A stretch of DNA of 51,831 nt, taken from Thermoplasmatota archaeon. Lineage in GTDB: Archaea; Thermoplasmatota; E2; DHVEG-1. The notes beneath the pieces were generated by a model. It saw only the letters and a program-made list of their open reading frames with translations. It did not search any database and was not told the DNA's origin. The stretch lies in contig JAUWBM010000007.1 of the NCBI GenBank assembly GCA_030601705.1, forward strand, positions 1 through 51,831. The letters are read 5' to 3'. The translations under genes were made by a program, and so were the position numbers. Below, piece after piece: positions 1-51,831 of this stretch; the first letter of the stretch is position 1, and each line of letters starts with the position of its first letter.

Positions 1-2
1 CA

Positions 3-209
3 TGTAGGATAAATTGGCTCAGTGGTGGTGAGAGAATTTACCTTGATAAAAACACCTGGGTACGTGATGCAAGGATTTACTGCGCAGTAATTGACATCAG
101 TGTTGTTGACAGGGTATTATATTCAAGCAAAATATATGAAATTGTCAATTTTGAGAATCCCGACGAGAGTGGGAAATTTCTTGCAATTGACATAAAAATT
201 AAGGAGTGA
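3..209 (+). CDS. C-terminal part of a tail/structural protein, truncated by the window start
   Basis: Open frame from base 3 to TGA at 207-209 (CRINWLSGGERIYLDKNTWVRDARIYCAVIDISVVDRVLYSSKIYEIVNFENPDESGKFLAIDIKIKE*); next gene follows closely with an SD. Confidence 0.6.
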   Translation, partial: CRINWLSGGERIYLDKNTWVRDARIYCAVIDISVVDRVLYSSKIYEIVNFENPDESGKFLAIDIKIKE

Positions 210-213
210 AGTT

Positions 214-699
214 ATGGAATTAGGACACGATTTTACAGTCTTTATGGTGACGGGAGATCTTACCGAAAGCGGTATACAATATTCGGATGAGGTCAGCATA
301 TCGGCAAAAGATACGGATACGGCGCTATTTTCACATGAATTTGAATTGGGCTACACAGATGTGGGGAAACATCCTGCCATAACATATCAGACCCTTTTGT
401 GGTGCTATTTTAAGGCAGCGGTCATGCTGAAGGTATCTACGGGAACGGCGACAATGAAATGGAAACCACAGGCAAGAAACCATGAAGGAACTTGGGTTGA
501 TTTGTGCGGTTATGTCACATTTTCAGCAACAAACACATACAAGGAATCAAGAGTGGACGGCTATGCGGAATTATCCTCGAACTTCAACCAAATTCCATTC
601 GACTTCAGGATATTATTTCAATGTGATACGGTAAGTATCGGCAGGGGCAAGGTCAAGAACACAAGTCAATTCAGGGCTATATTTAAAGATATAGTATAG
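214..699 (+). CDS. hypothetical phage structural protein
   Basis: 161 aa ORF with SD, in co-directional gene string. Confidence 0.6.
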   Translation: MELGHDFTVFMVTGDLTESGIQYSDEVSISAKDTDTALFSHEFELGYTDVGKHPAITYQTLLWCYFKAAVMLKVSTGTATMKWKPQARNHEGTWVDLCGYVTFSATNTYKESRVDGYAELSSNFNQIPFDFRILFQCDTVSIGRGKVKNTSQFRAIFKDIV

Positions 700-709
700 G
701 GGGTGAATT

Positions 710-1120
710 ATGGCTGATATGGTAGGTTGGGTAGTACCAGAAAAAATAAGGCTTATAAAAGTTGCCGATATTGACGACCCGTCCGCTGAATTGAATCTGG
801 AGAGCGGTTCCGAAAGGGGGATGCTGATTGTCTGCTATGAGAATGTAGTTGGCACTGATGAATTCACTATTTATTCGTGGGATGATTCCAGTTCTGGGGC
901 TGAGAGTGTACCATTCACGATTGATGGCTCTGCCGGGATTTGGATTGCGGTGGGCGGAAAATTCAATAATTCATCCGTCATAATACCAAGTACCGAATGG
1001 GTTTATTGGGGATTGCCCACAGTAGACGGTTCATGGCGTAGAGGTATTGTTAACGATGATTTTGTTGAAGAACGACGAGAATCGGGAACTTGGATAGAGA
1101 AACGGGCGACAGAACATTAG
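710..1120 (+). CDS. hypothetical phage protein
   Basis: 136 aa ORF, co-directional. Confidence 0.55.
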   Translation: MADMVGWVVPEKIRLIKVADIDDPSAELNLESGSERGMLIVCYENVVGTDEFTIYSWDDSSSGAESVPFTIDGSAGIWIAVGGKFNNSSVIIPSTEWVYWGLPTVDGSWRRGIVNDDFVEERRESGTWIEKRATEH

Positions 1121-1179
1121 AATAAGATGAATTTATAAAATCAGTTTTTCAAAACCAATTTCTAAAAAGGAGAAATTAA

Positions 1180-4100
1180 ATGTTTAAAAAATTTAGATTT
1201 ATACTTCCTATAATTATGTTGATTTCAGGATTGTATGCAGATACAACTGGGGTAAGATTACAACGTAGTGTAGATGGATTATTGAGACATAAGATTCATA
1301 ATTTGCATTCCACTGGGATTGCGGGGATTTGGCTAATACAGGACACCACCGATACGGCAAGAATTACTATTAATGCAAGCGGGAATTTACTTCTTGTTCC
1401 AGATAGTGATCTCGAAATTGTATTAAGAGCTGCCCAGAATTTCATCATAGATGAAGATGGTACAGATTTTGTAACCATAGACCGCACTGCTACAGCGATA
1501 GAATCCGATGCAACCTCCGGAACTGCGTGGTACATGGACTTTGACGATGTAACCAGTGGCACTGGGTTATTTATTGATTCAGATAATAATGCGCTTATTG
1601 GTGGTGAATTGGTAAAAATTGAAGTAGTTACTACTCAAGCATGGGGAAGCGTTCCTCTTGCAGTTTATTCAAGTGGAGCAAATGCTACTTCTGGCAGGAT
1701 TCAATATGGTATTTTTGTAGAACTTACTGGTACTGGTACAAATTCACAAAATTTGGCATTATATACTGAAGCTTCTGGTGGTACTTATAATTATGCACTC
1801 TATATAGGTGCTGGTGATATTAATACCACTAGTGGTGCTACTGATTGGGAATTAAAAGACAATAATGCCTCAGCATTGAGTTTTGATGCTACAGGTGCAG
1901 CTGGTATCCTCAATATTATAACTACTGAAGTAGGTGAAGGGATAAGTTTCACCTCTCCTGCCACTGGTACAACGGATATGTATACCTATACGGCTACAGG
2001 CAATTTTGCCGATGGTAATGTGGTAAAGATCACTGATTCAGGAACACCCACAGATGGTACGCTTTTGAGGGTATTATCAGTACATGCTACGCCCGATGCC
2101 ATTGTGGCGGGTGATGCAACGAATTTTACGGTTATTGCTTCTGATGGAAGTATAGACTTTTCGACAGCAACGGCAGGATTAATAACTTCAAGTGCTGGGA
2201 ATATAGAGATTGCTCCTGCTACTGATATTGTTCTTGACCCAACCGGAAATAATGTTCTTCCTGGTTCTGCCGATACAGACCATTTAGGAAGTGTAACTTT
2301 AGAGTGGGGAAACTTTTATCAGGGAGATAATAAATTCACTTATTATGGTTTAGAACAAGATATTAGTGTTGGTTATGATGAATCCACGAATGATGCATTG
2401 GAATATAAAGCTAATGTTGATGGTACTGCTTTACCGTTTGTATGGAAAGCTGACCGAGGCGACGACCAAGGCGATGAAGCAAAATGGAATCTTGCCGATG
2501 GTGGAGTTTTAACTTATGGCAGTGATATTGCTTCAGCAGGGTCGTATGTGACCCATCTTACCTTAACTCCTCATGCTACTCTTACAACTTCATCTCTTGC
2601 TTTTGTTGGAGATGTAGATGTTGGGGATGATCTTTTAATGAGCAATCTTGGTGTGATTAATTGGAATAGTGATGTTACTATGACTCATTCATCTGATTTG
2701 CTTACAATTACAGGCGGAAATACAAGAGTTGACAAACTGGAAATCAATGGTGCAAATGATTATATGAATGTTTCTACAGACCTTGATATAGTATCTAACG
2801 TTGACATGGTATTAACCGCTGGCGGGAATGAAATTCATGTTATTGGAGGGTTGTCTGTCGGTGATGAAACAGATGTTGGTGATAATAACTTCAAAGTGGT
2901 TGGAACGAGTTCATTGATTGGAAATGTGACCTTTGAGGCTACCACAAGTTGGACTGATGGTACAGATACTTTCAGTGCAAGTGTAGCGAGTGATAAGTGG
3001 GTATTGTGGGACGATGCTGGGACTCCTAATGAATTGGTAGTTGTGGATAGTTCAGGCAAAGTTAGTATCGGGACGACGAGTATGGATTCAAAATTATTAG
3101 TCGTTGGTGAATCAGGGACAGGAATAATAAAAGTTATTGACTATTCCTCAGACGAAGAAGTACATGCTGGTGCATTTTTTACTCAGCGAGCGAGAGGAAC
3201 TCAGGCTTCGCCATCCGCAATTTTAAGTGGAGATAGAATAGGCATTTACATTTTTGGTGGTTATAATGGGACGAGTTTTAAAAATACCGCTGCTATATAT
3301 GCTCAAGCAACAGAAAATTTCAGTGCCTCGGATGAAGGAACGAAATTTGTTTTTGAAATTACACCAAATGGAGCAACATCCCGCTCAGCGGTAATGGTCA
3401 TAGACCAAAGTGGCTATGTTGCCATTGGTGGGACGGAAGACCCAGGGACAATATTGGAAGTAGTAGATGATAATGGAAATGCTGCTCATACATTATTCAC
3501 TATGCTTAATGATGATGAAACATCTAGTGGCGAAACTGGCCAGACAGTTGATTTAGTTTTTGAAGTTATGGATTCCATAGGTGCAGCTGCTCCTACTCCT
3601 CATGAAGCGGCAAAAATTTCAGCTTATAAAATAGGCGATTTCTTCCACGCTACAACCGAAGCAGACCATGACGCTGGAATGAAGTGGTGGACTGTGACTG
3701 ACGGTGCCTACGTTCTTAATACAACCCTATCTGATAATGATATGACAGTAGTTGGAACTATTACTGGTGGAGATTTAACAATTGGCGACATCACAATTTC
3801 CGATAATGACCCTGTATTAAATTATGTAGATGAAACTGGTGCAGATGACGATGTAAATGTTACTATTGCCGTTGATTTAGTGACGGCTACTTCTGGTGCT
3901 GAGGACGCAACTGTCACAATTCAGAATCAGGTTGATGGTACTATGCGTGATATGCTGGTTAATGTAGTTGAAGGCGATTTTACATTAACAAGTTATAAAG
4001 GACAGATTATCCTTAAATCGGCTAATACAACGGCATTGACTTTGGAAGCTGATCAAGATGCTGTTCTTGCACAAGACCTTGATGTTGTGGCGGCTCTGAC

Positions 4101-5814
4101 TGCTCTTACTTTGCAAACCGATACTGATATAACAGCGGGGGTTTTGGCTAATGATGTTATGGCTACACTTTCAATTATTGGTGATGCTGAAAATGATAAT
4201 GCTACTCCCGTTAATGAAACGTATTCTGCGGTATTAGTACAGAATGCAAATCCAAACTTGGCATTTTTACAATGGTCAACTACTCAATCAACCGTTGGCA
4301 TGGACTTTGATATGCCGATAACCGCTTCTACTGTTAATGGATTGACTATTGTAGCTGGTTCTAATACTTTTGATTTGAGTAATGGCTCAGGAAGTTTGAA
4401 TATTGCAGCTACAAAAACACTTAATATTGACCAGCATTTCACGGTAAATGGTACAGGTACGACAATCACAGGTGTAACTCAGGCAAATACAATTACATTG
4501 TATGAATCCTTTACTGTAGCTGGTGGCTTTAATTTTACTGTAACGGCAGAAGATGTTGCAGGTTCTATTGTTCTTGATAAACAAACTTTTGAGGTTGAGG
4601 GTGAACAGACAGCAACAAGATTAATGAAACTAGTTAATGCCAATGATGCTGCCGCAACGTTGACAATAGAGGGTACAAGTGCAGTAGTCAATCAAGATGT
4701 AACCAGCGATGCTAATGTATCCTTTGCTAAAGTAATTACTACAGAAGTAGAATTTGCTGGTAATATTCTTCTTGACCCTGCAGTTGATGGTGCAAGTTAT
4801 GTAGATATTGCTAATAGTGGTACAGGAGCAGCGAAACTTTATATTGAAGGCGACCAAATAATTTCTGATGATTTATCCGACGTAGCAAGTATAGCTATGC
4901 TTGACGAAGGTGAAACTGTAACTGGAGCATGGACATTTCAAGGGGCTGTAGATGCAGCTATGGCTCTCATTTTAGAAGCAGATGCAGGAGCAGATAATCC
5001 AGACACGTGGCAAATTTTAATTGCCGATGGTGATGAGTTTGCTCTGCAAGCTTACGCTGGTGGCTCTTATGCTGACGCTTTAACTATTGTAGGCTCAACT
5101 TTAGCGGCTGACTTTCCTGGGAATTTGACTATTGCCACTAAATATGTTTATCGTGCTGATGGTACTGATGTTCCTGATGCTGATGTTGCTGACAATATTA
5201 CAATTACTAATATTTCACAAGTACAGGATATATCAGCATCGGCAGCGGAAATTAATACACCGTTAGATGGTGCTTCGGTTACACTTACTGAGTTCCAAGA
5301 ATTAGAGACTATTGATGCTACAACCATTTCTGCGAATCAGTGGGCATTATTAGGTGGACTTGCTGGAACATTGACTAGTGCAGAGGTAAATATCCTTGAT
5401 GGCGTTACAGGTGTTGTAGCTGCTGAAATATCTTATATCGGTGATGTAACTGGATTGATTCAAGCACAATTAAATGCAAAAGCACCTTTGGCAAATCCAA
5501 CCTTTACGGGGCTTGTAAAAAGAAGCGTAACTGCTGGTATAACTGCAGTCAATCCTGGTGGACAGGGTGATGGTGCTTTAACTTCCGACATTAATGAAGT
5601 GTCAGTTGTTGGTGCAGATAATGATGCTGTTACGTTGCCCACTGCAGTTGCAGGATATGAGGTGTTTATTGCTAATAATGGTGCAAACACTCTTGAAATC
5701 TTTCCAGCAGCAGGAGATAACTTAGGAGCTGGTGTAAATACAGCAACAACATTAATATCTGGTGCTAACATAACATTTGTGGCTTTTGATGCCACTAACT
5801 GGGAGACTAAATAA
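1180..5814 (+). CDS. giant beta-rich fibre/adhesin-like protein with an N-terminal signal-peptide-like segment
   Basis: 1544 aa; N-term MFKKFRFILPIIMLISGLYADTTG; Ala/Thr/Asp/Gly-rich repetitive body; C-terminal motif LTSAEVNILDGVTGVVAAEISYIGDVTGLIQAQLNAKAPLANPTFTG, typical of phage tail-fibre-like proteins. Confidence 0.8.
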   Translation: MFKKFRFILPIIMLISGLYADTTGVRLQRSVDGLLRHKIHNLHSTGIAGIWLIQDTTDTARITINASGNLLLVPDSDLEIVLRAAQNFIIDEDGTDFVTIDRTATAIESDATSGTAWYMDFDDVTSGTGLFIDSDNNALIGGELVKIEVVTTQAWGSVPLAVYSSGANATSGRIQYGIFVELTGTGTNSQNLALYTEASGGTYNYALYIGAGDINTTSGATDWELKDNNASALSFDATGAAGILNIITTEVGEGISFTSPATGTTDMYTYTATGNFADGNVVKITDSGTPTDGTLLRVLSVHATPDAIVAGDATNFTVIASDGSIDFSTATAGLITSSAGNIEIAPATDIVLDPTGNNVLPGSADTDHLGSVTLEWGNFYQGDNKFTYYGLEQDISVGYDESTNDALEYKANVDGTALPFVWKADRGDDQGDEAKWNLADGGVLTYGSDIASAGSYVTHLTLTPHATLTTSSLAFVGDVDVGDDLLMSNLGVINWNSDVTMTHSSDLLTITGGNTRVDKLEINGANDYMNVSTDLDIVSNVDMVLTAGGNEIHVIGGLSVGDETDVGDNNFKVVGTSSLIGNVTFEATTSWTDGTDTFSASVASDKWVLWDDAGTPNELVVVDSSGKVSIGTTSMDSKLLVVGESGTGIIKVIDYSSDEEVHAGAFFTQRARGTQASPSAILSGDRIGIYIFGGYNGTSFKNTAAIYAQATENFSASDEGTKFVFEITPNGATSRSAVMVIDQSGYVAIGGTEDPGTILEVVDDNGNAAHTLFTMLNDDETSSGETGQTVDLVFEVMDSIGAAAPTPHEAAKISAYKIGDFFHATTEADHDAGMKWWTVTDGAYVLNTTLSDNDMTVVGTITGGDLTIGDITISDNDPVLNYVDETGADDDVNVTIAVDLVTATSGAEDATVTIQNQVDGTMRDMLVNVVEGDFTLTSYKGQIILKSANTTALTLEADQDAVLAQDLDVVAALTALTLQTDTDITAGVLANDVMATLSIIGDAENDNATPVNETYSAVLVQNANPNLAFLQWSTTQSTVGMDFDMPITASTVNGLTIVAGSNTFDLSNGSGSLNIAATKTLNIDQHFTVNGTGTTITGVTQANTITLYESFTVAGGFNFTVTAEDVAGSIVLDKQTFEVEGEQTATRLMKLVNANDAAATLTIEGTSAVVNQDVTSDANVSFAKVITTEVEFAGNILLDPAVDGASYVDIANSGTGAAKLYIEGDQIISDDLSDVASIAMLDEGETVTGAWTFQGAVDAAMALILEADAGADNPDTWQILIADGDEFALQAYAGGSYADALTIVGSTLAADFPGNLTIATKYVYRADGTDVPDADVADNITITNISQVQDISASAAEINTPLDGASVTLTEFQELETIDATTISANQWALLGGLAGTLTSAEVNILDGVTGVVAAEISYIGDVTGLIQAQLNAKAPLANPTFTGLVKRSVTAGITAVNPGGQGDGALTSDINEVSVVGADNDAVTLPTAVAGYEVFIANNGANTLEIFPAAGDNLGAGVNTATTLISGANITFVAFDATNWETK

Positions 5815-6576
5815 ATGAAAAAGTTAATTTTCTTATTTCTTTTACCTCTATTGCTTCTTGGTCAGTTTAAAGTAGACCATAGTGTTTCACCACCCTCAAT
5901 AACATTTCCTGGTGATATTGATGTTATTGGAAGTGAATCTACTCATGGTGAAATGGATGTGGCGGCTGGTGCGGCTTATACCATAAATACGCAAAATGCA
6001 TGGCACGGTTATACAGGATTTAGCTCAGGGCATCTCTCTACAAAGATTACTTTCGGTGCAGGAAAAACTGCAAGTGATATTACAGCTTATGCTACTTACG
6101 ATGCTGGTGCTACAACAAAAGTTACTGTCACTGCCGCTCATACTTTAACTGCTGGACAAGTTATTACAATTACAGGAACAACTAATTATAATGATATTTT
6201 TGAGGTACAAGAAAGTGTTGACGCAAATAATTATACAATAGATAAGGCTTGGGATACAAATGATGATGCTACGGGGACTTATGCTCTTGGTAGTTGCTTC
6301 ATAATTGGAACTGATGGTGCAGGTGATTATAGTATTATTTGGACAGCGAGCGGTTCGGCTATCGCTGCTGATACTTTTGAGTTTGGGATATATCACGAAA
6401 AGACACTTGACCATAAAAGCATTAGAAAGTTTCCTAATAACGATGTAGGATCATGGTCTGGTTGTGGTATTATTGCTGTTTCTGATACTGATGTGATATG
6501 GTTTGCCATACAGAACACTACAGGCACAAACAACATGGATATTGATGAACTACAATTTGTAATTCAAAAATTGTAA
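5815..6576 (+). CDS. secreted or virion-surface protein with signal-peptide-like N-terminus
   Basis: 253 aa; MKKLIFLFLLPLLLLGQFKVD N-term; beta module GQVITITGTTNYNDIFEVQESVDANNYTIDKAWDTNDDATGTY resembling modules common in phage structural proteins. Confidence 0.6.
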   Translation: MKKLIFLFLLPLLLLGQFKVDHSVSPPSITFPGDIDVIGSESTHGEMDVAAGAAYTINTQNAWHGYTGFSSGHLSTKITFGAGKTASDITAYATYDAGATTKVTVTAAHTLTAGQVITITGTTNYNDIFEVQESVDANNYTIDKAWDTNDDATGTYALGSCFIIGTDGAGDYSIIWTASGSAIAADTFEFGIYHEKTLDHKSIRKFPNNDVGSWSGCGIIAVSDTDVIWFAIQNTTGTNNMDIDELQFVIQKL

Positions 6577-6595
6577 ATTTTAAAGGAGATATGAT

Positions 6596-7108
6596 ATGAA
6601 AAAATTACTGTTAATTGTGTTGCTGTTTTTGTTTTCAGCAATATTGTTTCCTCAGCAAGTCAGCCAAAAATTGAAGTATGAGAAGATATTTGATTTGGCT
6701 GCCGAGTGCAAGAATGTGCTTAACTGGAAATTATCAGGACTGATTAGTGCTGACAGGGCTGATAAGAAACTGGCTGAAAATGAGGCTACTATGTCACAAC
6801 TGCTTACTGGTGAAGTAACGGTAGTGGTAACATTGCCAGAGGAAGTAACTATTGATTCTGAAATATTTGAAACTCTTGATGAACTTCTTTTATTAGAAAG
6901 TAAATTTTATGCAGCTAAAAAAGTTCAAACCATAGGATATTTAGAATCTATAAAGACAAAACTTTCCGGTGAATTTGAAACTATTGATTCAGAAGTTTTT
7001 GATATTCTTAGTTTATTAATAAGGGAGGCGGACAGTAGGTTCTATAAATCTGTTCGTCCGAGTATTGTAGAAGATCTTGAATTTATTTTGGAGTTGTTGA
7101 GTTTTTGA
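6596..7108 (+). CDS. secreted helical protein with internal duplication
   Basis: 170 aa; signal-like N-term; two related segments TIDSEIFETLDELLLLESKFYAAKKV / TIDSEVFDILSLLIREADSRFYKSVR. Confidence 0.55.
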   Translation: MKKLLLIVLLFLFSAILFPQQVSQKLKYEKIFDLAAECKNVLNWKLSGLISADRADKKLAENEATMSQLLTGEVTVVVTLPEEVTIDSEIFETLDELLLLESKFYAAKKVQTIGYLESIKTKLSGEFETIDSEVFDILSLLIREADSRFYKSVRPSIVEDLEFILELLSF

Positions 7109-7109
7109 T

Positions 7110-7415
7110 ATGAAATTCGCAATAAAAAAATTTGATGGTTGGATAATCAAACTAAAACCTAAAAGTACAGAAGGTTATTGTTGGCAAAAGAGGAAGATAA
7201 TAGACTGGGGACTTGCTGGTACAAATCCTTTTCGTTTGTTGTTACATGAAATTGCCCATATAGATATTAATCCTCCTGGGAATAAACATAATCAAAAATG
7301 GTTTGATAAATATATTGCTTTGATGAAAGAATACTTACCGGGGATTGATATTAGTGATAGTGATAAAATAATTCAGAAAACCTATGATTTGGTGGGAAAA
7401 TGTTTAACTATCTAA
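7110..7415 (+). CDS. small HExxH zinc-metallopeptidase-like protein
   Basis: 101 aa; LLLHEIAHIDINPPGNKHNQKWF (HExxH plus downstream His). Confidence 0.55.
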   Translation: MKFAIKKFDGWIIKLKPKSTEGYCWQKRKIIDWGLAGTNPFRLLLHEIAHIDINPPGNKHNQKWFDKYIALMKEYLPGIDISDSDKIIQKTYDLVGKCLTI

Positions 7416-7711
7416 GAGAATTAATCTATGATATGTTCTGCCGGAACTTCTGGGGATTTTTCCATTGCCTTGCCGGTGGGCTGGGTGCTAAGTTTCTATG
7501 TTTATGGACTAATTTTAGTGCCGGATTGATTGTATTTATAATCACTTTATCAGCATTTCTATATGAAGTATACCAGTTTTGTTACAAAAATAAAGGTGAT
7601 TTGATGATTGTAGGAAGGAAATATGGTACAATCAGACGCTGGAGGCGGGATAGTTTAGGTGATATTGTTTTAGCAGTGTTATGTTCAATAATTGTAGTGA
7701 TAGGAATTTAA
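7400..7711 (+). CDS. small membrane protein
   Basis: 103 aa; multiple hydrophobic segments. Confidence 0.5.
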   Translation: MFNYLRELIYDMFCRNFWGFFHCLAGGLGAKFLCLWTNFSAGLIVFIITLSAFLYEVYQFCYKNKGDLMIVGRKYGTIRRWRRDSLGDIVLAVLCSIIVVIGI

Positions 7712-7712
7712 A

Positions 7713-7955
7713 GTGCCATCTAGAAAATATAGTATGACAGAACTTGGTTTAGATATGAAATATATCAAAGACAAAGTACACCAAATTGATACTTGTCTAA
7801 ATGGTGATGATTCAAACCCTGAAAGTTTGGGATTGGTCCATATAGTTATGAAAAATACGAAATTTCGGCGAAGAGTTACAAAAGGTCTATCTGCTACATG
7901 GTCTGCAATTACTGTCATAGTAGGGAAAACTATTTATGATTGGTTCAAAAATTAA
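7713..7955 (+). CDS. small protein with C-terminal hydrophobic segment (lysis-associated?)
   Basis: 80 aa; helical N-term plus WSAITVIVGKTIYDWF. Confidence 0.45.
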   Translation: MPSRKYSMTELGLDMKYIKDKVHQIDTCLNGDDSNPESLGLVHIVMKNTKFRRRVTKGLSATWSAITVIVGKTIYDWFKN

Positions 7956-8557
7956 TGGGTTGGCTTACATGGTTAATGGCAATGTCTATGACAATTACTT
8001 ATTCAGATAGGACGGCAATAATTCAACCTAATCCTTCTGACTATGAATATTCATTCTCTATCCACAAACCTAAAATTTATCATTTAGAAATTGAACAAAT
8101 GCGAAAAGATGGGATGTGTTATAATGATAAAGAGGTATGGATTGAGAACACATTTTTTGGTTGGTTATATGTCAACGAAAAAGTCGTAAAGAAAGAATCA
8201 AGGAATATCAATTATAATCAATTTGATTGCCGGTATAAATATAAGTTATTTACTACTGGATATACATTAAGACACAATGATTTCGGTTCACCTAAACATA
8301 ATCTTAGTTTAGGTTTGAATCTTGCTGATTTTCATTTCAATATTGGAATTGCCGATGTTGAGGTTATTAGTAAGACAGATTTTATAAGTAATTTTAGTGA
8401 AAACGCAATTTCATCTTACAATCAAATAAGTTTTCAAGTATTAACAAATGTCTCTATTTCGTTTCTATATAAATATGAGTACATAAGGGGTAAGTTGCCC
8501 TTTGAACAAAAAAAGATTGGGATCACTTATAAGATTCCAATGAAAAAGAAGGAGTGA
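7940..8557 (+). CDS. hypothetical membrane/secreted protein
   Basis: 205 aa; hydrophobic N-term, beta-rich body. Confidence 0.5.
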   Translation: MVQKLMGWLTWLMAMSMTITYSDRTAIIQPNPSDYEYSFSIHKPKIYHLEIEQMRKDGMCYNDKEVWIENTFFGWLYVNEKVVKKESRNINYNQFDCRYKYKLFTTGYTLRHNDFGSPKHNLSLGLNLADFHFNIGIADVEVISKTDFISNFSENAISSYNQISFQVLTNVSISFLYKYEYIRGKLPFEQKKIGITYKIPMKKKE

Positions 8558-8854
8558 ATGATGGAATGGATGTATGCTTTAGCAGGTGTTGCTGGATTAG
8601 GGGCAATTTTATCTCTAATCTTGAAAAAATTAATAACAAAAGATTTGCTTGATAAGATTGGTAATGTTGTCAACAAATTCTTTTACGGAATTGGTTCTGT
8701 TTGTACCTTAGGATTGGCAAAGTGGAAATTGACAAAAGGACTGTGGAACAATGTTTTAGAATCGTATGTAGTAATTCTACTACGAACAATAATGATGAAT
8801 ATTTTAGACGGACTTATAAGAGGTTTGGAATCAGATAATAAGGATACTAAATAA
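8558..8854 (+). CDS. putative holin-like small membrane protein
   Basis: 98 aa; hydrophobic N-term; directly upstream of endolysin-like gene. Confidence 0.45.
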   Translation: MMEWMYALAGVAGLGAILSLILKKLITKDLLDKIGNVVNKFFYGIGSVCTLGLAKWKLTKGLWNNVLESYVVILLRTIMMNILDGLIRGLESDNKDTK

Positions 8855-9210
8855 TGGTTAAACTCAATAATTTTAAACGCTCAGATTTTGCCTGTTCTTG
8901 TTGTGGCAAAGAAAAAATGAAAGATAATACCCTTCTGAAATTGCAAGCTGCAAGAACAATTGCTGATGTACCATTTATAATAAGTTCTGGATATAGATGC
9001 AATAAGCATAATGTTGAAGTAGGCGGCAAAAGTAGTTCTTCTCATTTGGGCGGATATGCAGTTGATATGGTTGTTGATGGTTCAAGAGCAAGATTTAAGA
9101 TACTCGATGCTTTAAGATTATCAGGATTTAATCGAATTGGAGTTGGTAAGAATTTTATTCACATAGACAATGATCCTGAAAAATCTGGTAATGTGATATG
9201 GCTATATTAA
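8854..9210 (+). CDS. endolysin-like peptidase M15 (D-Ala-D-Ala carboxypeptidase-like)
   Basis: 118 aa; ISSGYRCNKHN, SSSHLGGYAVDM and FIHIDND motifs of Peptidase_M15. Confidence 0.85.
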   Translation: MVKLNNFKRSDFACSCCGKEKMKDNTLLKLQAARTIADVPFIISSGYRCNKHNVEVGGKSSSSHLGGYAVDMVVDGSRARFKILDALRLSGFNRIGVGKNFIHIDNDPEKSGNVIWLY

Positions 9211-9216
9211 TAAAAT

Positions 9217-9290
9217 AGAACATAGCCCTGATACTTTCTCATATCAAAGTTTTTCCTCCACTTTGTAATGAATGTCAGGTTTAATGTTCT
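9217..9290 (+). ncRNA. candidate structured element, nested stems with CCTCC in the apical loop
   Basis: AGAACAT(9217-9223)/ATGTTCT(9284-9290); CCTGA(9227-9231)/TCAGG(9275-9279); CAAAGT(9245-9250)/ACTTTG(9260-9265) with loop TTTTCCTCC. Confidence 0.5.
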
Positions 9291-9335
9291 GATTTGGTTT
9301 CAAAAAACTTTTTCACGACGATAACAAAAAATATA

Positions 9336-9387
9336 TTTACATTTTTGTAAAATAACACTTGACTTTTATTTTCAGGTGTTGTATTTT
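9336..9387 (+). promoter_or_regulatory. putative promoter with adjacent palindromic operator
   Basis: TTGACT(9359-9364)-17 nt-TATTTT(9382-9387); palindrome TTTACA-TTTT-TGTAAA at 9336-9351. Confidence 0.5.
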
Positions 9388-9416
9388 CATTTTAGATTGA
9401 AAAAGGAGGATTTGTA

Positions 9417-9620
9417 ATGAGTGAAAATAAAAATTTTGATAATTTTGTAAAAACCACTGAGGAATATCTTGCAAGAGAGCTATCAGAAGGAGAGGTTGGA
9501 GTTTTGGAATTAATTTGGAATCCACTATTGAAAGAAAATGACAGCGATGATATTATTTCGAGATTTAGAGAAGATACTGAACTGAGGATATATTATCTAA
9601 AGGAGCTTATAAAAGTTTAG
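9417..9620 (+). CDS. hypothetical small protein
   Basis: 67 aa ORF with strong SD (AAAGGAGGA). Confidence 0.6.
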   Translation: MSENKNFDNFVKTTEEYLARELSEGEVGVLELIWNPLLKENDSDDIISRFREDTELRIYYLKELIKV

Positions 9621-9681
9621 CCTGTTTGGGGGTACGTTCTGGTTCCCCTGTCTGCATTAGATAGGGATTCCGGGACAGGCT
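9618..9681 (+). repeat. TAG-anchored hairpin element, copy A1
   Basis: Starts at the stop codon of the upstream gene: TAGCCTGT...ACAGGCT, 7-bp closing stem AGCCTGT/ACAGGCT. Confidence 0.5.
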
Positions 9682-9744
9682 TAAATTGAAATTGAGGAAG
9701 CAAAATGACGGAACAAAGACTGCGAACACTATATCCCCGAAAAG

Positions 9745-9888
9745 ATGGTTGACTTGGATTTTAGAGGTCAATGCATCTTGATTATTCCACCGCACAAATT
9801 TTGTCCTTATAAAGGTAAGGGTAAAAACAGATGTATCCAATTTGAAAGTTGGATTGACCCAATGAAAAATAAGAAACAAGGAAGATAA
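9745..9888 (+). CDS. hypothetical small protein
   Basis: 47 aa ORF MVDLDFRGQCILIIPPHKFCPYKGKGKNRC...; below ORF-track cutoff. Confidence 0.35.
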   Translation: MVDLDFRGQCILIIPPHKFCPYKGKGKNRCIQFESWIDPMKNKKQGR

Positions 9889-9889
9889 A

Positions 9890-10195
9890 ATGACAAAGAA
9901 AGAAAAATTTATTGAGCAATTTACAAAATGCGTTAATGATTGGGGTTGTTTTGGCGATGTAACTTGCTCAATAGTGGATAATACAACAGGGAATAATTGT
10001 GAATTTTGCCCTCTTGATATAAGAGATAGGAAGAATTATTGTCTTGGTATGTTTCGGCGGTGGAAATGCTATACAAAAAAATCCTTATTAGACGCAATTG
10101 ACAAATTAAAGGAATTGCCATCAAGTTATTTCACTAAAAAAGGATTTAATCGGGTAGCATTTGACAAAACAGCAAAGGAATTGGTGATAAAATGA
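9890..10195 (+). CDS. Cys-rich small protein, paralogue of 10692..10940
   Basis: 101 aa; CEFCPLD motif and KKSLLDAIDKLKEL shared with the 10692 ORF. Confidence 0.6.
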   Translation: MTKKEKFIEQFTKCVNDWGCFGDVTCSIVDNTTGNNCEFCPLDIRDRKNYCLGMFRRWKCYTKKSLLDAIDKLKELPSSYFTKKGFNRVAFDKTAKELVIK

Positions 10196-10398
10196 ATCTT
10201 AGCGTGAATAGAAAATTTCGGAATGTAGCAATTAGGGAAGACGTGCATAAATTGATCAAAATACACGTTGCTAAAACTGATACTGATCTTGGTCAATATG
10301 TATCAGACGTTATGCAGATAGCAGTACGCTCAAAAATTGTAATTCCAAAGAAAACCAAGGGAATTAGATTTCAATTTGTTGAAACTAAAGGAAAATAA
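10192..10398 (+). CDS. putative ribbon-helix-helix-like DNA-binding protein
   Basis: 68 aa; RNVAIREDVHKLIKIHVAKTDTDLGQYVSDVMQIAV resembles the CopG/RHH pattern. Confidence 0.4.
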   Translation: MNLSVNRKFRNVAIREDVHKLIKIHVAKTDTDLGQYVSDVMQIAVRSKIVIPKKTKGIRFQFVETKGK

Positions 10399-10399
10399 G

Positions 10400-10597
10400 A
10401 TGAAAAAAGTTTTTGGTTGGAAAGTCCCCTGCAAGTCTGGAAAACATCATTCAGTTGGTATATTCTCTGGTATTTGTTCTCATTGTAGAAAACAGATATT
10501 TGAACCCGACCTCCAGGGCAAAAAACTTAGAAAACCAATTAATTGGGAGAAAGTATTCAAACCTATATTAGAAACCAAGAGAGTGGTAACAAAATGA
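10400..10597 (+). CDS. small zinc-binding-like protein
   Basis: SGICSHCRKQIF; SD upstream of ATG 10400. Confidence 0.45.
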   Translation: MKKVFGWKVPCKSGKHHSVGIFSGICSHCRKQIFEPDLQGKKLRKPINWEKVFKPILETKRVVTK

Positions 10598-10599
10598 CC

Positions 10600-10672
10600 T
10601 ACAGCCAGGGTACTCAAACCTCACATCTCATGTCTCGTACCTCCTTGAGACATCATAAATACCCTGGCTGTA
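10600..10672 (+). ncRNA. candidate structured element with anti-SD apical loop (also overlaps a 33-aa micro-ORF)
   Basis: TACAGCCAGGGTA(10600-10612)/TACCCTGGCTGTA(10660-10672) perfect 13-bp stem; inner ATGTCTC(10630-10636)/GAGACAT(10647-10653); loop GTACCTCCTT. Confidence 0.55.
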
Positions 10673-10691
10673 TATCTATTGAGGTATTAGA

Positions 10692-10940
10692 ATGACAAAG
10701 AAAGACAGATTTATTAGGAAGTTTACTGAAAGTATCAATATTTGGTATTGTTATGGAATGATAACTTGTCATATAGTACATAAGCCTGGTTTATTTGGTC
10801 CAAGACCAAGGTGTAGTTATTGTCCACTTGATATAGATATAGATAAAAGTTCTTCATGTTATGGTGTTATATGGAAAAAATATACCAAGAAATCCTTATT
10901 AAAAGTAATTGACAAATTAAAGGAATTGGTGATAAAATGA
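10692..10940 (+). CDS. Cys-rich small protein, paralogue of 9890..10195
   Basis: 82 aa; MTKKDRFIRKFTESIN...CSYCPLDI...YTKKSLLKVIDKLKEL. Confidence 0.6.
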   Translation: MTKKDRFIRKFTESINIWYCYGMITCHIVHKPGLFGPRPRCSYCPLDIDIDKSSSCYGVIWKKYTKKSLLKVIDKLKELVIK

Positions 10941-11113
10941 CAATTATATTTATCATAGTGGCTTTTATAGTAGGTATTATTGCTGGTATTTTCCTTATTG
11001 GGATATTGGCATCAGGAAAAACAACAGATATGTGGATTGCAATCGAGCGCGCTGCTTATAAAGGTGATAATTCATTATGCAAAGAATTGTTAGAAATGAA
11101 GGTAATAAGATGA
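10937..11113 (+). CDS. small single-TM protein
   Basis: 58 aa; MTIIFIIVAFIVGIIAGIFLIGILASG; ATGA overlap with previous gene. Confidence 0.45.
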   Translation: MTIIFIIVAFIVGIIAGIFLIGILASGKTTDMWIAIERAAYKGDNSLCKELLEMKVIR

Positions 11114-11268
11114 AACAAAATGATATTTTTAGACGGTGTGAAAGATGTAAAAATTGGAATAAAGATAAAAAAGAATGTATTATTTATGGTTATCTTCTCA
11201 AGTCTTATTGCATGGAATATAGTTCACGTAAAAAATCTAAAGAATTATTAAAAATGAGGGTAGATTAG
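11110..11268 (+). CDS. small Cys-rich protein
   Basis: RCERCKNWNKDKKECIIYG. Confidence 0.45.
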   Translation: MKQNDIFRRCERCKNWNKDKKECIIYGYLLKSYCMEYSSRKKSKELLKMRVD

Positions 11269-11269
11269 G

Positions 11270-11392
11270 ATGAACGAAATAGCGATTCATAATGCCAATG
11301 TACTTCGGGCGGGATTCATGCTGGAAGAACCGATTGAAGAAACACTTGAAGATGAAGATGATGAAGAAATAGAAGAAGATTTGGAGGATTAA
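11270..11392 (+). CDS. very acidic small protein
   Basis: 40 aa; C-term EETLEDEDDEEIEEDLED. Confidence 0.35.
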   Translation: MNEIAIHNANVLRAGFMLEEPIEETLEDEDDEEIEEDLED

Positions 11393-11680
11393 ATGATTAA
11401 TATAAAAAAAATTATTGAAAAGACAACACATGATACATTTACAATTGAATTTCATCTATTGGGATTTTGGTTATCATTAGGTATATGGCAAAAAAGACAT
11501 TTTAGAATTCCTTTCAAATTCGGAATATATTTTTGTGGAAAACCAATAATTTCAATTTGTTACACTTTATATGCTAATTTTAATAGTTTATCAATTTCAA
11601 TATTTAAATTTTATTGGTGTTCTGCACAAAAAGAACATGATAAAACAACTAGCTTAGAACATATTATAGAATTAATATAA
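11393..11680 (+). CDS. hypothetical protein
   Basis: 95 aa ORF. Confidence 0.4.
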   Translation: MINIKKIIEKTTHDTFTIEFHLLGFWLSLGIWQKRHFRIPFKFGIYFCGKPIISICYTLYANFNSLSISIFKFYWCSAQKEHDKTTSLEHIIELI

Positions 11681-11695
11681 TTGATATTTGAAATT

Positions 11696-11877
11696 GTGAG
11701 ATAAATGACTGTTAGTTAGTGGGGGCGGTTTCATGTGCTGCATGAGATGCTTCGGCAATGACGATTCGTTGGTCACTACTTGGCAATTATGACGTCTTAG
11801 TTAAGTACACAGTAACAACCCAATCGGTGATGACTCCGATTCCAGCCAGATAAGAAAGACTAACAGTCAATTCTCAC
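11696..11877 (+). ncRNA. candidate structured RNA (about 180 nt)
   Basis: GTGAGA(11696-11701)/TCTCAC(11872-11877); GACTGTTAGT(11707-11716)/ACTAACAGTC(11859-11868); internal TCATG/CATGA, TGC-TTCG-GCA and AATCGG/CCGATT hairpins. Confidence 0.6.
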
Positions 11878-11896
11878 TTTGATTGATATATTTAAT

Positions 11897-12023
11897 ACTG
11901 TGAGGCTTGTGGCTAATGGATGGCTTGAGATATTGGTTCGATTCCAATTTAAGGGTGGATTCTATCTCTATTAATAAGCTGATAAGTTGATGCAGAGTTC
12001 AAATCTCTGCCAAGCCTCACAGT
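11897..12023 (+). ncRNA. candidate structured, tRNA-like RNA (127 nt)
   Basis: 13-bp closing stem ACTGTGAGGCTTG/CAAGCCTCACAGT; hairpins ATTGG-TTCGATT-CCAAT and GCAGAG-TTCAAAT-CTCTGC both match the T-arm motif GTTCRANYC. Confidence 0.6.
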
Positions 12024-12044
12024 AACTTTAAAAGGAGGAAGAAA

Positions 12045-12962
12045 ATGAGTGAAAATAAATTACAATTAATTATTAAAGATAGTGGACTGAAATCAACTAA
12101 GGCTCGGCGCTTATTAGAAAATTTCAAGGACTATTTTGATATTGCCGAGGAATGGGAAATCAAAGCAAAAGCTCTTATTGTTACAAATGAATCACAGACA
12201 GCAGATATGCAAATGGCAAGAATTGGAAGATTATTTCTACGTGAGAAACGGATTGCGATTGAAAAAATTAGAAAAGAACTCAAAGAACAGTCCTTACGTG
12301 AAGGAAAAGCAATTGATGGCATTGCTAATATTCTAAAATCACTTATTGTTCCGATTGAAGAACATCTAATGAAGCAAGAAAAATTCATTGAAATCAGAGA
12401 TGCCGAAATTGCTGAACAAAAAAGGATTGAGGGCGAACGCCTACTTCAGGAAAAAGAAATGGCTAAAGTAATCGCACAAGAAAAAGCCGAAGCAGAAGAG
12501 CGTAAACGTATTCTGAAAGAGAATGAACGATTAAGGATAGAAGCAATAGAACATAAGAGATTGGCAAAAATCGAATTATTAAAACAGGAAAAAATACGTG
12601 AAGAACAACGGATAAAAGCCAAAGTAAAACAAAAAGCACTTGAAGAAAAGATGCGTATTGAACGTGAAAAACAGAAAAAATTGCTCATTAAAGAAAGAAA
12701 AATAGCAGATGCTAAACAAAAGATTCTTGAAGAAAAAGCAAAAAAGGAATGTGAAGAACAAGAACGCCTGACATTGATTGAGTTCGAAAAAAAAGAAAAA
12801 ATAATTGAGAAACAACAATTATTAGCAGAATATAGACGTAAAGCATTTGAGTTAAAGGCTAAAAAAGAGAAACAAGAACGTGAAAGTTTATTAAAATTAA
12901 TTGAAAATGAAATTGAATGTCCTTTTTGTCACAAGAAATTCAAATTAGGAGAGAAAAAATGA
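12045..12962 (+). CDS. long coiled-coil protein with C-terminal zinc-finger-like motif, recombination-module associated
   Basis: 305 aa; charged coiled coil; C-term CPFCHKKF; overlaps nuclease gene. Confidence 0.6.
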   Translation: MSENKLQLIIKDSGLKSTKARRLLENFKDYFDIAEEWEIKAKALIVTNESQTADMQMARIGRLFLREKRIAIEKIRKELKEQSLREGKAIDGIANILKSLIVPIEEHLMKQEKFIEIRDAEIAEQKRIEGERLLQEKEMAKVIAQEKAEAEERKRILKENERLRIEAIEHKRLAKIELLKQEKIREEQRIKAKVKQKALEEKMRIEREKQKKLLIKERKIADAKQKILEEKAKKECEEQERLTLIEFEKKEKIIEKQQLLAEYRRKAFELKAKKEKQERESLLKLIENEIECPFCHKKFKLGEKK

Positions 12963-13753
12963 GTGAAATAGAAGAAGTATTAGAAGACGAAGAACCGCAA
13001 ATATGTGTCCCAAAACTTCACGATTGCAAAAATGGACGTTGGTATGAATTTGAGGAGAAATGGAAACCAAGTGTAACGACTTTCTTAAATGTCATTTCAA
13101 AGGGTATTGGATTTAACATTTGGCTTGGTAATTCAGTTTCATATGAGCTGGCGATGGAATACGCTGACGAACGAGCTGATCTTGGTTCACGAATACATAC
13201 TGACATTGTTCATCTTGTTTCTGGTTTGCCAGTTGAATTGATAAAACGTGAAGAAGAAGAAATTAAACGGTTATATGAATTTATCCAATTCTGGCATCAG
13301 AAAAAACCCGTACCGTTACACATAGAAATTCCACTATGGCATCCCGATATACCTTTTGCCGGGACGGCTGATATGATAGCAGAAATCGACGGTGAAATAT
13401 GGCTTCTGGATTGGAAAACAGGTAAAATATATGATTCTCATACATATCAATTGTCAGCATACAAATATCTTGCCGAAAAAGTATTACAGATTACGATTGA
13501 TAAAATGGCGGTTGTTCGGCTATCTGAATATCGTGGTGATGAAATCCCAACTATTGAAGATAAAGCAAAATATCAATTCAAAGAACTTGAACCTATTGAT
13601 TATCGAATTATTGAAAACATCTATGAACTTTGGGTAATGAAAAATAGCAGCCCAAAGCCCAAATTAATAAAAAAATATCCGTCAACCGTAATACTTGTTG
13701 AGCCGGTTGAAGATGAAGACGATAATGATAAACAAGAAACGATAAATATTTAA
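12959..13753 (+). CDS. PD-(D/E)XK (RecB/Cas4-like) exonuclease
   Basis: GTADMIAEIDGEIWLLDWKTG nuclease core, Q/Y motif HTYQLSAYKYL; SD-supported ATG at 12959. Confidence 0.75.
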   Translation: MSEIEEVLEDEEPQICVPKLHDCKNGRWYEFEEKWKPSVTTFLNVISKGIGFNIWLGNSVSYELAMEYADERADLGSRIHTDIVHLVSGLPVELIKREEEEIKRLYEFIQFWHQKKPVPLHIEIPLWHPDIPFAGTADMIAEIDGEIWLLDWKTGKIYDSHTYQLSAYKYLAEKVLQITIDKMAVVRLSEYRGDEIPTIEDKAKYQFKELEPIDYRIIENIYELWVMKNSSPKPKLIKKYPSTVILVEPVEDEDDNDKQETINI

Positions 13754-13765
13754 GGAGAATTAATC

Positions 13766-13936
13766 ATGAGTGTAAAAATAATTGTGGGGGGTGACAAAAG
13801 TAAACAAGGCAATGCTTCTTGTCCCCAATGTAATGAAAAGGTATTAATAGAGAATCAGTGGGGTGATCCTCCGAAATGTCCTAACTGTAATGTGCCTTAT
13901 AGACCCTGTTTTCATCCAACCAAATACGAGGGATAA
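13766..13936 (+). CDS. small zinc-ribbon protein
   Basis: 56 aa; CPQCNEKVL...CPNCNVPY. Confidence 0.5.
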   Translation: MSVKIIVGGDKSKQGNASCPQCNEKVLIENQWGDPPKCPNCNVPYRPCFHPTKYEG

Positions 13937-13937
13937 T

Positions 13938-14456
13938 ATGAAACTAACAATCATAAAGAAGATAGGTAGAACCGAATATCCATTCACTTTTGAGGGTAAT
14001 GATCTTCACGAAGTTCTCATGGAATCAGAAAAATTATCCTTTGGGAATGTTAATAAATGTGGTTTATGTGATAATGAATATCTTTTTTTAAGTGCCTATA
14101 TAACAAAAGAAGATAACTTTAAATACGTTAAGATTTCCTGTCCTAATTGTCGTGCAAGCGTAACCTTTGGGCGGAAAAAAGAGAATCCCGACGTTTATTA
14201 TCTCAGAAAAACCGATAGCGGTGAACTTGACTGGCAAGCATATAAGGGCGAACCCAGTAAACCTGAAATCAGCGAAAATGATAAAATCTTCTATGATAAA
14301 TGTTCAAAATTAGTCGAAGCTGATAGTGATAATTACTTTGCAACACTAAATGCTTTTGAGAACGGTAAATATACAAGTGCAAAAGCAATTCCAGTAAGTG
14401 ATCGTGATAAGTTTTTGAAGAAGTTTAATGAAAATGACGAAGAAATCCCTTTTTGA
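13938..14456 (+). CDS. zinc-ribbon protein with SSB-like acidic C-terminal tip
   Basis: CGLCDNEY...CPNCRASVTF; C-terminus FNENDEEIPF*; SD-supported start at 13938. Confidence 0.6.
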   Translation: MKLTIIKKIGRTEYPFTFEGNDLHEVLMESEKLSFGNVNKCGLCDNEYLFLSAYITKEDNFKYVKISCPNCRASVTFGRKKENPDVYYLRKTDSGELDWQAYKGEPSKPEISENDKIFYDKCSKLVEADSDNYFATLNAFENGKYTSAKAIPVSDRDKFLKKFNENDEEIPF

Positions 14457-14469
14457 TAATTGAAATTGT

Positions 14470-14561
14470 GAGCTTGGGGCTGTGGCGTTGCGACTGAGGG
14501 ACTAAGTTCCTAATGAGGCTATAGCCAGAGTAAGTGCAAACCGCAACCCAGCCCTTTGCTC
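14470..14561 (+). ncRNA. candidate structured RNA
   Basis: Nested stems GAGC/GCTC, GGGCT/AGCCC, GG/CC, GTTGCG/CGCAAC; internal AGGGA/TTCCT and GGCTATAGCC. Confidence 0.55.
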
Positions 14562-14583
14562 GTATTAACTTTGAGAGAATGAG

Positions 14584-14775
14584 ATGAAAATCGTAGAAGC
14601 ATTAAAAGATGAAAACATTTTTGATATAAGAATCTCGCATGGCAACAAATGGATTGTTTATGATTCTGGTGTAGGATTTACTGTTTATGAGCATAAGTAC
14701 AGACAAAGAGGAAGTAGAGCAATTATTGATACATTTGATGAAGATGAGGCCATAAAAGCATTGTTAAAAGAATAA
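14584..14775 (+). CDS. hypothetical small protein
   Basis: 63 aa ORF. Confidence 0.5.
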   Translation: MKIVEALKDENIFDIRISHGNKWIVYDSGVGFTVYEHKYRQRGSRAIIDTFDEDEAIKALLKE

Positions 14776-14794
14776 TCCCAAAATGGAGGCTAAT

Positions 14795-14941
14795 ATGAAC
14801 TGGTTACTTTGGTTATGTATAATATGGGTAATATTTGCGCTTTATTTATTTTTGGGATACTTTTTTCTCAACGCCCTAAAAAGCAGAAAGATAAAGAAAA
14901 ATCTTGCCAAGCCTCACATTAACTTTGAGAGGATGAAATGA
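14795..14941 (+). CDS. small TM protein
   Basis: 48 aa; MNWLLWLCIIWVIFALYLFLGYFFL. Confidence 0.4.
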   Translation: MNWLLWLCIIWVIFALYLFLGYFFLNALKSRKIKKNLAKPHINFERMK

Positions 14942-15117
14942 GTTATCCAACAAATAGAATAATTGTTGAATTATCAGAAGAAGACAGGTCTAATAATCAT
15001 ATACCAGAAGAAACTTGGTTGTTAAGTCGAAACAATGAGGTCTGGATTAAAGATAAAAAAACAAGTGAGCATATTCAAATATTAGATTGCACAGAAGAAT
15101 CAAAGGAGAACCTGTAA
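14938..15117 (+). CDS. hypothetical small protein
   Basis: 59 aa; ATGA overlap with previous ORF. Confidence 0.45.
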   Translation: MSYPTNRIIVELSEEDRSNNHIPEETWLLSRNNEVWIKDKKTSEHIQILDCTEESKENL

Positions 15118-15486
15118 ATGAATTTCAATCCCCAGCAGATAATGGAAAGGCTTGGCGGTTTAAATAAAGAATTGTCAGATAAAAACGGTGAATTGACATC
15201 CTTAGCAGAAAATATGGCTGAAAAAGAGAGACAATTTAAAGTGTTATATGCAGAAGAAATCCTGAGAATGAAAAATGAGGGATATGCAATAACACTTATA
15301 CGTGACCTTGTTAATGGTAAAAAAGGTGTAGCAGAAACGAAATTAAATTGGCAAGTTTCGGAAGCAATATATAGCATAACCAGAGATAAGATTAAGTCAA
15401 TAGTGATTCATATTGATACACTTCGGAGTATTCTTACTTGGCTTCGCATTGAAGCGGAGAACGCTAATTTACATGATGAACATTAG
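15118..15486 (+). CDS. coiled-coil phage protein
   Basis: 122 aa, helical. Confidence 0.5.
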   Translation: MNFNPQQIMERLGGLNKELSDKNGELTSLAENMAEKERQFKVLYAEEILRMKNEGYAITLIRDLVNGKKGVAETKLNWQVSEAIYSITRDKIKSIVIHIDTLRSILTWLRIEAENANLHDEH

Positions 15487-15647
15487 AGGAGGTTTACAAT
15501 GATGAACAAGGTATTTAAATGTATTGTTTATTCTATTACTGGTATTTTGGTGATTGGTATGGTAATACTAATTTCTATTTTGATATATAGTGCAATAATA
15601 CAAGCAATTGATTTAATTTAAAATAAAGGGATAGAAAGGGCTTTAGA

Positions 15648-15863
15648 ATGAACGAGAAACCAACAAAAAAGAACAGACCTAACCGTCAGACGAAGTGGAT
15701 GATTAAATTGCCAAAATTAATATTTCATTTTAGACCAATTCAATATTTTACTTATAAAAATTGGTATGGAATTAGGAAGTATGTTAATGATGAAATAATT
15801 CTTCCTAACAAGTATATGTGGTTGCTTGATATTGGATCAATAACAATTGGATTTACAATCTAA
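15648..15863 (+). CDS. hypothetical protein
   Basis: 71 aa ORF. Confidence 0.35.
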   Translation: MNEKPTKKNRPNRQTKWMIKLPKLIFHFRPIQYFTYKNWYGIRKYVNDEIILPNKYMWLLDIGSITIGFTI

Positions 15864-15874
15864 ATGAGTAAAAA

Positions 15875-16372
15875 ATGAAAACTAATCCTGATCAAACCAA
15901 TATCTTTAATATGAAAGCCGTAGGGGCATTAAAACCTGCAAGCCCTACCAATGACCCATTCCGGCATCAAAAGTCACGCTCAGGCGCCAGTAGCGCTATT
16001 GCTTTGGAATTCTACACTGAATCAGGTAAACGAAAAGCACACAAGGAACTGATAAAGGAATGTTTATTTAAAAATCAAGGAGATAAAGGATTGACACTTA
16101 TTGAAATCAGCGCAATTACAAAAATAATTCAGCATGGAACAATTACCGGAAGATTTGAAGATCTAAGGAAGGATAATTATAATCTTTTAAATGATTGTGG
16201 TCGTTGGACAATAAAGAAGAGAATTGACTTAGAAAAAAACAAAAACATTAAAATGGAAGAGATAATAAACAATTTAAAATCAATAACCGTGGGAAATGGT
16301 ATATATGGTGGAGGTCTTAGTATTAGGGTAAAAGACATAAAACCGCTTAGAAATAGAAAGCCAAGAGGTTAA
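15875..16372 (+). CDS. putative winged-helix-like protein
   Basis: 165 aa; GLTLIEISAITKIIQHGTITGRFEDLRKDNYNLL. Confidence 0.45.
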   Translation: MKTNPDQTNIFNMKAVGALKPASPTNDPFRHQKSRSGASSAIALEFYTESGKRKAHKELIKECLFKNQGDKGLTLIEISAITKIIQHGTITGRFEDLRKDNYNLLNDCGRWTIKKRIDLEKNKNIKMEEIINNLKSITVGNGIYGGGLSIRVKDIKPLRNRKPRG

Positions 16373-16373
16373 A

Positions 16374-16532
16374 ATGAAACATTTATTATTAATACCTATT
16401 GTAATCCTATTTGAGTGGGGAATAGAGACATATTGTTATGCTACAAAACCTGTGCATTTGTGGCTCCCGGCACTTTTCTTTATCCTGGCAATTGTAGTAT
16501 TTAACATTTGGATAAAAAGGGTGATAGAGTAG
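16374..16532 (+). CDS. small membrane protein
   Basis: 52 aa, two hydrophobic segments. Confidence 0.4.
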   Translation: MKHLLLIPIVILFEWGIETYCYATKPVHLWLPALFFILAIVVFNIWIKRVIE

Positions 16533-16544
16533 GAGGAGAATCAA

Positions 16545-16745
16545 ATGGTTACTATAGAAATAAAAATCACCGGTACAGGAAAAACGATAAAAGAATTCAA
16601 AGTTGAAAAAACCATAAAGGGCGATAAGGGCTCAAAGTTGGAACTAATGCACGGGAAATTGTTTTTGGGATATGTGGACAAAATTGAAAAATGGGTTAAA
16701 GACGCCATTATAACAGAAGGCATTGGAAATAAAACTATTCTATAA
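16545..16745 (+). CDS. hypothetical small protein
   Basis: 66 aa ORF with SD. Confidence 0.45.
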   Translation: MVTIEIKITGTGKTIKEFKVEKTIKGDKGSKLELMHGKLFLGYVDKIEKWVKDAIITEGIGNKTIL

Positions 16746-16755
16746 AGGAGGAGAT

Positions 16756-17070
16756 ATGAAACAAACGAAAAGGATTATTTTAACTGTATTTTTGCCCATT
16801 TTAATATTATCAGTGATAGTAATATTGCAACACCTTACAATCAATAACTACAAATTGGATTGTAAGGATTACAGAGCTGCAATTAAGATATATCGAAGTA
16901 GAAGTTTTGATCGATATTATATGGAATGTGGGAATGATAGTACAATAATAAAACATTATGACATTTATTATAACATTCCCGAACAGATTCCCGATTCTAC
17001 TTGGGTGACACATAGAGAACCAACCATTGAGGGATTTTGGGAATGGGTAGACAAGGAAACGCATAACTGA
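16756..17070 (+). CDS. N-terminally anchored extracytoplasmic protein
   Basis: IILTVFLPILILSVIVILQ TM; SD-supported ATG. Confidence 0.45.
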   Translation: MKQTKRIILTVFLPILILSVIVILQHLTINNYKLDCKDYRAAIKIYRSRSFDRYYMECGNDSTIIKHYDIYYNIPEQIPDSTWVTHREPTIEGFWEWVDKETHN

Positions 17071-17081
17071 AGGAGAATGAA

Positions 17082-17402
17082 ATGAAGAAGTTAATAATTT
17101 TTATTATGGCTGGGTTGAAAGTGTTTGAATTATCTGCGTTTTTCGGTGTAATTATTGGAATTGCGTATCATGGTAGATTTATTCAAAAAATTATATATGG
17201 TGCATATTGTATTAGTCCATTTCGCAGCTGGAAAGCTTTTGGTGAGTGTTTTTTTGATGGACTTATTGTTGGAATTATTATACCGGCATTTATAATTATT
17301 GCCCTAATGGGGATTGGCTATATTATTTGTGAATTATGGAAACTAAATTTAGAATGGTCATCTAAAATTGTAAATAAATTAAATAGAAAGGGAAACAAAT
17401 GA
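17082..17402 (+). CDS. membrane protein
   Basis: 106 aa with hydrophobic segments. Confidence 0.45.
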   Translation: MKKLIIFIMAGLKVFELSAFFGVIIGIAYHGRFIQKIIYGAYCISPFRSWKAFGECFFDGLIVGIIIPAFIIIALMGIGYIICELWKLNLEWSSKIVNKLNRKGNK

Positions 17403-17758
17403 AGAAGTTATTATTAATTATCGTTGTTTTTGCTTTGCTGATTATGCAAAACTGTATAACAGTAAAAGGATCATTGGAGTTGATAGAAGACGAGAATAAA
17501 ATCGAGACTTTGGATCAACAATTAGAGAAGGTGAATAAGCAATTCGCTGATTTGATTCGGAAATGTAATAATCTTGCATTATCATTGTCTCAGATTAATG
17601 GTATGCTCCCTGCTGATTCCAAATTAGCAAACGACAAAATAATCTATCAGGAAGTTAACAGGGTTCTTGCGGGAAATGGCTATCCGCATTTGCAGAGACA
17701 AGTTGTGATACCGCCAACCCCGGCGATTCCGCCTGTTATAGACAAGGAGGAGAAATGA
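17399..17758 (+). CDS. putative lipoprotein/secreted coiled coil with Pro-rich tail
   Basis: MKKLLLIIVVFALLIMQNC N-term; C-term VVIPPTPAIPPVIDKEEK. Confidence 0.45.
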   Translation: MKKLLLIIVVFALLIMQNCITVKGSLELIEDENKIETLDQQLEKVNKQFADLIRKCNNLALSLSQINGMLPADSKLANDKIIYQEVNRVLAGNGYPHLQRQVVIPPTPAIPPVIDKEEK

Positions 17759-18045
17759 GAAAACAACTTAAAAGATTCTTTATCATAGCCTACGGCATTT
17801 TATTAATAATCCTTATTGTTTCATTTTTTATTCCAGTTACCGTTGGGGTTAAACATTATGCTGCCGATGAATCTATCAACATCAGTATTTCATATTCGTA
17901 TGATGCCAGATTGTCAAGTTTTTGGATTGATAAGATTAAGAACTATGTTGAAAATCTTGGATTGTTTGATAAAAGATATATAAAATTAATCTCTCCAATG
18001 CCAAAAACCATTTATATACAAAAAATAGGGTGGGAGGAGAAATGA
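17755..18045 (+). CDS. N-terminally anchored small protein
   Basis: 96 aa; FFIIAYGILLIILIVSFFIPV. Confidence 0.4.
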   Translation: MRKQLKRFFIIAYGILLIILIVSFFIPVTVGVKHYAADESINISISYSYDARLSSFWIDKIKNYVENLGLFDKRYIKLISPMPKTIYIQKIGWEEK

Positions 18046-18398
18046 AAAGGATTATTTTGTTTGTGTTTTTATTAGCATTATGCTATGGACAGGATTGGGA
18101 TACAACAATGCTGATAGCACAAAAGGACAGCATGTGGACTACAATAGATACTATTGAAATTTTGATTGGAACAATAAAAGATATTCCGGTTCATTTCAAA
18201 GAATGGAACGGTTTTCATGTTATTCCATATCAACCAATTTATAAATTAGTAGTTTTTCAAAAAGGATTTTGTGTAAAAATAACAGTAGTTAGTTTATTTA
18301 ATGTCCCTTCTACAGAAGAAAAATTCTATGATTCTAATTGGAAAGAAATAAAAAATCCATTTATGGTAGGACCGGTAGAATACTTGGAGGAGAAATGA
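18042..18398 (+). CDS. secreted small protein
   Basis: MKRIILFVFLLALCYGQDWD signal-like N-term. Confidence 0.45.
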   Translation: MKRIILFVFLLALCYGQDWDTTMLIAQKDSMWTTIDTIEILIGTIKDIPVHFKEWNGFHVIPYQPIYKLVVFQKGFCVKITVVSLFNVPSTEEKFYDSNWKEIKNPFMVGPVEYLEEK

Positions 18399-18556
18399 TA
18401 CCTATACCACAATTCTTAATTGAAATGACTAACGAGTGTCGTAATGAATACTTCCGATTGCAAAATAAGATTGAGCGTATTAAGGAAGTGGCAAAAGAGA
18501 TTGAAAAAGAACGTCAAAACGATTCAATATTAGGAATAAAGGAAGATGGAAAATAA
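18395..18556 (+). CDS. hypothetical small protein
   Basis: MIPIPQFLIEMTNECRNEYFRLQNKIERIKEVAKEI; SD-supported ATG. Confidence 0.4.
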   Translation: MIPIPQFLIEMTNECRNEYFRLQNKIERIKEVAKEIEKERQNDSILGIKEDGK

Positions 18557-18728
18557 ACAAATTTCATTATTAGATTTATCACTAATTATTATTAGTGCGT
18601 TAAATTTTTGTATAGTGGGGCTTGTTATAATTAATAAAATGTCATGGGCTTTCATTACTTACTTTAATGCTTTTATAGGTATTATTTGTCTTACAATGGG
18701 AATTATGGGAATTAATGCAAAGAAATGA
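18546..18728 (+). CDS. two-TM small protein
   Basis: 60 aa hydrophobic. Confidence 0.4.
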   Translation: MENKQISLLDLSLIIISALNFCIVGLVIINKMSWAFITYFNAFIGIICLTMGIMGINAKK

Positions 18729-18897
18729 ATAGACAACGAAAAAAGCAGCTGGAATGGAAAAAAGAAGGTCGGTGCCAATATGTGGTAAGCCAGCAAAACC
18801 GAAAACATTCTATTCAATGTGTTCTAAACATCTTAAAAAGAGAAGAAAATATCATAGAGAAAGGAGGAAAAATGTATTATCGCAAAGCAAGGGTTAG
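18725..18897 (+). pseudogene. zinc-finger small protein with apparent frameshift
   Basis: Frame of 18725 gives MNRQRKKQLEWKKEGRC; the continuation PICGKPAKPKTFYSMCSKHLKKRRKYHRERRK is in another frame from about 18776. Confidence 0.45.
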
Positions 18898-18988
18898 TTT
18901 TTATTTATCATGGAAAGTTTTTTGGCTAAGAATTCGGGATAAAGAGATGATGCCCAAAGGCTTTTTTATTAGAATTGGAAAGGAGTAA
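18872..18988 (+). CDS. very small protein
   Basis: 38 aa starting after AAGGAGGAAAA: MYYRKARVSFYLSWKVFWLRIRDKEMMPKGFFIRIGKE. Confidence 0.4.
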   Translation: MYYRKARVSFYLSWKVFWLRIRDKEMMPKGFFIRIGKE

Positions 18989-18996
18989 TTTTATTT

Positions 18997-19212
18997 ATGC
19001 AAAGAGAAATAAGAGAATTTGAGAAAAAGTTAAAATATTTAGTTAAAAAGAGAAAGATAATTTTCCCGCTTGATGATAAATATTTAGAAGAGATATTAGA
19101 AAAAGCAGGCAAGATAGAATTTTCTGATTCATTTTATAATCGTCTTTTAGAAAGCGCCAAGAAAACAATGAAAAAACTGAAATTGGAAAACAAATTAATC
19201 GAAACACCTTGA
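18997..19212 (+). CDS. hypothetical helical protein
   Basis: 71 aa ORF. Confidence 0.45.
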   Translation: MQREIREFEKKLKYLVKKRKIIFPLDDKYLEEILEKAGKIEFSDSFYNRLLESAKKTMKKLKLENKLIETP

Positions 19213-19213
19213 T

Positions 19214-19639
19214 ATGGGAATAAAAATGAAAGAACAAAAGATCAGAAAACATGTAACAAGCCAAGGTGTTAACTCTAACGAATTGTTAGGCAAACTTTGC
19301 CGTATTCAGCGATGTTTATCCCCCAATCTACTAAAACCACAGTATCGCAAAATAATAGAAAGAGATTGCATAAATGTAATTGTTTGGGGACATTGTTATG
19401 TAGCAACTGAGGCAGCATATTATCTTTTCGCACGTGATTTGGGATATGTACCATATATGGTAAAAACTGAAGACGGTACGCATTGGTGGCTAGAACATCC
19501 TGGAACTGGTAAAATTCTTGATCCAACATACCCACAAATATCAGATAAGAGTTTATATCAAACTGGACATCATGCAAGTTTTCTAACTCAAAACCCATCA
19601 AAGCGATGTCAGGAATTAATAAGGCGGATTTGTGCCTAA
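19214..19639 (+). CDS. transglutaminase/papain-like fold candidate
   Basis: GHCYVATEAAYYLFARDLGYVPYMVKTEDGTHWWLEHPGTGKILDPTYPQ: ordered Cys, His, Asp. Confidence 0.45.
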   Translation: MGIKMKEQKIRKHVTSQGVNSNELLGKLCRIQRCLSPNLLKPQYRKIIERDCINVIVWGHCYVATEAAYYLFARDLGYVPYMVKTEDGTHWWLEHPGTGKILDPTYPQISDKSLYQTGHHASFLTQNPSKRCQELIRRICA

Positions 19640-19692
19640 TATAGTCAATAAATAAAAAATGAAACACCTTGACCATGGGAAAGGAATTTGAT

Positions 19693-19854
19693 ATGACACT
19701 TCAAGAAGCTTTAGACACAGAAATCGGCGCAACAGTCGATTACATTAAAAGTCACATGTCAGTAAAAGACGGTGAACGTTTAGAAGATTTGATAAAAACG
19801 CTAAAAAGTTATGCCTATCCAGGACGCTATACACATCCAGATGTAAGTAAATGA
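19693..19854 (+). CDS. hypothetical small protein
   Basis: MTLQEALDTEIGATVDYIKSHMSVKDGERLEDLIKTLKSYAYPG. Confidence 0.4.
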   Translation: MTLQEALDTEIGATVDYIKSHMSVKDGERLEDLIKTLKSYAYPGRYTHPDVSK

Positions 19855-19905
19855 CCCCAGACTTTTAAGATAAAGACATAATGAAACTTGACTATGGGAA
19901 AGGAA

Positions 19906-21255
19906 ATGATTGAGCCGTATTACCTACATAAAGGGATAACGATTTATAAAAATCATGTATTAGATATACTTGTTGATATGAAATCGGAATCAATAAATTG
20001 CATTATGACCTCTCCGCCCTATTGGGGCTTGAGAGACTATGGAATTGAACCGGTTATTTGGGATGACAAGAATTGTGCGCATGAATGGGGATCCATACAA
20101 GGTCAAATTACAACTCAATGGGCTAAAGATGTTGGATGTAAAGGAGATGCTTTAAATGATGCAAAAATCAGAAAAGAAAAAAGAATATCACAAGATCCAT
20201 GTCAGGGACAATTCTGCGCCAAATGCGGAGCGTGGAAAGGATCACTTGGACTTGAACCGACATTTGAATTATATATTAAACATCTATGTGATATATTTGA
20301 TGAACTCAAAAGGGTCTTGAGAAAAGACGGTACGTGCTGGGTGAATTTGGGTGATACTTATGGTAGCGGCAAGGGTTATGATAATTTATATGATAAAAAC
20401 AAACAAGATATGAGAGGAAAACCTCCAGTAAAAGGATTTGAAAAGTCGCTATTGCTTATCCCGGAACGCTTTGCAATAGAGATGATAAATAGGGGATGGA
20501 TATTACGCAATAAGATAGTTTGGTATAAAAGAAACTGTATGCCATCCAGTGCCAATGACAGATTTACAGTAGACTGGGAGCCGATATATTTCTTTGTTAA
20601 GAGCAAAAAATATTGGTTTGAGCAACAATTTGATAAATATACAGCGCCTTTAGACAGATGGGGAGGAGATGAAATAAAGAAATACGAAGGGAAGATGAAA
20701 TATGTGGATAACCCTGAAGCGATGGGTAGTCCAAGAGCTAGAGCAATGCGGCCACAGGCAAATTCACTATATAGAGAAAGAAATCTGAGACCAGTTGAAC
20801 AAGGTAGAAACAAGCGCTGTTTATGGGACATACCAACTCAGCCATGCCCTGATGCACATTTCGCTGTATTTCCCAATGACCTATGTGTAACACCGATAAA
20901 AGCTGGCTGCCCCGAATTTATTTGCAAAAAATGCGGCGTACCAAGAGAAAAAATTTTAAAAGATGTTGGTGAAAAAACTTGGAAGGATACCCGTGAAAAG
21001 GGTAGTAAATCTACTTTTGATGTTGATACAAGAGGATTGGCGTTTGGGAGATTACCACAAATAGAATTTCAAGGCTACACCGATTGTGGTTGCAATGCAG
21101 GATTTGAACCCGGGGTTACACTCGATCCATTCATGGGGGTTGGTACAGTATTAAAAGTATCACAGCGACTTAATCGACAAGCAATAGGTATTGATATTAA
21201 AGAAGATTATGTGAAAATGGCTATTGAAAAGTTTGATCAAGAAGAATTATTCTAA
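19906..21255 (+). CDS. site-specific DNA methyltransferase (SPPY type, N4-C/N6-A)
   Basis: TSPPYWGLRDYG catalytic motif; C-term DPFMGVGTVLKVSQRLNRQAIGIDI SAM motif. Confidence 0.9.
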   Translation: MIEPYYLHKGITIYKNHVLDILVDMKSESINCIMTSPPYWGLRDYGIEPVIWDDKNCAHEWGSIQGQITTQWAKDVGCKGDALNDAKIRKEKRISQDPCQGQFCAKCGAWKGSLGLEPTFELYIKHLCDIFDELKRVLRKDGTCWVNLGDTYGSGKGYDNLYDKNKQDMRGKPPVKGFEKSLLLIPERFAIEMINRGWILRNKIVWYKRNCMPSSANDRFTVDWEPIYFFVKSKKYWFEQQFDKYTAPLDRWGGDEIKKYEGKMKYVDNPEAMGSPRARAMRPQANSLYRERNLRPVEQGRNKRCLWDIPTQPCPDAHFAVFPNDLCVTPIKAGCPEFICKKCGVPREKILKDVGEKTWKDTREKGSKSTFDVDTRGLAFGRLPQIEFQGYTDCGCNAGFEPGVTLDPFMGVGTVLKVSQRLNRQAIGIDIKEDYVKMAIEKFDQEELF

Positions 21256-21324
21256 ATGAAACACCTTGACTTTCAGTTGATTATTTTGTATAGTTAAAGC
21301 GTAGAGTAAAAAGGAGATCAGAAA

Positions 21325-21444
21325 ATGCGAAAAACAAAAACTCAAATATTTAAGCCTCTCTGCTGTTACTTCGGTAACGGGTTGACTGATCTCGACCTTT
21401 ACAGGTGGGGGGGCTTACTTTATTTTTGGGTGTACTATGACTAA
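21325..21444 (+). CDS. micro-ORF containing hairpins, overlaps HNH start
   Basis: 39 aa MRKTKTQIFKPLCCYFGNGLTDLDLYRWGGLLYFWVYYD*; SD AAGGAG; GTTAC-TTCG-GTAAC hairpin inside. Confidence 0.35.
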   Translation: MRKTKTQIFKPLCCYFGNGLTDLDLYRWGGLLYFWVYYD

Positions 21445-21910
21445 GCAAAGCTATGCAGACAAACTTCAAGACCCTCGTTGGCAAAGGAAACGGCTCAAAA
21501 TATTGGAGCGTGATAAATTCAAGTGTAAAAAATGCGGTGATGAAGAAACAACACTTCATGTTCATCATAAGATTTATAAAAAAGGCAAAGATCCATGGGA
21601 ATATGATAATTCTGATCTTATAACGCTTTGTGAGGATTGCCACAAAGTGATAGAGTATTTAAAAAAAGAACTTGAAATTATTTTCGACATTAATAAAATA
21701 ACCATAGGTAAATTAACTTACCATGACAATGATGAAATATATTTATTCGTTTTTATTGATGATGTTTGTATTGGTATAGCATTCTCAAAAGAAAAAAGAA
21801 TAATTGATAAATGTGCTATTCCTAAAAATTTATTTAGAGCCATTGTAAAATTTGCAAAAAATTGTGAAAATTATTGTAATGATGATTTAAAAAAGCGTTG
21901 TAAAAAATGA
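21437..21910 (+). CDS. HNH endonuclease
   Basis: CKKCGDEETTLHVHHKIYKKGKDPWEYDNSDLITLCEDCHK. Confidence 0.85.
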   Translation: MTKQSYADKLQDPRWQRKRLKILERDKFKCKKCGDEETTLHVHHKIYKKGKDPWEYDNSDLITLCEDCHKVIEYLKKELEIIFDINKITIGKLTYHDNDEIYLFVFIDDVCIGIAFSKEKRIIDKCAIPKNLFRAIVKFAKNCENYCNDDLKKRCKK

Positions 21911-22749
21911 GTAGAACTATAAAAACCGGCTTAGATTATTTTCCTCTGGATACTGCTTTAGACGAGAAATTTGAAATGATAGAAGCCGAGCATGGACTAA
22001 TTGGATTTGCTATTATTATTAAATTATTTCAAGAAATATATAAAAATGGATATTGTTGTAATTTTGATAAAAGACGGAAATTATTATTCTGTAAAAGGAA
22101 TGGTGTTGACATTAATAACTTAAATGTTATCATTAATTCCGCTATTGAGTGGAATATGTTTGCAGGAGACATCTATAACAAATACGGTATTCTTACTTCT
22201 ACTGGTATTCAAAAACAGTTTTTAAAAATAACTGAGCGCAGAAAAGAAGTAATTATTAATAAAGAAATATGGTTAATTAACAATAATGAAATAAATGAAA
22301 ACATTATATTTATAAATGGGCACATTAATTCTATAAATACTAACACTGGTACACAAAGTAAAAGTAAAGTAAAGTTAAAGGAAATTAAAGATAAAGAAAA
22401 AATAAAACATATAGTGACTGAATTTTACAATTATCAACATTCAGTATTTTCTGATTTAGTAAAAATAGATGATAAAAAAATTAATAAAGGTATTGAAATA
22501 ATTGATAAACTTATTAGAATAGATAATTTTAAACTTGATAAAATTACAGAAGTTTTACAATTCATAGTACATGATGATTTTTGGGGTAAACAGGTATTGT
22601 CACTTAATGGATTGAGAAATAAAAGTAAAACTAATGAAAATATAAAATTTGTGAATGCTTTATTAGCAAGTAAATCGAATAAACAATCAAGCGTTACTGA
22701 TTACAATAAATTGCAAGCAGAAAGGTTTTTAAAAAATGAAAAAGAATGA
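21907..22749 (+). CDS. DUF4373/Lin1244-like replication-associated protein
   Basis: N-term TGLDYFPLDTALDEKFEMIEAEHGLIGFAIIIKLFQEIYKNGY. Confidence 0.65.
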   Translation: MSRTIKTGLDYFPLDTALDEKFEMIEAEHGLIGFAIIIKLFQEIYKNGYCCNFDKRRKLLFCKRNGVDINNLNVIINSAIEWNMFAGDIYNKYGILTSTGIQKQFLKITERRKEVIINKEIWLINNNEINENIIFINGHINSINTNTGTQSKSKVKLKEIKDKEKIKHIVTEFYNYQHSVFSDLVKIDDKKINKGIEIIDKLIRIDNFKLDKITEVLQFIVHDDFWGKQVLSLNGLRNKSKTNENIKFVNALLASKSNKQSSVTDYNKLQAERFLKNEKE

Positions 22750-23278
22750 TTTATTAAGTGTTATGAATGCCTTTGGAGAACTTTATGACAAAAAAATATC
22801 CGAAGGTATATTGGGAATCTATTACGATATTTTCAAAGATTATTCGGCATATGAATTTAAAACAGCGGCGTATAAAGTTATCAAATCGCATGTTTATAAC
22901 TCCATACCAAAGCCTGGATCGATACTTGAATATTTGGAAGGAACAAGTGATGATAAGGCTTTGATAGCATGGATGCTGGCACAAGAAGCGATTGCTAAGG
23001 TTGGCTACTACGATTCACCGAAGTTTGATGACCCGATAATATCAAATTGCATAGTGGAATTAGGTGGTTGGCAATGGTTTTGTTCGGTAAAAACAACAGA
23101 GATACCATTTGTAGAGCGTCGTTTCCTTGATTTATACCGGCTATTTATGAAACGCGGTTGTAAATCAGTAGAATTGGTTGGATTTCATAATGCCGGCAAC
23201 AGGCTAAAGGGTTATAAAGAAAAAGTTAAACCGCCAGTTTTGATAGGTGACAATAAGTTAAAGGAGTTGAAAAGATGA
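22736..23278 (+). CDS. putative helicase-loader-like protein
   Basis: 180 aa; ELYDKKISEGILGIYYDIFKDYSAYEFKTAAYKVIKSHVYNSIPKPGSI; follows DUF4373-like gene. Confidence 0.5.
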   Translation: MKKNDLLSVMNAFGELYDKKISEGILGIYYDIFKDYSAYEFKTAAYKVIKSHVYNSIPKPGSILEYLEGTSDDKALIAWMLAQEAIAKVGYYDSPKFDDPIISNCIVELGGWQWFCSVKTTEIPFVERRFLDLYRLFMKRGCKSVELVGFHNAGNRLKGYKEKVKPPVLIGDNKLKELKR

Positions 23279-23517
23279 AAAAAAGCAAATGGTGCAAGAG
23301 ATTTGACGAGATGGAAATAATTATTGATGATTATCTGAATGATAATTTCGGCACAGAATCTATAAACAATAGGCTGTATAAAAGATTGAAAGGGAAATCT
23401 CGGAACTGGTTAAGGCATTGTGTTGCGTATGCAATTGGAAGGGTGCTTGATAAAATGCTTGTATTGACGAAAGAAATTGAGAGATTAGAAAAAGTGGTAA
23501 AGGAGTTGAAAGAATGA
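23275..23517 (+). CDS. hypothetical protein
   Basis: 80 aa, ATGA overlap. Confidence 0.45.
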   Translation: MKKSKWCKRFDEMEIIIDDYLNDNFGTESINNRLYKRLKGKSRNWLRHCVAYAIGRVLDKMLVLTKEIERLEKVVKELKE

Positions 23518-23765
23518 TGTCTAATGAATCTAAAAAAGCAGCTTTGTTACTTACTCTTGGACTTGGAATGATGAATGATAATTTATATCCCAATACTATT
23601 GTGGGATTACCGCCTAAACTTGAAAAAATAATCCCTCCTGAGATCAAAGAAGCCCGCAGAAAGCGACACCGTGAAAGGAAATTACAAAAGAAAAAACGAA
23701 TTGAGGGATTAATAAATGCCGAGAAAATTAGAATAAGACTTAGAAAGTTAAAGGAGTTGAAATAA
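23514..23765 (+). CDS. hypothetical basic protein
   Basis: 83 aa, ATGA overlap. Confidence 0.45.
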   Translation: MMSNESKKAALLLTLGLGMMNDNLYPNTIVGLPPKLEKIIPPEIKEARRKRHRERKLQKKKRIEGLINAEKIRIRLRKLKELK

Positions 23766-23792
23766 AGTAAGTGAATCAATAGGAAGAGAAAA

Positions 23793-23984
23793 ATGATAGA
23801 TTGTAAGACATATATAAAATATAAATGCCCAAATTGTGGACATAAAAACCATAAAAGATTATATGATAGTCAATCAATTTGTTGTAGTAAATGTAATTTT
23901 CCAGTAGAATCAATTTGGAGTCCGGCAAATTATTTAGTTTATAGCCCCAAATTATTGGAAAAAATTAAGAAACTGAATCAATAG
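23793..23984 (+). CDS. zinc-ribbon protein
   Basis: CPNCGHKNHKRLYDSQSICCSKC. Confidence 0.5.
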   Translation: MIDCKTYIKYKCPNCGHKNHKRLYDSQSICCSKCNFPVESIWSPANYLVYSPKLLEKIKKLNQ

Positions 23985-23993
23985 GAGTAAACA

Positions 23994-24221
23994 ATGGCAC
24001 TTAAACATCTAATTGCCCAAATTGAGAATAAAAATATTTCAAAACAAGATATGGAAAAGGCTATTGCCCTGATTACTAAAATAGCTAGAAGTCCTAAATT
24101 AAGAAAAAGATGTCATTATAGTAGTGTTCTTGTAAGCATATGCATTGCTTTTGAGTGGCGGAATGCTCCTGGTGGTAGTGACTTTTGGCATTATATAGAG
24201 TCTGCCCCTAATAAGTTGTGA
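23994..24221 (+). CDS. hypothetical protein
   Basis: 75 aa ORF with SD. Confidence 0.4.
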   Translation: MALKHLIAQIENKNISKQDMEKAIALITKIARSPKLRKRCHYSSVLVSICIAFEWRNAPGGSDFWHYIESAPNKL

Positions 24222-24256
24222 CATGTAGAAAAGCCTAATTTGGAAAGGGTATTGAG

Positions 24257-24460
24257 ATGTATGAATATGAAAATTTAAGACGTATTACCTATGGGGAAAC
24301 GGGTGCTTTATTTATTCCTGTATGTTCCAAATGTGGACGATTTGTAAAAGCTGATGATAATATGATGTTTAATGTGGAAGATGATTTTGACAGAAAAAAG
24401 CCAAATGCATTTTGTACGAAAGATGGAAGGGTTTCTATGCCTTTTGAGGGGTTTTATTAG
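24257..24460 (+). CDS. small Cys-containing protein
   Basis: PVCSKCGRFVKADD. Confidence 0.45.
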   Translation: MYEYENLRRITYGETGALFIPVCSKCGRFVKADDNMMFNVEDDFDRKKPNAFCTKDGRVSMPFEGFY

Positions 24461-24472
24461 AAGGAGGTTGAA

Positions 24473-24634
24473 ATGACTGAATTAGATAAGATATTAGAGC
24501 CTATAAAAGACTTGAATTACAAAATGTTGGAAGATATTTCAAAGGAGTTAATTTCTCGTGGTCATTTAAGAATGGCAGTTGGAATAATGCTCCATAAGGC
24601 AATAATGTATTTGCTAAAGAAGAAAGATGAATAA
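24473..24634 (+). CDS. hypothetical protein
   Basis: 53 aa ORF with SD AAGGAGG. Confidence 0.35.
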   Translation: MTELDKILEPIKDLNYKMLEDISKELISRGHLRMAVGIMLHKAIMYLLKKKDE

Positions 24635-24637
24635 AAA

Positions 24638-25048
24638 ATGTTACCTGATAAAGAAGTAAAGCCTGATTTACAGATGCGATGGTGGTGGCAAAAGGAAGAT
24701 GGGAAAAGGAAAATAAAAGTGAGAAGATCCAAAGAACTCGAAATGGCAGTAGAAAAATATTTAAAGATTAAAAAAATTCCTTATCTTCGAGTGGAGAATT
24801 ATATCTGCTATAAGTGTCATGCTGTACAAAATTCAAAGGCGAAGGGAATGCCTGATTTCATTCTGTTTGACCTGATAAATCCAGATCGGGGATTTCATTT
24901 GTTGGCGGTAGAATGTAAGACCGGGAAATATTCTAAGCTTACAAAGGAGCAGAAATATTACAAAGAACTCTTTGAGCGATGCGGAACACATTATATTGTT
25001 TTGCGTGATACAATAGACGAGATTTTAAAGTATTTTGGGGATAAATAA
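24638..25048 (+). CDS. VRR-NUC-like nuclease
   Basis: GMPDFILFDLINPDRGFHLLAVECKTGKYSKLTKEQ. Confidence 0.75.
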   Translation: MLPDKEVKPDLQMRWWWQKEDGKRKIKVRRSKELEMAVEKYLKIKKIPYLRVENYICYKCHAVQNSKAKGMPDFILFDLINPDRGFHLLAVECKTGKYSKLTKEQKYYKELFERCGTHYIVLRDTIDEILKYFGDK

Positions 25049-25050
25049 CA

Positions 25051-25380
25051 TTGGGAATAAATATGTATTTGCATGAAAAATTACTTGATATATGTAAAAA
25101 CACCGAAATAAAGAGCGGCCAAGATGTAAATAAACTTAATCGCCTGATTTGTGAAGAATGTGAAAAATATTATAAATCCCGTCTTAGTCATGGAATGACA
25201 AAAAAATCTATGAAGGCAGTACTTGATAAAACATTCAATTTGTTTGACCTATTTGTAAAATTAGCACTAAAAAGTGATGATGCCCAATTAGTTGTACTGG
25301 CTGAAACATTTAAAAAGTATAGTTTTAAAAAACAATTTTTAGAAAATAAACAAGTGGCAAATATATATAATTCGCTCTAA
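25051..25380 (+). CDS. hypothetical protein
   Basis: 109 aa ORF. Confidence 0.45.
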   Translation: MGINMYLHEKLLDICKNTEIKSGQDVNKLNRLICEECEKYYKSRLSHGMTKKSMKAVLDKTFNLFDLFVKLALKSDDAQLVVLAETFKKYSFKKQFLENKQVANIYNSL

Positions 25381-25423
25381 TGGCAAAGCTCACCTACGGG
25401 TGAATTAAAAATGAAGGATAATT

Positions 25424-25633
25424 ATGAAGGAACTGACAACCCAAAATGAGTTAATTATAGATGGTTATGCACATATTATTGGGGACAAGAAATGTGGGGA
25501 ATGTTGGAGTGGATACCCCAGAGAGTGTGAATGTGGTGGATTAATACACGCATCTTTTGGTGATGAAAATTATGATTGTGATTATTGGTTATATACTAAA
25601 TGCGATAAATGTGGTGAAAGCGAGCCGGGTTGA
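25424..25633 (+). CDS. Cys-rich small protein
   Basis: CGECWSGYPRECECGG...CDKCGESE. Confidence 0.5.
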   Translation: MKELTTQNELIIDGYAHIIGDKKCGECWSGYPRECECGGLIHASFGDENYDCDYWLYTKCDKCGESEPG

Positions 25634-25929
25634 AATTGAGAGTAAGAGCGATGGATACAAAGAAATATCTTGTTTATACAGACAATCAGCCTTCGTGTCT
25701 GGTTTGCAATAGAAAGCCAGGTCATCACCACATGGAGACAATAGGAAGTGGTGGCGATAGGAGAAAGCAAACAATCAAGGATTATTCAGCTGTGAATTTA
25801 TGTTGGTCACACCACAATGAATTGGGAACTATCGGGAAGTCAAAATTTGAGCAAAAATATAAAATAAATCTATGGCAAGAAGCATTCAAACTGCTAAGAG
25901 AGTATTTCATTAAGAAGGGAGAAAAATGA
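25630..25929 (+). CDS. HNH-like recombination nuclease (DUF968-like)
   Basis: CLVCNRKPGHHHMETIGSGGDRRKQTIKDYSAVNLCWSHHNELGTIGK. Confidence 0.6.
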   Translation: MKLRVRAMDTKKYLVYTDNQPSCLVCNRKPGHHHMETIGSGGDRRKQTIKDYSAVNLCWSHHNELGTIGKSKFEQKYKINLWQEAFKLLREYFIKKGEK

Positions 25930-26282
25930 AAGACGGTAAGTATGTAATAGTGAAGAAAAAAACTGGTGGTATTGCATTGGGTATAGTTGATTCATCTATG
26001 TTGGAGTATATTCCAGACTATATGAAAAAAGACCGTGAAATACCAGTAAGGTTTATGCCAAAAGAGATGATGAAATATCCAGAATTAAGAAAAATTGCAT
26101 GGTTGGTTAATCAGGTGTCAACGGCAAGTTGTTACAAGCCAAAAGATATATTATATACTTTTGAAGACCCCCAAAATGTTAATGTGGATGACATGAAGAA
26201 GTTGCAAAAGAAACTAAAAAAGATTGTACTTTTTAAAAATCCAGAAATAAAAAGTGACACGTTTTTAACATGGCGTTTATAG
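25926..26282 (+). CDS. hypothetical protein
   Basis: 118 aa ORF. Confidence 0.45.
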   Translation: MKDGKYVIVKKKTGGIALGIVDSSMLEYIPDYMKKDREIPVRFMPKEMMKYPELRKIAWLVNQVSTASCYKPKDILYTFEDPQNVNVDDMKKLQKKLKKIVLFKNPEIKSDTFLTWRL

Positions 26283-26291
26283 GAAGATAAA

Positions 26292-26498
26292 TTGAACTCA
26301 ATTATGGATATTATAAAAATTGCAGAAAAACAACTTCAAAGGTTGAATAAAGAAAACAAGCGTAAATTAGACAAATTATTGTTTCCAAGCCGAGACATCA
26401 GCAAGAAGTGTTCTATATGTGGAGCAGAACCTAATAAGCCATGTATTCTTGTTGATCCAATAGAAAGTATTGTGTTCAGTAAAGGGAGGATAAGTTGA
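26292..26498 (+). CDS. small zinc-finger-like protein
   Basis: CSICGAEPNKPCILVD. Confidence 0.5.
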   Translation: MNSIMDIIKIAEKQLQRLNKENKRKLDKLLFPSRDISKKCSICGAEPNKPCILVDPIESIVFSKGRIS

Positions 26499-26692
26499 AT
26501 ATATTAGAAGTTGTAGTGGTTTTTATATTAGTATCTCTAGTGTGTGTAATGATGATTTCTGGATTGTGTGTGATAGGGAAACTGGAGAAAATAGAAAGTA
26601 TATTGAAACTTTTGGCAACTGGACCGGTGAAACCTAAAAAGCGTAAGCCACCCGAGGATGAAGAGGAAATAGATCCAGAGCTGGGAAGATGA
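26495..26692 (+). CDS. single-TM small protein
   Basis: 65 aa; N-terminal hydrophobic segment. Confidence 0.4.
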   Translation: MNILEVVVVFILVSLVCVMMISGLCVIGKLEKIESILKLLATGPVKPKKRKPPEDEEEIDPELGR

Positions 26693-26700
26693 AAGACGAA

Positions 26701-26931
26701 TTAATGACTCATTGAACAACCACCTGATTTCTTTCGGACAGGTACTTCTTTTTTGATTAAAGCTTCCATTATCATTCTGGTCTTTTTCGATAGCGGCGCC
26801 TTGCCATTCTCGATCTCGGAGATGCGCACATTAGCGCCACCCTGGGAAAAGCCCAGCTTCACTCCAAATTCCTGTTGTGTCAATCCCATTTGCTTCCGTA
26901 TTGATCTAGTATATTTTGCATCTGATTTCAT
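26701..26931 (-). CDS. XRE-family HTH regulator (copy 1)
   Basis: MKSDAKYTRSIRKQMGLTQQEFGVKLGFSQGGANVRISEIENGKAPLSKKTRMIMEAL. Confidence 0.8.
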   Translation of the reverse strand: MKSDAKYTRSIRKQMGLTQQEFGVKLGFSQGGANVRISEIENGKAPLSKKTRMIMEALIKKEVPVRKKSGGCSMSH

Positions 26932-26932
26932 T

Positions 26933-27172
26933 CTATCCTTCCGTTGCTTTTTTGATTATCTTATTTGCCTTTTTATATATCCAAGGACTGTTTGGGTATC
27001 TAAAAGCCATTTCTTTTGCAAATTCCAATAATTCATCATGGCTGTTCACGCATTGGCATATTCGCTGGGCGTTGGCTTCATTTTCGTCAACAGTTATAGT
27101 AATAAGTTTTCCATTCTTATCAATAACTTCTCCGGCAAATATTTTCTTCCAAGGTATGGGTGAGTATTTCAT
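26933..27172 (-). CDS. hypothetical phage protein
   Basis: MKYSPIPWKKIFAGEVIDKNGKLITITVDENEANAQRICQCVNSHDELLEF; SD upstream. Confidence 0.5.
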   Translation of the reverse strand: MKYSPIPWKKIFAGEVIDKNGKLITITVDENEANAQRICQCVNSHDELLEFAKEMAFRYPNSPWIYKKANKIIKKATEG

Positions 27173-27197
27173 GGTTTTAATCCTCCTATTAATTGTT

Positions 27198-27356
27198 TTA
27201 TTTCTTTTCAAAAACGAGTCCGATAGTTACTGCTATTGCAGATGCAATAATATAAAATAGAAAGGCTATCTGATTTGATAGACTTAAATCAATGATTTCT
27301 AATGGTATTGCAAGATCTACCAGCATAAGATATATCCCAAATAGTAATCCCTTCAT
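27198..27356 (-). CDS. small TM protein
   Basis: 52 aa MKGLLFGIYLMLVDLAIPLEIIDLSLSNQIAFLFYIIASAIAVTIGLVFEKK; SD AAGGAG. Confidence 0.45.
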   Translation of the reverse strand: MKGLLFGIYLMLVDLAIPLEIIDLSLSNQIAFLFYIIASAIAVTIGLVFEKK

Positions 27357-27396
27357 AGTTTTATTCTCCTTCTTTTCCTATAAATGCTAATTTTTC

Positions 27397-27525
27397 TCAA
27401 TCTAATTTTGCTAAAACTCTTTCAATTTGAGTTTTCTTTTTTGGTTTTAATTTTATTGGATGTTTTCTCCAAGAAGGTATTGCATTAGGATAATCAGCCT
27501 TTTTCCAAGATTTATCTTTTATCAT
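27397..27525 (-). CDS. small basic protein
   Basis: 42 aa MIKDKSWKKADYPNAIPSWRKHPIKLKPKKKTQIERVLAKLD; SD AGGAGG. Confidence 0.4.
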   Translation of the reverse strand: MIKDKSWKKADYPNAIPSWRKHPIKLKPKKKTQIERVLAKLD

Positions 27526-27564
27526 TTCATCCTCCTGTTATTTTGTTTTCTCGTCTTAGAAAAA

Positions 27565-27871
27565 AGAGAATATAGGTTGCAGCCCAGGTGCTTTGTGTCT
27601 GATACGGAGTTAAGCCCTCAATACGATTCACACGATAAGGTTACTGTCACCAGCAATTACATCTCATAGAGACGGTGTGCCACTTGCCTCGCTTCGGTAT
27701 ACTAATTAATTCACATAGCCCAATTATTCAGCGTTCTTTTGCCTACACGTAGGTAAACCTCGTGACCAAGATCGTCTATGACGCATGGTAACTACTCGGA
27801 TTTTAAGACTCTCCTGCTGGGATGTGCGTTCAGTTTTCCAACACTTTCGGTTTTGTTCTCCTATATTCTCT
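27565..27871 (-). ncRNA. candidate large structured RNA (about 307 nt)
   Basis: Closed by 12-bp inverted repeat AGAGAATATAGG/CCTATATTCTCT followed by TTTTT on the minus strand; internal CCTAC/GTAGG, CGTC/GACG within ACCA/TGGT, TCTC/GAGA hairpins; no credible minus-strand ORF. Confidence 0.5.
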
Positions 27872-27890
27872 CAATTTTCAAAAAACTTTG

Positions 27891-27934
27891 AGCCTGAAGG
27901 GGGAATCGAATCCCCTCAAACTCCATGTAGGCTA
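27891..27934 (-). repeat. TAG-anchored hairpin element, copy A3
   Basis: TAGCCTACATGGAGTTTGAGGGGATTCGATTCCCCCTTCAGGCT; 31/45 aligned bases after the TAG identical to copy A2. Confidence 0.6.
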
Positions 27935-28189
27935 AACTGCTTTGATCGTTTCTGTGATTATGGTTACTTTTTCGATGGTCATTGTCACAATTCTCCAATA
28001 TTCATTATATAAGCCATGATCCGCAGCTCTTACTTCTTTTGCATGGGCAATCGCTTGCTCAAGCCCATAAACTTCTTCATTAAGTTTACCATCAAATTTT
28101 AATCCAAGCCGCTTGTGATATTGGGAATATTTCTCTGGTAATAAAGTACCCTGTTCAACCCTGATTTGATAAGATACACTCTTTTTCAT
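27932..28189 (-). CDS. hypothetical protein
   Basis: 85 aa ORF with SD; stop TAG is the first codon of hairpin A3. Confidence 0.55.
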   Translation of the reverse strand: MKKSVSYQIRVEQGTLLPEKYSQYHKRLGLKFDGKLNEEVYGLEQAIAHAKEVRAADHGLYNEYWRIVTMTIEKVTIITETIKAV

Positions 28190-28201
28190 CTCATTCTCCT
28201 G

Positions 28202-28477
28202 TTAAATATACATTCTAACTAAAATTTTTCCTGCTTCTTTTAAAGACTCTTTCTCAATTCCTACCCATTCATAAATAGCATTACTTAACCAACAAGCCTT
28301 AGCCCAACATTTAGGAAGCTTGTGTAAATTTCCGGTCATCTTTTTATCGTTCTCATCATACCAAATTGCGATTTGTCCACCGCTAATCAATTTACCATTA
28401 TCACAACCTATGATACCATGATCCAAAAAATGAAACTCACAACCTTCTAGATCTTTGATATAATTTTCTTTTGTCAT
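28202..28477 (-). CDS. hypothetical protein, first gene of leftward operon
   Basis: 91 aa; SD AAGGAGGA, directly downstream of the promoter. Confidence 0.55.
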   Translation of the reverse strand: MTKENYIKDLEGCEFHFLDHGIIGCDNGKLISGGQIAIWYDENDKKMTGNLHKLPKCWAKACWLSNAIYEWVGIEKESLKEAGKILVRMYI

Positions 28478-28490
28478 CTTGTCCTCCTTT

Positions 28491-28599
28491 TGTCAAATCT
28501 CACCCTTAATTTACGGTAGCCGTAATTAATTGTCAAGATTTATTTTACGTTCTCCGTAATTATTCTCATTTATTTTGGAAAGTGTGAGCTATGTCACAT
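28491..28599 (-). promoter_or_regulatory. leftward promoter/operator module (copy 1 of 109-bp inverted repeat)
   Basis: TTGACA-17-TAAATT; operators TTACGGCTACCGTAA (between -35 and -10) and TTACGGAGAACGTAA (upstream); CRP-like TGTGA-N6-TCACA at 28583-28598. Confidence 0.75.
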
Positions 28600-28652
28600 C
28601 ATTATTTACTTTGTTTTTCATATAGAGTGTAGTATTTTGTGGCGAGAATGAG

Positions 28653-28895
28653 ATGAAAGAAATAAAATATTAAGGTTCGGACAGCGTAAAAGAATACCTG
28701 GCGAGAAAACTCAAAAAACTGAAAGATGCAAAAAGGAGTTTTTATGGTTCTCGGAAAGTTTCAATTCACACCAGTCAGGCTGTAAACCCGGAGAGAAGAA
28801 GGATCACAGATACATGTAATAACCTCAATATCTCCAGAAAGAAATATAAGAAGTCGGTCATAAGGCAGAGAGCTTTAAAGCGTGGGAGAGTGTAA
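28653..28895 (+). pseudogene. small basic ORF interrupted by in-frame TAA at codon 7
   Basis: ATG AAA GAA ATA AAA TAT TAA then open for 73 codons: GSDSVKEYLARKLKKLKDAKRSFYGSRKVSIHTSQAVNPERRRITDTCNNLNISRKKYKKSVIRQRALKRGRV*. Confidence 0.4.
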
Positions 28896-28897
28896 AA

Positions 28898-29104
28898 ATG
28901 TTAGATAAAGATAAATATATTAAAGCATATAGAATATTAAATGAAAATTTACCTCGTGCCACAAGAGAAATGAGTTGTTGTTATGAACTTTTTGAATGTA
29001 AAGTAAAAGAAATAATTCGAGGTGATAGTGAAAGTATTGTAATTGTTGAAATGAATGGTTTTTACCCAGCCGTGACAAATGAATGGAGTTTTATAATTGA
29101 GTAA
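28898..29104 (+). CDS. hypothetical protein
   Basis: 68 aa ORF. Confidence 0.45.
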   Translation: MLDKDKYIKAYRILNENLPRATREMSCCYELFECKVKEIIRGDSESIVIVEMNGFYPAVTNEWSFIIE

Positions 29105-29119
29105 TGAAAAGGAGATAAT

Positions 29120-29272
29120 ATGAAAAACAAATATCAATTATTAGCTGATAAGTGGAAAAATCAGGCTGATAAGTCGAGCAACGAACAAGAGCAAACATGG
29201 TTATATGGTTGTGTAGCAGATTTGGAGTCATTAATTAGCCGGCAATCTAAAAAGTCAGTAAAAGTGGTGTAA
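29120..29272 (+). CDS. hypothetical small protein
   Basis: 50 aa ORF with SD AAGGAGA. Confidence 0.4.
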   Translation: MKNKYQLLADKWKNQADKSSNEQEQTWLYGCVADLESLISRQSKKSVKVV

Positions 29273-29336
29273 TGAAAAACAAACTAACTGATAGGCAAAA
29301 AAGATTTGTAGATGGATAAGAAAGTATAGTTAATCA

Positions 29337-29753
29337 ATGACTGATAAACAATCAGAAGAACAGCCGAAAAGAAATCCTGCTGACCATTTAAAAAAGCATC
29401 AGTTTAAACCTGGGCAGTCGGGGAATCCCGAAGGGCGCTCCAAGAAGGAAAAAACCTTCTCTGATACTGCTAGACAACTGCTCGAGGCAAAGAGTGTAGA
29501 TATAACTTTTAAATCAAACAAGGGAAAGGAAAAGAGAATTCATCTTGAAAGTTCTCAAAATTTTTACCATTCGCTTGTTGTGGCACTTCTGATGAAAGCC
29601 TTAAAAGGTGACGTAAGGGCAATAAGAGAGCTTGCCAATCGTACCGATGGGCTACCCAAACAATCAGCAGATATAAAATTCGATGGGTTTATATTAAAGG
29701 TTGTGGGTGTAGAAATAGATAAATTCCCCCAAAAAGATGCAGATAGAGATTGA
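29337..29753 (+). CDS. DUF5681-like putative terminase small subunit
   Basis: HQFKPGQSGNPEGRSKKEKTF motif; immediately upstream of and overlapping the large subunit gene. Confidence 0.65.
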   Translation: MTDKQSEEQPKRNPADHLKKHQFKPGQSGNPEGRSKKEKTFSDTARQLLEAKSVDITFKSNKGKEKRIHLESSQNFYHSLVVALLMKALKGDVRAIRELANRTDGLPKQSADIKFDGFILKVVGVEIDKFPQKDADRD

Positions 29754-30984
29754 TATAAAACCCAAGAATGAGCCACAGAGGCTCATTCTTGAGAATAAGA
29801 ATCCGAATCTATTATTTTCAGGACCGTGGGGATCCGGTAAAACCTATATAGGGGCAGCAAAAGCATTTATGTTGGGTACAATGTATCCAAATAATTGCAT
29901 CGCGCTTGTAAGAAAAAAAAGAGTTGATCTTAAACCTACGCTTTGGAAATGGTTTGTTGAGAAAATATTGCCCCCTGATCTTATAGTAAGGAAGGATGAT
30001 ACCGAACTTTATAGAAAAATAGCCAATGGATCTGAATTTTATGGAATAGGGCTGGATTCAACCGAGGATGTGAACAAATTAGCATCAAGAGAATATGGAT
30101 TTATAGTTGTTGAGGAGGCAAAGGAAACAAATGAACAAGATTTTGATGAAAAGATTGTACGATGTTTGAGGCTTCCTTCTGTCCCATTCCACCAAGTTTT
30201 ATTACTCACCAATCCGGGATCACCAAATCATTATTTATATCAAAGATTCTATATGGAAAGACGTAATGGAAACCATAAAATAGAATCCGAAATATTACCA
30301 AATCTACCGAAAAGTTATTATGAAAGGCTGAATCAATTAAAAGGCATATATAAAGAAAGATATGTGCTTGGGAAGTGGACGTCCTTTGAAGGTTTAGTAT
30401 ATCCATACGACCCGGGTAAACATAATATACCGCGCTTTAAGATTCCCAAAGATGGAAAGAGAGTTTTAGCGATTGATTTTGGGTTCGATCACCCATTTGT
30501 AGTACAATGGTGGTATGTATCACCAAGCGATATTTGGTATCGCTATAGGGAAATTTATATGTCTCAAAGAACGGTGAAAAAACATTCAATAGATATTAAG
30601 AAATTTTGTGAAATTGATGATATGGAGCCTTTGGTTATTTGTGATCATGATGCTGAGGATAGGGCAACCTTGAGAGAAAATGGAATAAAAACTATGCCAG
30701 CACAAAAGAGTAGATTAGCAGGTCAGCAAGTTGTATATGATAAGTTCGAGAATGGTCAGATATTTTTTCTTGAAAATTCGCTTGTTGAAATAGATCAACG
30801 ACTTATGATGGCGGGACGTCCTACAAAAACAGAAGATGAATTTGCCAATTATATGTGGGCAAATCTCAAGACAAAAGAGGACATGATAAAACAAAAAGAT
30901 GATGGCATGGATACAATGAGATATGCGATATATACGAGTATAAAGAAAATGGGCAGAAGAAAAGGCGGGGTATATATTGGATAA
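29737..30984 (+). CDS. terminase large subunit
   Basis: Walker A LLFSGPWGSGKTYIGAAKAF, Walker B-like GFIVVEEAKE, nuclease region VLAIDFGFDHPF. Confidence 0.9.
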   Translation: MQIEIDIKPKNEPQRLILENKNPNLLFSGPWGSGKTYIGAAKAFMLGTMYPNNCIALVRKKRVDLKPTLWKWFVEKILPPDLIVRKDDTELYRKIANGSEFYGIGLDSTEDVNKLASREYGFIVVEEAKETNEQDFDEKIVRCLRLPSVPFHQVLLLTNPGSPNHYLYQRFYMERRNGNHKIESEILPNLPKSYYERLNQLKGIYKERYVLGKWTSFEGLVYPYDPGKHNIPRFKIPKDGKRVLAIDFGFDHPFVVQWWYVSPSDIWYRYREIYMSQRTVKKHSIDIKKFCEIDDMEPLVICDHDAEDRATLRENGIKTMPAQKSRLAGQQVVYDKFENGQIFFLENSLVEIDQRLMMAGRPTKTEDEFANYMWANLKTKEDMIKQKDDGMDTMRYAIYTSIKKMGRRKGGVYIG

Positions 30985-30995
30985 AATTAAAATGA

Positions 30996-31214
30996 TTGGA
31001 GATTATTATGGACGAAAAGGAACACATCAAGCTTTTAAAGGATTTTTTCCTTTGGCTGATTCATACCGCAAAGATAGAAATTATTGATGCTGAAGAACAT
31101 ATAGAGGCGCATGGCTTTGCCAAGGGAGACTTGTGCCCAATATACTCCATTGAGATATTAATAAAAATGTATAGGAAAAAAGAAGGGATTGAAAATGACA
31201 AGCGGGACAAATAG
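30996..31214 (+). CDS. hypothetical protein
   Basis: 72 aa ORF. Confidence 0.4.
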   Translation: MEIIMDEKEHIKLLKDFFLWLIHTAKIEIIDAEEHIEAHGFAKGDLCPIYSIEILIKMYRKKEGIENDKRDK

Positions 31215-31237
31215 CAAAGATTAAAGCAAGTAAATTA

Positions 31238-31387
31238 ATGAAAAATGTTACATTAAACATAAAAATAACTGGAATGGCAAAATATAAAACAAGACAGTTT
31301 ATTGCAGTAAAACTGATGAAATTGGCAGCATTGTTTTTGGGTTGCGAAATAAAAATTAGCATTAACATGCTAAAAACAAGAAATTGA
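31238..31387 (+). CDS. hypothetical small protein
   Basis: 49 aa ORF. Confidence 0.35.
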   Translation: MKNVTLNIKITGMAKYKTRQFIAVKLMKLAALFLGCEIKISINMLKTRN

Positions 31388-31390
31388 GAA

Positions 31391-31600
31391 ATGATACCAA
31401 TTGGATTTAGTGATGTTGAGGAAAAAATTATGGATAAAATAGTCAATGCCCATAATCTATATATGTCTCTTGAAAAACAACACCCGACGGATATAACCGA
31501 ATGGATAAATGCTATACATATACTTCAACACCTTCTTGGAATGCGAATATTAAATCGGGAGCATCCAGATATATTCCCAATTAAAGAAGATAAAGAATGA
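31391..31600 (+). CDS. hypothetical protein
   Basis: 69 aa ORF. Confidence 0.45.
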   Translation: MIPIGFSDVEEKIMDKIVNAHNLYMSLEKQHPTDITEWINAIHILQHLLGMRILNREHPDIFPIKEDKE

Positions 31601-31869
31601 TTAGCATCCAACTTTCAAAAGGATTGAAAATAGATATAAAAACAAATCCTTATTTGCCTGAAGGATGGATGGCTTTTGTACCAAAAGAACCCCACAAATC
31701 AGTATATTTATATGATACAAAGGAACAGAAAACGTATGAAATAGAACCGTTCAGATATATTCCTTTTATAGAACAGATAGAGGATAATAATGAATTCTTA
31801 TTCGTAATGAAGGATATGATGGAAATATGTAAAAAGGAGATAAATGATGTCAATATTCAAGAAACCTGA
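31597..31869 (+). CDS. hypothetical protein
   Basis: 90 aa ORF, ATGA overlap. Confidence 0.45.
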   Translation: MISIQLSKGLKIDIKTNPYLPEGWMAFVPKEPHKSVYLYDTKEQKTYEIEPFRYIPFIEQIEDNNEFLFVMKDMMEICKKEINDVNIQET

Positions 31870-33208
31870 TAAGATAATCTCAATCGCAAAGAAGGGCAGA
31901 GTCTACATTGCGACTGATCAAGGGCGGATTGTATCGGCAAACAAGCTGGAAAGAATCGAGAAGAGTAGTCAGCAAATAGAGAAAGAGAATCTCAGCATGA
32001 TGGATAAAGGGCTTATTGCGAGACCCTATAACTGTGATACATTTCTCGAGCTCTATGAATCCAACCCGGTTTTCTTTGCGACTGTGAATCAGGTAGCACG
32101 TGATGTTGCTGGGCTTGGCTGGAAATTATTGTTAAGAGAAGGCAAAGAAGAAAATAAAACAGAAAAGGAAGAGCTTGAAACGTTTTTGAAGAAGCCGAAT
32201 GACAAAGAATCGTTAAGAAATCTTTTCAAATCGCTGCTCATAGATTGGGGCGTGATAGGATACTATGGAATTGAGCCTGTGAGAAATGATGGGGGCAAAG
32301 TGGCAGAGATGTACCGAGTGCCGGCACGAACACTCTGGGCGCACAAGGACAGGGAAAAATTTTGTCAGCAACGTGAAGGGAAGTGTGTCTGGTTTAAACA
32401 GTTTGGCGCTGAAAAGAATATAAATATGGAGACCGGAGACGAGGGTGAATTCAAGAATAAGAATGCAAACGAGTTGATATATAGCAAGAATGATTATCCC
32501 CGTAATGACTATTATGGGATGCCATATATTCTTCCCGCTGTAGGATCGGTCTTCAGCCTAATCGGGATACGAGATTTTAACTTATCATTTTTCACAAATT
32601 ATGGTATACCAGCCTATCTTGTTACTCTTGAGGGTGATTGGGAGGATGGATCAGAAAAGAAAATAACTGATTATCTAAATAATGAAGTTAGGGGTTCTGA
32701 TAATGCACATAAGACACTAGTTCTCACTCAGCCCGAAGGATGCAAAGCGGTATTTGATGCGCTCTCAACTGAAGTCAAGGAGGGTTCATTTAAACTGTAT
32801 CAACAGATACTCAGGGAGGACATACTTGCCTCATATTCAATGCCGCCCTACCGTCTTGGAATCAATATAGTCGGTAAGCTCGGTGGATCAAACATCATGG
32901 AGGCAACAGAGATATATAAAAACGGTGTTGTCGAACCGCTCCAGATGGATCTGGAATCAATAATGAATGATAAGATAATCAAGGAAGGAATGAGTTTTGA
33001 ATCCTATGAGTTCAAATTCAATGATCTTGACATCAGGGATTTGGGCGTAGAGATAGAGCGATACAATAAATTAATTGAGCATGCCGCGATGACCCCGAAT
33101 CAGGCGATAACATTGCTCGGTTTGGGTGAGACTTACACAGAGGGGAATAAATATTATGTGATGAGTTCTTTGATTGAGATAGGAGAAAGCGATAAGGAGA
33201 AATCATAA
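31844..33208 (+). CDS. phage portal protein
   Basis: 454 aa; size and position after terminase; YYGMPYILPAVGSVFSLIGIRDFNLSFFTNYGIPAYLVTL and MPPYRLGI portal-type motifs. Confidence 0.85.
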   Translation: MMSIFKKPDKIISIAKKGRVYIATDQGRIVSANKLERIEKSSQQIEKENLSMMDKGLIARPYNCDTFLELYESNPVFFATVNQVARDVAGLGWKLLLREGKEENKTEKEELETFLKKPNDKESLRNLFKSLLIDWGVIGYYGIEPVRNDGGKVAEMYRVPARTLWAHKDREKFCQQREGKCVWFKQFGAEKNINMETGDEGEFKNKNANELIYSKNDYPRNDYYGMPYILPAVGSVFSLIGIRDFNLSFFTNYGIPAYLVTLEGDWEDGSEKKITDYLNNEVRGSDNAHKTLVLTQPEGCKAVFDALSTEVKEGSFKLYQQILREDILASYSMPPYRLGINIVGKLGGSNIMEATEIYKNGVVEPLQMDLESIMNDKIIKEGMSFESYEFKFNDLDIRDLGVEIERYNKLIEHAAMTPNQAITLLGLGETYTEGNKYYVMSSLIEIGESDKEKS

Positions 33209-33220
33209 GGAAAATTAAAA

Positions 33221-33397
33221 TGAAATTAATAAAATTTAGACGACTTAATAAAATTATTTGGGAAATAGCATTCAATGAAAAACACCTATTTGCAAAGTTG
33301 AATGGGGATATGGCGGAAATTATCATGCCTGCAAAAAGCTGGATTATCAGATTATGGAGAATATTTTTTCCAATGAAAGAAATGAAAAAATCATAAG
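33221..33397 (+). CDS. hypothetical small protein
   Basis: 58 aa ORF. Confidence 0.35.
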
Positions 33398-33407
33398 GAA
33401 AAGAGTA

Positions 33408-33578
33408 ATGAATGGAATAGAAATAAATTTTTGTAATGAATCGATAACAATATCAACTTCATACATTTGTCTGAAATGTGGTAAGCCATTTGTTTACCCT
33501 GACGGCACTACTGTAATGCAAGATTTATGTAAATGCTTAGTAACGGATAACACTGAAGTGGAACAGGAGAAGAAATGA
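33408..33578 (+). CDS. small zinc-ribbon-like protein
   Basis: ICLKCGKPFVYPDGTTVMQDLCKC. Confidence 0.45.
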   Translation: MNGIEINFCNESITISTSYICLKCGKPFVYPDGTTVMQDLCKCLVTDNTEVEQEKK

Positions 33579-33892
33579 ATAAATGGGAAAAAGCATGTAA
33601 AGAATGGTTAAAAGGATGTAGTTGTTCATCAGCAAATAAACAGGAAGAATGCAAGGATTGTACAAAAGCATTTCATGACCATTTGCGGGAATTGACAAAA
33701 GTATATATTGAACCCGATCATTATAAATTTTTGAGAGCTTCTACTTTAGGAACCCGATCTCGATATGGCTGGATATGCCCTAAATGCGGAAAATCCAATG
33801 CTCCATGGATGCCAACTTGTAACTGTGGCAAAGATATAAAATGTAATTATAGTAATATCCCTTGGCAGCTCATGTCTTCAATATCTGAATAA
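33575..33892 (+). CDS. Cys-rich protein with zinc ribbon
   Basis: CPKCGKSNAPWMPTCNCGKDIKC. Confidence 0.5.
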   Translation: MNKWEKACKEWLKGCSCSSANKQEECKDCTKAFHDHLRELTKVYIEPDHYKFLRASTLGTRSRYGWICPKCGKSNAPWMPTCNCGKDIKCNYSNIPWQLMSSISE

Positions 33893-34163
33893 TGAATACT
33901 AAAGATTACGTTAAAATACGCTTTTTGAAAATTGATAACTCGGTGGGGAAGTGAAGTGGGATGCTTTTTAAAATTGTGTTTTTGAATGTATCCGACAAAG
34001 AAGTTACAAACACAATTGATTATCAACTATTCAATCTAATCGCTCTAAATGGGGTGTCCAGCCGGGATGTCAATGAAAGGAGAATGAAATGAAGCGATTA
34101 AAAGAAATCAAAAAAACAACCCGTGCTACGCCTATGGTTATGCAGGGCAGATGAATTACACTA

Positions 34164-34799
34164 ATGACATTAATAAAAAAGAAGGAGATAAAAATGTTTA
34201 GTTTAGAAATGACAGAGCCAAAATCAGTAAAGAAAGCAGATGATTCAAAAAAGGAGGTTAGAACAGTAGAAACAATTAGTAACAGAATCTACTTTTATTC
34301 AGAAATTGATAGAGAAAATATTTTAAAGTTAAATAAGAGTTTAATTGAACTTCGGAATGATCATATAACTCAGTCACAAATAAAAGAATCTGAACCAAAT
34401 ATAATTAAATTACATATAAATAGTTATGGAGGAAGTATATTTGCTGGTATAGCAGGAATGGACGAAATTATTAAGATTTCTAAATCTGTAAAAATTCATA
34501 CGATTATAGATGGATGTTGTGCCTCTGCTGGAACATTTTTGTCAATAGTTGGAACAAGAAGATTTATCAACAAACACGCCTATATGTTAATTCATCAATT
34601 GAGTAATGTAATGTGGGGTAAGTATGAAGAATTTAAGGATGAAATGCAAAATATGGATAAATTAATGGAAATGATTAGAAATTTATATGATCAATATACA
34701 AAATTACCATCGGATAAACTTGATGAAATATTAAGGCACGATCTTTGGTTTAATTCAGAAGAATGTCTGAATTATGGACTTGTCGATGAAATTATTTAA
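34164..34799 (+). CDS. ClpP-like head maturation protease
   Basis: IIKLHINSYGGSIFAGIAGMDEI, DGCCASAGTFLSIVGTRRFI, AYMLIHQ. Confidence 0.85.
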   Translation: MTLIKKKEIKMFSLEMTEPKSVKKADDSKKEVRTVETISNRIYFYSEIDRENILKLNKSLIELRNDHITQSQIKESEPNIIKLHINSYGGSIFAGIAGMDEIIKISKSVKIHTIIDGCCASAGTFLSIVGTRRFINKHAYMLIHQLSNVMWGKYEEFKDEMQNMDKLMEMIRNLYDQYTKLPSDKLDEILRHDLWFNSEECLNYGLVDEII

Positions 34800-34888
34800 T
34801 GCTAATAGTTTATTAATAAATGAACTAAATCAATCGGTGGATATATAAAAGTATGTTTGAATTCAAATAGATTAGAGAATGGAAAATA

Positions 34889-35698
34889 ATGCCAAGTAAA
34901 TTAAACATACATCGTAAATTCCGTAGCCTTATGAGCAGAAGTACTCCGGAACTGCGGATCAAGATTCGGGCAAGCCTCGATCTGATGCGGAAGGCGATAC
35001 TCAAAGAGATGCGCCAGAAATTTATGAAGGATCGGGCGAAGCGGATAGCCGAGGGGATAATAGATTGGGAAGCCCTTGGCGCTCAGCAGGAGACACTATT
35101 GAAAAAAACTATCATGGATATAATGGACAAAGCTGGCGGAATCGCATTCGGAATAAAAAAGCAAATTGAGGCGGGATTCGATATATTGAATGTAGAGGCG
35201 GTCAGGATAGCCGAGGATATAACGAGCGAGTTAATAAAACAGATAGGGGACGAGGCCAGAAAGAATATCAAATATCTTATAAGGGAAGGTATCAAAGAAG
35301 GCAAAACAATGCACGAGATCGCTATGGGGATAAGACTTGAACAATTGGGAATAACGTTTCGAGACCTCAAAGCATCCGCAAATTATGAGGAGTGGCTCCT
35401 GATAAATAGACCGGAGCTAGGAGCAAAAGAAATTGAACGCAGAATAAGAGTTTATGAGGCAAGAAAATACAGGAAGCGATGTGCCTTGATTGCGCGCACG
35501 GAAACGGCAAGAGCCGTAAGTGAAGGCTCAATTCTTGGATACAAACAAAGCGGAGTAAACAAAGTGGAGTTTATTGCTTCTGCAGATGCTTGCGAAGAAT
35601 GTGCGGATCTGGATGGAAAGATATATAGCATAGGCGAGGTAAGCGGTATTCTGCCCGTTCATCCGGCTTGTAGATGCACCTATGCACCAGTAATATAA
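34889..35698 (+). CDS. phage minor head / head morphogenesis protein (Mu F / SPP1 gp7-like)
   Basis: ARTETARAVSEGSILGYKQSGVNKVEFIASADACEECADLDGKIYSIGEV...LPVHPACRCTYAPV. Confidence 0.85.
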   Translation: MPSKLNIHRKFRSLMSRSTPELRIKIRASLDLMRKAILKEMRQKFMKDRAKRIAEGIIDWEALGAQQETLLKKTIMDIMDKAGGIAFGIKKQIEAGFDILNVEAVRIAEDITSELIKQIGDEARKNIKYLIREGIKEGKTMHEIAMGIRLEQLGITFRDLKASANYEEWLLINRPELGAKEIERRIRVYEARKYRKRCALIARTETARAVSEGSILGYKQSGVNKVEFIASADACEECADLDGKIYSIGEVSGILPVHPACRCTYAPVI

Positions 35699-35709
35699 GG
35701 AGAAATAAA

Positions 35710-36003
35710 ATGGCAACACTTGATCAATGCAATTATTGTAAATATTATTCAACACCTTTAGAAGAGATAGAAATTATCAAAAAAGGGATTGGCTGCGATT
35801 ATAGAGAAAAAATTCTTATGTGTGATAATTGTCGCAGGAGAAAAAATTTTGTATTTGTTGATCCAAAAGATGGAATTGAGAAATACAATCGAACTTATAG
35901 TAAACATTATTCTACACTATGTCCCAATGATATTACCAATAGAAATGGATTTATAGATAATTGTGATATACAGATAAAAGAGGTTAACAATGAGAATAAA
36001 TGA
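35710..36003 (+). CDS. Cys-rich hypothetical protein
   Basis: CNYCKYYSTP...CDNCRRRKNFVFV. Confidence 0.45.
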   Translation: MATLDQCNYCKYYSTPLEEIEIIKKGIGCDYREKILMCDNCRRRKNFVFVDPKDGIEKYNRTYSKHYSTLCPNDITNRNGFIDNCDIQIKEVNNENK

Positions 36004-38008
36004 AATCACCAAAAAAAGCCTAAAGAATGCGGATAACAACGAGCTGTATTCGCTCCGGTTAAGATCCATACAGCTTTGGGGGAAAAGTTTCAAAGATGAT
36101 GATAGCCAATTAAAATGTCATCAATATCACAATCTCGGTGATCTAAACAAGATGGAGTTTTTAGATAGATATAAGATGCTAATCGAACAGATGAACAAGC
36201 GTGGATTAACCCGCTCGACGCATGATATAGATGTGGCGCTTTTCAAGAAGTCGATGCTGAGGGTAGACGCATCAACATTGGATGATGTAATTATTGTAAA
36301 AGATTATATAAGTATAAGCGGAAGTTTTGTCAAAACCCCCAACGAAGCCAATGATATAGACTTAATCATAAAGGAGAGTGACAACAATCGGGATGAAGAA
36401 ATAGAAAAAAAATTGACCAAACTTATCCAAGGGCAGGTCAAGAAGGATTGCCATTTTGTCTATAATAAAGCTGGGGCACAAAGTGATTATATCCCGCTTT
36501 TCGATTTGATATTGAGATCAAAGGATGAAACAAAGAAAGTAGAAGTCAAAGAAAGCCACAAAAAAATTGAAGCAACGCCAAAATTAAAAAGAATTGACAA
36601 AGCAAAATATAAAAGAACCGAATGCATGGAATGCTCTGCACCGCCAACTGTTGAGGTATTATGGGCTGAGGGGATGGCTCATGCATGGTTTTGCGAAAAG
36701 CATTTCAAGGAATGGGCTACCAAGGGAGACGGAAAAGGCGAAGTAAATTCCGTAAAAGCAATCCAGGATGGCGAGGCAAACATGAAATTTAGTGATAATA
36801 AATCGCCAAATATTGAGGATGAGTATGATTTTCTAAAAATCCATAAACAAACAGATAAAGATATTATACTTATGGAATATGGAAAACTTAAAGAAAAAGG
36901 TCTTTCTGAGAATGAAATAATTGAAGAAATAGCTAAGATACTATTGCCAATAGGTTTCGATATTGAATATTGGAAGAAAAAGATTAGAGAAGTTTTAAAA
37001 ATGGTTGGACAAATTAAAAAAGAAGAAGGCAATATAGATTATAAAGTTGGGGATAGTGGCAAGGCAATACTTCAACTCCATATCATGGGAATAGATGAGG
37101 AGAAAATCGCAGCCTTGAAAAAAGTCTCCTCTGAAGCTGTAAAATCAAAATCAAATCCCACGAAGCTGAAGATGCTTTTAAAGGGCGCAATAGGTGAGCA
37201 GGGATGCCATGTGGATATTCGTTTTGTTCGAAAGGGTGATGACTATTTTGAGGGTGGAGAGATAATGGTTGGCAATCTGACAGGATTGACAAAACTGAAC
37301 GAATTGGAGAGAGAGAAGAAATTGCGTTTTGGTTGGAAAGTGCCACGCAAAGAAGCGCCCACCGCAGAGACCATTCGGGGTCCAGTAGATTGGATGAAAG
37401 TAGGCGATAGGAAAATAGACATCTTTGAGCCTGGTGTGGCAGGAGCGACCACAAATAAATATGGAGCAATGCTTATTCTGGATCGCTTTAATTTTGAGAT
37501 GATCCTGGCTGATAAACATGCAAAAAAAATTAAGGTGTCAGGTGGCAAAATAGTACCTGATGGTATCCTGCTTATGTCATATGTTCCCGTTGGCGAGGGC
37601 GAAAGGGTTTGGATGGTCAGCTGGTTTGAGGAAAAGCTGAAGATGCGATTTCTCAAGATCGATAAGAAGGAATATATAGTTGGTGGAATCGTATATCCCG
37701 CAAATGAAGTGGATACACAGGACGATCAGGCCTCAGGAAGAGAAATCTGGAAGGCGCTCAAAAAGTATATGATAAAGAAAAGAACTATAAAAATCATGCA
37801 TAAAGGCAAATCAAGAAATATTCCTATAATCGAAGTCTATCAGGCTTATGAGGATACGCATAAGGGTGGAAATGACGAGGATCATCTTATCCGAAAGGGC
37901 GATTGGTATATGTCTATATATCTCGGAGATGAGAAGGAAATCTGGGATGAGGTTGAAAGCGGGAAGCTAACGGGTTTCAGTATGGGTGGGTCTGCCCGAA
38001 AATATTAG
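35990..38008 (+). CDS. multidomain protein: pol-beta-type nucleotidyltransferase-like, zinc motif, XkdF-like protease domain
   Basis: GSFVKTPNEANDIDLII (GS-x9-DxD); CMECSAPPTVEVLWAEGMAHAWFCEKHF; C-term DWYMSIYLGDEKEIWDEVESGKLTGFSMGG. Confidence 0.7.
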   Translation: MRINEITKKSLKNADNNELYSLRLRSIQLWGKSFKDDDSQLKCHQYHNLGDLNKMEFLDRYKMLIEQMNKRGLTRSTHDIDVALFKKSMLRVDASTLDDVIIVKDYISISGSFVKTPNEANDIDLIIKESDNNRDEEIEKKLTKLIQGQVKKDCHFVYNKAGAQSDYIPLFDLILRSKDETKKVEVKESHKKIEATPKLKRIDKAKYKRTECMECSAPPTVEVLWAEGMAHAWFCEKHFKEWATKGDGKGEVNSVKAIQDGEANMKFSDNKSPNIEDEYDFLKIHKQTDKDIILMEYGKLKEKGLSENEIIEEIAKILLPIGFDIEYWKKKIREVLKMVGQIKKEEGNIDYKVGDSGKAILQLHIMGIDEEKIAALKKVSSEAVKSKSNPTKLKMLLKGAIGEQGCHVDIRFVRKGDDYFEGGEIMVGNLTGLTKLNELEREKKLRFGWKVPRKEAPTAETIRGPVDWMKVGDRKIDIFEPGVAGATTNKYGAMLILDRFNFEMILADKHAKKIKVSGGKIVPDGILLMSYVPVGEGERVWMVSWFEEKLKMRFLKIDKKEYIVGGIVYPANEVDTQDDQASGREIWKALKKYMIKKRTIKIMHKGKSRNIPIIEVYQAYEDTHKGGNDEDHLIRKGDWYMSIYLGDEKEIWDEVESGKLTGFSMGGSARKY

Positions 38009-38224
38009 TGATTCACTGGGTTTGGTTACGAAAACCGTAAAATACATCTTCTATTATAAAAAGTTATTAAGGCATTATTGAGACAAGTCTTAATATATTG
38101 TATCCATATTATGATATTGATTGATAAATTAAATAATACGGACTTTGTTCCCTAAATTCATGCTAATTTTACCCTATATAATAATATGGGGTTGATTTTT
38201 GCTATGCGCTACGGCGCTCTAAGA

Positions 38225-38255
38225 TGCCTTAAATCGCAACGTAAAGGCACTTTTT
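38225..38255 (+). terminator. putative rho-independent terminator
   Basis: TGCCTT(38225-38230)/AAGGCA(38244-38249) then CTTTTT. Confidence 0.4.
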
Positions 38256-38283
38256 GAGATGTTGTAGAATACAATCCTGTAAT

Positions 38284-38392
38284 ATGTGACGCAGCTCACA
38301 CTTTCCAAAATAAATGAGAATAATTACGGAGAACGTAAAATAAATCTTGACAATTAATTACGGCTACCGTAAATTAAGGGTGAGATTTGACA
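38284..38392 (+). promoter_or_regulatory. cassette promoter/operator module (copy 2 of 109-bp inverted repeat)
   Basis: TTGACA(38347-38352)-17-TAAATT(38370-38375), two TTACG-N5-CGTAA operators, CRP-like TGTGACGCAGCTCACA 38285-38300; 107/109 identity to reverse complement of 28491-28599. Confidence 0.75.
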
Positions 38393-38422
38393 GAAGAAGA
38401 AAAAGAAACAAAGAGGGATGAG

Positions 38423-38962
38423 ATGAAAAACTTAGAAGTCACAACAAAAGCAGGAAAGATCGAACTGGTAATATCGGGTAATAACGAATATCCGAAGGTA
38501 GTTGTTGCCGATTCTACGATATTAGCAGGAATGAATATTAGCGGAAGTAATGTAAAACCATCTATTAATCGCTCTAAACAAAAGGGGGTATACATCAAAA
38601 GTGGGCGAGGGATATTTGTGGAAAATGAATTAGCATATTTTGATCTGAAAAATTCTATAAGCCAATTACCGAATCCACCTGAAAGAATTATTGAAAAAAC
38701 AAAAAAGATTATTAATGCAGATGGTGATATTATTGAGACAAGTGTATGGGATTTAGGTTATTTCACAACAACTTCCGGTACTGTTATATCTGGTGCTGAA
38801 ATGTCACATTTTTTAGATTCAAAAAAAATAGAAAAAATTGAAGAATCGAAAGCAATCAAACTTTTTGAAACTGAAAGAGAAGAAGATTATATTGCAGCAG
38901 AAAAAAGATCAATCAAGAGAATGAAGGATTGGGCTGTTGCAAGTGATGGAAATGATTATTAA
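38423..38962 (+). CDS. hypothetical cassette protein
   Basis: ATG with SD GAGG; MKNLEVTTKAGKIELVISGNNEYPKVVV... Confidence 0.6.
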   Translation: MKNLEVTTKAGKIELVISGNNEYPKVVVADSTILAGMNISGSNVKPSINRSKQKGVYIKSGRGIFVENELAYFDLKNSISQLPNPPERIIEKTKKIINADGDIIETSVWDLGYFTTTSGTVISGAEMSHFLDSKKIEKIEESKAIKLFETEREEDYIAAEKRSIKRMKDWAVASDGNDY

Positions 38963-38978
38963 TAAAAAGAAGAAAATT

Positions 38979-39188
38979 ATGAGTACAAATGCGATCAAGA
39001 TTTCAACCGATGATATGTTGGAAATTCAAGAAGCTATTGAAAGAGATGCACCTATTTCTGAAATTCGTAAACTTCTGAAAAAAGCACGATTATATCATTC
39101 TGGTGAAGAAAGTCTAAGACTACCAGTTGCTGAATTGATGCTACGAATATTGCACAAATATGTAGTATATCCAGAAGAAAAAAATTAG
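38979..39188 (+). CDS. hypothetical small cassette protein
   Basis: MSTNAIKISTDDMLEIQEAIERDAPISEIRKLLKKARLYH; TAG stop begins hairpin A2. Confidence 0.5.
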   Translation: MSTNAIKISTDDMLEIQEAIERDAPISEIRKLLKKARLYHSGEESLRLPVAELMLRILHKYVVYPEEKN

Positions 39189-39229
39189 CCTGCTTGGAGT
39201 TTAAGCGGGGATCGTCTCCCCGCCAGGCT
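39187..39229 (+). repeat. TAG-anchored hairpin element, copy A2
   Basis: AGCCTG(39187-39192)/CAGGCT(39224-39229), inner GCGGGG(39205-39210)/CCCCGC(39218-39223). Confidence 0.6.
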
Positions 39230-39251
39230 CAAATTGAAAATGGAGGATAGA

Positions 39252-39455
39252 ATGAAATCAGACGCGAAATATACTAAGTCAATGCGCGAGCGCCTCGGTT
39301 TAAACCAGCAGGAATTCGGCATGAGGTTGGGATTCTCCGAAGCTGGAGCGGCGGTGCGGATCTCCGAGATCGAAAACGGCAAGGCATCGCTGTCGAAAAA
39401 GACTCGGATGATCTTGGAGATGATAGAAAAATACAAGGGAAAAGAAAATGAATAA
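39252..39455 (+). CDS. XRE-family HTH regulator (copy 2)
   Basis: MKSDAKYTKSMRERLGLNQQEFGMRLGFSEAGAAVRISEIENGKASLSKKTRMILEMI; paralogue of 26701..26931. Confidence 0.8.
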   Translation: MKSDAKYTKSMRERLGLNQQEFGMRLGFSEAGAAVRISEIENGKASLSKKTRMILEMIEKYKGKENE

Positions 39456-39864
39456 AATAATTGGGGAATTAGGCTATGCAAGCAGGGACATAAAAAAAGG
39501 CGAAAAAATTAAAATCGTTTTTGATGATAAACAAATATCTTGTGACTCCATTTATCTTGAGCCCAAGGGATTAGATTTCATTGACAAGCTTATTGTTGGC
39601 AGTAAGTCTGAAACAATTAAAACGAAATGGAATATACCTCTTGAATTATTAGACAAAGAAAAATCAAAAAAATTGTTTATAAAACAATATAAATCTCGAT
39701 TCATTTATAATAAAAAAGAATTCAAAGAGAAATTATCAAAAATAAGATACTGGCAATGCTCTCAATGCAAAGTATATCATTGGTATCAATATGAAGAATC
39801 TTATATAGATTATTCAAGTCCATATTGTACATATTGCGCACCAGAACCGCCTAAATTTGAATAA
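39448..39864 (+). CDS. hypothetical protein with C-terminal Cys pairs
   Basis: 138 aa; CSQCKVYHWYQYEESYIDYSSPYCTYCAPEPP. Confidence 0.5.
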   Translation: MNKIIGELGYASRDIKKGEKIKIVFDDKQISCDSIYLEPKGLDFIDKLIVGSKSETIKTKWNIPLELLDKEKSKKLFIKQYKSRFIYNKKEFKEKLSKIRYWQCSQCKVYHWYQYEESYIDYSSPYCTYCAPEPPKFE

Positions 39865-39915
39865 TTAAAGTGTTTATAATATATCAACAGGTGGAAAATA
39901 TAAGGAGAATTGATT

Positions 39916-40113
39916 ATGTTTATTAGAATTTCTAAAGGATTATTTGGCTTTTTATTTTGTTTAATGGGTATATTTTTGGCAGTTGGTTCAATATATCTTC
40001 AGATAATTTCAAATTATAAACCAGAAACTATGACATTAATTCTTTCTGCTGTGGCTATGGGTATTGGCTGGATAATTTTTATATCTGCTATAAAAGGCGA
40101 AGAGATATTTTGA
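39916..40113 (+). CDS. small two-TM protein
   Basis: about 65 aa with two hydrophobic segments; SD AAGGAG. Confidence 0.5.
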   Translation: MFIRISKGLFGFLFCLMGIFLAVGSIYLQIISNYKPETMTLILSAVAMGIGWIIFISAIKGEEIF

Positions 40114-40150
40114 TACCAACCTAAAATATTAGCAATCAGATTTCTTCCTT

Positions 40151-40180
40151 AAAGCCTTGTATTTAGTGGGGCTTTTTTGT
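40151..40180 (+). terminator. putative rho-independent terminator at cassette end
   Basis: AAAGCC(40151-40156)/GGCTTT(40170-40175) followed by a T run. Confidence 0.55.
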
Positions 40181-40200
40181 TTTCTTTTAAAAAAAAGCTA

Positions 40201-40229
40201 TTGACTTTTATAATTATATCAATTATTTT
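40201..40229 (+). promoter_or_regulatory. putative promoter of scaffold/capsid operon
   Basis: TTGACT-17 nt-TATTTT, same -35, spacing and -10 as 9359-9387. Confidence 0.5.
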
Positions 40230-40254
40230 CCTTATGCGAGTGATGTTTTGACAG

Positions 40255-40380
40255 TTTAAGATCAAAGAGCAGTTCTTCTAAGCCGATTCACAGGATTCAT
40301 TTTGAATGCCTGAAGGTTAGCGGAAGCCAGCCAAGATGCCTAAAGCCGACTCAGAAATCATGAGGGATTTAGGAATTTTT
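40255..40380 (+). promoter_or_regulatory. structured 5' leader of scaffold/capsid operon
   Basis: Hairpins CAGGATTC-ATTTT-GAATGCCTG, GGTTAGC-GGAA-GCCAGCC, CCTAAA...CTCA-GAAATCA-TGAG...TTTAGG in an ORF-free leader. Confidence 0.45.
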
Positions 40381-40400
40381 ATTTTAGGGGAACTTGCTAA

Positions 40401-41165
40401 ATGTCCGACAAACTTATAGACATTAATATTGACGAAATAAGTCTTGTTGATTTCGCAGCAAACCGCAAGAAATTCCTAATAATTAAAAATATGAATACGC
40501 GAACGCCATTTGCTATGCAAGATGGTAGTGGTATTATTGGTGAAAGGAACAAGGTAATGAAAGAATTAAGGAAATTATTTAAGGACTATTTCGGCGATGA
40601 ATTCGAGAAGGAAGAGTTTGAGAAATTTGAGAAGGCGGAACTGAAGTCTGATATTTTGAATGCGATAAAAGGCGCATTGAAACTTGTGGTCAAATACAAG
40701 GGCGATTTCCCCGATGACCTCAAAAAGGCTGTAGGAGTCCTTGCTAAATACGCTAGCTATGGATATGGAACTACTGAGAAAAGAGGCGATGATTTTGAAA
40801 AGGCTCTTAAGGATGCTCTCGAGAAATCCGGGGCGAAACTATCCAAATCAACGATTGAACAGATAACCAAAACAATAGAAATTCTGAGCAAACTGATTGG
40901 ACTGGAGATAAAAAAGAAAACCGATGTTGAACTGATCCAAGAACAGATTGATTCGCTAAAGAAATCAATTGAGGATGCAGTGAAGAAAAAAGATGAAGAT
41001 GAAGTGGGAACAGAAACGGAGAAGCTGACTGAGACAATTGATGCCTTAAAGAAAAGACTGGAAACCGTTGAGAAAAGTAAGGGCGTAAAGAAATCGTTTG
41101 ATGAAGATGGTAAGGAAATCATAGATAAAAACGATTCCCAATGGCCCAGCTTCGATTTAGAATAG
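40401..41165 (+). CDS. scaffold-like protein beginning with an XkdF C-terminal-type motif
   Basis: N-term DINIDEISLVDFAANRKKFLIIK; long charged helical C-term; immediately upstream of capsid gene. Confidence 0.65.
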   Translation: MSDKLIDINIDEISLVDFAANRKKFLIIKNMNTRTPFAMQDGSGIIGERNKVMKELRKLFKDYFGDEFEKEEFEKFEKAELKSDILNAIKGALKLVVKYKGDFPDDLKKAVGVLAKYASYGYGTTEKRGDDFEKALKDALEKSGAKLSKSTIEQITKTIEILSKLIGLEIKKKTDVELIQEQIDSLKKSIEDAVKKKDEDEVGTETEKLTETIDALKKRLETVEKSKGVKKSFDEDGKEIIDKNDSQWPSFDLE

Positions 41166-41177
41166 AAAGGAAATAAC

Positions 41178-42242
41178 ATGATAACGAATAAAGAACTTTT
41201 GAATAAACAAAAGTTTCTGAAGGCGATGAAGGCACTCCCGGATATAGATCTTCTCCCGGAAGAAGCTGACAGGTTCATTGACTATGTAATAGATGAGTCG
41301 GTGTGGAAGGACAATGCAAGAATAGTCAAGATGGCAAAGAACGAGAAAAACATCAGATACTTGGGCTTTGGCACAGGTAGATTCTTGAAACCGGCCGACC
41401 AGTTTAGTGTGGCAGACTACAAAAAAGAATTCTATTCCGGAAAATTGACGCTTACAAGCAAGCAAGTGCGTGGATGCGTGGAGATATTCGATGATGATCT
41501 TGAGGATAACATTGAGGGACAGAAATTCGCTGATCACCTTATGAGAATAATCGCAAAGAAAGTAGCAAATGAGCTTGATGAGGCATATTATGTCTCGAAT
41601 TCGGGCTTTGCGGCTACTGATATAAGATCACTGTGGGAAGGATTTCGTTATATATTATTGCATTATTCACCTGCGGCAACCGATACCGCAGATCAATATC
41701 CACTTGCGGCCAATAAACTAAATGCGAATAGTGCGTCAGATTTTGATCTTGTGGGTAAAATAGTGGAACAGAATTCGTCCGAACCGTACAACTGGGAATT
41801 CAAGTTTGCCAAAATGTTGTCGACTCTGCCAAGTAAATACAAAATCGGTGGGCTTGCAAACTTGCGTTTTTTCAGCAATGATATAATTATAAATGATTAT
41901 ATCGAAGCTCTTTCAGCGAGATCAACCATTTTGGGTGATAATGCGATTTTGGGCAAAGGCCCAATGCAATATGGTAAAGTACCTATCATACCAGTTTCTC
42001 TTATGCCTACCGATTATGCTGCTGGAGCAACAGGATTAGAGGCATTTGGTTCAAGCGATTATACTGATGTGATACTAACTCACAGGGATAATTTTGTAAT
42101 AGGATTGCAACGAGAATTGAAATTGGAATCACAGAGAGTACCTGAGGATGCGGCACAACGTGTCTTTTACAGTATGCGTGTGGACTTTAAGATTGAGAAT
42201 CCAGAAGCAGCAGTGATTATGTACAATGTGACACATTCTTAA
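41178..42242 (+). CDS. major capsid protein
   Basis: 354 aa after scaffold-like gene; C-term QRVFYSMRVDFKIENPEAAVIMYNV typical of phage capsid proteins. Confidence 0.8.
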   Translation: MITNKELLNKQKFLKAMKALPDIDLLPEEADRFIDYVIDESVWKDNARIVKMAKNEKNIRYLGFGTGRFLKPADQFSVADYKKEFYSGKLTLTSKQVRGCVEIFDDDLEDNIEGQKFADHLMRIIAKKVANELDEAYYVSNSGFAATDIRSLWEGFRYILLHYSPAATDTADQYPLAANKLNANSASDFDLVGKIVEQNSSEPYNWEFKFAKMLSTLPSKYKIGGLANLRFFSNDIIINDYIEALSARSTILGDNAILGKGPMQYGKVPIIPVSLMPTDYAAGATGLEAFGSSDYTDVILTHRDNFVIGLQRELKLESQRVPEDAAQRVFYSMRVDFKIENPEAAVIMYNVTHS

Positions 42243-42255
42243 TAGGAGATGAGTT

Positions 42256-42618
42256 ATGAAATATAAAATAACGAACTTCGGACAGTCACGTACTATTATG
42301 GTTCAAGGAACTGGATATTATCTGACAGGCAGGGGTACATCCCTTGAGACTAATAATCCAAAATTTGCCGAGGCAGCAGCGACCTATCCACAAGTGAAAG
42401 TAGAATCCGAGAAAGTGGAAGTGAAACCTCCCAAAAAGAAACCAGTAGAATCTAACAAATCTGAAAAGACGAAAATTGATGTTCCCAATCCGGTAAATAT
42501 GAACATGAAAATGTCCGAGCTGAGAAAAATCGCAAAAGAACTGGGTATTCCATACAACAGGAAGGACACAAAAGTAGGATTAATTGAAAAAATTAAAGAG
42601 ATAAGGAGCAAAAAATGA
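42256..42618 (+). CDS. small protein with HeH/Rho-N-like C-terminal motif
   Basis: MKMSELRKIAKELGIPYNRKDTKVGLIEKIKEIRSKK. Confidence 0.55.
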   Translation: MKYKITNFGQSRTIMVQGTGYYLTGRGTSLETNNPKFAEAAATYPQVKVESEKVEVKPPKKKPVESNKSEKTKIDVPNPVNMNMKMSELRKIAKELGIPYNRKDTKVGLIEKIKEIRSKK

Positions 42619-43487
42619 GACGAGATTTAAGTGATATTGATAGGGATATAGGACAAGATTGGAGTCGTATACTCCAAGATGCTGCTGCCCATGGTATGAC
42701 TAATGACCAAATTTTCGGTGGATTGGAATCAGACCAATCAACTATGCAAGGGCTGTATGAGCAATCCGCAACCAAAATTTGTGAGCTTGGGACACGTCGC
42801 GTTACTTGGGATGGTCGCGTATTTCGGTACGCAAAAGCATCCAATATTATTACACGTACTCAATTTGGCGTAAAGTTTTGGGCGTTGCAGAGCGAGGGAA
42901 TAGAAGCCAATCTATCTCAGGGTCAAGATTCTGGTGATGAGAGTATTCTCATTGCCGGAACGAACATTGCTGAAAATGAATTAGTCGGTGGTTATGTAAT
43001 AATTCATACTACCAGCGGAAAGTTTCGGTGTATAACTGCGAATACCGCCATAGTTGGAGCTGGTAACATTACAATAACTCTTGATGGCTCATTGGATGAG
43101 GATGTTGCTAATGCGACTTACACGGAAGTTTATCCTAACCCATATGCAAAAGTTTATTGCCATTATTCGGCAGGTGGACATCCGGCCGGATCCTTTTCAT
43201 CAGTGGCGGGTATGCCGAATGTCGTAACTCCTGCGGCTAACCGCTATCTCTGGATTCAGACTTGGGGTCCTATTTTCATAAATCCATATGGCAATGTCGG
43301 CTCTAATCCAGCACACGATAATCGAGAATTGGTCTTTGACCATGAGGGAGCGGTTGCTTACAGATTTGCGGCTAAGGGTTATGGCGCTGGCTCTACTGAT
43401 GAATATCAGTGTGCCGGATTTGTCATAAATAGGCAGACCGATAGTGTTGCCGGACCGCCTTTGGTCATGTTGCAGATTAGTCCATAA
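42615..43487 (+). CDS. virion structural protein (head region)
   Basis: 290 aa, beta-rich, between capsid and connector genes. Confidence 0.55.
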   Translation: MRRDLSDIDRDIGQDWSRILQDAAAHGMTNDQIFGGLESDQSTMQGLYEQSATKICELGTRRVTWDGRVFRYAKASNIITRTQFGVKFWALQSEGIEANLSQGQDSGDESILIAGTNIAENELVGGYVIIHTTSGKFRCITANTAIVGAGNITITLDGSLDEDVANATYTEVYPNPYAKVYCHYSAGGHPAGSFSSVAGMPNVVTPAANRYLWIQTWGPIFINPYGNVGSNPAHDNRELVFDHEGAVAYRFAAKGYGAGSTDEYQCAGFVINRQTDSVAGPPLVMLQISP

Positions 43488-43542
43488 ATTGGGATTATGA
43501 TTTCAGATTTGTGTCTGTAAAAAACTTCTTTGAGGAGGTATA

Positions 43543-44352
43543 ATGTCGGTAACAGGCAATTATATCAGTGAAACTGATGTTACCAACTTTGATGCTGAAT
43601 CGGATGCGGTGAAGCAAGACATCATTGATAGGATTGAGGCGATGGTTGAACAGATTGCCCATGATTATTTCTATCCAAAGAATTTTGACATAAGGATAAA
43701 CGGAAACGGAAAAAACAGGTTATTCTTTCCCTTTCGGCAAAAGGTGATTTATGTAGGCACGCTTGAGATTTCTGATATTGCAGTCGCCAGCTCGGAATGG
43801 AATCATGATGAGGACTCTATATATCTGAATTTGTTGGCTGCCGAGCTTTTTGAATCCGAATATGATGTCACTGAACTATTCCCTAAAGGCAACAACAATA
43901 TACATCTGATCGGTGAACTTGGCTGGCCGGAAAAACTGGACATAGATACTGTGATTGGAACTTATGAAGTTGGGGAAACCATTACCGGTGGAGCAAGTGG
44001 GGCAACTGCGATTGTCAAGGAAGTTGCCTCAACTTACCTCAAAATAGCGGGGAGAAGTTCGACAAATTTCAATAACAATGAACAAGTTGTCGGTGGAACC
44101 TCAGAGGCGACAGCGGATGTAGATAATACAAATGGCGCCGTGAATGATCCGCCAAAGGCAATAAAACAGGCCTGCGTAATACTTGCAGAGCGTGAAGTTG
44201 ATCCTACTCTATACACCGGATATTCCAACCTTAAGTCAGAAAAACTCGGTGATTATAGCTATTCAAGAAATGGGAAATATCAATCCGGTGTTTTGGAAGC
44301 AGATAGATATTTGATTCCGTACATAAATAAGAGAGTATCATTGTCATGTTGA
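43543..44352 (+). CDS. head-tail connector-like protein with inserted beta module
   Basis: 269 aa; position; insertion GTYEVGETITGGASGATAIVKEV within helical protein. Confidence 0.55.
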   Translation: MSVTGNYISETDVTNFDAESDAVKQDIIDRIEAMVEQIAHDYFYPKNFDIRINGNGKNRLFFPFRQKVIYVGTLEISDIAVASSEWNHDEDSIYLNLLAAELFESEYDVTELFPKGNNNIHLIGELGWPEKLDIDTVIGTYEVGETITGGASGATAIVKEVASTYLKIAGRSSTNFNNNEQVVGGTSEATADVDNTNGAVNDPPKAIKQACVILAEREVDPTLYTGYSNLKSEKLGDYSYSRNGKYQSGVLEADRYLIPYINKRVSLSC

Positions 44353-44729
44353 AAAAACTGGTATGGAATGGCGATAAGATTCTTCTTGATGTGAAGGTGA
44401 AAACAAGCAAAAATCTTATGAAGGCCTGCCTTTTCCTTGAGCGTGAGATTAAAATCTCTATGAAAGCCAAAGGAACAGGAATAAAATGGCCAGGATCAAG
44501 CTATACTTCAAGTGCTCCTGGAGAACCGCCTGCTACACAGACAGGGACATTGATTAGAAGTATGACAAGTGAGGTAGAAAAATTGGTTGGAAGAGTGGGT
44601 ACGAATTTGAAATATGGATTATATCTTGAGATTGGAACAAAAAATATTGTCCCAAGACCATATCTCAGACCGGCATTTGAGAAAAAAAAGGACAAGATAG
44701 CGGAGATAATTAGTGGTAGACCTGCTTAA
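44346..44729 (+). CDS. HK97 gp10-like tail completion protein
   Basis: SSAPGEPPATQTGTLIRSM...GLYLEIGTKNIVPRPYLRPAFEK. Confidence 0.75.
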   Translation: MLKKLVWNGDKILLDVKVKTSKNLMKACLFLEREIKISMKAKGTGIKWPGSSYTSSAPGEPPATQTGTLIRSMTSEVEKLVGRVGTNLKYGLYLEIGTKNIVPRPYLRPAFEKKKDKIAEIISGRPA

Positions 44730-45102
44730 AGCGATTATGGATAAATATGATGGGGATAATCCTCTCAGCACAGCACTTTCGGGCGGCCTATATCATCTTG
44801 AGGCGGAGCAATCGACAGGCTGGCCTTATGGTGTATTCTATATTGTTAGCATTGTTCCGCATTGGACATTTAATTCAAATATGGAAGAGTGCATGATCCA
44901 TTTCAATTTGTTTTCGAAAACTGCTGACGTTGCGGAAATCGGTGATTTATTCGCAAAACTTAAAGCGTGCTTTGATTGGCAAACTTTGACAATTGCCAAT
45001 TATGTGAATGTGTATTTTAAAAGGGAACTTTCCGAGCTCCTGATAACCGACCAGATTTGGCAGTATGCCGTTTCTTACAGATGTGAGCTTGAAGAAAGTT
45101 AA
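44713..45102 (+). CDS. tail terminator-like protein
   Basis: 129 aa; position between gp10-like and tail tube. Confidence 0.5.
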   Translation: MVDLLKAIMDKYDGDNPLSTALSGGLYHLEAEQSTGWPYGVFYIVSIVPHWTFNSNMEECMIHFNLFSKTADVAEIGDLFAKLKACFDWQTLTIANYVNVYFKRELSELLITDQIWQYAVSYRCELEES

Positions 45103-45118
45103 AATAAGGAGATAAACA

Positions 45119-45484
45119 ATGGCAGAACTTAGCGGACACACGGGAAAAGTGGATATTGCCGGCACTGTTGTTGACATAAAGTCATGGACTTGCGACTATG
45201 TTGGCGAAGCCCTTGAGACGACTGATTTTGGTGATTCCGGACACAGGACATATATTGCCGGACTTGATGGTTGGGGCGGCTCATTTGAGGGTAGCTTTGC
45301 TCAGGAAGCAATGGAAGTAATGGGTACAATTGCATCACTTAAGTTGTACGTAAGTACAAGCAAATATATATCAGGAGCTGCAGTACTTACGGGTATTCAT
45401 TTGGGGACACCAGTTGATGGAATTGTAACAGTTTCCTATGACTTTCAGGGTAACGGAGAACTTACCTTAACAAATCTAGTGTAA
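45119..45484 (+). CDS. tail tube protein (paralogue 1)
   Basis: VGEALETTDFGDSGHRTYIAGLDGWGGSFEG...VTVSYDFQGNGEL. Confidence 0.65.
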   Translation: MAELSGHTGKVDIAGTVVDIKSWTCDYVGEALETTDFGDSGHRTYIAGLDGWGGSFEGSFAQEAMEVMGTIASLKLYVSTSKYISGAAVLTGIHLGTPVDGIVTVSYDFQGNGELTLTNLV

Positions 45485-45495
45485 AGGAGGTTAAA

Positions 45496-46296
45496 TTGAG
45501 TGAAGTTTCAGGAAAAATTGGAGCAATTTATATGTCGTCAGGCGGCACGCAACTATTTGAGAGGATCACCCTTAATGGAAGCGGAATACAGACCTTAGCC
45601 AATCCAAATGTTTGGGTTAATGCACTTTATACTGATGATACAGGAACACACACCGGGGCAGCTGATCAGGCGGTATTGACAGATGCAGGAGCAACTTGGA
45701 CAATTAATGCACTTGTTGGGCGAACAATCTACAATACAACCGATAATAGTTCCGGTACTATAATATCCAATACAGCGGATACAATAACAGCAACACTTTC
45801 TGGCGGGACAGATGATGATTGGGATAATGGTGATGCTTATAGTGTGGCCGGAACACTGGTAGACGAGGCGTTATACTCTTACACGATTGTGGGTGAAATC
45901 ACATGCGTTTCACAGGCGAATAATGTGGTTCATATCGATTACACATATTACACCGTTGCGCAGGTAGCAGGATTCTTTAATTGGACGCTTGATATAGTTG
46001 GTGAAGCCCTTGAGACAACGGACTTCGGGAGTGATGGTCATAGGGCTTATATACCGGGCATACAGGGCTGGAGCGGATCAGCTGACAGGCATTTTATCAC
46101 AACCTTGAATATGGCTGATTATGTCGGAAGCAAATATATCATACGGTTTTATATGAAGACGACAACAACAAAATATCGTTATCAGGGCTGGGCGTACGTC
46201 ACGGGGATTCATCTGACGACTCCCGTTGACGCTTTGGTGACAGAGCCCCTTGATTTTCAGGGTGTTAGAACAATAGACTATGTATCAGGAGTGTAA
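45496..46296 (+). CDS. tail tube protein (paralogue 2, with inserted domain)
   Basis: VGEALETTDFGSDGHRAYIPGIQGWSGSADR...LTTPVDALVTEPLDFQGVRTI. Confidence 0.65.
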   Translation: MSEVSGKIGAIYMSSGGTQLFERITLNGSGIQTLANPNVWVNALYTDDTGTHTGAADQAVLTDAGATWTINALVGRTIYNTTDNSSGTIISNTADTITATLSGGTDDDWDNGDAYSVAGTLVDEALYSYTIVGEITCVSQANNVVHIDYTYYTVAQVAGFFNWTLDIVGEALETTDFGSDGHRAYIPGIQGWSGSADRHFITTLNMADYVGSKYIIRFYMKTTTTKYRYQGWAYVTGIHLTTPVDALVTEPLDFQGVRTIDYVSGV

Positions 46297-46299
46297 ATT

Positions 46300-46716
46300 A
46301 TGAGTGACAATCTTAGTGATATGACCAATGCGGGAATGGATTTTGAGATAGGCGGCAAGAAATATAAGCTCTGTAAGCTGACAATAGACGATATGGCTGA
46401 ATTCGAGATGTATATAAGAGCCAAAAGGGTTGAAGAATTCCTTAAAATCTCTAATAAAATAGATATAAAGGATAGATCGCAAATGATTGATGCGATATTC
46501 TCATCTGAGATTAACACAAGTGAATTTGAAACTATCGGAGCAAGTAGATTTTTTGTCTGGCGCTCATTGAAAAAAAATCATCCAGAAATTAAGCTTGAGG
46601 AAATGGGCAAAATATTGAATATGGATAACCTTGCTGAAGTAAATAAAATCGTGGGAAGGATTGGCGGTAGCAGAAACCCCAAAAAGGGGAAGGTGAAAAA
46701 ATCCTCTGGAAGTTAG
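46300..46716 (+). CDS. tail assembly chaperone (G-like)
   Basis: 138 aa between tail tube and tape measure; ends at slippery region. Confidence 0.65.
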   Translation: MSDNLSDMTNAGMDFEIGGKKYKLCKLTIDDMAEFEMYIRAKRVEEFLKISNKIDIKDRSQMIDAIFSSEINTSEFETIGASRFFVWRSLKKNHPEIKLEEMGKILNMDNLAEVNKIVGRIGGSRNPKKGKVKKSSGS

Positions 46717-46910
46717 CCTTCCCAATATTGACAAAATATTACGGACTATCACCAAGATATATAGGTACAATGCCATTGGGACAGTTCTATGATTACTTCC
46801 AAGCTATTCCTGAGATCAAGAAAATGGGGATAGATGAATCGCAAATATCAAATAAGGAATTTGTGAAAATGGCGAAGTCATTAGGACTTAAAACACCACA
46901 AAGATATTAG
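46671..46910 (+). CDS. tail assembly chaperone extension reached by -1 frameshift (GT-like)
   Basis: Open -1 frame; slippery heptamer A AAG GGG at 46683-46689; product ...EGEKILWKLAFPILTKYYGLSPRYIGTMPLGQFYDYF. Confidence 0.65.
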   Translation, partial: QKPQKGEGEKILWKLAFPILTKYYGLSPRYIGTMPLGQFYDYFQAIPEIKKMGIDESQISNKEFVKMAKSLGLKTPQRY

Positions 46911-46958
46911 ATATATGTCTCTAAGAATTTACACAAAGTTTAAAGAGAAAGATATAAG

Positions 46959-49079
46959 ATGGGTTTAAGCTTAGGTGAAGCATATCTAGAGCTCAAGGCC
47001 CCTCTTAAAGGATTGGCGGTCGATTTAAAGAAGGCACACGGTGCCATCAAAAAATCAACATCAAAAATGCAAGCGAGTATCAACAAGATCGACTTCAAGA
47101 AGGTTGGTCGCAATTTCACAATGGCGGGTGCGGCGATAACAGGTGCTTTGACCCTGATGACCAAAAATTTCATGAATGCTGGTGATGAGATTCATAAGAT
47201 GTCCATTCGAACTTCCTTTGCGGCCGAGACGCTTTCGGAGTTGAAATACGCAGCCGAAATAAGCGGCTCAAATATCAATGAGCTGGAAAAAGGCGTAAAG
47301 AAGATGTCAAAGACTATTCTCGATGCCTCGGAGGGAATGACGACCTATGAAAGAGCATTTAAAAGAATAGGCTTGGAATCCAAAGATTTAATCGATCTGA
47401 AACCTGAAGATCAATTCATGAGAATTGCTCAGGCGATAGAAAAAGTGGAGAATCCAACTATCAGGGCGGCAACTGCTCAGGACATTTTCGGGCGTGCGGG
47501 AACAAAACTTCTACCTCTTTTCGCAGCAGGTGCTGATGGACTTGAGAAATTACGAAAAGAGGCAAGAGATACGGGTAATGTCTTTTCTACTGCCGGTGTC
47601 GAAAGTGCAGCAGAACTTACAGACGCTATGACTACTCTCAAAGCAAGCTTAGGGGGACTATCAAAAACACTTATATCCACTTTGCTCCCTTCAATCAAAT
47701 CTGGAATTCAACATATTACAGATACAGTAAAAAAAATGAGAGAATGGGCAGAAGAACATCCGGGATTAGCAAAAGCAATTATGAGTATAACATTGGCTGT
47801 TGGGGGATTATTATTGATATTAGGTCCATTAGCAATTGCGCTAACACTATTAAATGTGGCAGCAGGTCCTATTTTTATTATACTTGGAGCGATAGCAGGA
47901 GCGATAGTATTGGCAGTTATAGCGTTCAAAAATTGGGATAAGATAGTAGCATACACAAAATATGGCGTAGAAGCTCTCAGGACTTATTTAGAAACAATGG
48001 TGGAAAATATACGGAGAATAGGAACATGGATTTACGAGAATTTTCCAAAATTCTTTGTTGATGCCTTCAATGCAATTAAAACATTTACCATAAATTTTGG
48101 GAAAAATATAGGTGCTTTCGTTTCGGCTATTGCGAAAAAGATCACACATCCTTTTGAAAAAATCAAATGGCCATCCTGGACTCCATTACTTGAAGGATTC
48201 AAATCGACTGTCGAAAAGTTTCCTACTATGGCAAAAGTGAATCTTGATAAAGCCAAAGAAGAATTAAAAATAGCCTTGGACGGGATGAAAGAGATAGTTG
48301 AAAAAATACCCAAAATTGAACCTATTGATACGGAGATTACTATATCATCATTCGCTTTGCTCAAAAAAGAATTAAGCGAAATGGACGCAATAATTTTTTC
48401 TACTACATTAAGTGGTGCAGAATATTATCAGGCAATGATTGATCAATGGGGAGAGAAAAATGCGGAATGGTTGACAGGAATGCAGGAGATTACCAGCCAA
48501 ATGGGTAATGTATATGATAGTTTTCTTGGATTGAGAAAGCAAAAATTGTCAAACGCAATGAATAAGGAAATAAAAATTATAGAAGGACGGGAGAAAAGAG
48601 GAGTTATAACGGCAGAAACTGCTGCGGCAAAAATTGAATTAGTGAAAGAAAATTATAGGAAGAAAGAGATAGAAGCAGCAAAGAAAATGAAACCAATAAA
48701 AATTGCACAAGCAATATCAGGAGCAGCATTGGCTGTTATCAATGCTTTACAGACAAAACCATTTATTCCGCTTGGATTAATAGCAGCGGCAATGGCAAGT
48801 GCGGCAGGAGCGGCACAAATAGCAATTATAGCGGCACAGCCTTATGAAAGAGGAGGTTTGGTCACAAGACCAACTTTAGCCGTATTAGGCGAGAGTGGTC
48901 CCGAAAGAGTCCTGAATCCAAGAGAGACAAAAAGATACGAAAAGGGATTGGGAGGAGATACATTTTATGTGACACTTCAGGCATTTGATATTATGGGATT
49001 TGAAGATTTCCTCAATACACGTGGCAGAGAACCAACCATAAGATTCATTAAGGAAGCCAAACGCAGGAGAGAGCTATAA
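46959..49079 (+). CDS. tape measure protein
   Basis: 706 aa; helical N-term, hydrophobic central segment, position after chaperone. Confidence 0.85.
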   Translation: MGLSLGEAYLELKAPLKGLAVDLKKAHGAIKKSTSKMQASINKIDFKKVGRNFTMAGAAITGALTLMTKNFMNAGDEIHKMSIRTSFAAETLSELKYAAEISGSNINELEKGVKKMSKTILDASEGMTTYERAFKRIGLESKDLIDLKPEDQFMRIAQAIEKVENPTIRAATAQDIFGRAGTKLLPLFAAGADGLEKLRKEARDTGNVFSTAGVESAAELTDAMTTLKASLGGLSKTLISTLLPSIKSGIQHITDTVKKMREWAEEHPGLAKAIMSITLAVGGLLLILGPLAIALTLLNVAAGPIFIILGAIAGAIVLAVIAFKNWDKIVAYTKYGVEALRTYLETMVENIRRIGTWIYENFPKFFVDAFNAIKTFTINFGKNIGAFVSAIAKKITHPFEKIKWPSWTPLLEGFKSTVEKFPTMAKVNLDKAKEELKIALDGMKEIVEKIPKIEPIDTEITISSFALLKKELSEMDAIIFSTTLSGAEYYQAMIDQWGEKNAEWLTGMQEITSQMGNVYDSFLGLRKQKLSNAMNKEIKIIEGREKRGVITAETAAAKIELVKENYRKKEIEAAKKMKPIKIAQAISGAALAVINALQTKPFIPLGLIAAAMASAAGAAQIAIIAAQPYERGGLVTRPTLAVLGESGPERVLNPRETKRYEKGLGGDTFYVTLQAFDIMGFEDFLNTRGREPTIRFIKEAKRRREL

Positions 49080-49472
49080 ATGTCGATAATATTCTCACAT
49101 CCCTCTGCGACTGATGTTACATTATCAAAAAGCTCAAAATTCCCATATAACCAGACAGGTAAAGTTATACCAAATCAACTTGTTGGAATGGCTATCGGTG
49201 GCGCTGTCAAAGTGGCTACTCTCGGCGATGCTGAAAGATTCTGGACTGTGGATGTGGAATATGAGACTGAAACCATCAGAAACGCCCTTCTAGCATTCTT
49301 TGCCGATGCAGATGTCAATTATATGGCGAACACATTCACGTTTTATCCCGATGATGGCTCATCATATACAGCTAGATTGTGGTCTGCTGATGGGCTTGAT
49401 TTCCCTGCCCTAGTTGATAATGGTGCAAAATTCTATTCAATTTTAATAGTAGTAAGGAAAGAGATAACGTAA
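49080..49472 (+). CDS. distal tail / minor tail protein
   Basis: 130 aa, directly after tape measure. Confidence 0.55.
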   Translation: MSIIFSHPSATDVTLSKSSKFPYNQTGKVIPNQLVGMAIGGAVKVATLGDAERFWTVDVEYETETIRNALLAFFADADVNYMANTFTFYPDDGSSYTARLWSADGLDFPALVDNGAKFYSILIVVRKEIT

Positions 49473-51831
49473 TGCCGCAATCTGATCCATTGCAATTCAA
49501 ATCTGCTAAACTATTCAAAGGTTACAAGCCGATAATTTGTGTAAAACTGATAAGTAAACCAGGCAATGATACTTATCGATTCAGTTCAAAAGCGGTTACG
49601 CCAGCAGGAGATGCGGCATATACACATATAATAAAATCGCTTCCCAGTATATCACGTACTTTGGAATTAATGGGTGGCATGAGCTCCATAGGCTCAATCT
49701 CATTCTCAATCCTTAACCAGGAGAAATATTCGGATTTTCTTAGAACAAGTACGGATAAGATCGGACTGACAATGGGAACGGCGCTTGTCGCATTGTTATT
49801 CGATGATGGAACAGCAGTGACATGGGCTGAACGTTTAGAATTATTTACCGGCATAATAGATGATTTCTCTTTTGATTATAAGACATTAAAATTTTCTATA
49901 ATAGATAATGATAAAAGCAAAAATAAATTAATCGGAATTAAAATAGTAGATACCGATGCAGACCAAATACCATCCGATTCGATAGGAAAAATAAAACCAA
50001 TAATTTATGGTGATCAAAACTTTCATTATGGAGAGGAAGATACAAGTCTTGATGTTACTGAATTACATAAAAACAATATGACAGAGGCTAAATATCTTGG
50101 TGTCGATTCCGATAATAAGCATCGTTATCTTATTGCTGATCATACATTACACACTTCAAATGCTGCATTTTATAGAGCATGGATGTATGATACACAATTA
50201 GGGCGTTTTGTTAAAATAGATACAACACAAGTAACATATTCAATTGATGGAAATGGAAATACAATTATCCAAATAGATAGTTTGCCTAATTTATATGATT
50301 ATTGGTATCCAATTAAAAGCGATAATTTACAATTATGGACAAATTATGATAATGCCTCAGATTTCGATATGTCAACTTATGCGGATAGTGATATATCTGA
50401 TATACATGAATTAACATTTTCAAGAACATTACATGTAGATTTTGCAACTTATGATGCTCATTTTGCAGCAGGTGATGTATTAGAGCATTTACTATTTTTT
50501 AAATCACATTATACAGAATCCACACCAGGTGATGGAAAATATATAGTAGCAGCTGGTGGTGATTCTTTTGATTTAACTGGTTATGATAATACACAATTAA
50601 ATAATGAAACACGTACAGTTTTAGGCTATCCAGAAACAAGATTATATTTTAAACATGAACAGATGCAAGATTTTGCAGGTATTTCACATGCTTATATATA
50701 TGAAGTTTTTCAAAGAATTAAATATAAAGCAACAGAGATGTTTCCGGTATTTATTGCCTGTAAGGGATATGAATATGACACATGGATAAATGGACGCTCA
50801 ACTGGGGAAACAGACCCGAATACGGGATTGAACTATACGGTAAATCATCCAGATGATGATGGAGCGGGTGATCTTATAGAGAATCCTGTTGGAGTAATAG
50901 AATCTGTTGCGAGGGATTTATTGAGCTTGGGTAATTCTGATATTGAAGTCAATAGTTTCAATGTGGCTGCAGATGCCCGGAGTACATACAAGTTTTCATT
51001 CACAATCATAAAACAGATTAATAATGCTATTAAATTATTATCCCAGCTCGCTTTTGAATGCGGTTGTTGGTTATTTTGGAATTATGCCAATAGGCTTGAA
51101 ATACTTGCCTATGCCACTGCGCCTAACTTTTCCGTCAGTGGTGGAGCAACGCCAATCTCAGATGATATATTCATTCATCAACCGGAAATCCATGCAATTG
51201 ATTTTGATAATACCGGAGATGCGGAAATAACCTTTTCAGGGACAGCGGATCATAGAATTACAGGCGATTTGACTGTGGAAATGTGGTTGTATTTTACCAA
51301 TTTTGATGATAACCAAACTATAATTAGCTGTGATGCAATAGGTGAGAATGAAGCAGATAATTGTCTTTATAAGATATATTTTACCGCCGCTGATACCGTT
51401 GTATGTTTCCATGAATATGATGCTGGTGATGATGAAACTGTGACTATCACACTTGATGCTTCATTGAGTATTGCCACGTGGTATCATATAACTATACGAA
51501 GAGAAACACCTTATTATTTTGTTGATGTCTATAACATCAAAGGAACAATTATTGCTTCCGGAGATAATGCGTATAGTAATGATCCTACAGGCGGCGGGAA
51601 TTCTTTTTTAACTATTGGCAATAATGCTGATAGTGACAAGCCAATGAATGGCAAGATCAAAGAAGTTCGATTATGGAATGATATGCGCACAAATACAGAA
51701 ATAACGGATAATCTCTGGAAAATACTTATAGGTAATGAGGCTAATTTGGTTGGTTATTGGCGATTGGACGAAGGAGCGTTAACGGTCGTTGATGATATAA
51801 CCGCTAATAACCATAATGGTACGGTAAATTT
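49472..51831 (+). CDS. large tail protein with LamG/concanavalin-like C-terminal domain, truncated by window end
   Basis: Open frame from ATG 49472 (MPQSDPLQFKSAKLFKGYKPIICVKL) to window end without stop, missed by the ORF track; FDNTGDAEITFSGTADHRITGDLTVEMWLYF...VGYWRLDEG LamG signature. Confidence 0.75.
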   Translation, partial: MPQSDPLQFKSAKLFKGYKPIICVKLISKPGNDTYRFSSKAVTPAGDAAYTHIIKSLPSISRTLELMGGMSSIGSISFSILNQEKYSDFLRTSTDKIGLTMGTALVALLFDDGTAVTWAERLELFTGIIDDFSFDYKTLKFSIIDNDKSKNKLIGIKIVDTDADQIPSDSIGKIKPIIYGDQNFHYGEEDTSLDVTELHKNNMTEAKYLGVDSDNKHRYLIADHTLHTSNAAFYRAWMYDTQLGRFVKIDTTQVTYSIDGNGNTIIQIDSLPNLYDYWYPIKSDNLQLWTNYDNASDFDMSTYADSDISDIHELTFSRTLHVDFATYDAHFAAGDVLEHLLFFKSHYTESTPGDGKYIVAAGGDSFDLTGYDNTQLNNETRTVLGYPETRLYFKHEQMQDFAGISHAYIYEVFQRIKYKATEMFPVFIACKGYEYDTWINGRSTGETDPNTGLNYTVNHPDDDGAGDLIENPVGVIESVARDLLSLGNSDIEVNSFNVAADARSTYKFSFTIIKQINNAIKLLSQLAFECGCWLFWNYANRLEILAYATAPNFSVSGGATPISDDIFIHQPEIHAIDFDNTGDAEITFSGTADHRITGDLTVEMWLYFTNFDDNQTIISCDAIGENEADNCLYKIYFTAADTVVCFHEYDAGDDETVTITLDASLSIATWYHITIRRETPYYFVDVYNIKGTIIASGDNAYSNDPTGGGNSFLTIGNNADSDKPMNGKIKEVRLWNDMRTNTEITDNLWKILIGNEANLVGYWRLDEGALTVVDDITANNHNGTVN

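Follow-up and report, generated by a model that had tools for sequence, protein, structure and literature searches.

Sequence comparison indicates that the prohead protease of a phage on an archaeal contig (Thermoplasmatota; JAUWBM010000007.1, analysed as one stretch of 51,831 nucleotides, hereafter the window) is divided between two head genes. The first encodes the XkdF-type core, and the second, the scaffold, opens with a segment that appears to be the beta-strand following the catalytic serine in HK97 gp4, psiM2 ORF12 and gp48 of the Streptomyces phage Enygma (Enygma gp48). The explanation that we consider probable joins four elements: a clade with a two-gene XkdF protease, a split that was in place before the cassette now lying between the genes, moron-like cargo in the gap, and a core that would be completed by the scaffold strand. 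What keeps prohead proteases quiet while the shell is still being built is a question that comes up again and again in work on phage and herpesvirus assembly. A break between the serine and the next strand, which then belongs to the scaffold, hints at a simple switch gated by assembly. Such a switch would have a clear use, as T4 gp21 is known not to become active before the prohead has been completed (PMC9958956).

The ends of the two head genes are as the first-pass annotation had described them: the 672-aa ORF at 35990-38008 terminates in GKLTGFSMGGSARKY*, and the 254-aa ORF at 40401-41165 starts with MSDKLIDINIDEISLVDFAANRKKFLIIK. Residues 554-672 of the former (about 37649-38005) match PF14550 (E=1.1e-15) with 58.2 bits against a curated cut-off of 24. 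One XkdF protease-scaffold profile, PHROG 3017 (head maturation protease, 402 positions), spans the two genes: its positions 41-153 align to the protease ORF and 166-395 to the scaffold ORF. The protease strand takes up the first ~28-29 residues of the scaffold (40401-40487). The single-chain order of the Firmicutes XkdF proteins (strand, core, scaffold) is not found in the window, which has two genes with the strand on the second. The S78 family (PF04586) matches neither the window core nor a chimera of core and strand, and a link to S78 by way of this chimera was dropped for that reason. The tie of the window to S78 runs through Enygma gp48, which bridges the two families as it matches both PF04586 (over the serine and the strand) and PF14550. 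The coordinates of all features are collected in Table 1.

Table 1. Features of the window around the protease-scaffold gap and of the second operon
Feature	Position	Strand	Remarks
Second phage operon	26701..28604	-	Carries a paralogous XRE gene and the 128-bp promoter/operator block of the cassette
Protease gene	35990..38008	+	672 aa; C-terminal XkdF-type core after a long N-terminal region
Operator-like palindrome TTACGNNNNCCGTAA, first copy	38026..38040	+	Whole-assembly pattern search
Terminator-like hairpin past the protease gene (first-pass annotation)	38225..38255	+	Weak; visible in the sequence, unlisted by the scan
Cassette promoter region	38280..38406	+	95% identical inverted copy at 28477-28604
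CRP-like box	38285-38300		Within the cassette promoter region
Operators	38324-38338 and 38358-38372		Within the cassette promoter region
-35/-10	38347-38375		Within the 128-bp block of the cassette promoter region
Cassette ORF, 191 aa, TTG start as listed	38387..38962	+	No relatives found
Cassette ORF, 83 aa	38937..39188	+	No family
Hairpin-like block	39185..39245	+	75% identical to 27935-27870; common to the second operon
XRE-type HTH gene, 67 aa from ATG	39252..39455	+	73% aa identity to the gene at 26752-26931 (minus)
Cassette ORF, 138 aa, C-terminal Cys pairs	39448..39864	+	No firm family
Cassette ORF, 67 aa, hydrophobic	39910..40113	+	No firm family
Terminator-like hairpin closing the cassette	40151..40175	+	Scan
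Promoter-like site before the scaffold	40201..40229	+	9/12 match, not above chance
Possible degenerate leader RNA copy	40298..40385	+	Highest-scoring place in the 2.4-kb gap, at 13.1 bits (E=0.14; models R1, R2)
Scaffold gene	40401..41165	+	254 aa; PHROG 3017 positions 166-395 and strand profile
Major capsid protein gene	41178..42242	+	PHROG 1623 E=1.2e-49; query for finding relatives

Two further observations concern the ends of the protease gene and of the contig. The N-terminal extension of the protease (35990-37640) has a weak nucleotidyltransferase-like match (DUF6932 and DNA_pol_B_palm, both below cut-off), and one related IMG/VR locus (L005; the loci are numbered with an L) has, read by eye, a methyltransferase-like stretch in its place. 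The ORF that starts at 49472 closes two residues past the joined contig ends (1 and 51831). This closure would suit a circular phage genome, though weakly, as the ends show no terminal repeat.

The place of the strand differs among relatives that are better known. In HK97 gp4 the glutamate of LREISVCTFPANEQAGIAAMK lies 27 residues past Ser114, and psiM2 ORF12 and Enygma gp48 have a similar strand after the serine, continuing into a scaffold-like tail on one chain. Firmicutes phages have a fused XkdF (>500 matching IMG/VR stretches) with RELKNAKITHVSYVDKAANQKKFF at the N-terminus, ahead of the core. The first-pass annotation had taken the scaffold start for the segment that normally comes after GFSMGG in XkdF-like proteins; this is right for HK97, psiM2 and Enygma, and wrong for the Firmicutes proteins. 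A strand profile built from 52 non-redundant split loci matches the N-termini of fused XkdF proteins (about 1e-9 to 1e-5), residues 144-183 of Enygma gp48, after the serine (0.004), and the second gene of a Vibrio phage near its N-terminus (0.014). Weak matches in HK97, psiM2 and PhiCh1 are all positioned after the serine; singly they are not significant, and the weight that we would give them comes from the repeated position. The sequences thus point to one fold in three arrangements: core then strand, strand then core, and core and strand on two genes. The two-gene form may plausibly be a fission intermediate of a circular permutation. Sequenced isolates are known for the split form (VHS1 and vB_VcaS_HC) and for the single-chain form (Enygma and psiM2). 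One review calls the XkdF peptidases unrelated to the S77 prohead peptidase (PMC7824862); our results argue, to the contrary, that they may share its fold. Some XkdF-type proteases and strand-bearing scaffolds carry labels that look like misannotations, DNA methyltransferase or K+-dependent Na+/Ca+ exchanger (PHROG 1530; records H1, H4 and H8; R21Y ORF57, H46).

Mean pairwise identity is 57% for the strand (a value inflated by the choice of loci partly by motif), 51% for the core, 57% for the capsid protein and 35% for the remaining scaffold. One strand position, left free when the set was chosen, is glutamate in 34/34 distinct split strands and histidine in 20/20 fused XkdF strands. It is threonine in psiM2 and tyrosine in the Vibrio phage, and for these two residues the glutamate was rejected as a universal third catalytic residue. 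That a third catalytic residue can lie about 25 positions past the serine is known from the giant-phage protease SPN3US gp245, whose triad is H77, S153 and D178 (PMC5694885). By analogy, this spacing would correspond to about the place of the strand in the single-chain forms.

Structure prediction was applied to a natural read-through of locus L074, where one in-frame stop separates the two ORFs. The core is well predicted, and the strand (residues 137-146) has a pLDDT near 60. The best PDB matches of this model are three T4 gp21 chains over 162-164 columns, with a probability of 0.99-1.00, yet an E-value of 0.002-0.005 and a TM-score of 0.43; among viral models psiM2 ORF12 comes first (O80202, the psiM2 structural protein, taken as ORF12). 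Strand-only rows were left out of the AF2 alignment, since MAFFT placed the strands against the core. A model of an XkdF protein in the strand-core order, of mediocre quality, gave no useful match against the PDB, and T4 gp21 is not among the matches listed; this absence is what would be expected when a permuted fold is compared sequentially.

We propose that the core alone would be incomplete, and that the scaffold strand would dock into its sheet, where it perhaps supplies the third catalytic residue. The enzyme would then be competent only where scaffold has assembled, inside the prohead. The gene split, with the leader RNA described below where it is present, would uncouple the amounts of scaffold and capsid protein from that of the protease. 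The fullest form of this proposal is more tentative, and we put it at a little short of an even chance: an active site completed in trans by the scaffold strand, assembly as the switch for proteolysis, the two-gene form as a fission intermediate between the S78 and XkdF orders (a circular permutation), and a new structured RNA that sets, in some members of the clade, how much scaffold and capsid protein is made. Its strongest competitor, which we judge unlikely though worth serious weight, holds that the strand is no longer part of the protease and persists as a vestige or as a docking tag for protease, portal or capsid, the core being active alone. The core by itself is indeed a complete PF14550 match, and Pfam delimits the XkdF family without the strand. 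A vestige or tag fits less well with a strand as strongly conserved as the core and with a glutamate invariant among the 34 distinct split strands, while the adjoining scaffold varies, and the S78 family takes in the strand.

The leader RNA stands ahead of the scaffold gene in part of the clade. The gaps of loci L002, L004, L025 and L027 contain two hairpins, a small one and a long, terminator-like one that ends about 25-40 nt before the scaffold start, and in L002, L004 and L027 a promoter-like site lies upstream of the hairpins. A first covariance model built from these four loci found further sense matches ahead of the scaffold in other loci. In 13 aligned leaders, 93.8% of the cells are paired and 25/29 pairs are changed on both sides; neither any of 500 shuffles nor slid versions come near this covariation, in an alignment that was fitted to the tested structure, which favours the score. 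A second model gave a sense match with E<0.05 in 17/51 searched sources (12 of the 17 had contributed to the model), with two copies in 3. The leader is not present in all relatives, and at 19 loci where the genes abut there is no room for it. In the window, its own putative copy scores too weakly to be called a member, and a first copy at 38006-38400 found no support. The first-pass annotation had the cassette supplying transcription for the downstream gene; the promoter-like site at 40201, itself a weak match, would belong by comparison with relatives to the scaffold leader region and not to the cassette. The copies stand in tandem before the scaffold in L020 (4473-4676), L023 (4852-5070) and L024 (1253-1446). 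The near-identical loci L021 and L022 differ upstream of the scaffold by ~110 nt, most of the leader region.

This RNA could also be read as a free-standing small RNA of the relatives, with a role for example in packaging or regulation, rather than as an attenuated leader of the scaffold message. We regard this as improbable, at perhaps one chance among several. Its own promoter-like site, the terminator with a U-run ahead of the scaffold start, the second covarying hairpin besides the terminator and the tandem copies in three loci all speak for it; its position is, against this, always directly before the scaffold gene, and it is missing where the genes abut, so it would not be essential to packaging in general.

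The wider question is whether the division of the protease is a property of the clade or a consequence of the cassette. Relatives were recruited via scaffold and capsid protein searches. Protease core and scaffold are separate genes at all ~45 IMG/VR loci that show both parts, a tally counted from listings with near-identical loci included; none is fused. When the second gene was picked without regard to motif, no core was found within the ORF directly before the capsid gene, and most complete ORFs in that place start with the strand. The distance from the protease stop to the strand is tens of nucleotides at 19 loci, 200-300 at 12 and more at about 10. The 19 close pairs hold no cargo. The cassette is absent from L002, L004 and L005 too, where the gap measures about 180, 213 and 265 bp, respectively, and contains no called gene. 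In the cargo-free relatives, too, each gene has proper stop and start codons. Cultivated phages of the Vibrio harveyi group (VHS1 group) have the two-gene form as well; in vB_VcaS_HC the XkdF core protein has 203 aa, and the next gene has RSLKNAEASYISVVDRGANRLPIRMLK close to its start. A search of genome contigs returned no relative of the scaffold and two distant ones of the capsid protein, which has no match in 99 related host genomes.

The idea that splicing, ribosomal bypass or read-through of the stop rejoins the two pieces is very hard to sustain. In its favour, a single in-frame stop is all that precedes the open second frame in L074, L075 and L082. Against it, each gene has its own start, the frames differ in other loci, no intron family matches in Rfam, and the parts in the window are 2.4 kb apart with ORFs of their own in between. 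The view of the first-pass annotation that the cassette was inserted within an intact XkdF-type gene of the phage lineage and split it could appeal to the one profile that matches both ends and to the single-chain forms known elsewhere, but it is refuted within the sampled clade, where cargo-free relatives are already split, often by mere nucleotides, and we give it next to no credence. What holds of that annotation is that two parts of one protease-scaffold architecture, for which single-chain forms exist (psiM2 ORF12 and Enygma gp48), are carried by separate genes, and that a moron-like cassette lies in the space between these. Because relatives without cargo carry the same two separate genes, the comparison indicates that the split in the clade is older than the cassette and that cargo entered an existing intergenic gap later.

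The gap appears to be a recurrent insertion site. In an independent pair of loci, L020 has between the protease stop and the leader an insert of ~1.68 kb (1.7 kb) relative to L023, with flanks that are 89% and 83% identical; this insert differs from the window cassette and occupies the same position. HNH-type ORFs are present in the gaps of L076 and L036, and two small ORFs in that of L037 (read by eye). The first codons of the HNH-type ORF of L036 (989-1699) copy the scaffold start, and the scaffold restarts downstream, as if a free-standing homing endonuclease had entered at that point.

In the window the gap of ~2.4 kb consists of a ~2.2-kb cassette with five ORFs, then ~200 bp to the scaffold start. 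The cassette is, as in a moron, an extra unit between two phage genes that is missing in relatives (L002, L004 and L005). An XRE regulator had been predicted among the accessory genes, and one of the five ORFs does encode an XRE-type HTH protein (TIGR03070, E 6.6e-7, with 29 bits below the curated cut-off of 71.65), whose relatives are at most 54% identical. As the neighboring ORFs show no toxin family and the antitoxin match is below its curated cut-off, a type II toxin-antitoxin module was not found. Beyond the weak HTH, the cargo ORFs have no family in Pfam, PHROGs, PADLOC or NCBIfam, and no viral relative of the 191-aa ORF was found. Rfam scans of the window, with gathering thresholds and by E-value, returned no intron or other relevant RNA in the gap, and both were rejected as candidates.

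The signals predicted for the cassette fared unevenly. Of two terminators, the one at 40151-40175 is among the 3 terminator-like sites of the scan (1.1 expected), and the hairpin at 38225-38255 is visible, weak and unlisted by a scan with a loop limit of 8 nt. The promoter at 38347-38375 is backed by the conserved 128-bp block with its 95% identical paralogous copy; that at 40201-40229 is at chance level, in a scan that found 9 promoter-like sites against 11.1 expected. In the 2.84-Mb assembly the TTACGNNNNCCGTAA palindrome occurs only in the window, at the cassette and at the second operon. A TGTGA-N6-TCACA box, with differing central bases, is present at both promoters and at no other place in the window. 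The simplest reading of these shared elements is that the XRE proteins regulate both the cassette and the second operon. The cassette would be an accessory unit under repressor control, with an expression that does not depend on the head genes.

Compared with known systems, the head-gene arrangement looks like a variant form of a known kind of protease, and the cassette like an ordinary accessory insertion of mostly orphan genes. With the fused XkdF proteins (Peptidase_S78_2, PF14550) of Bacillus, Lactococcus and Enterococcus phages the window shares a homologous core with histidine and GYSMAG-type serine, the strand and a coiled-coil scaffold; they have these on one chain as strand, core and scaffold, whereas the window has two genes, core and then strand-scaffold. 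The S78 relatives (PF04586; HK97 gp4, psiM2 ORF12 and Enygma gp48) share the order of core then strand, with the strand past the serine, but on a single chain, while in the window the chain breaks between serine and strand and the strand lies on the scaffold. Closest in layout are VHS1-type Vibrio harveyi phages, in which an XkdF core gene precedes a strand-first gene (genes 046 and 045 of vB_VcaS_HC); unlike the window, vB_VcaS_HC has no gap for cargo or leader (2 bp between the genes), tyrosine for glutamate, a longer core tail and a distant sequence. The cassette, as predicted from its sequence, resembles phage morons in having its own promoter, ORFs and a terminator-like hairpin between two head genes, and it departs from them in that its promoter/operator block, which includes a repressor palindrome and a CRP-like box, and its XRE gene are paralogous to those of the second operon. 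The leader of the relatives resembles attenuators and leader RNAs with intrinsic terminators in its succession of promoter-like site, hairpin, terminator-like hairpin and gene; the window, for its part, has no Rfam match.
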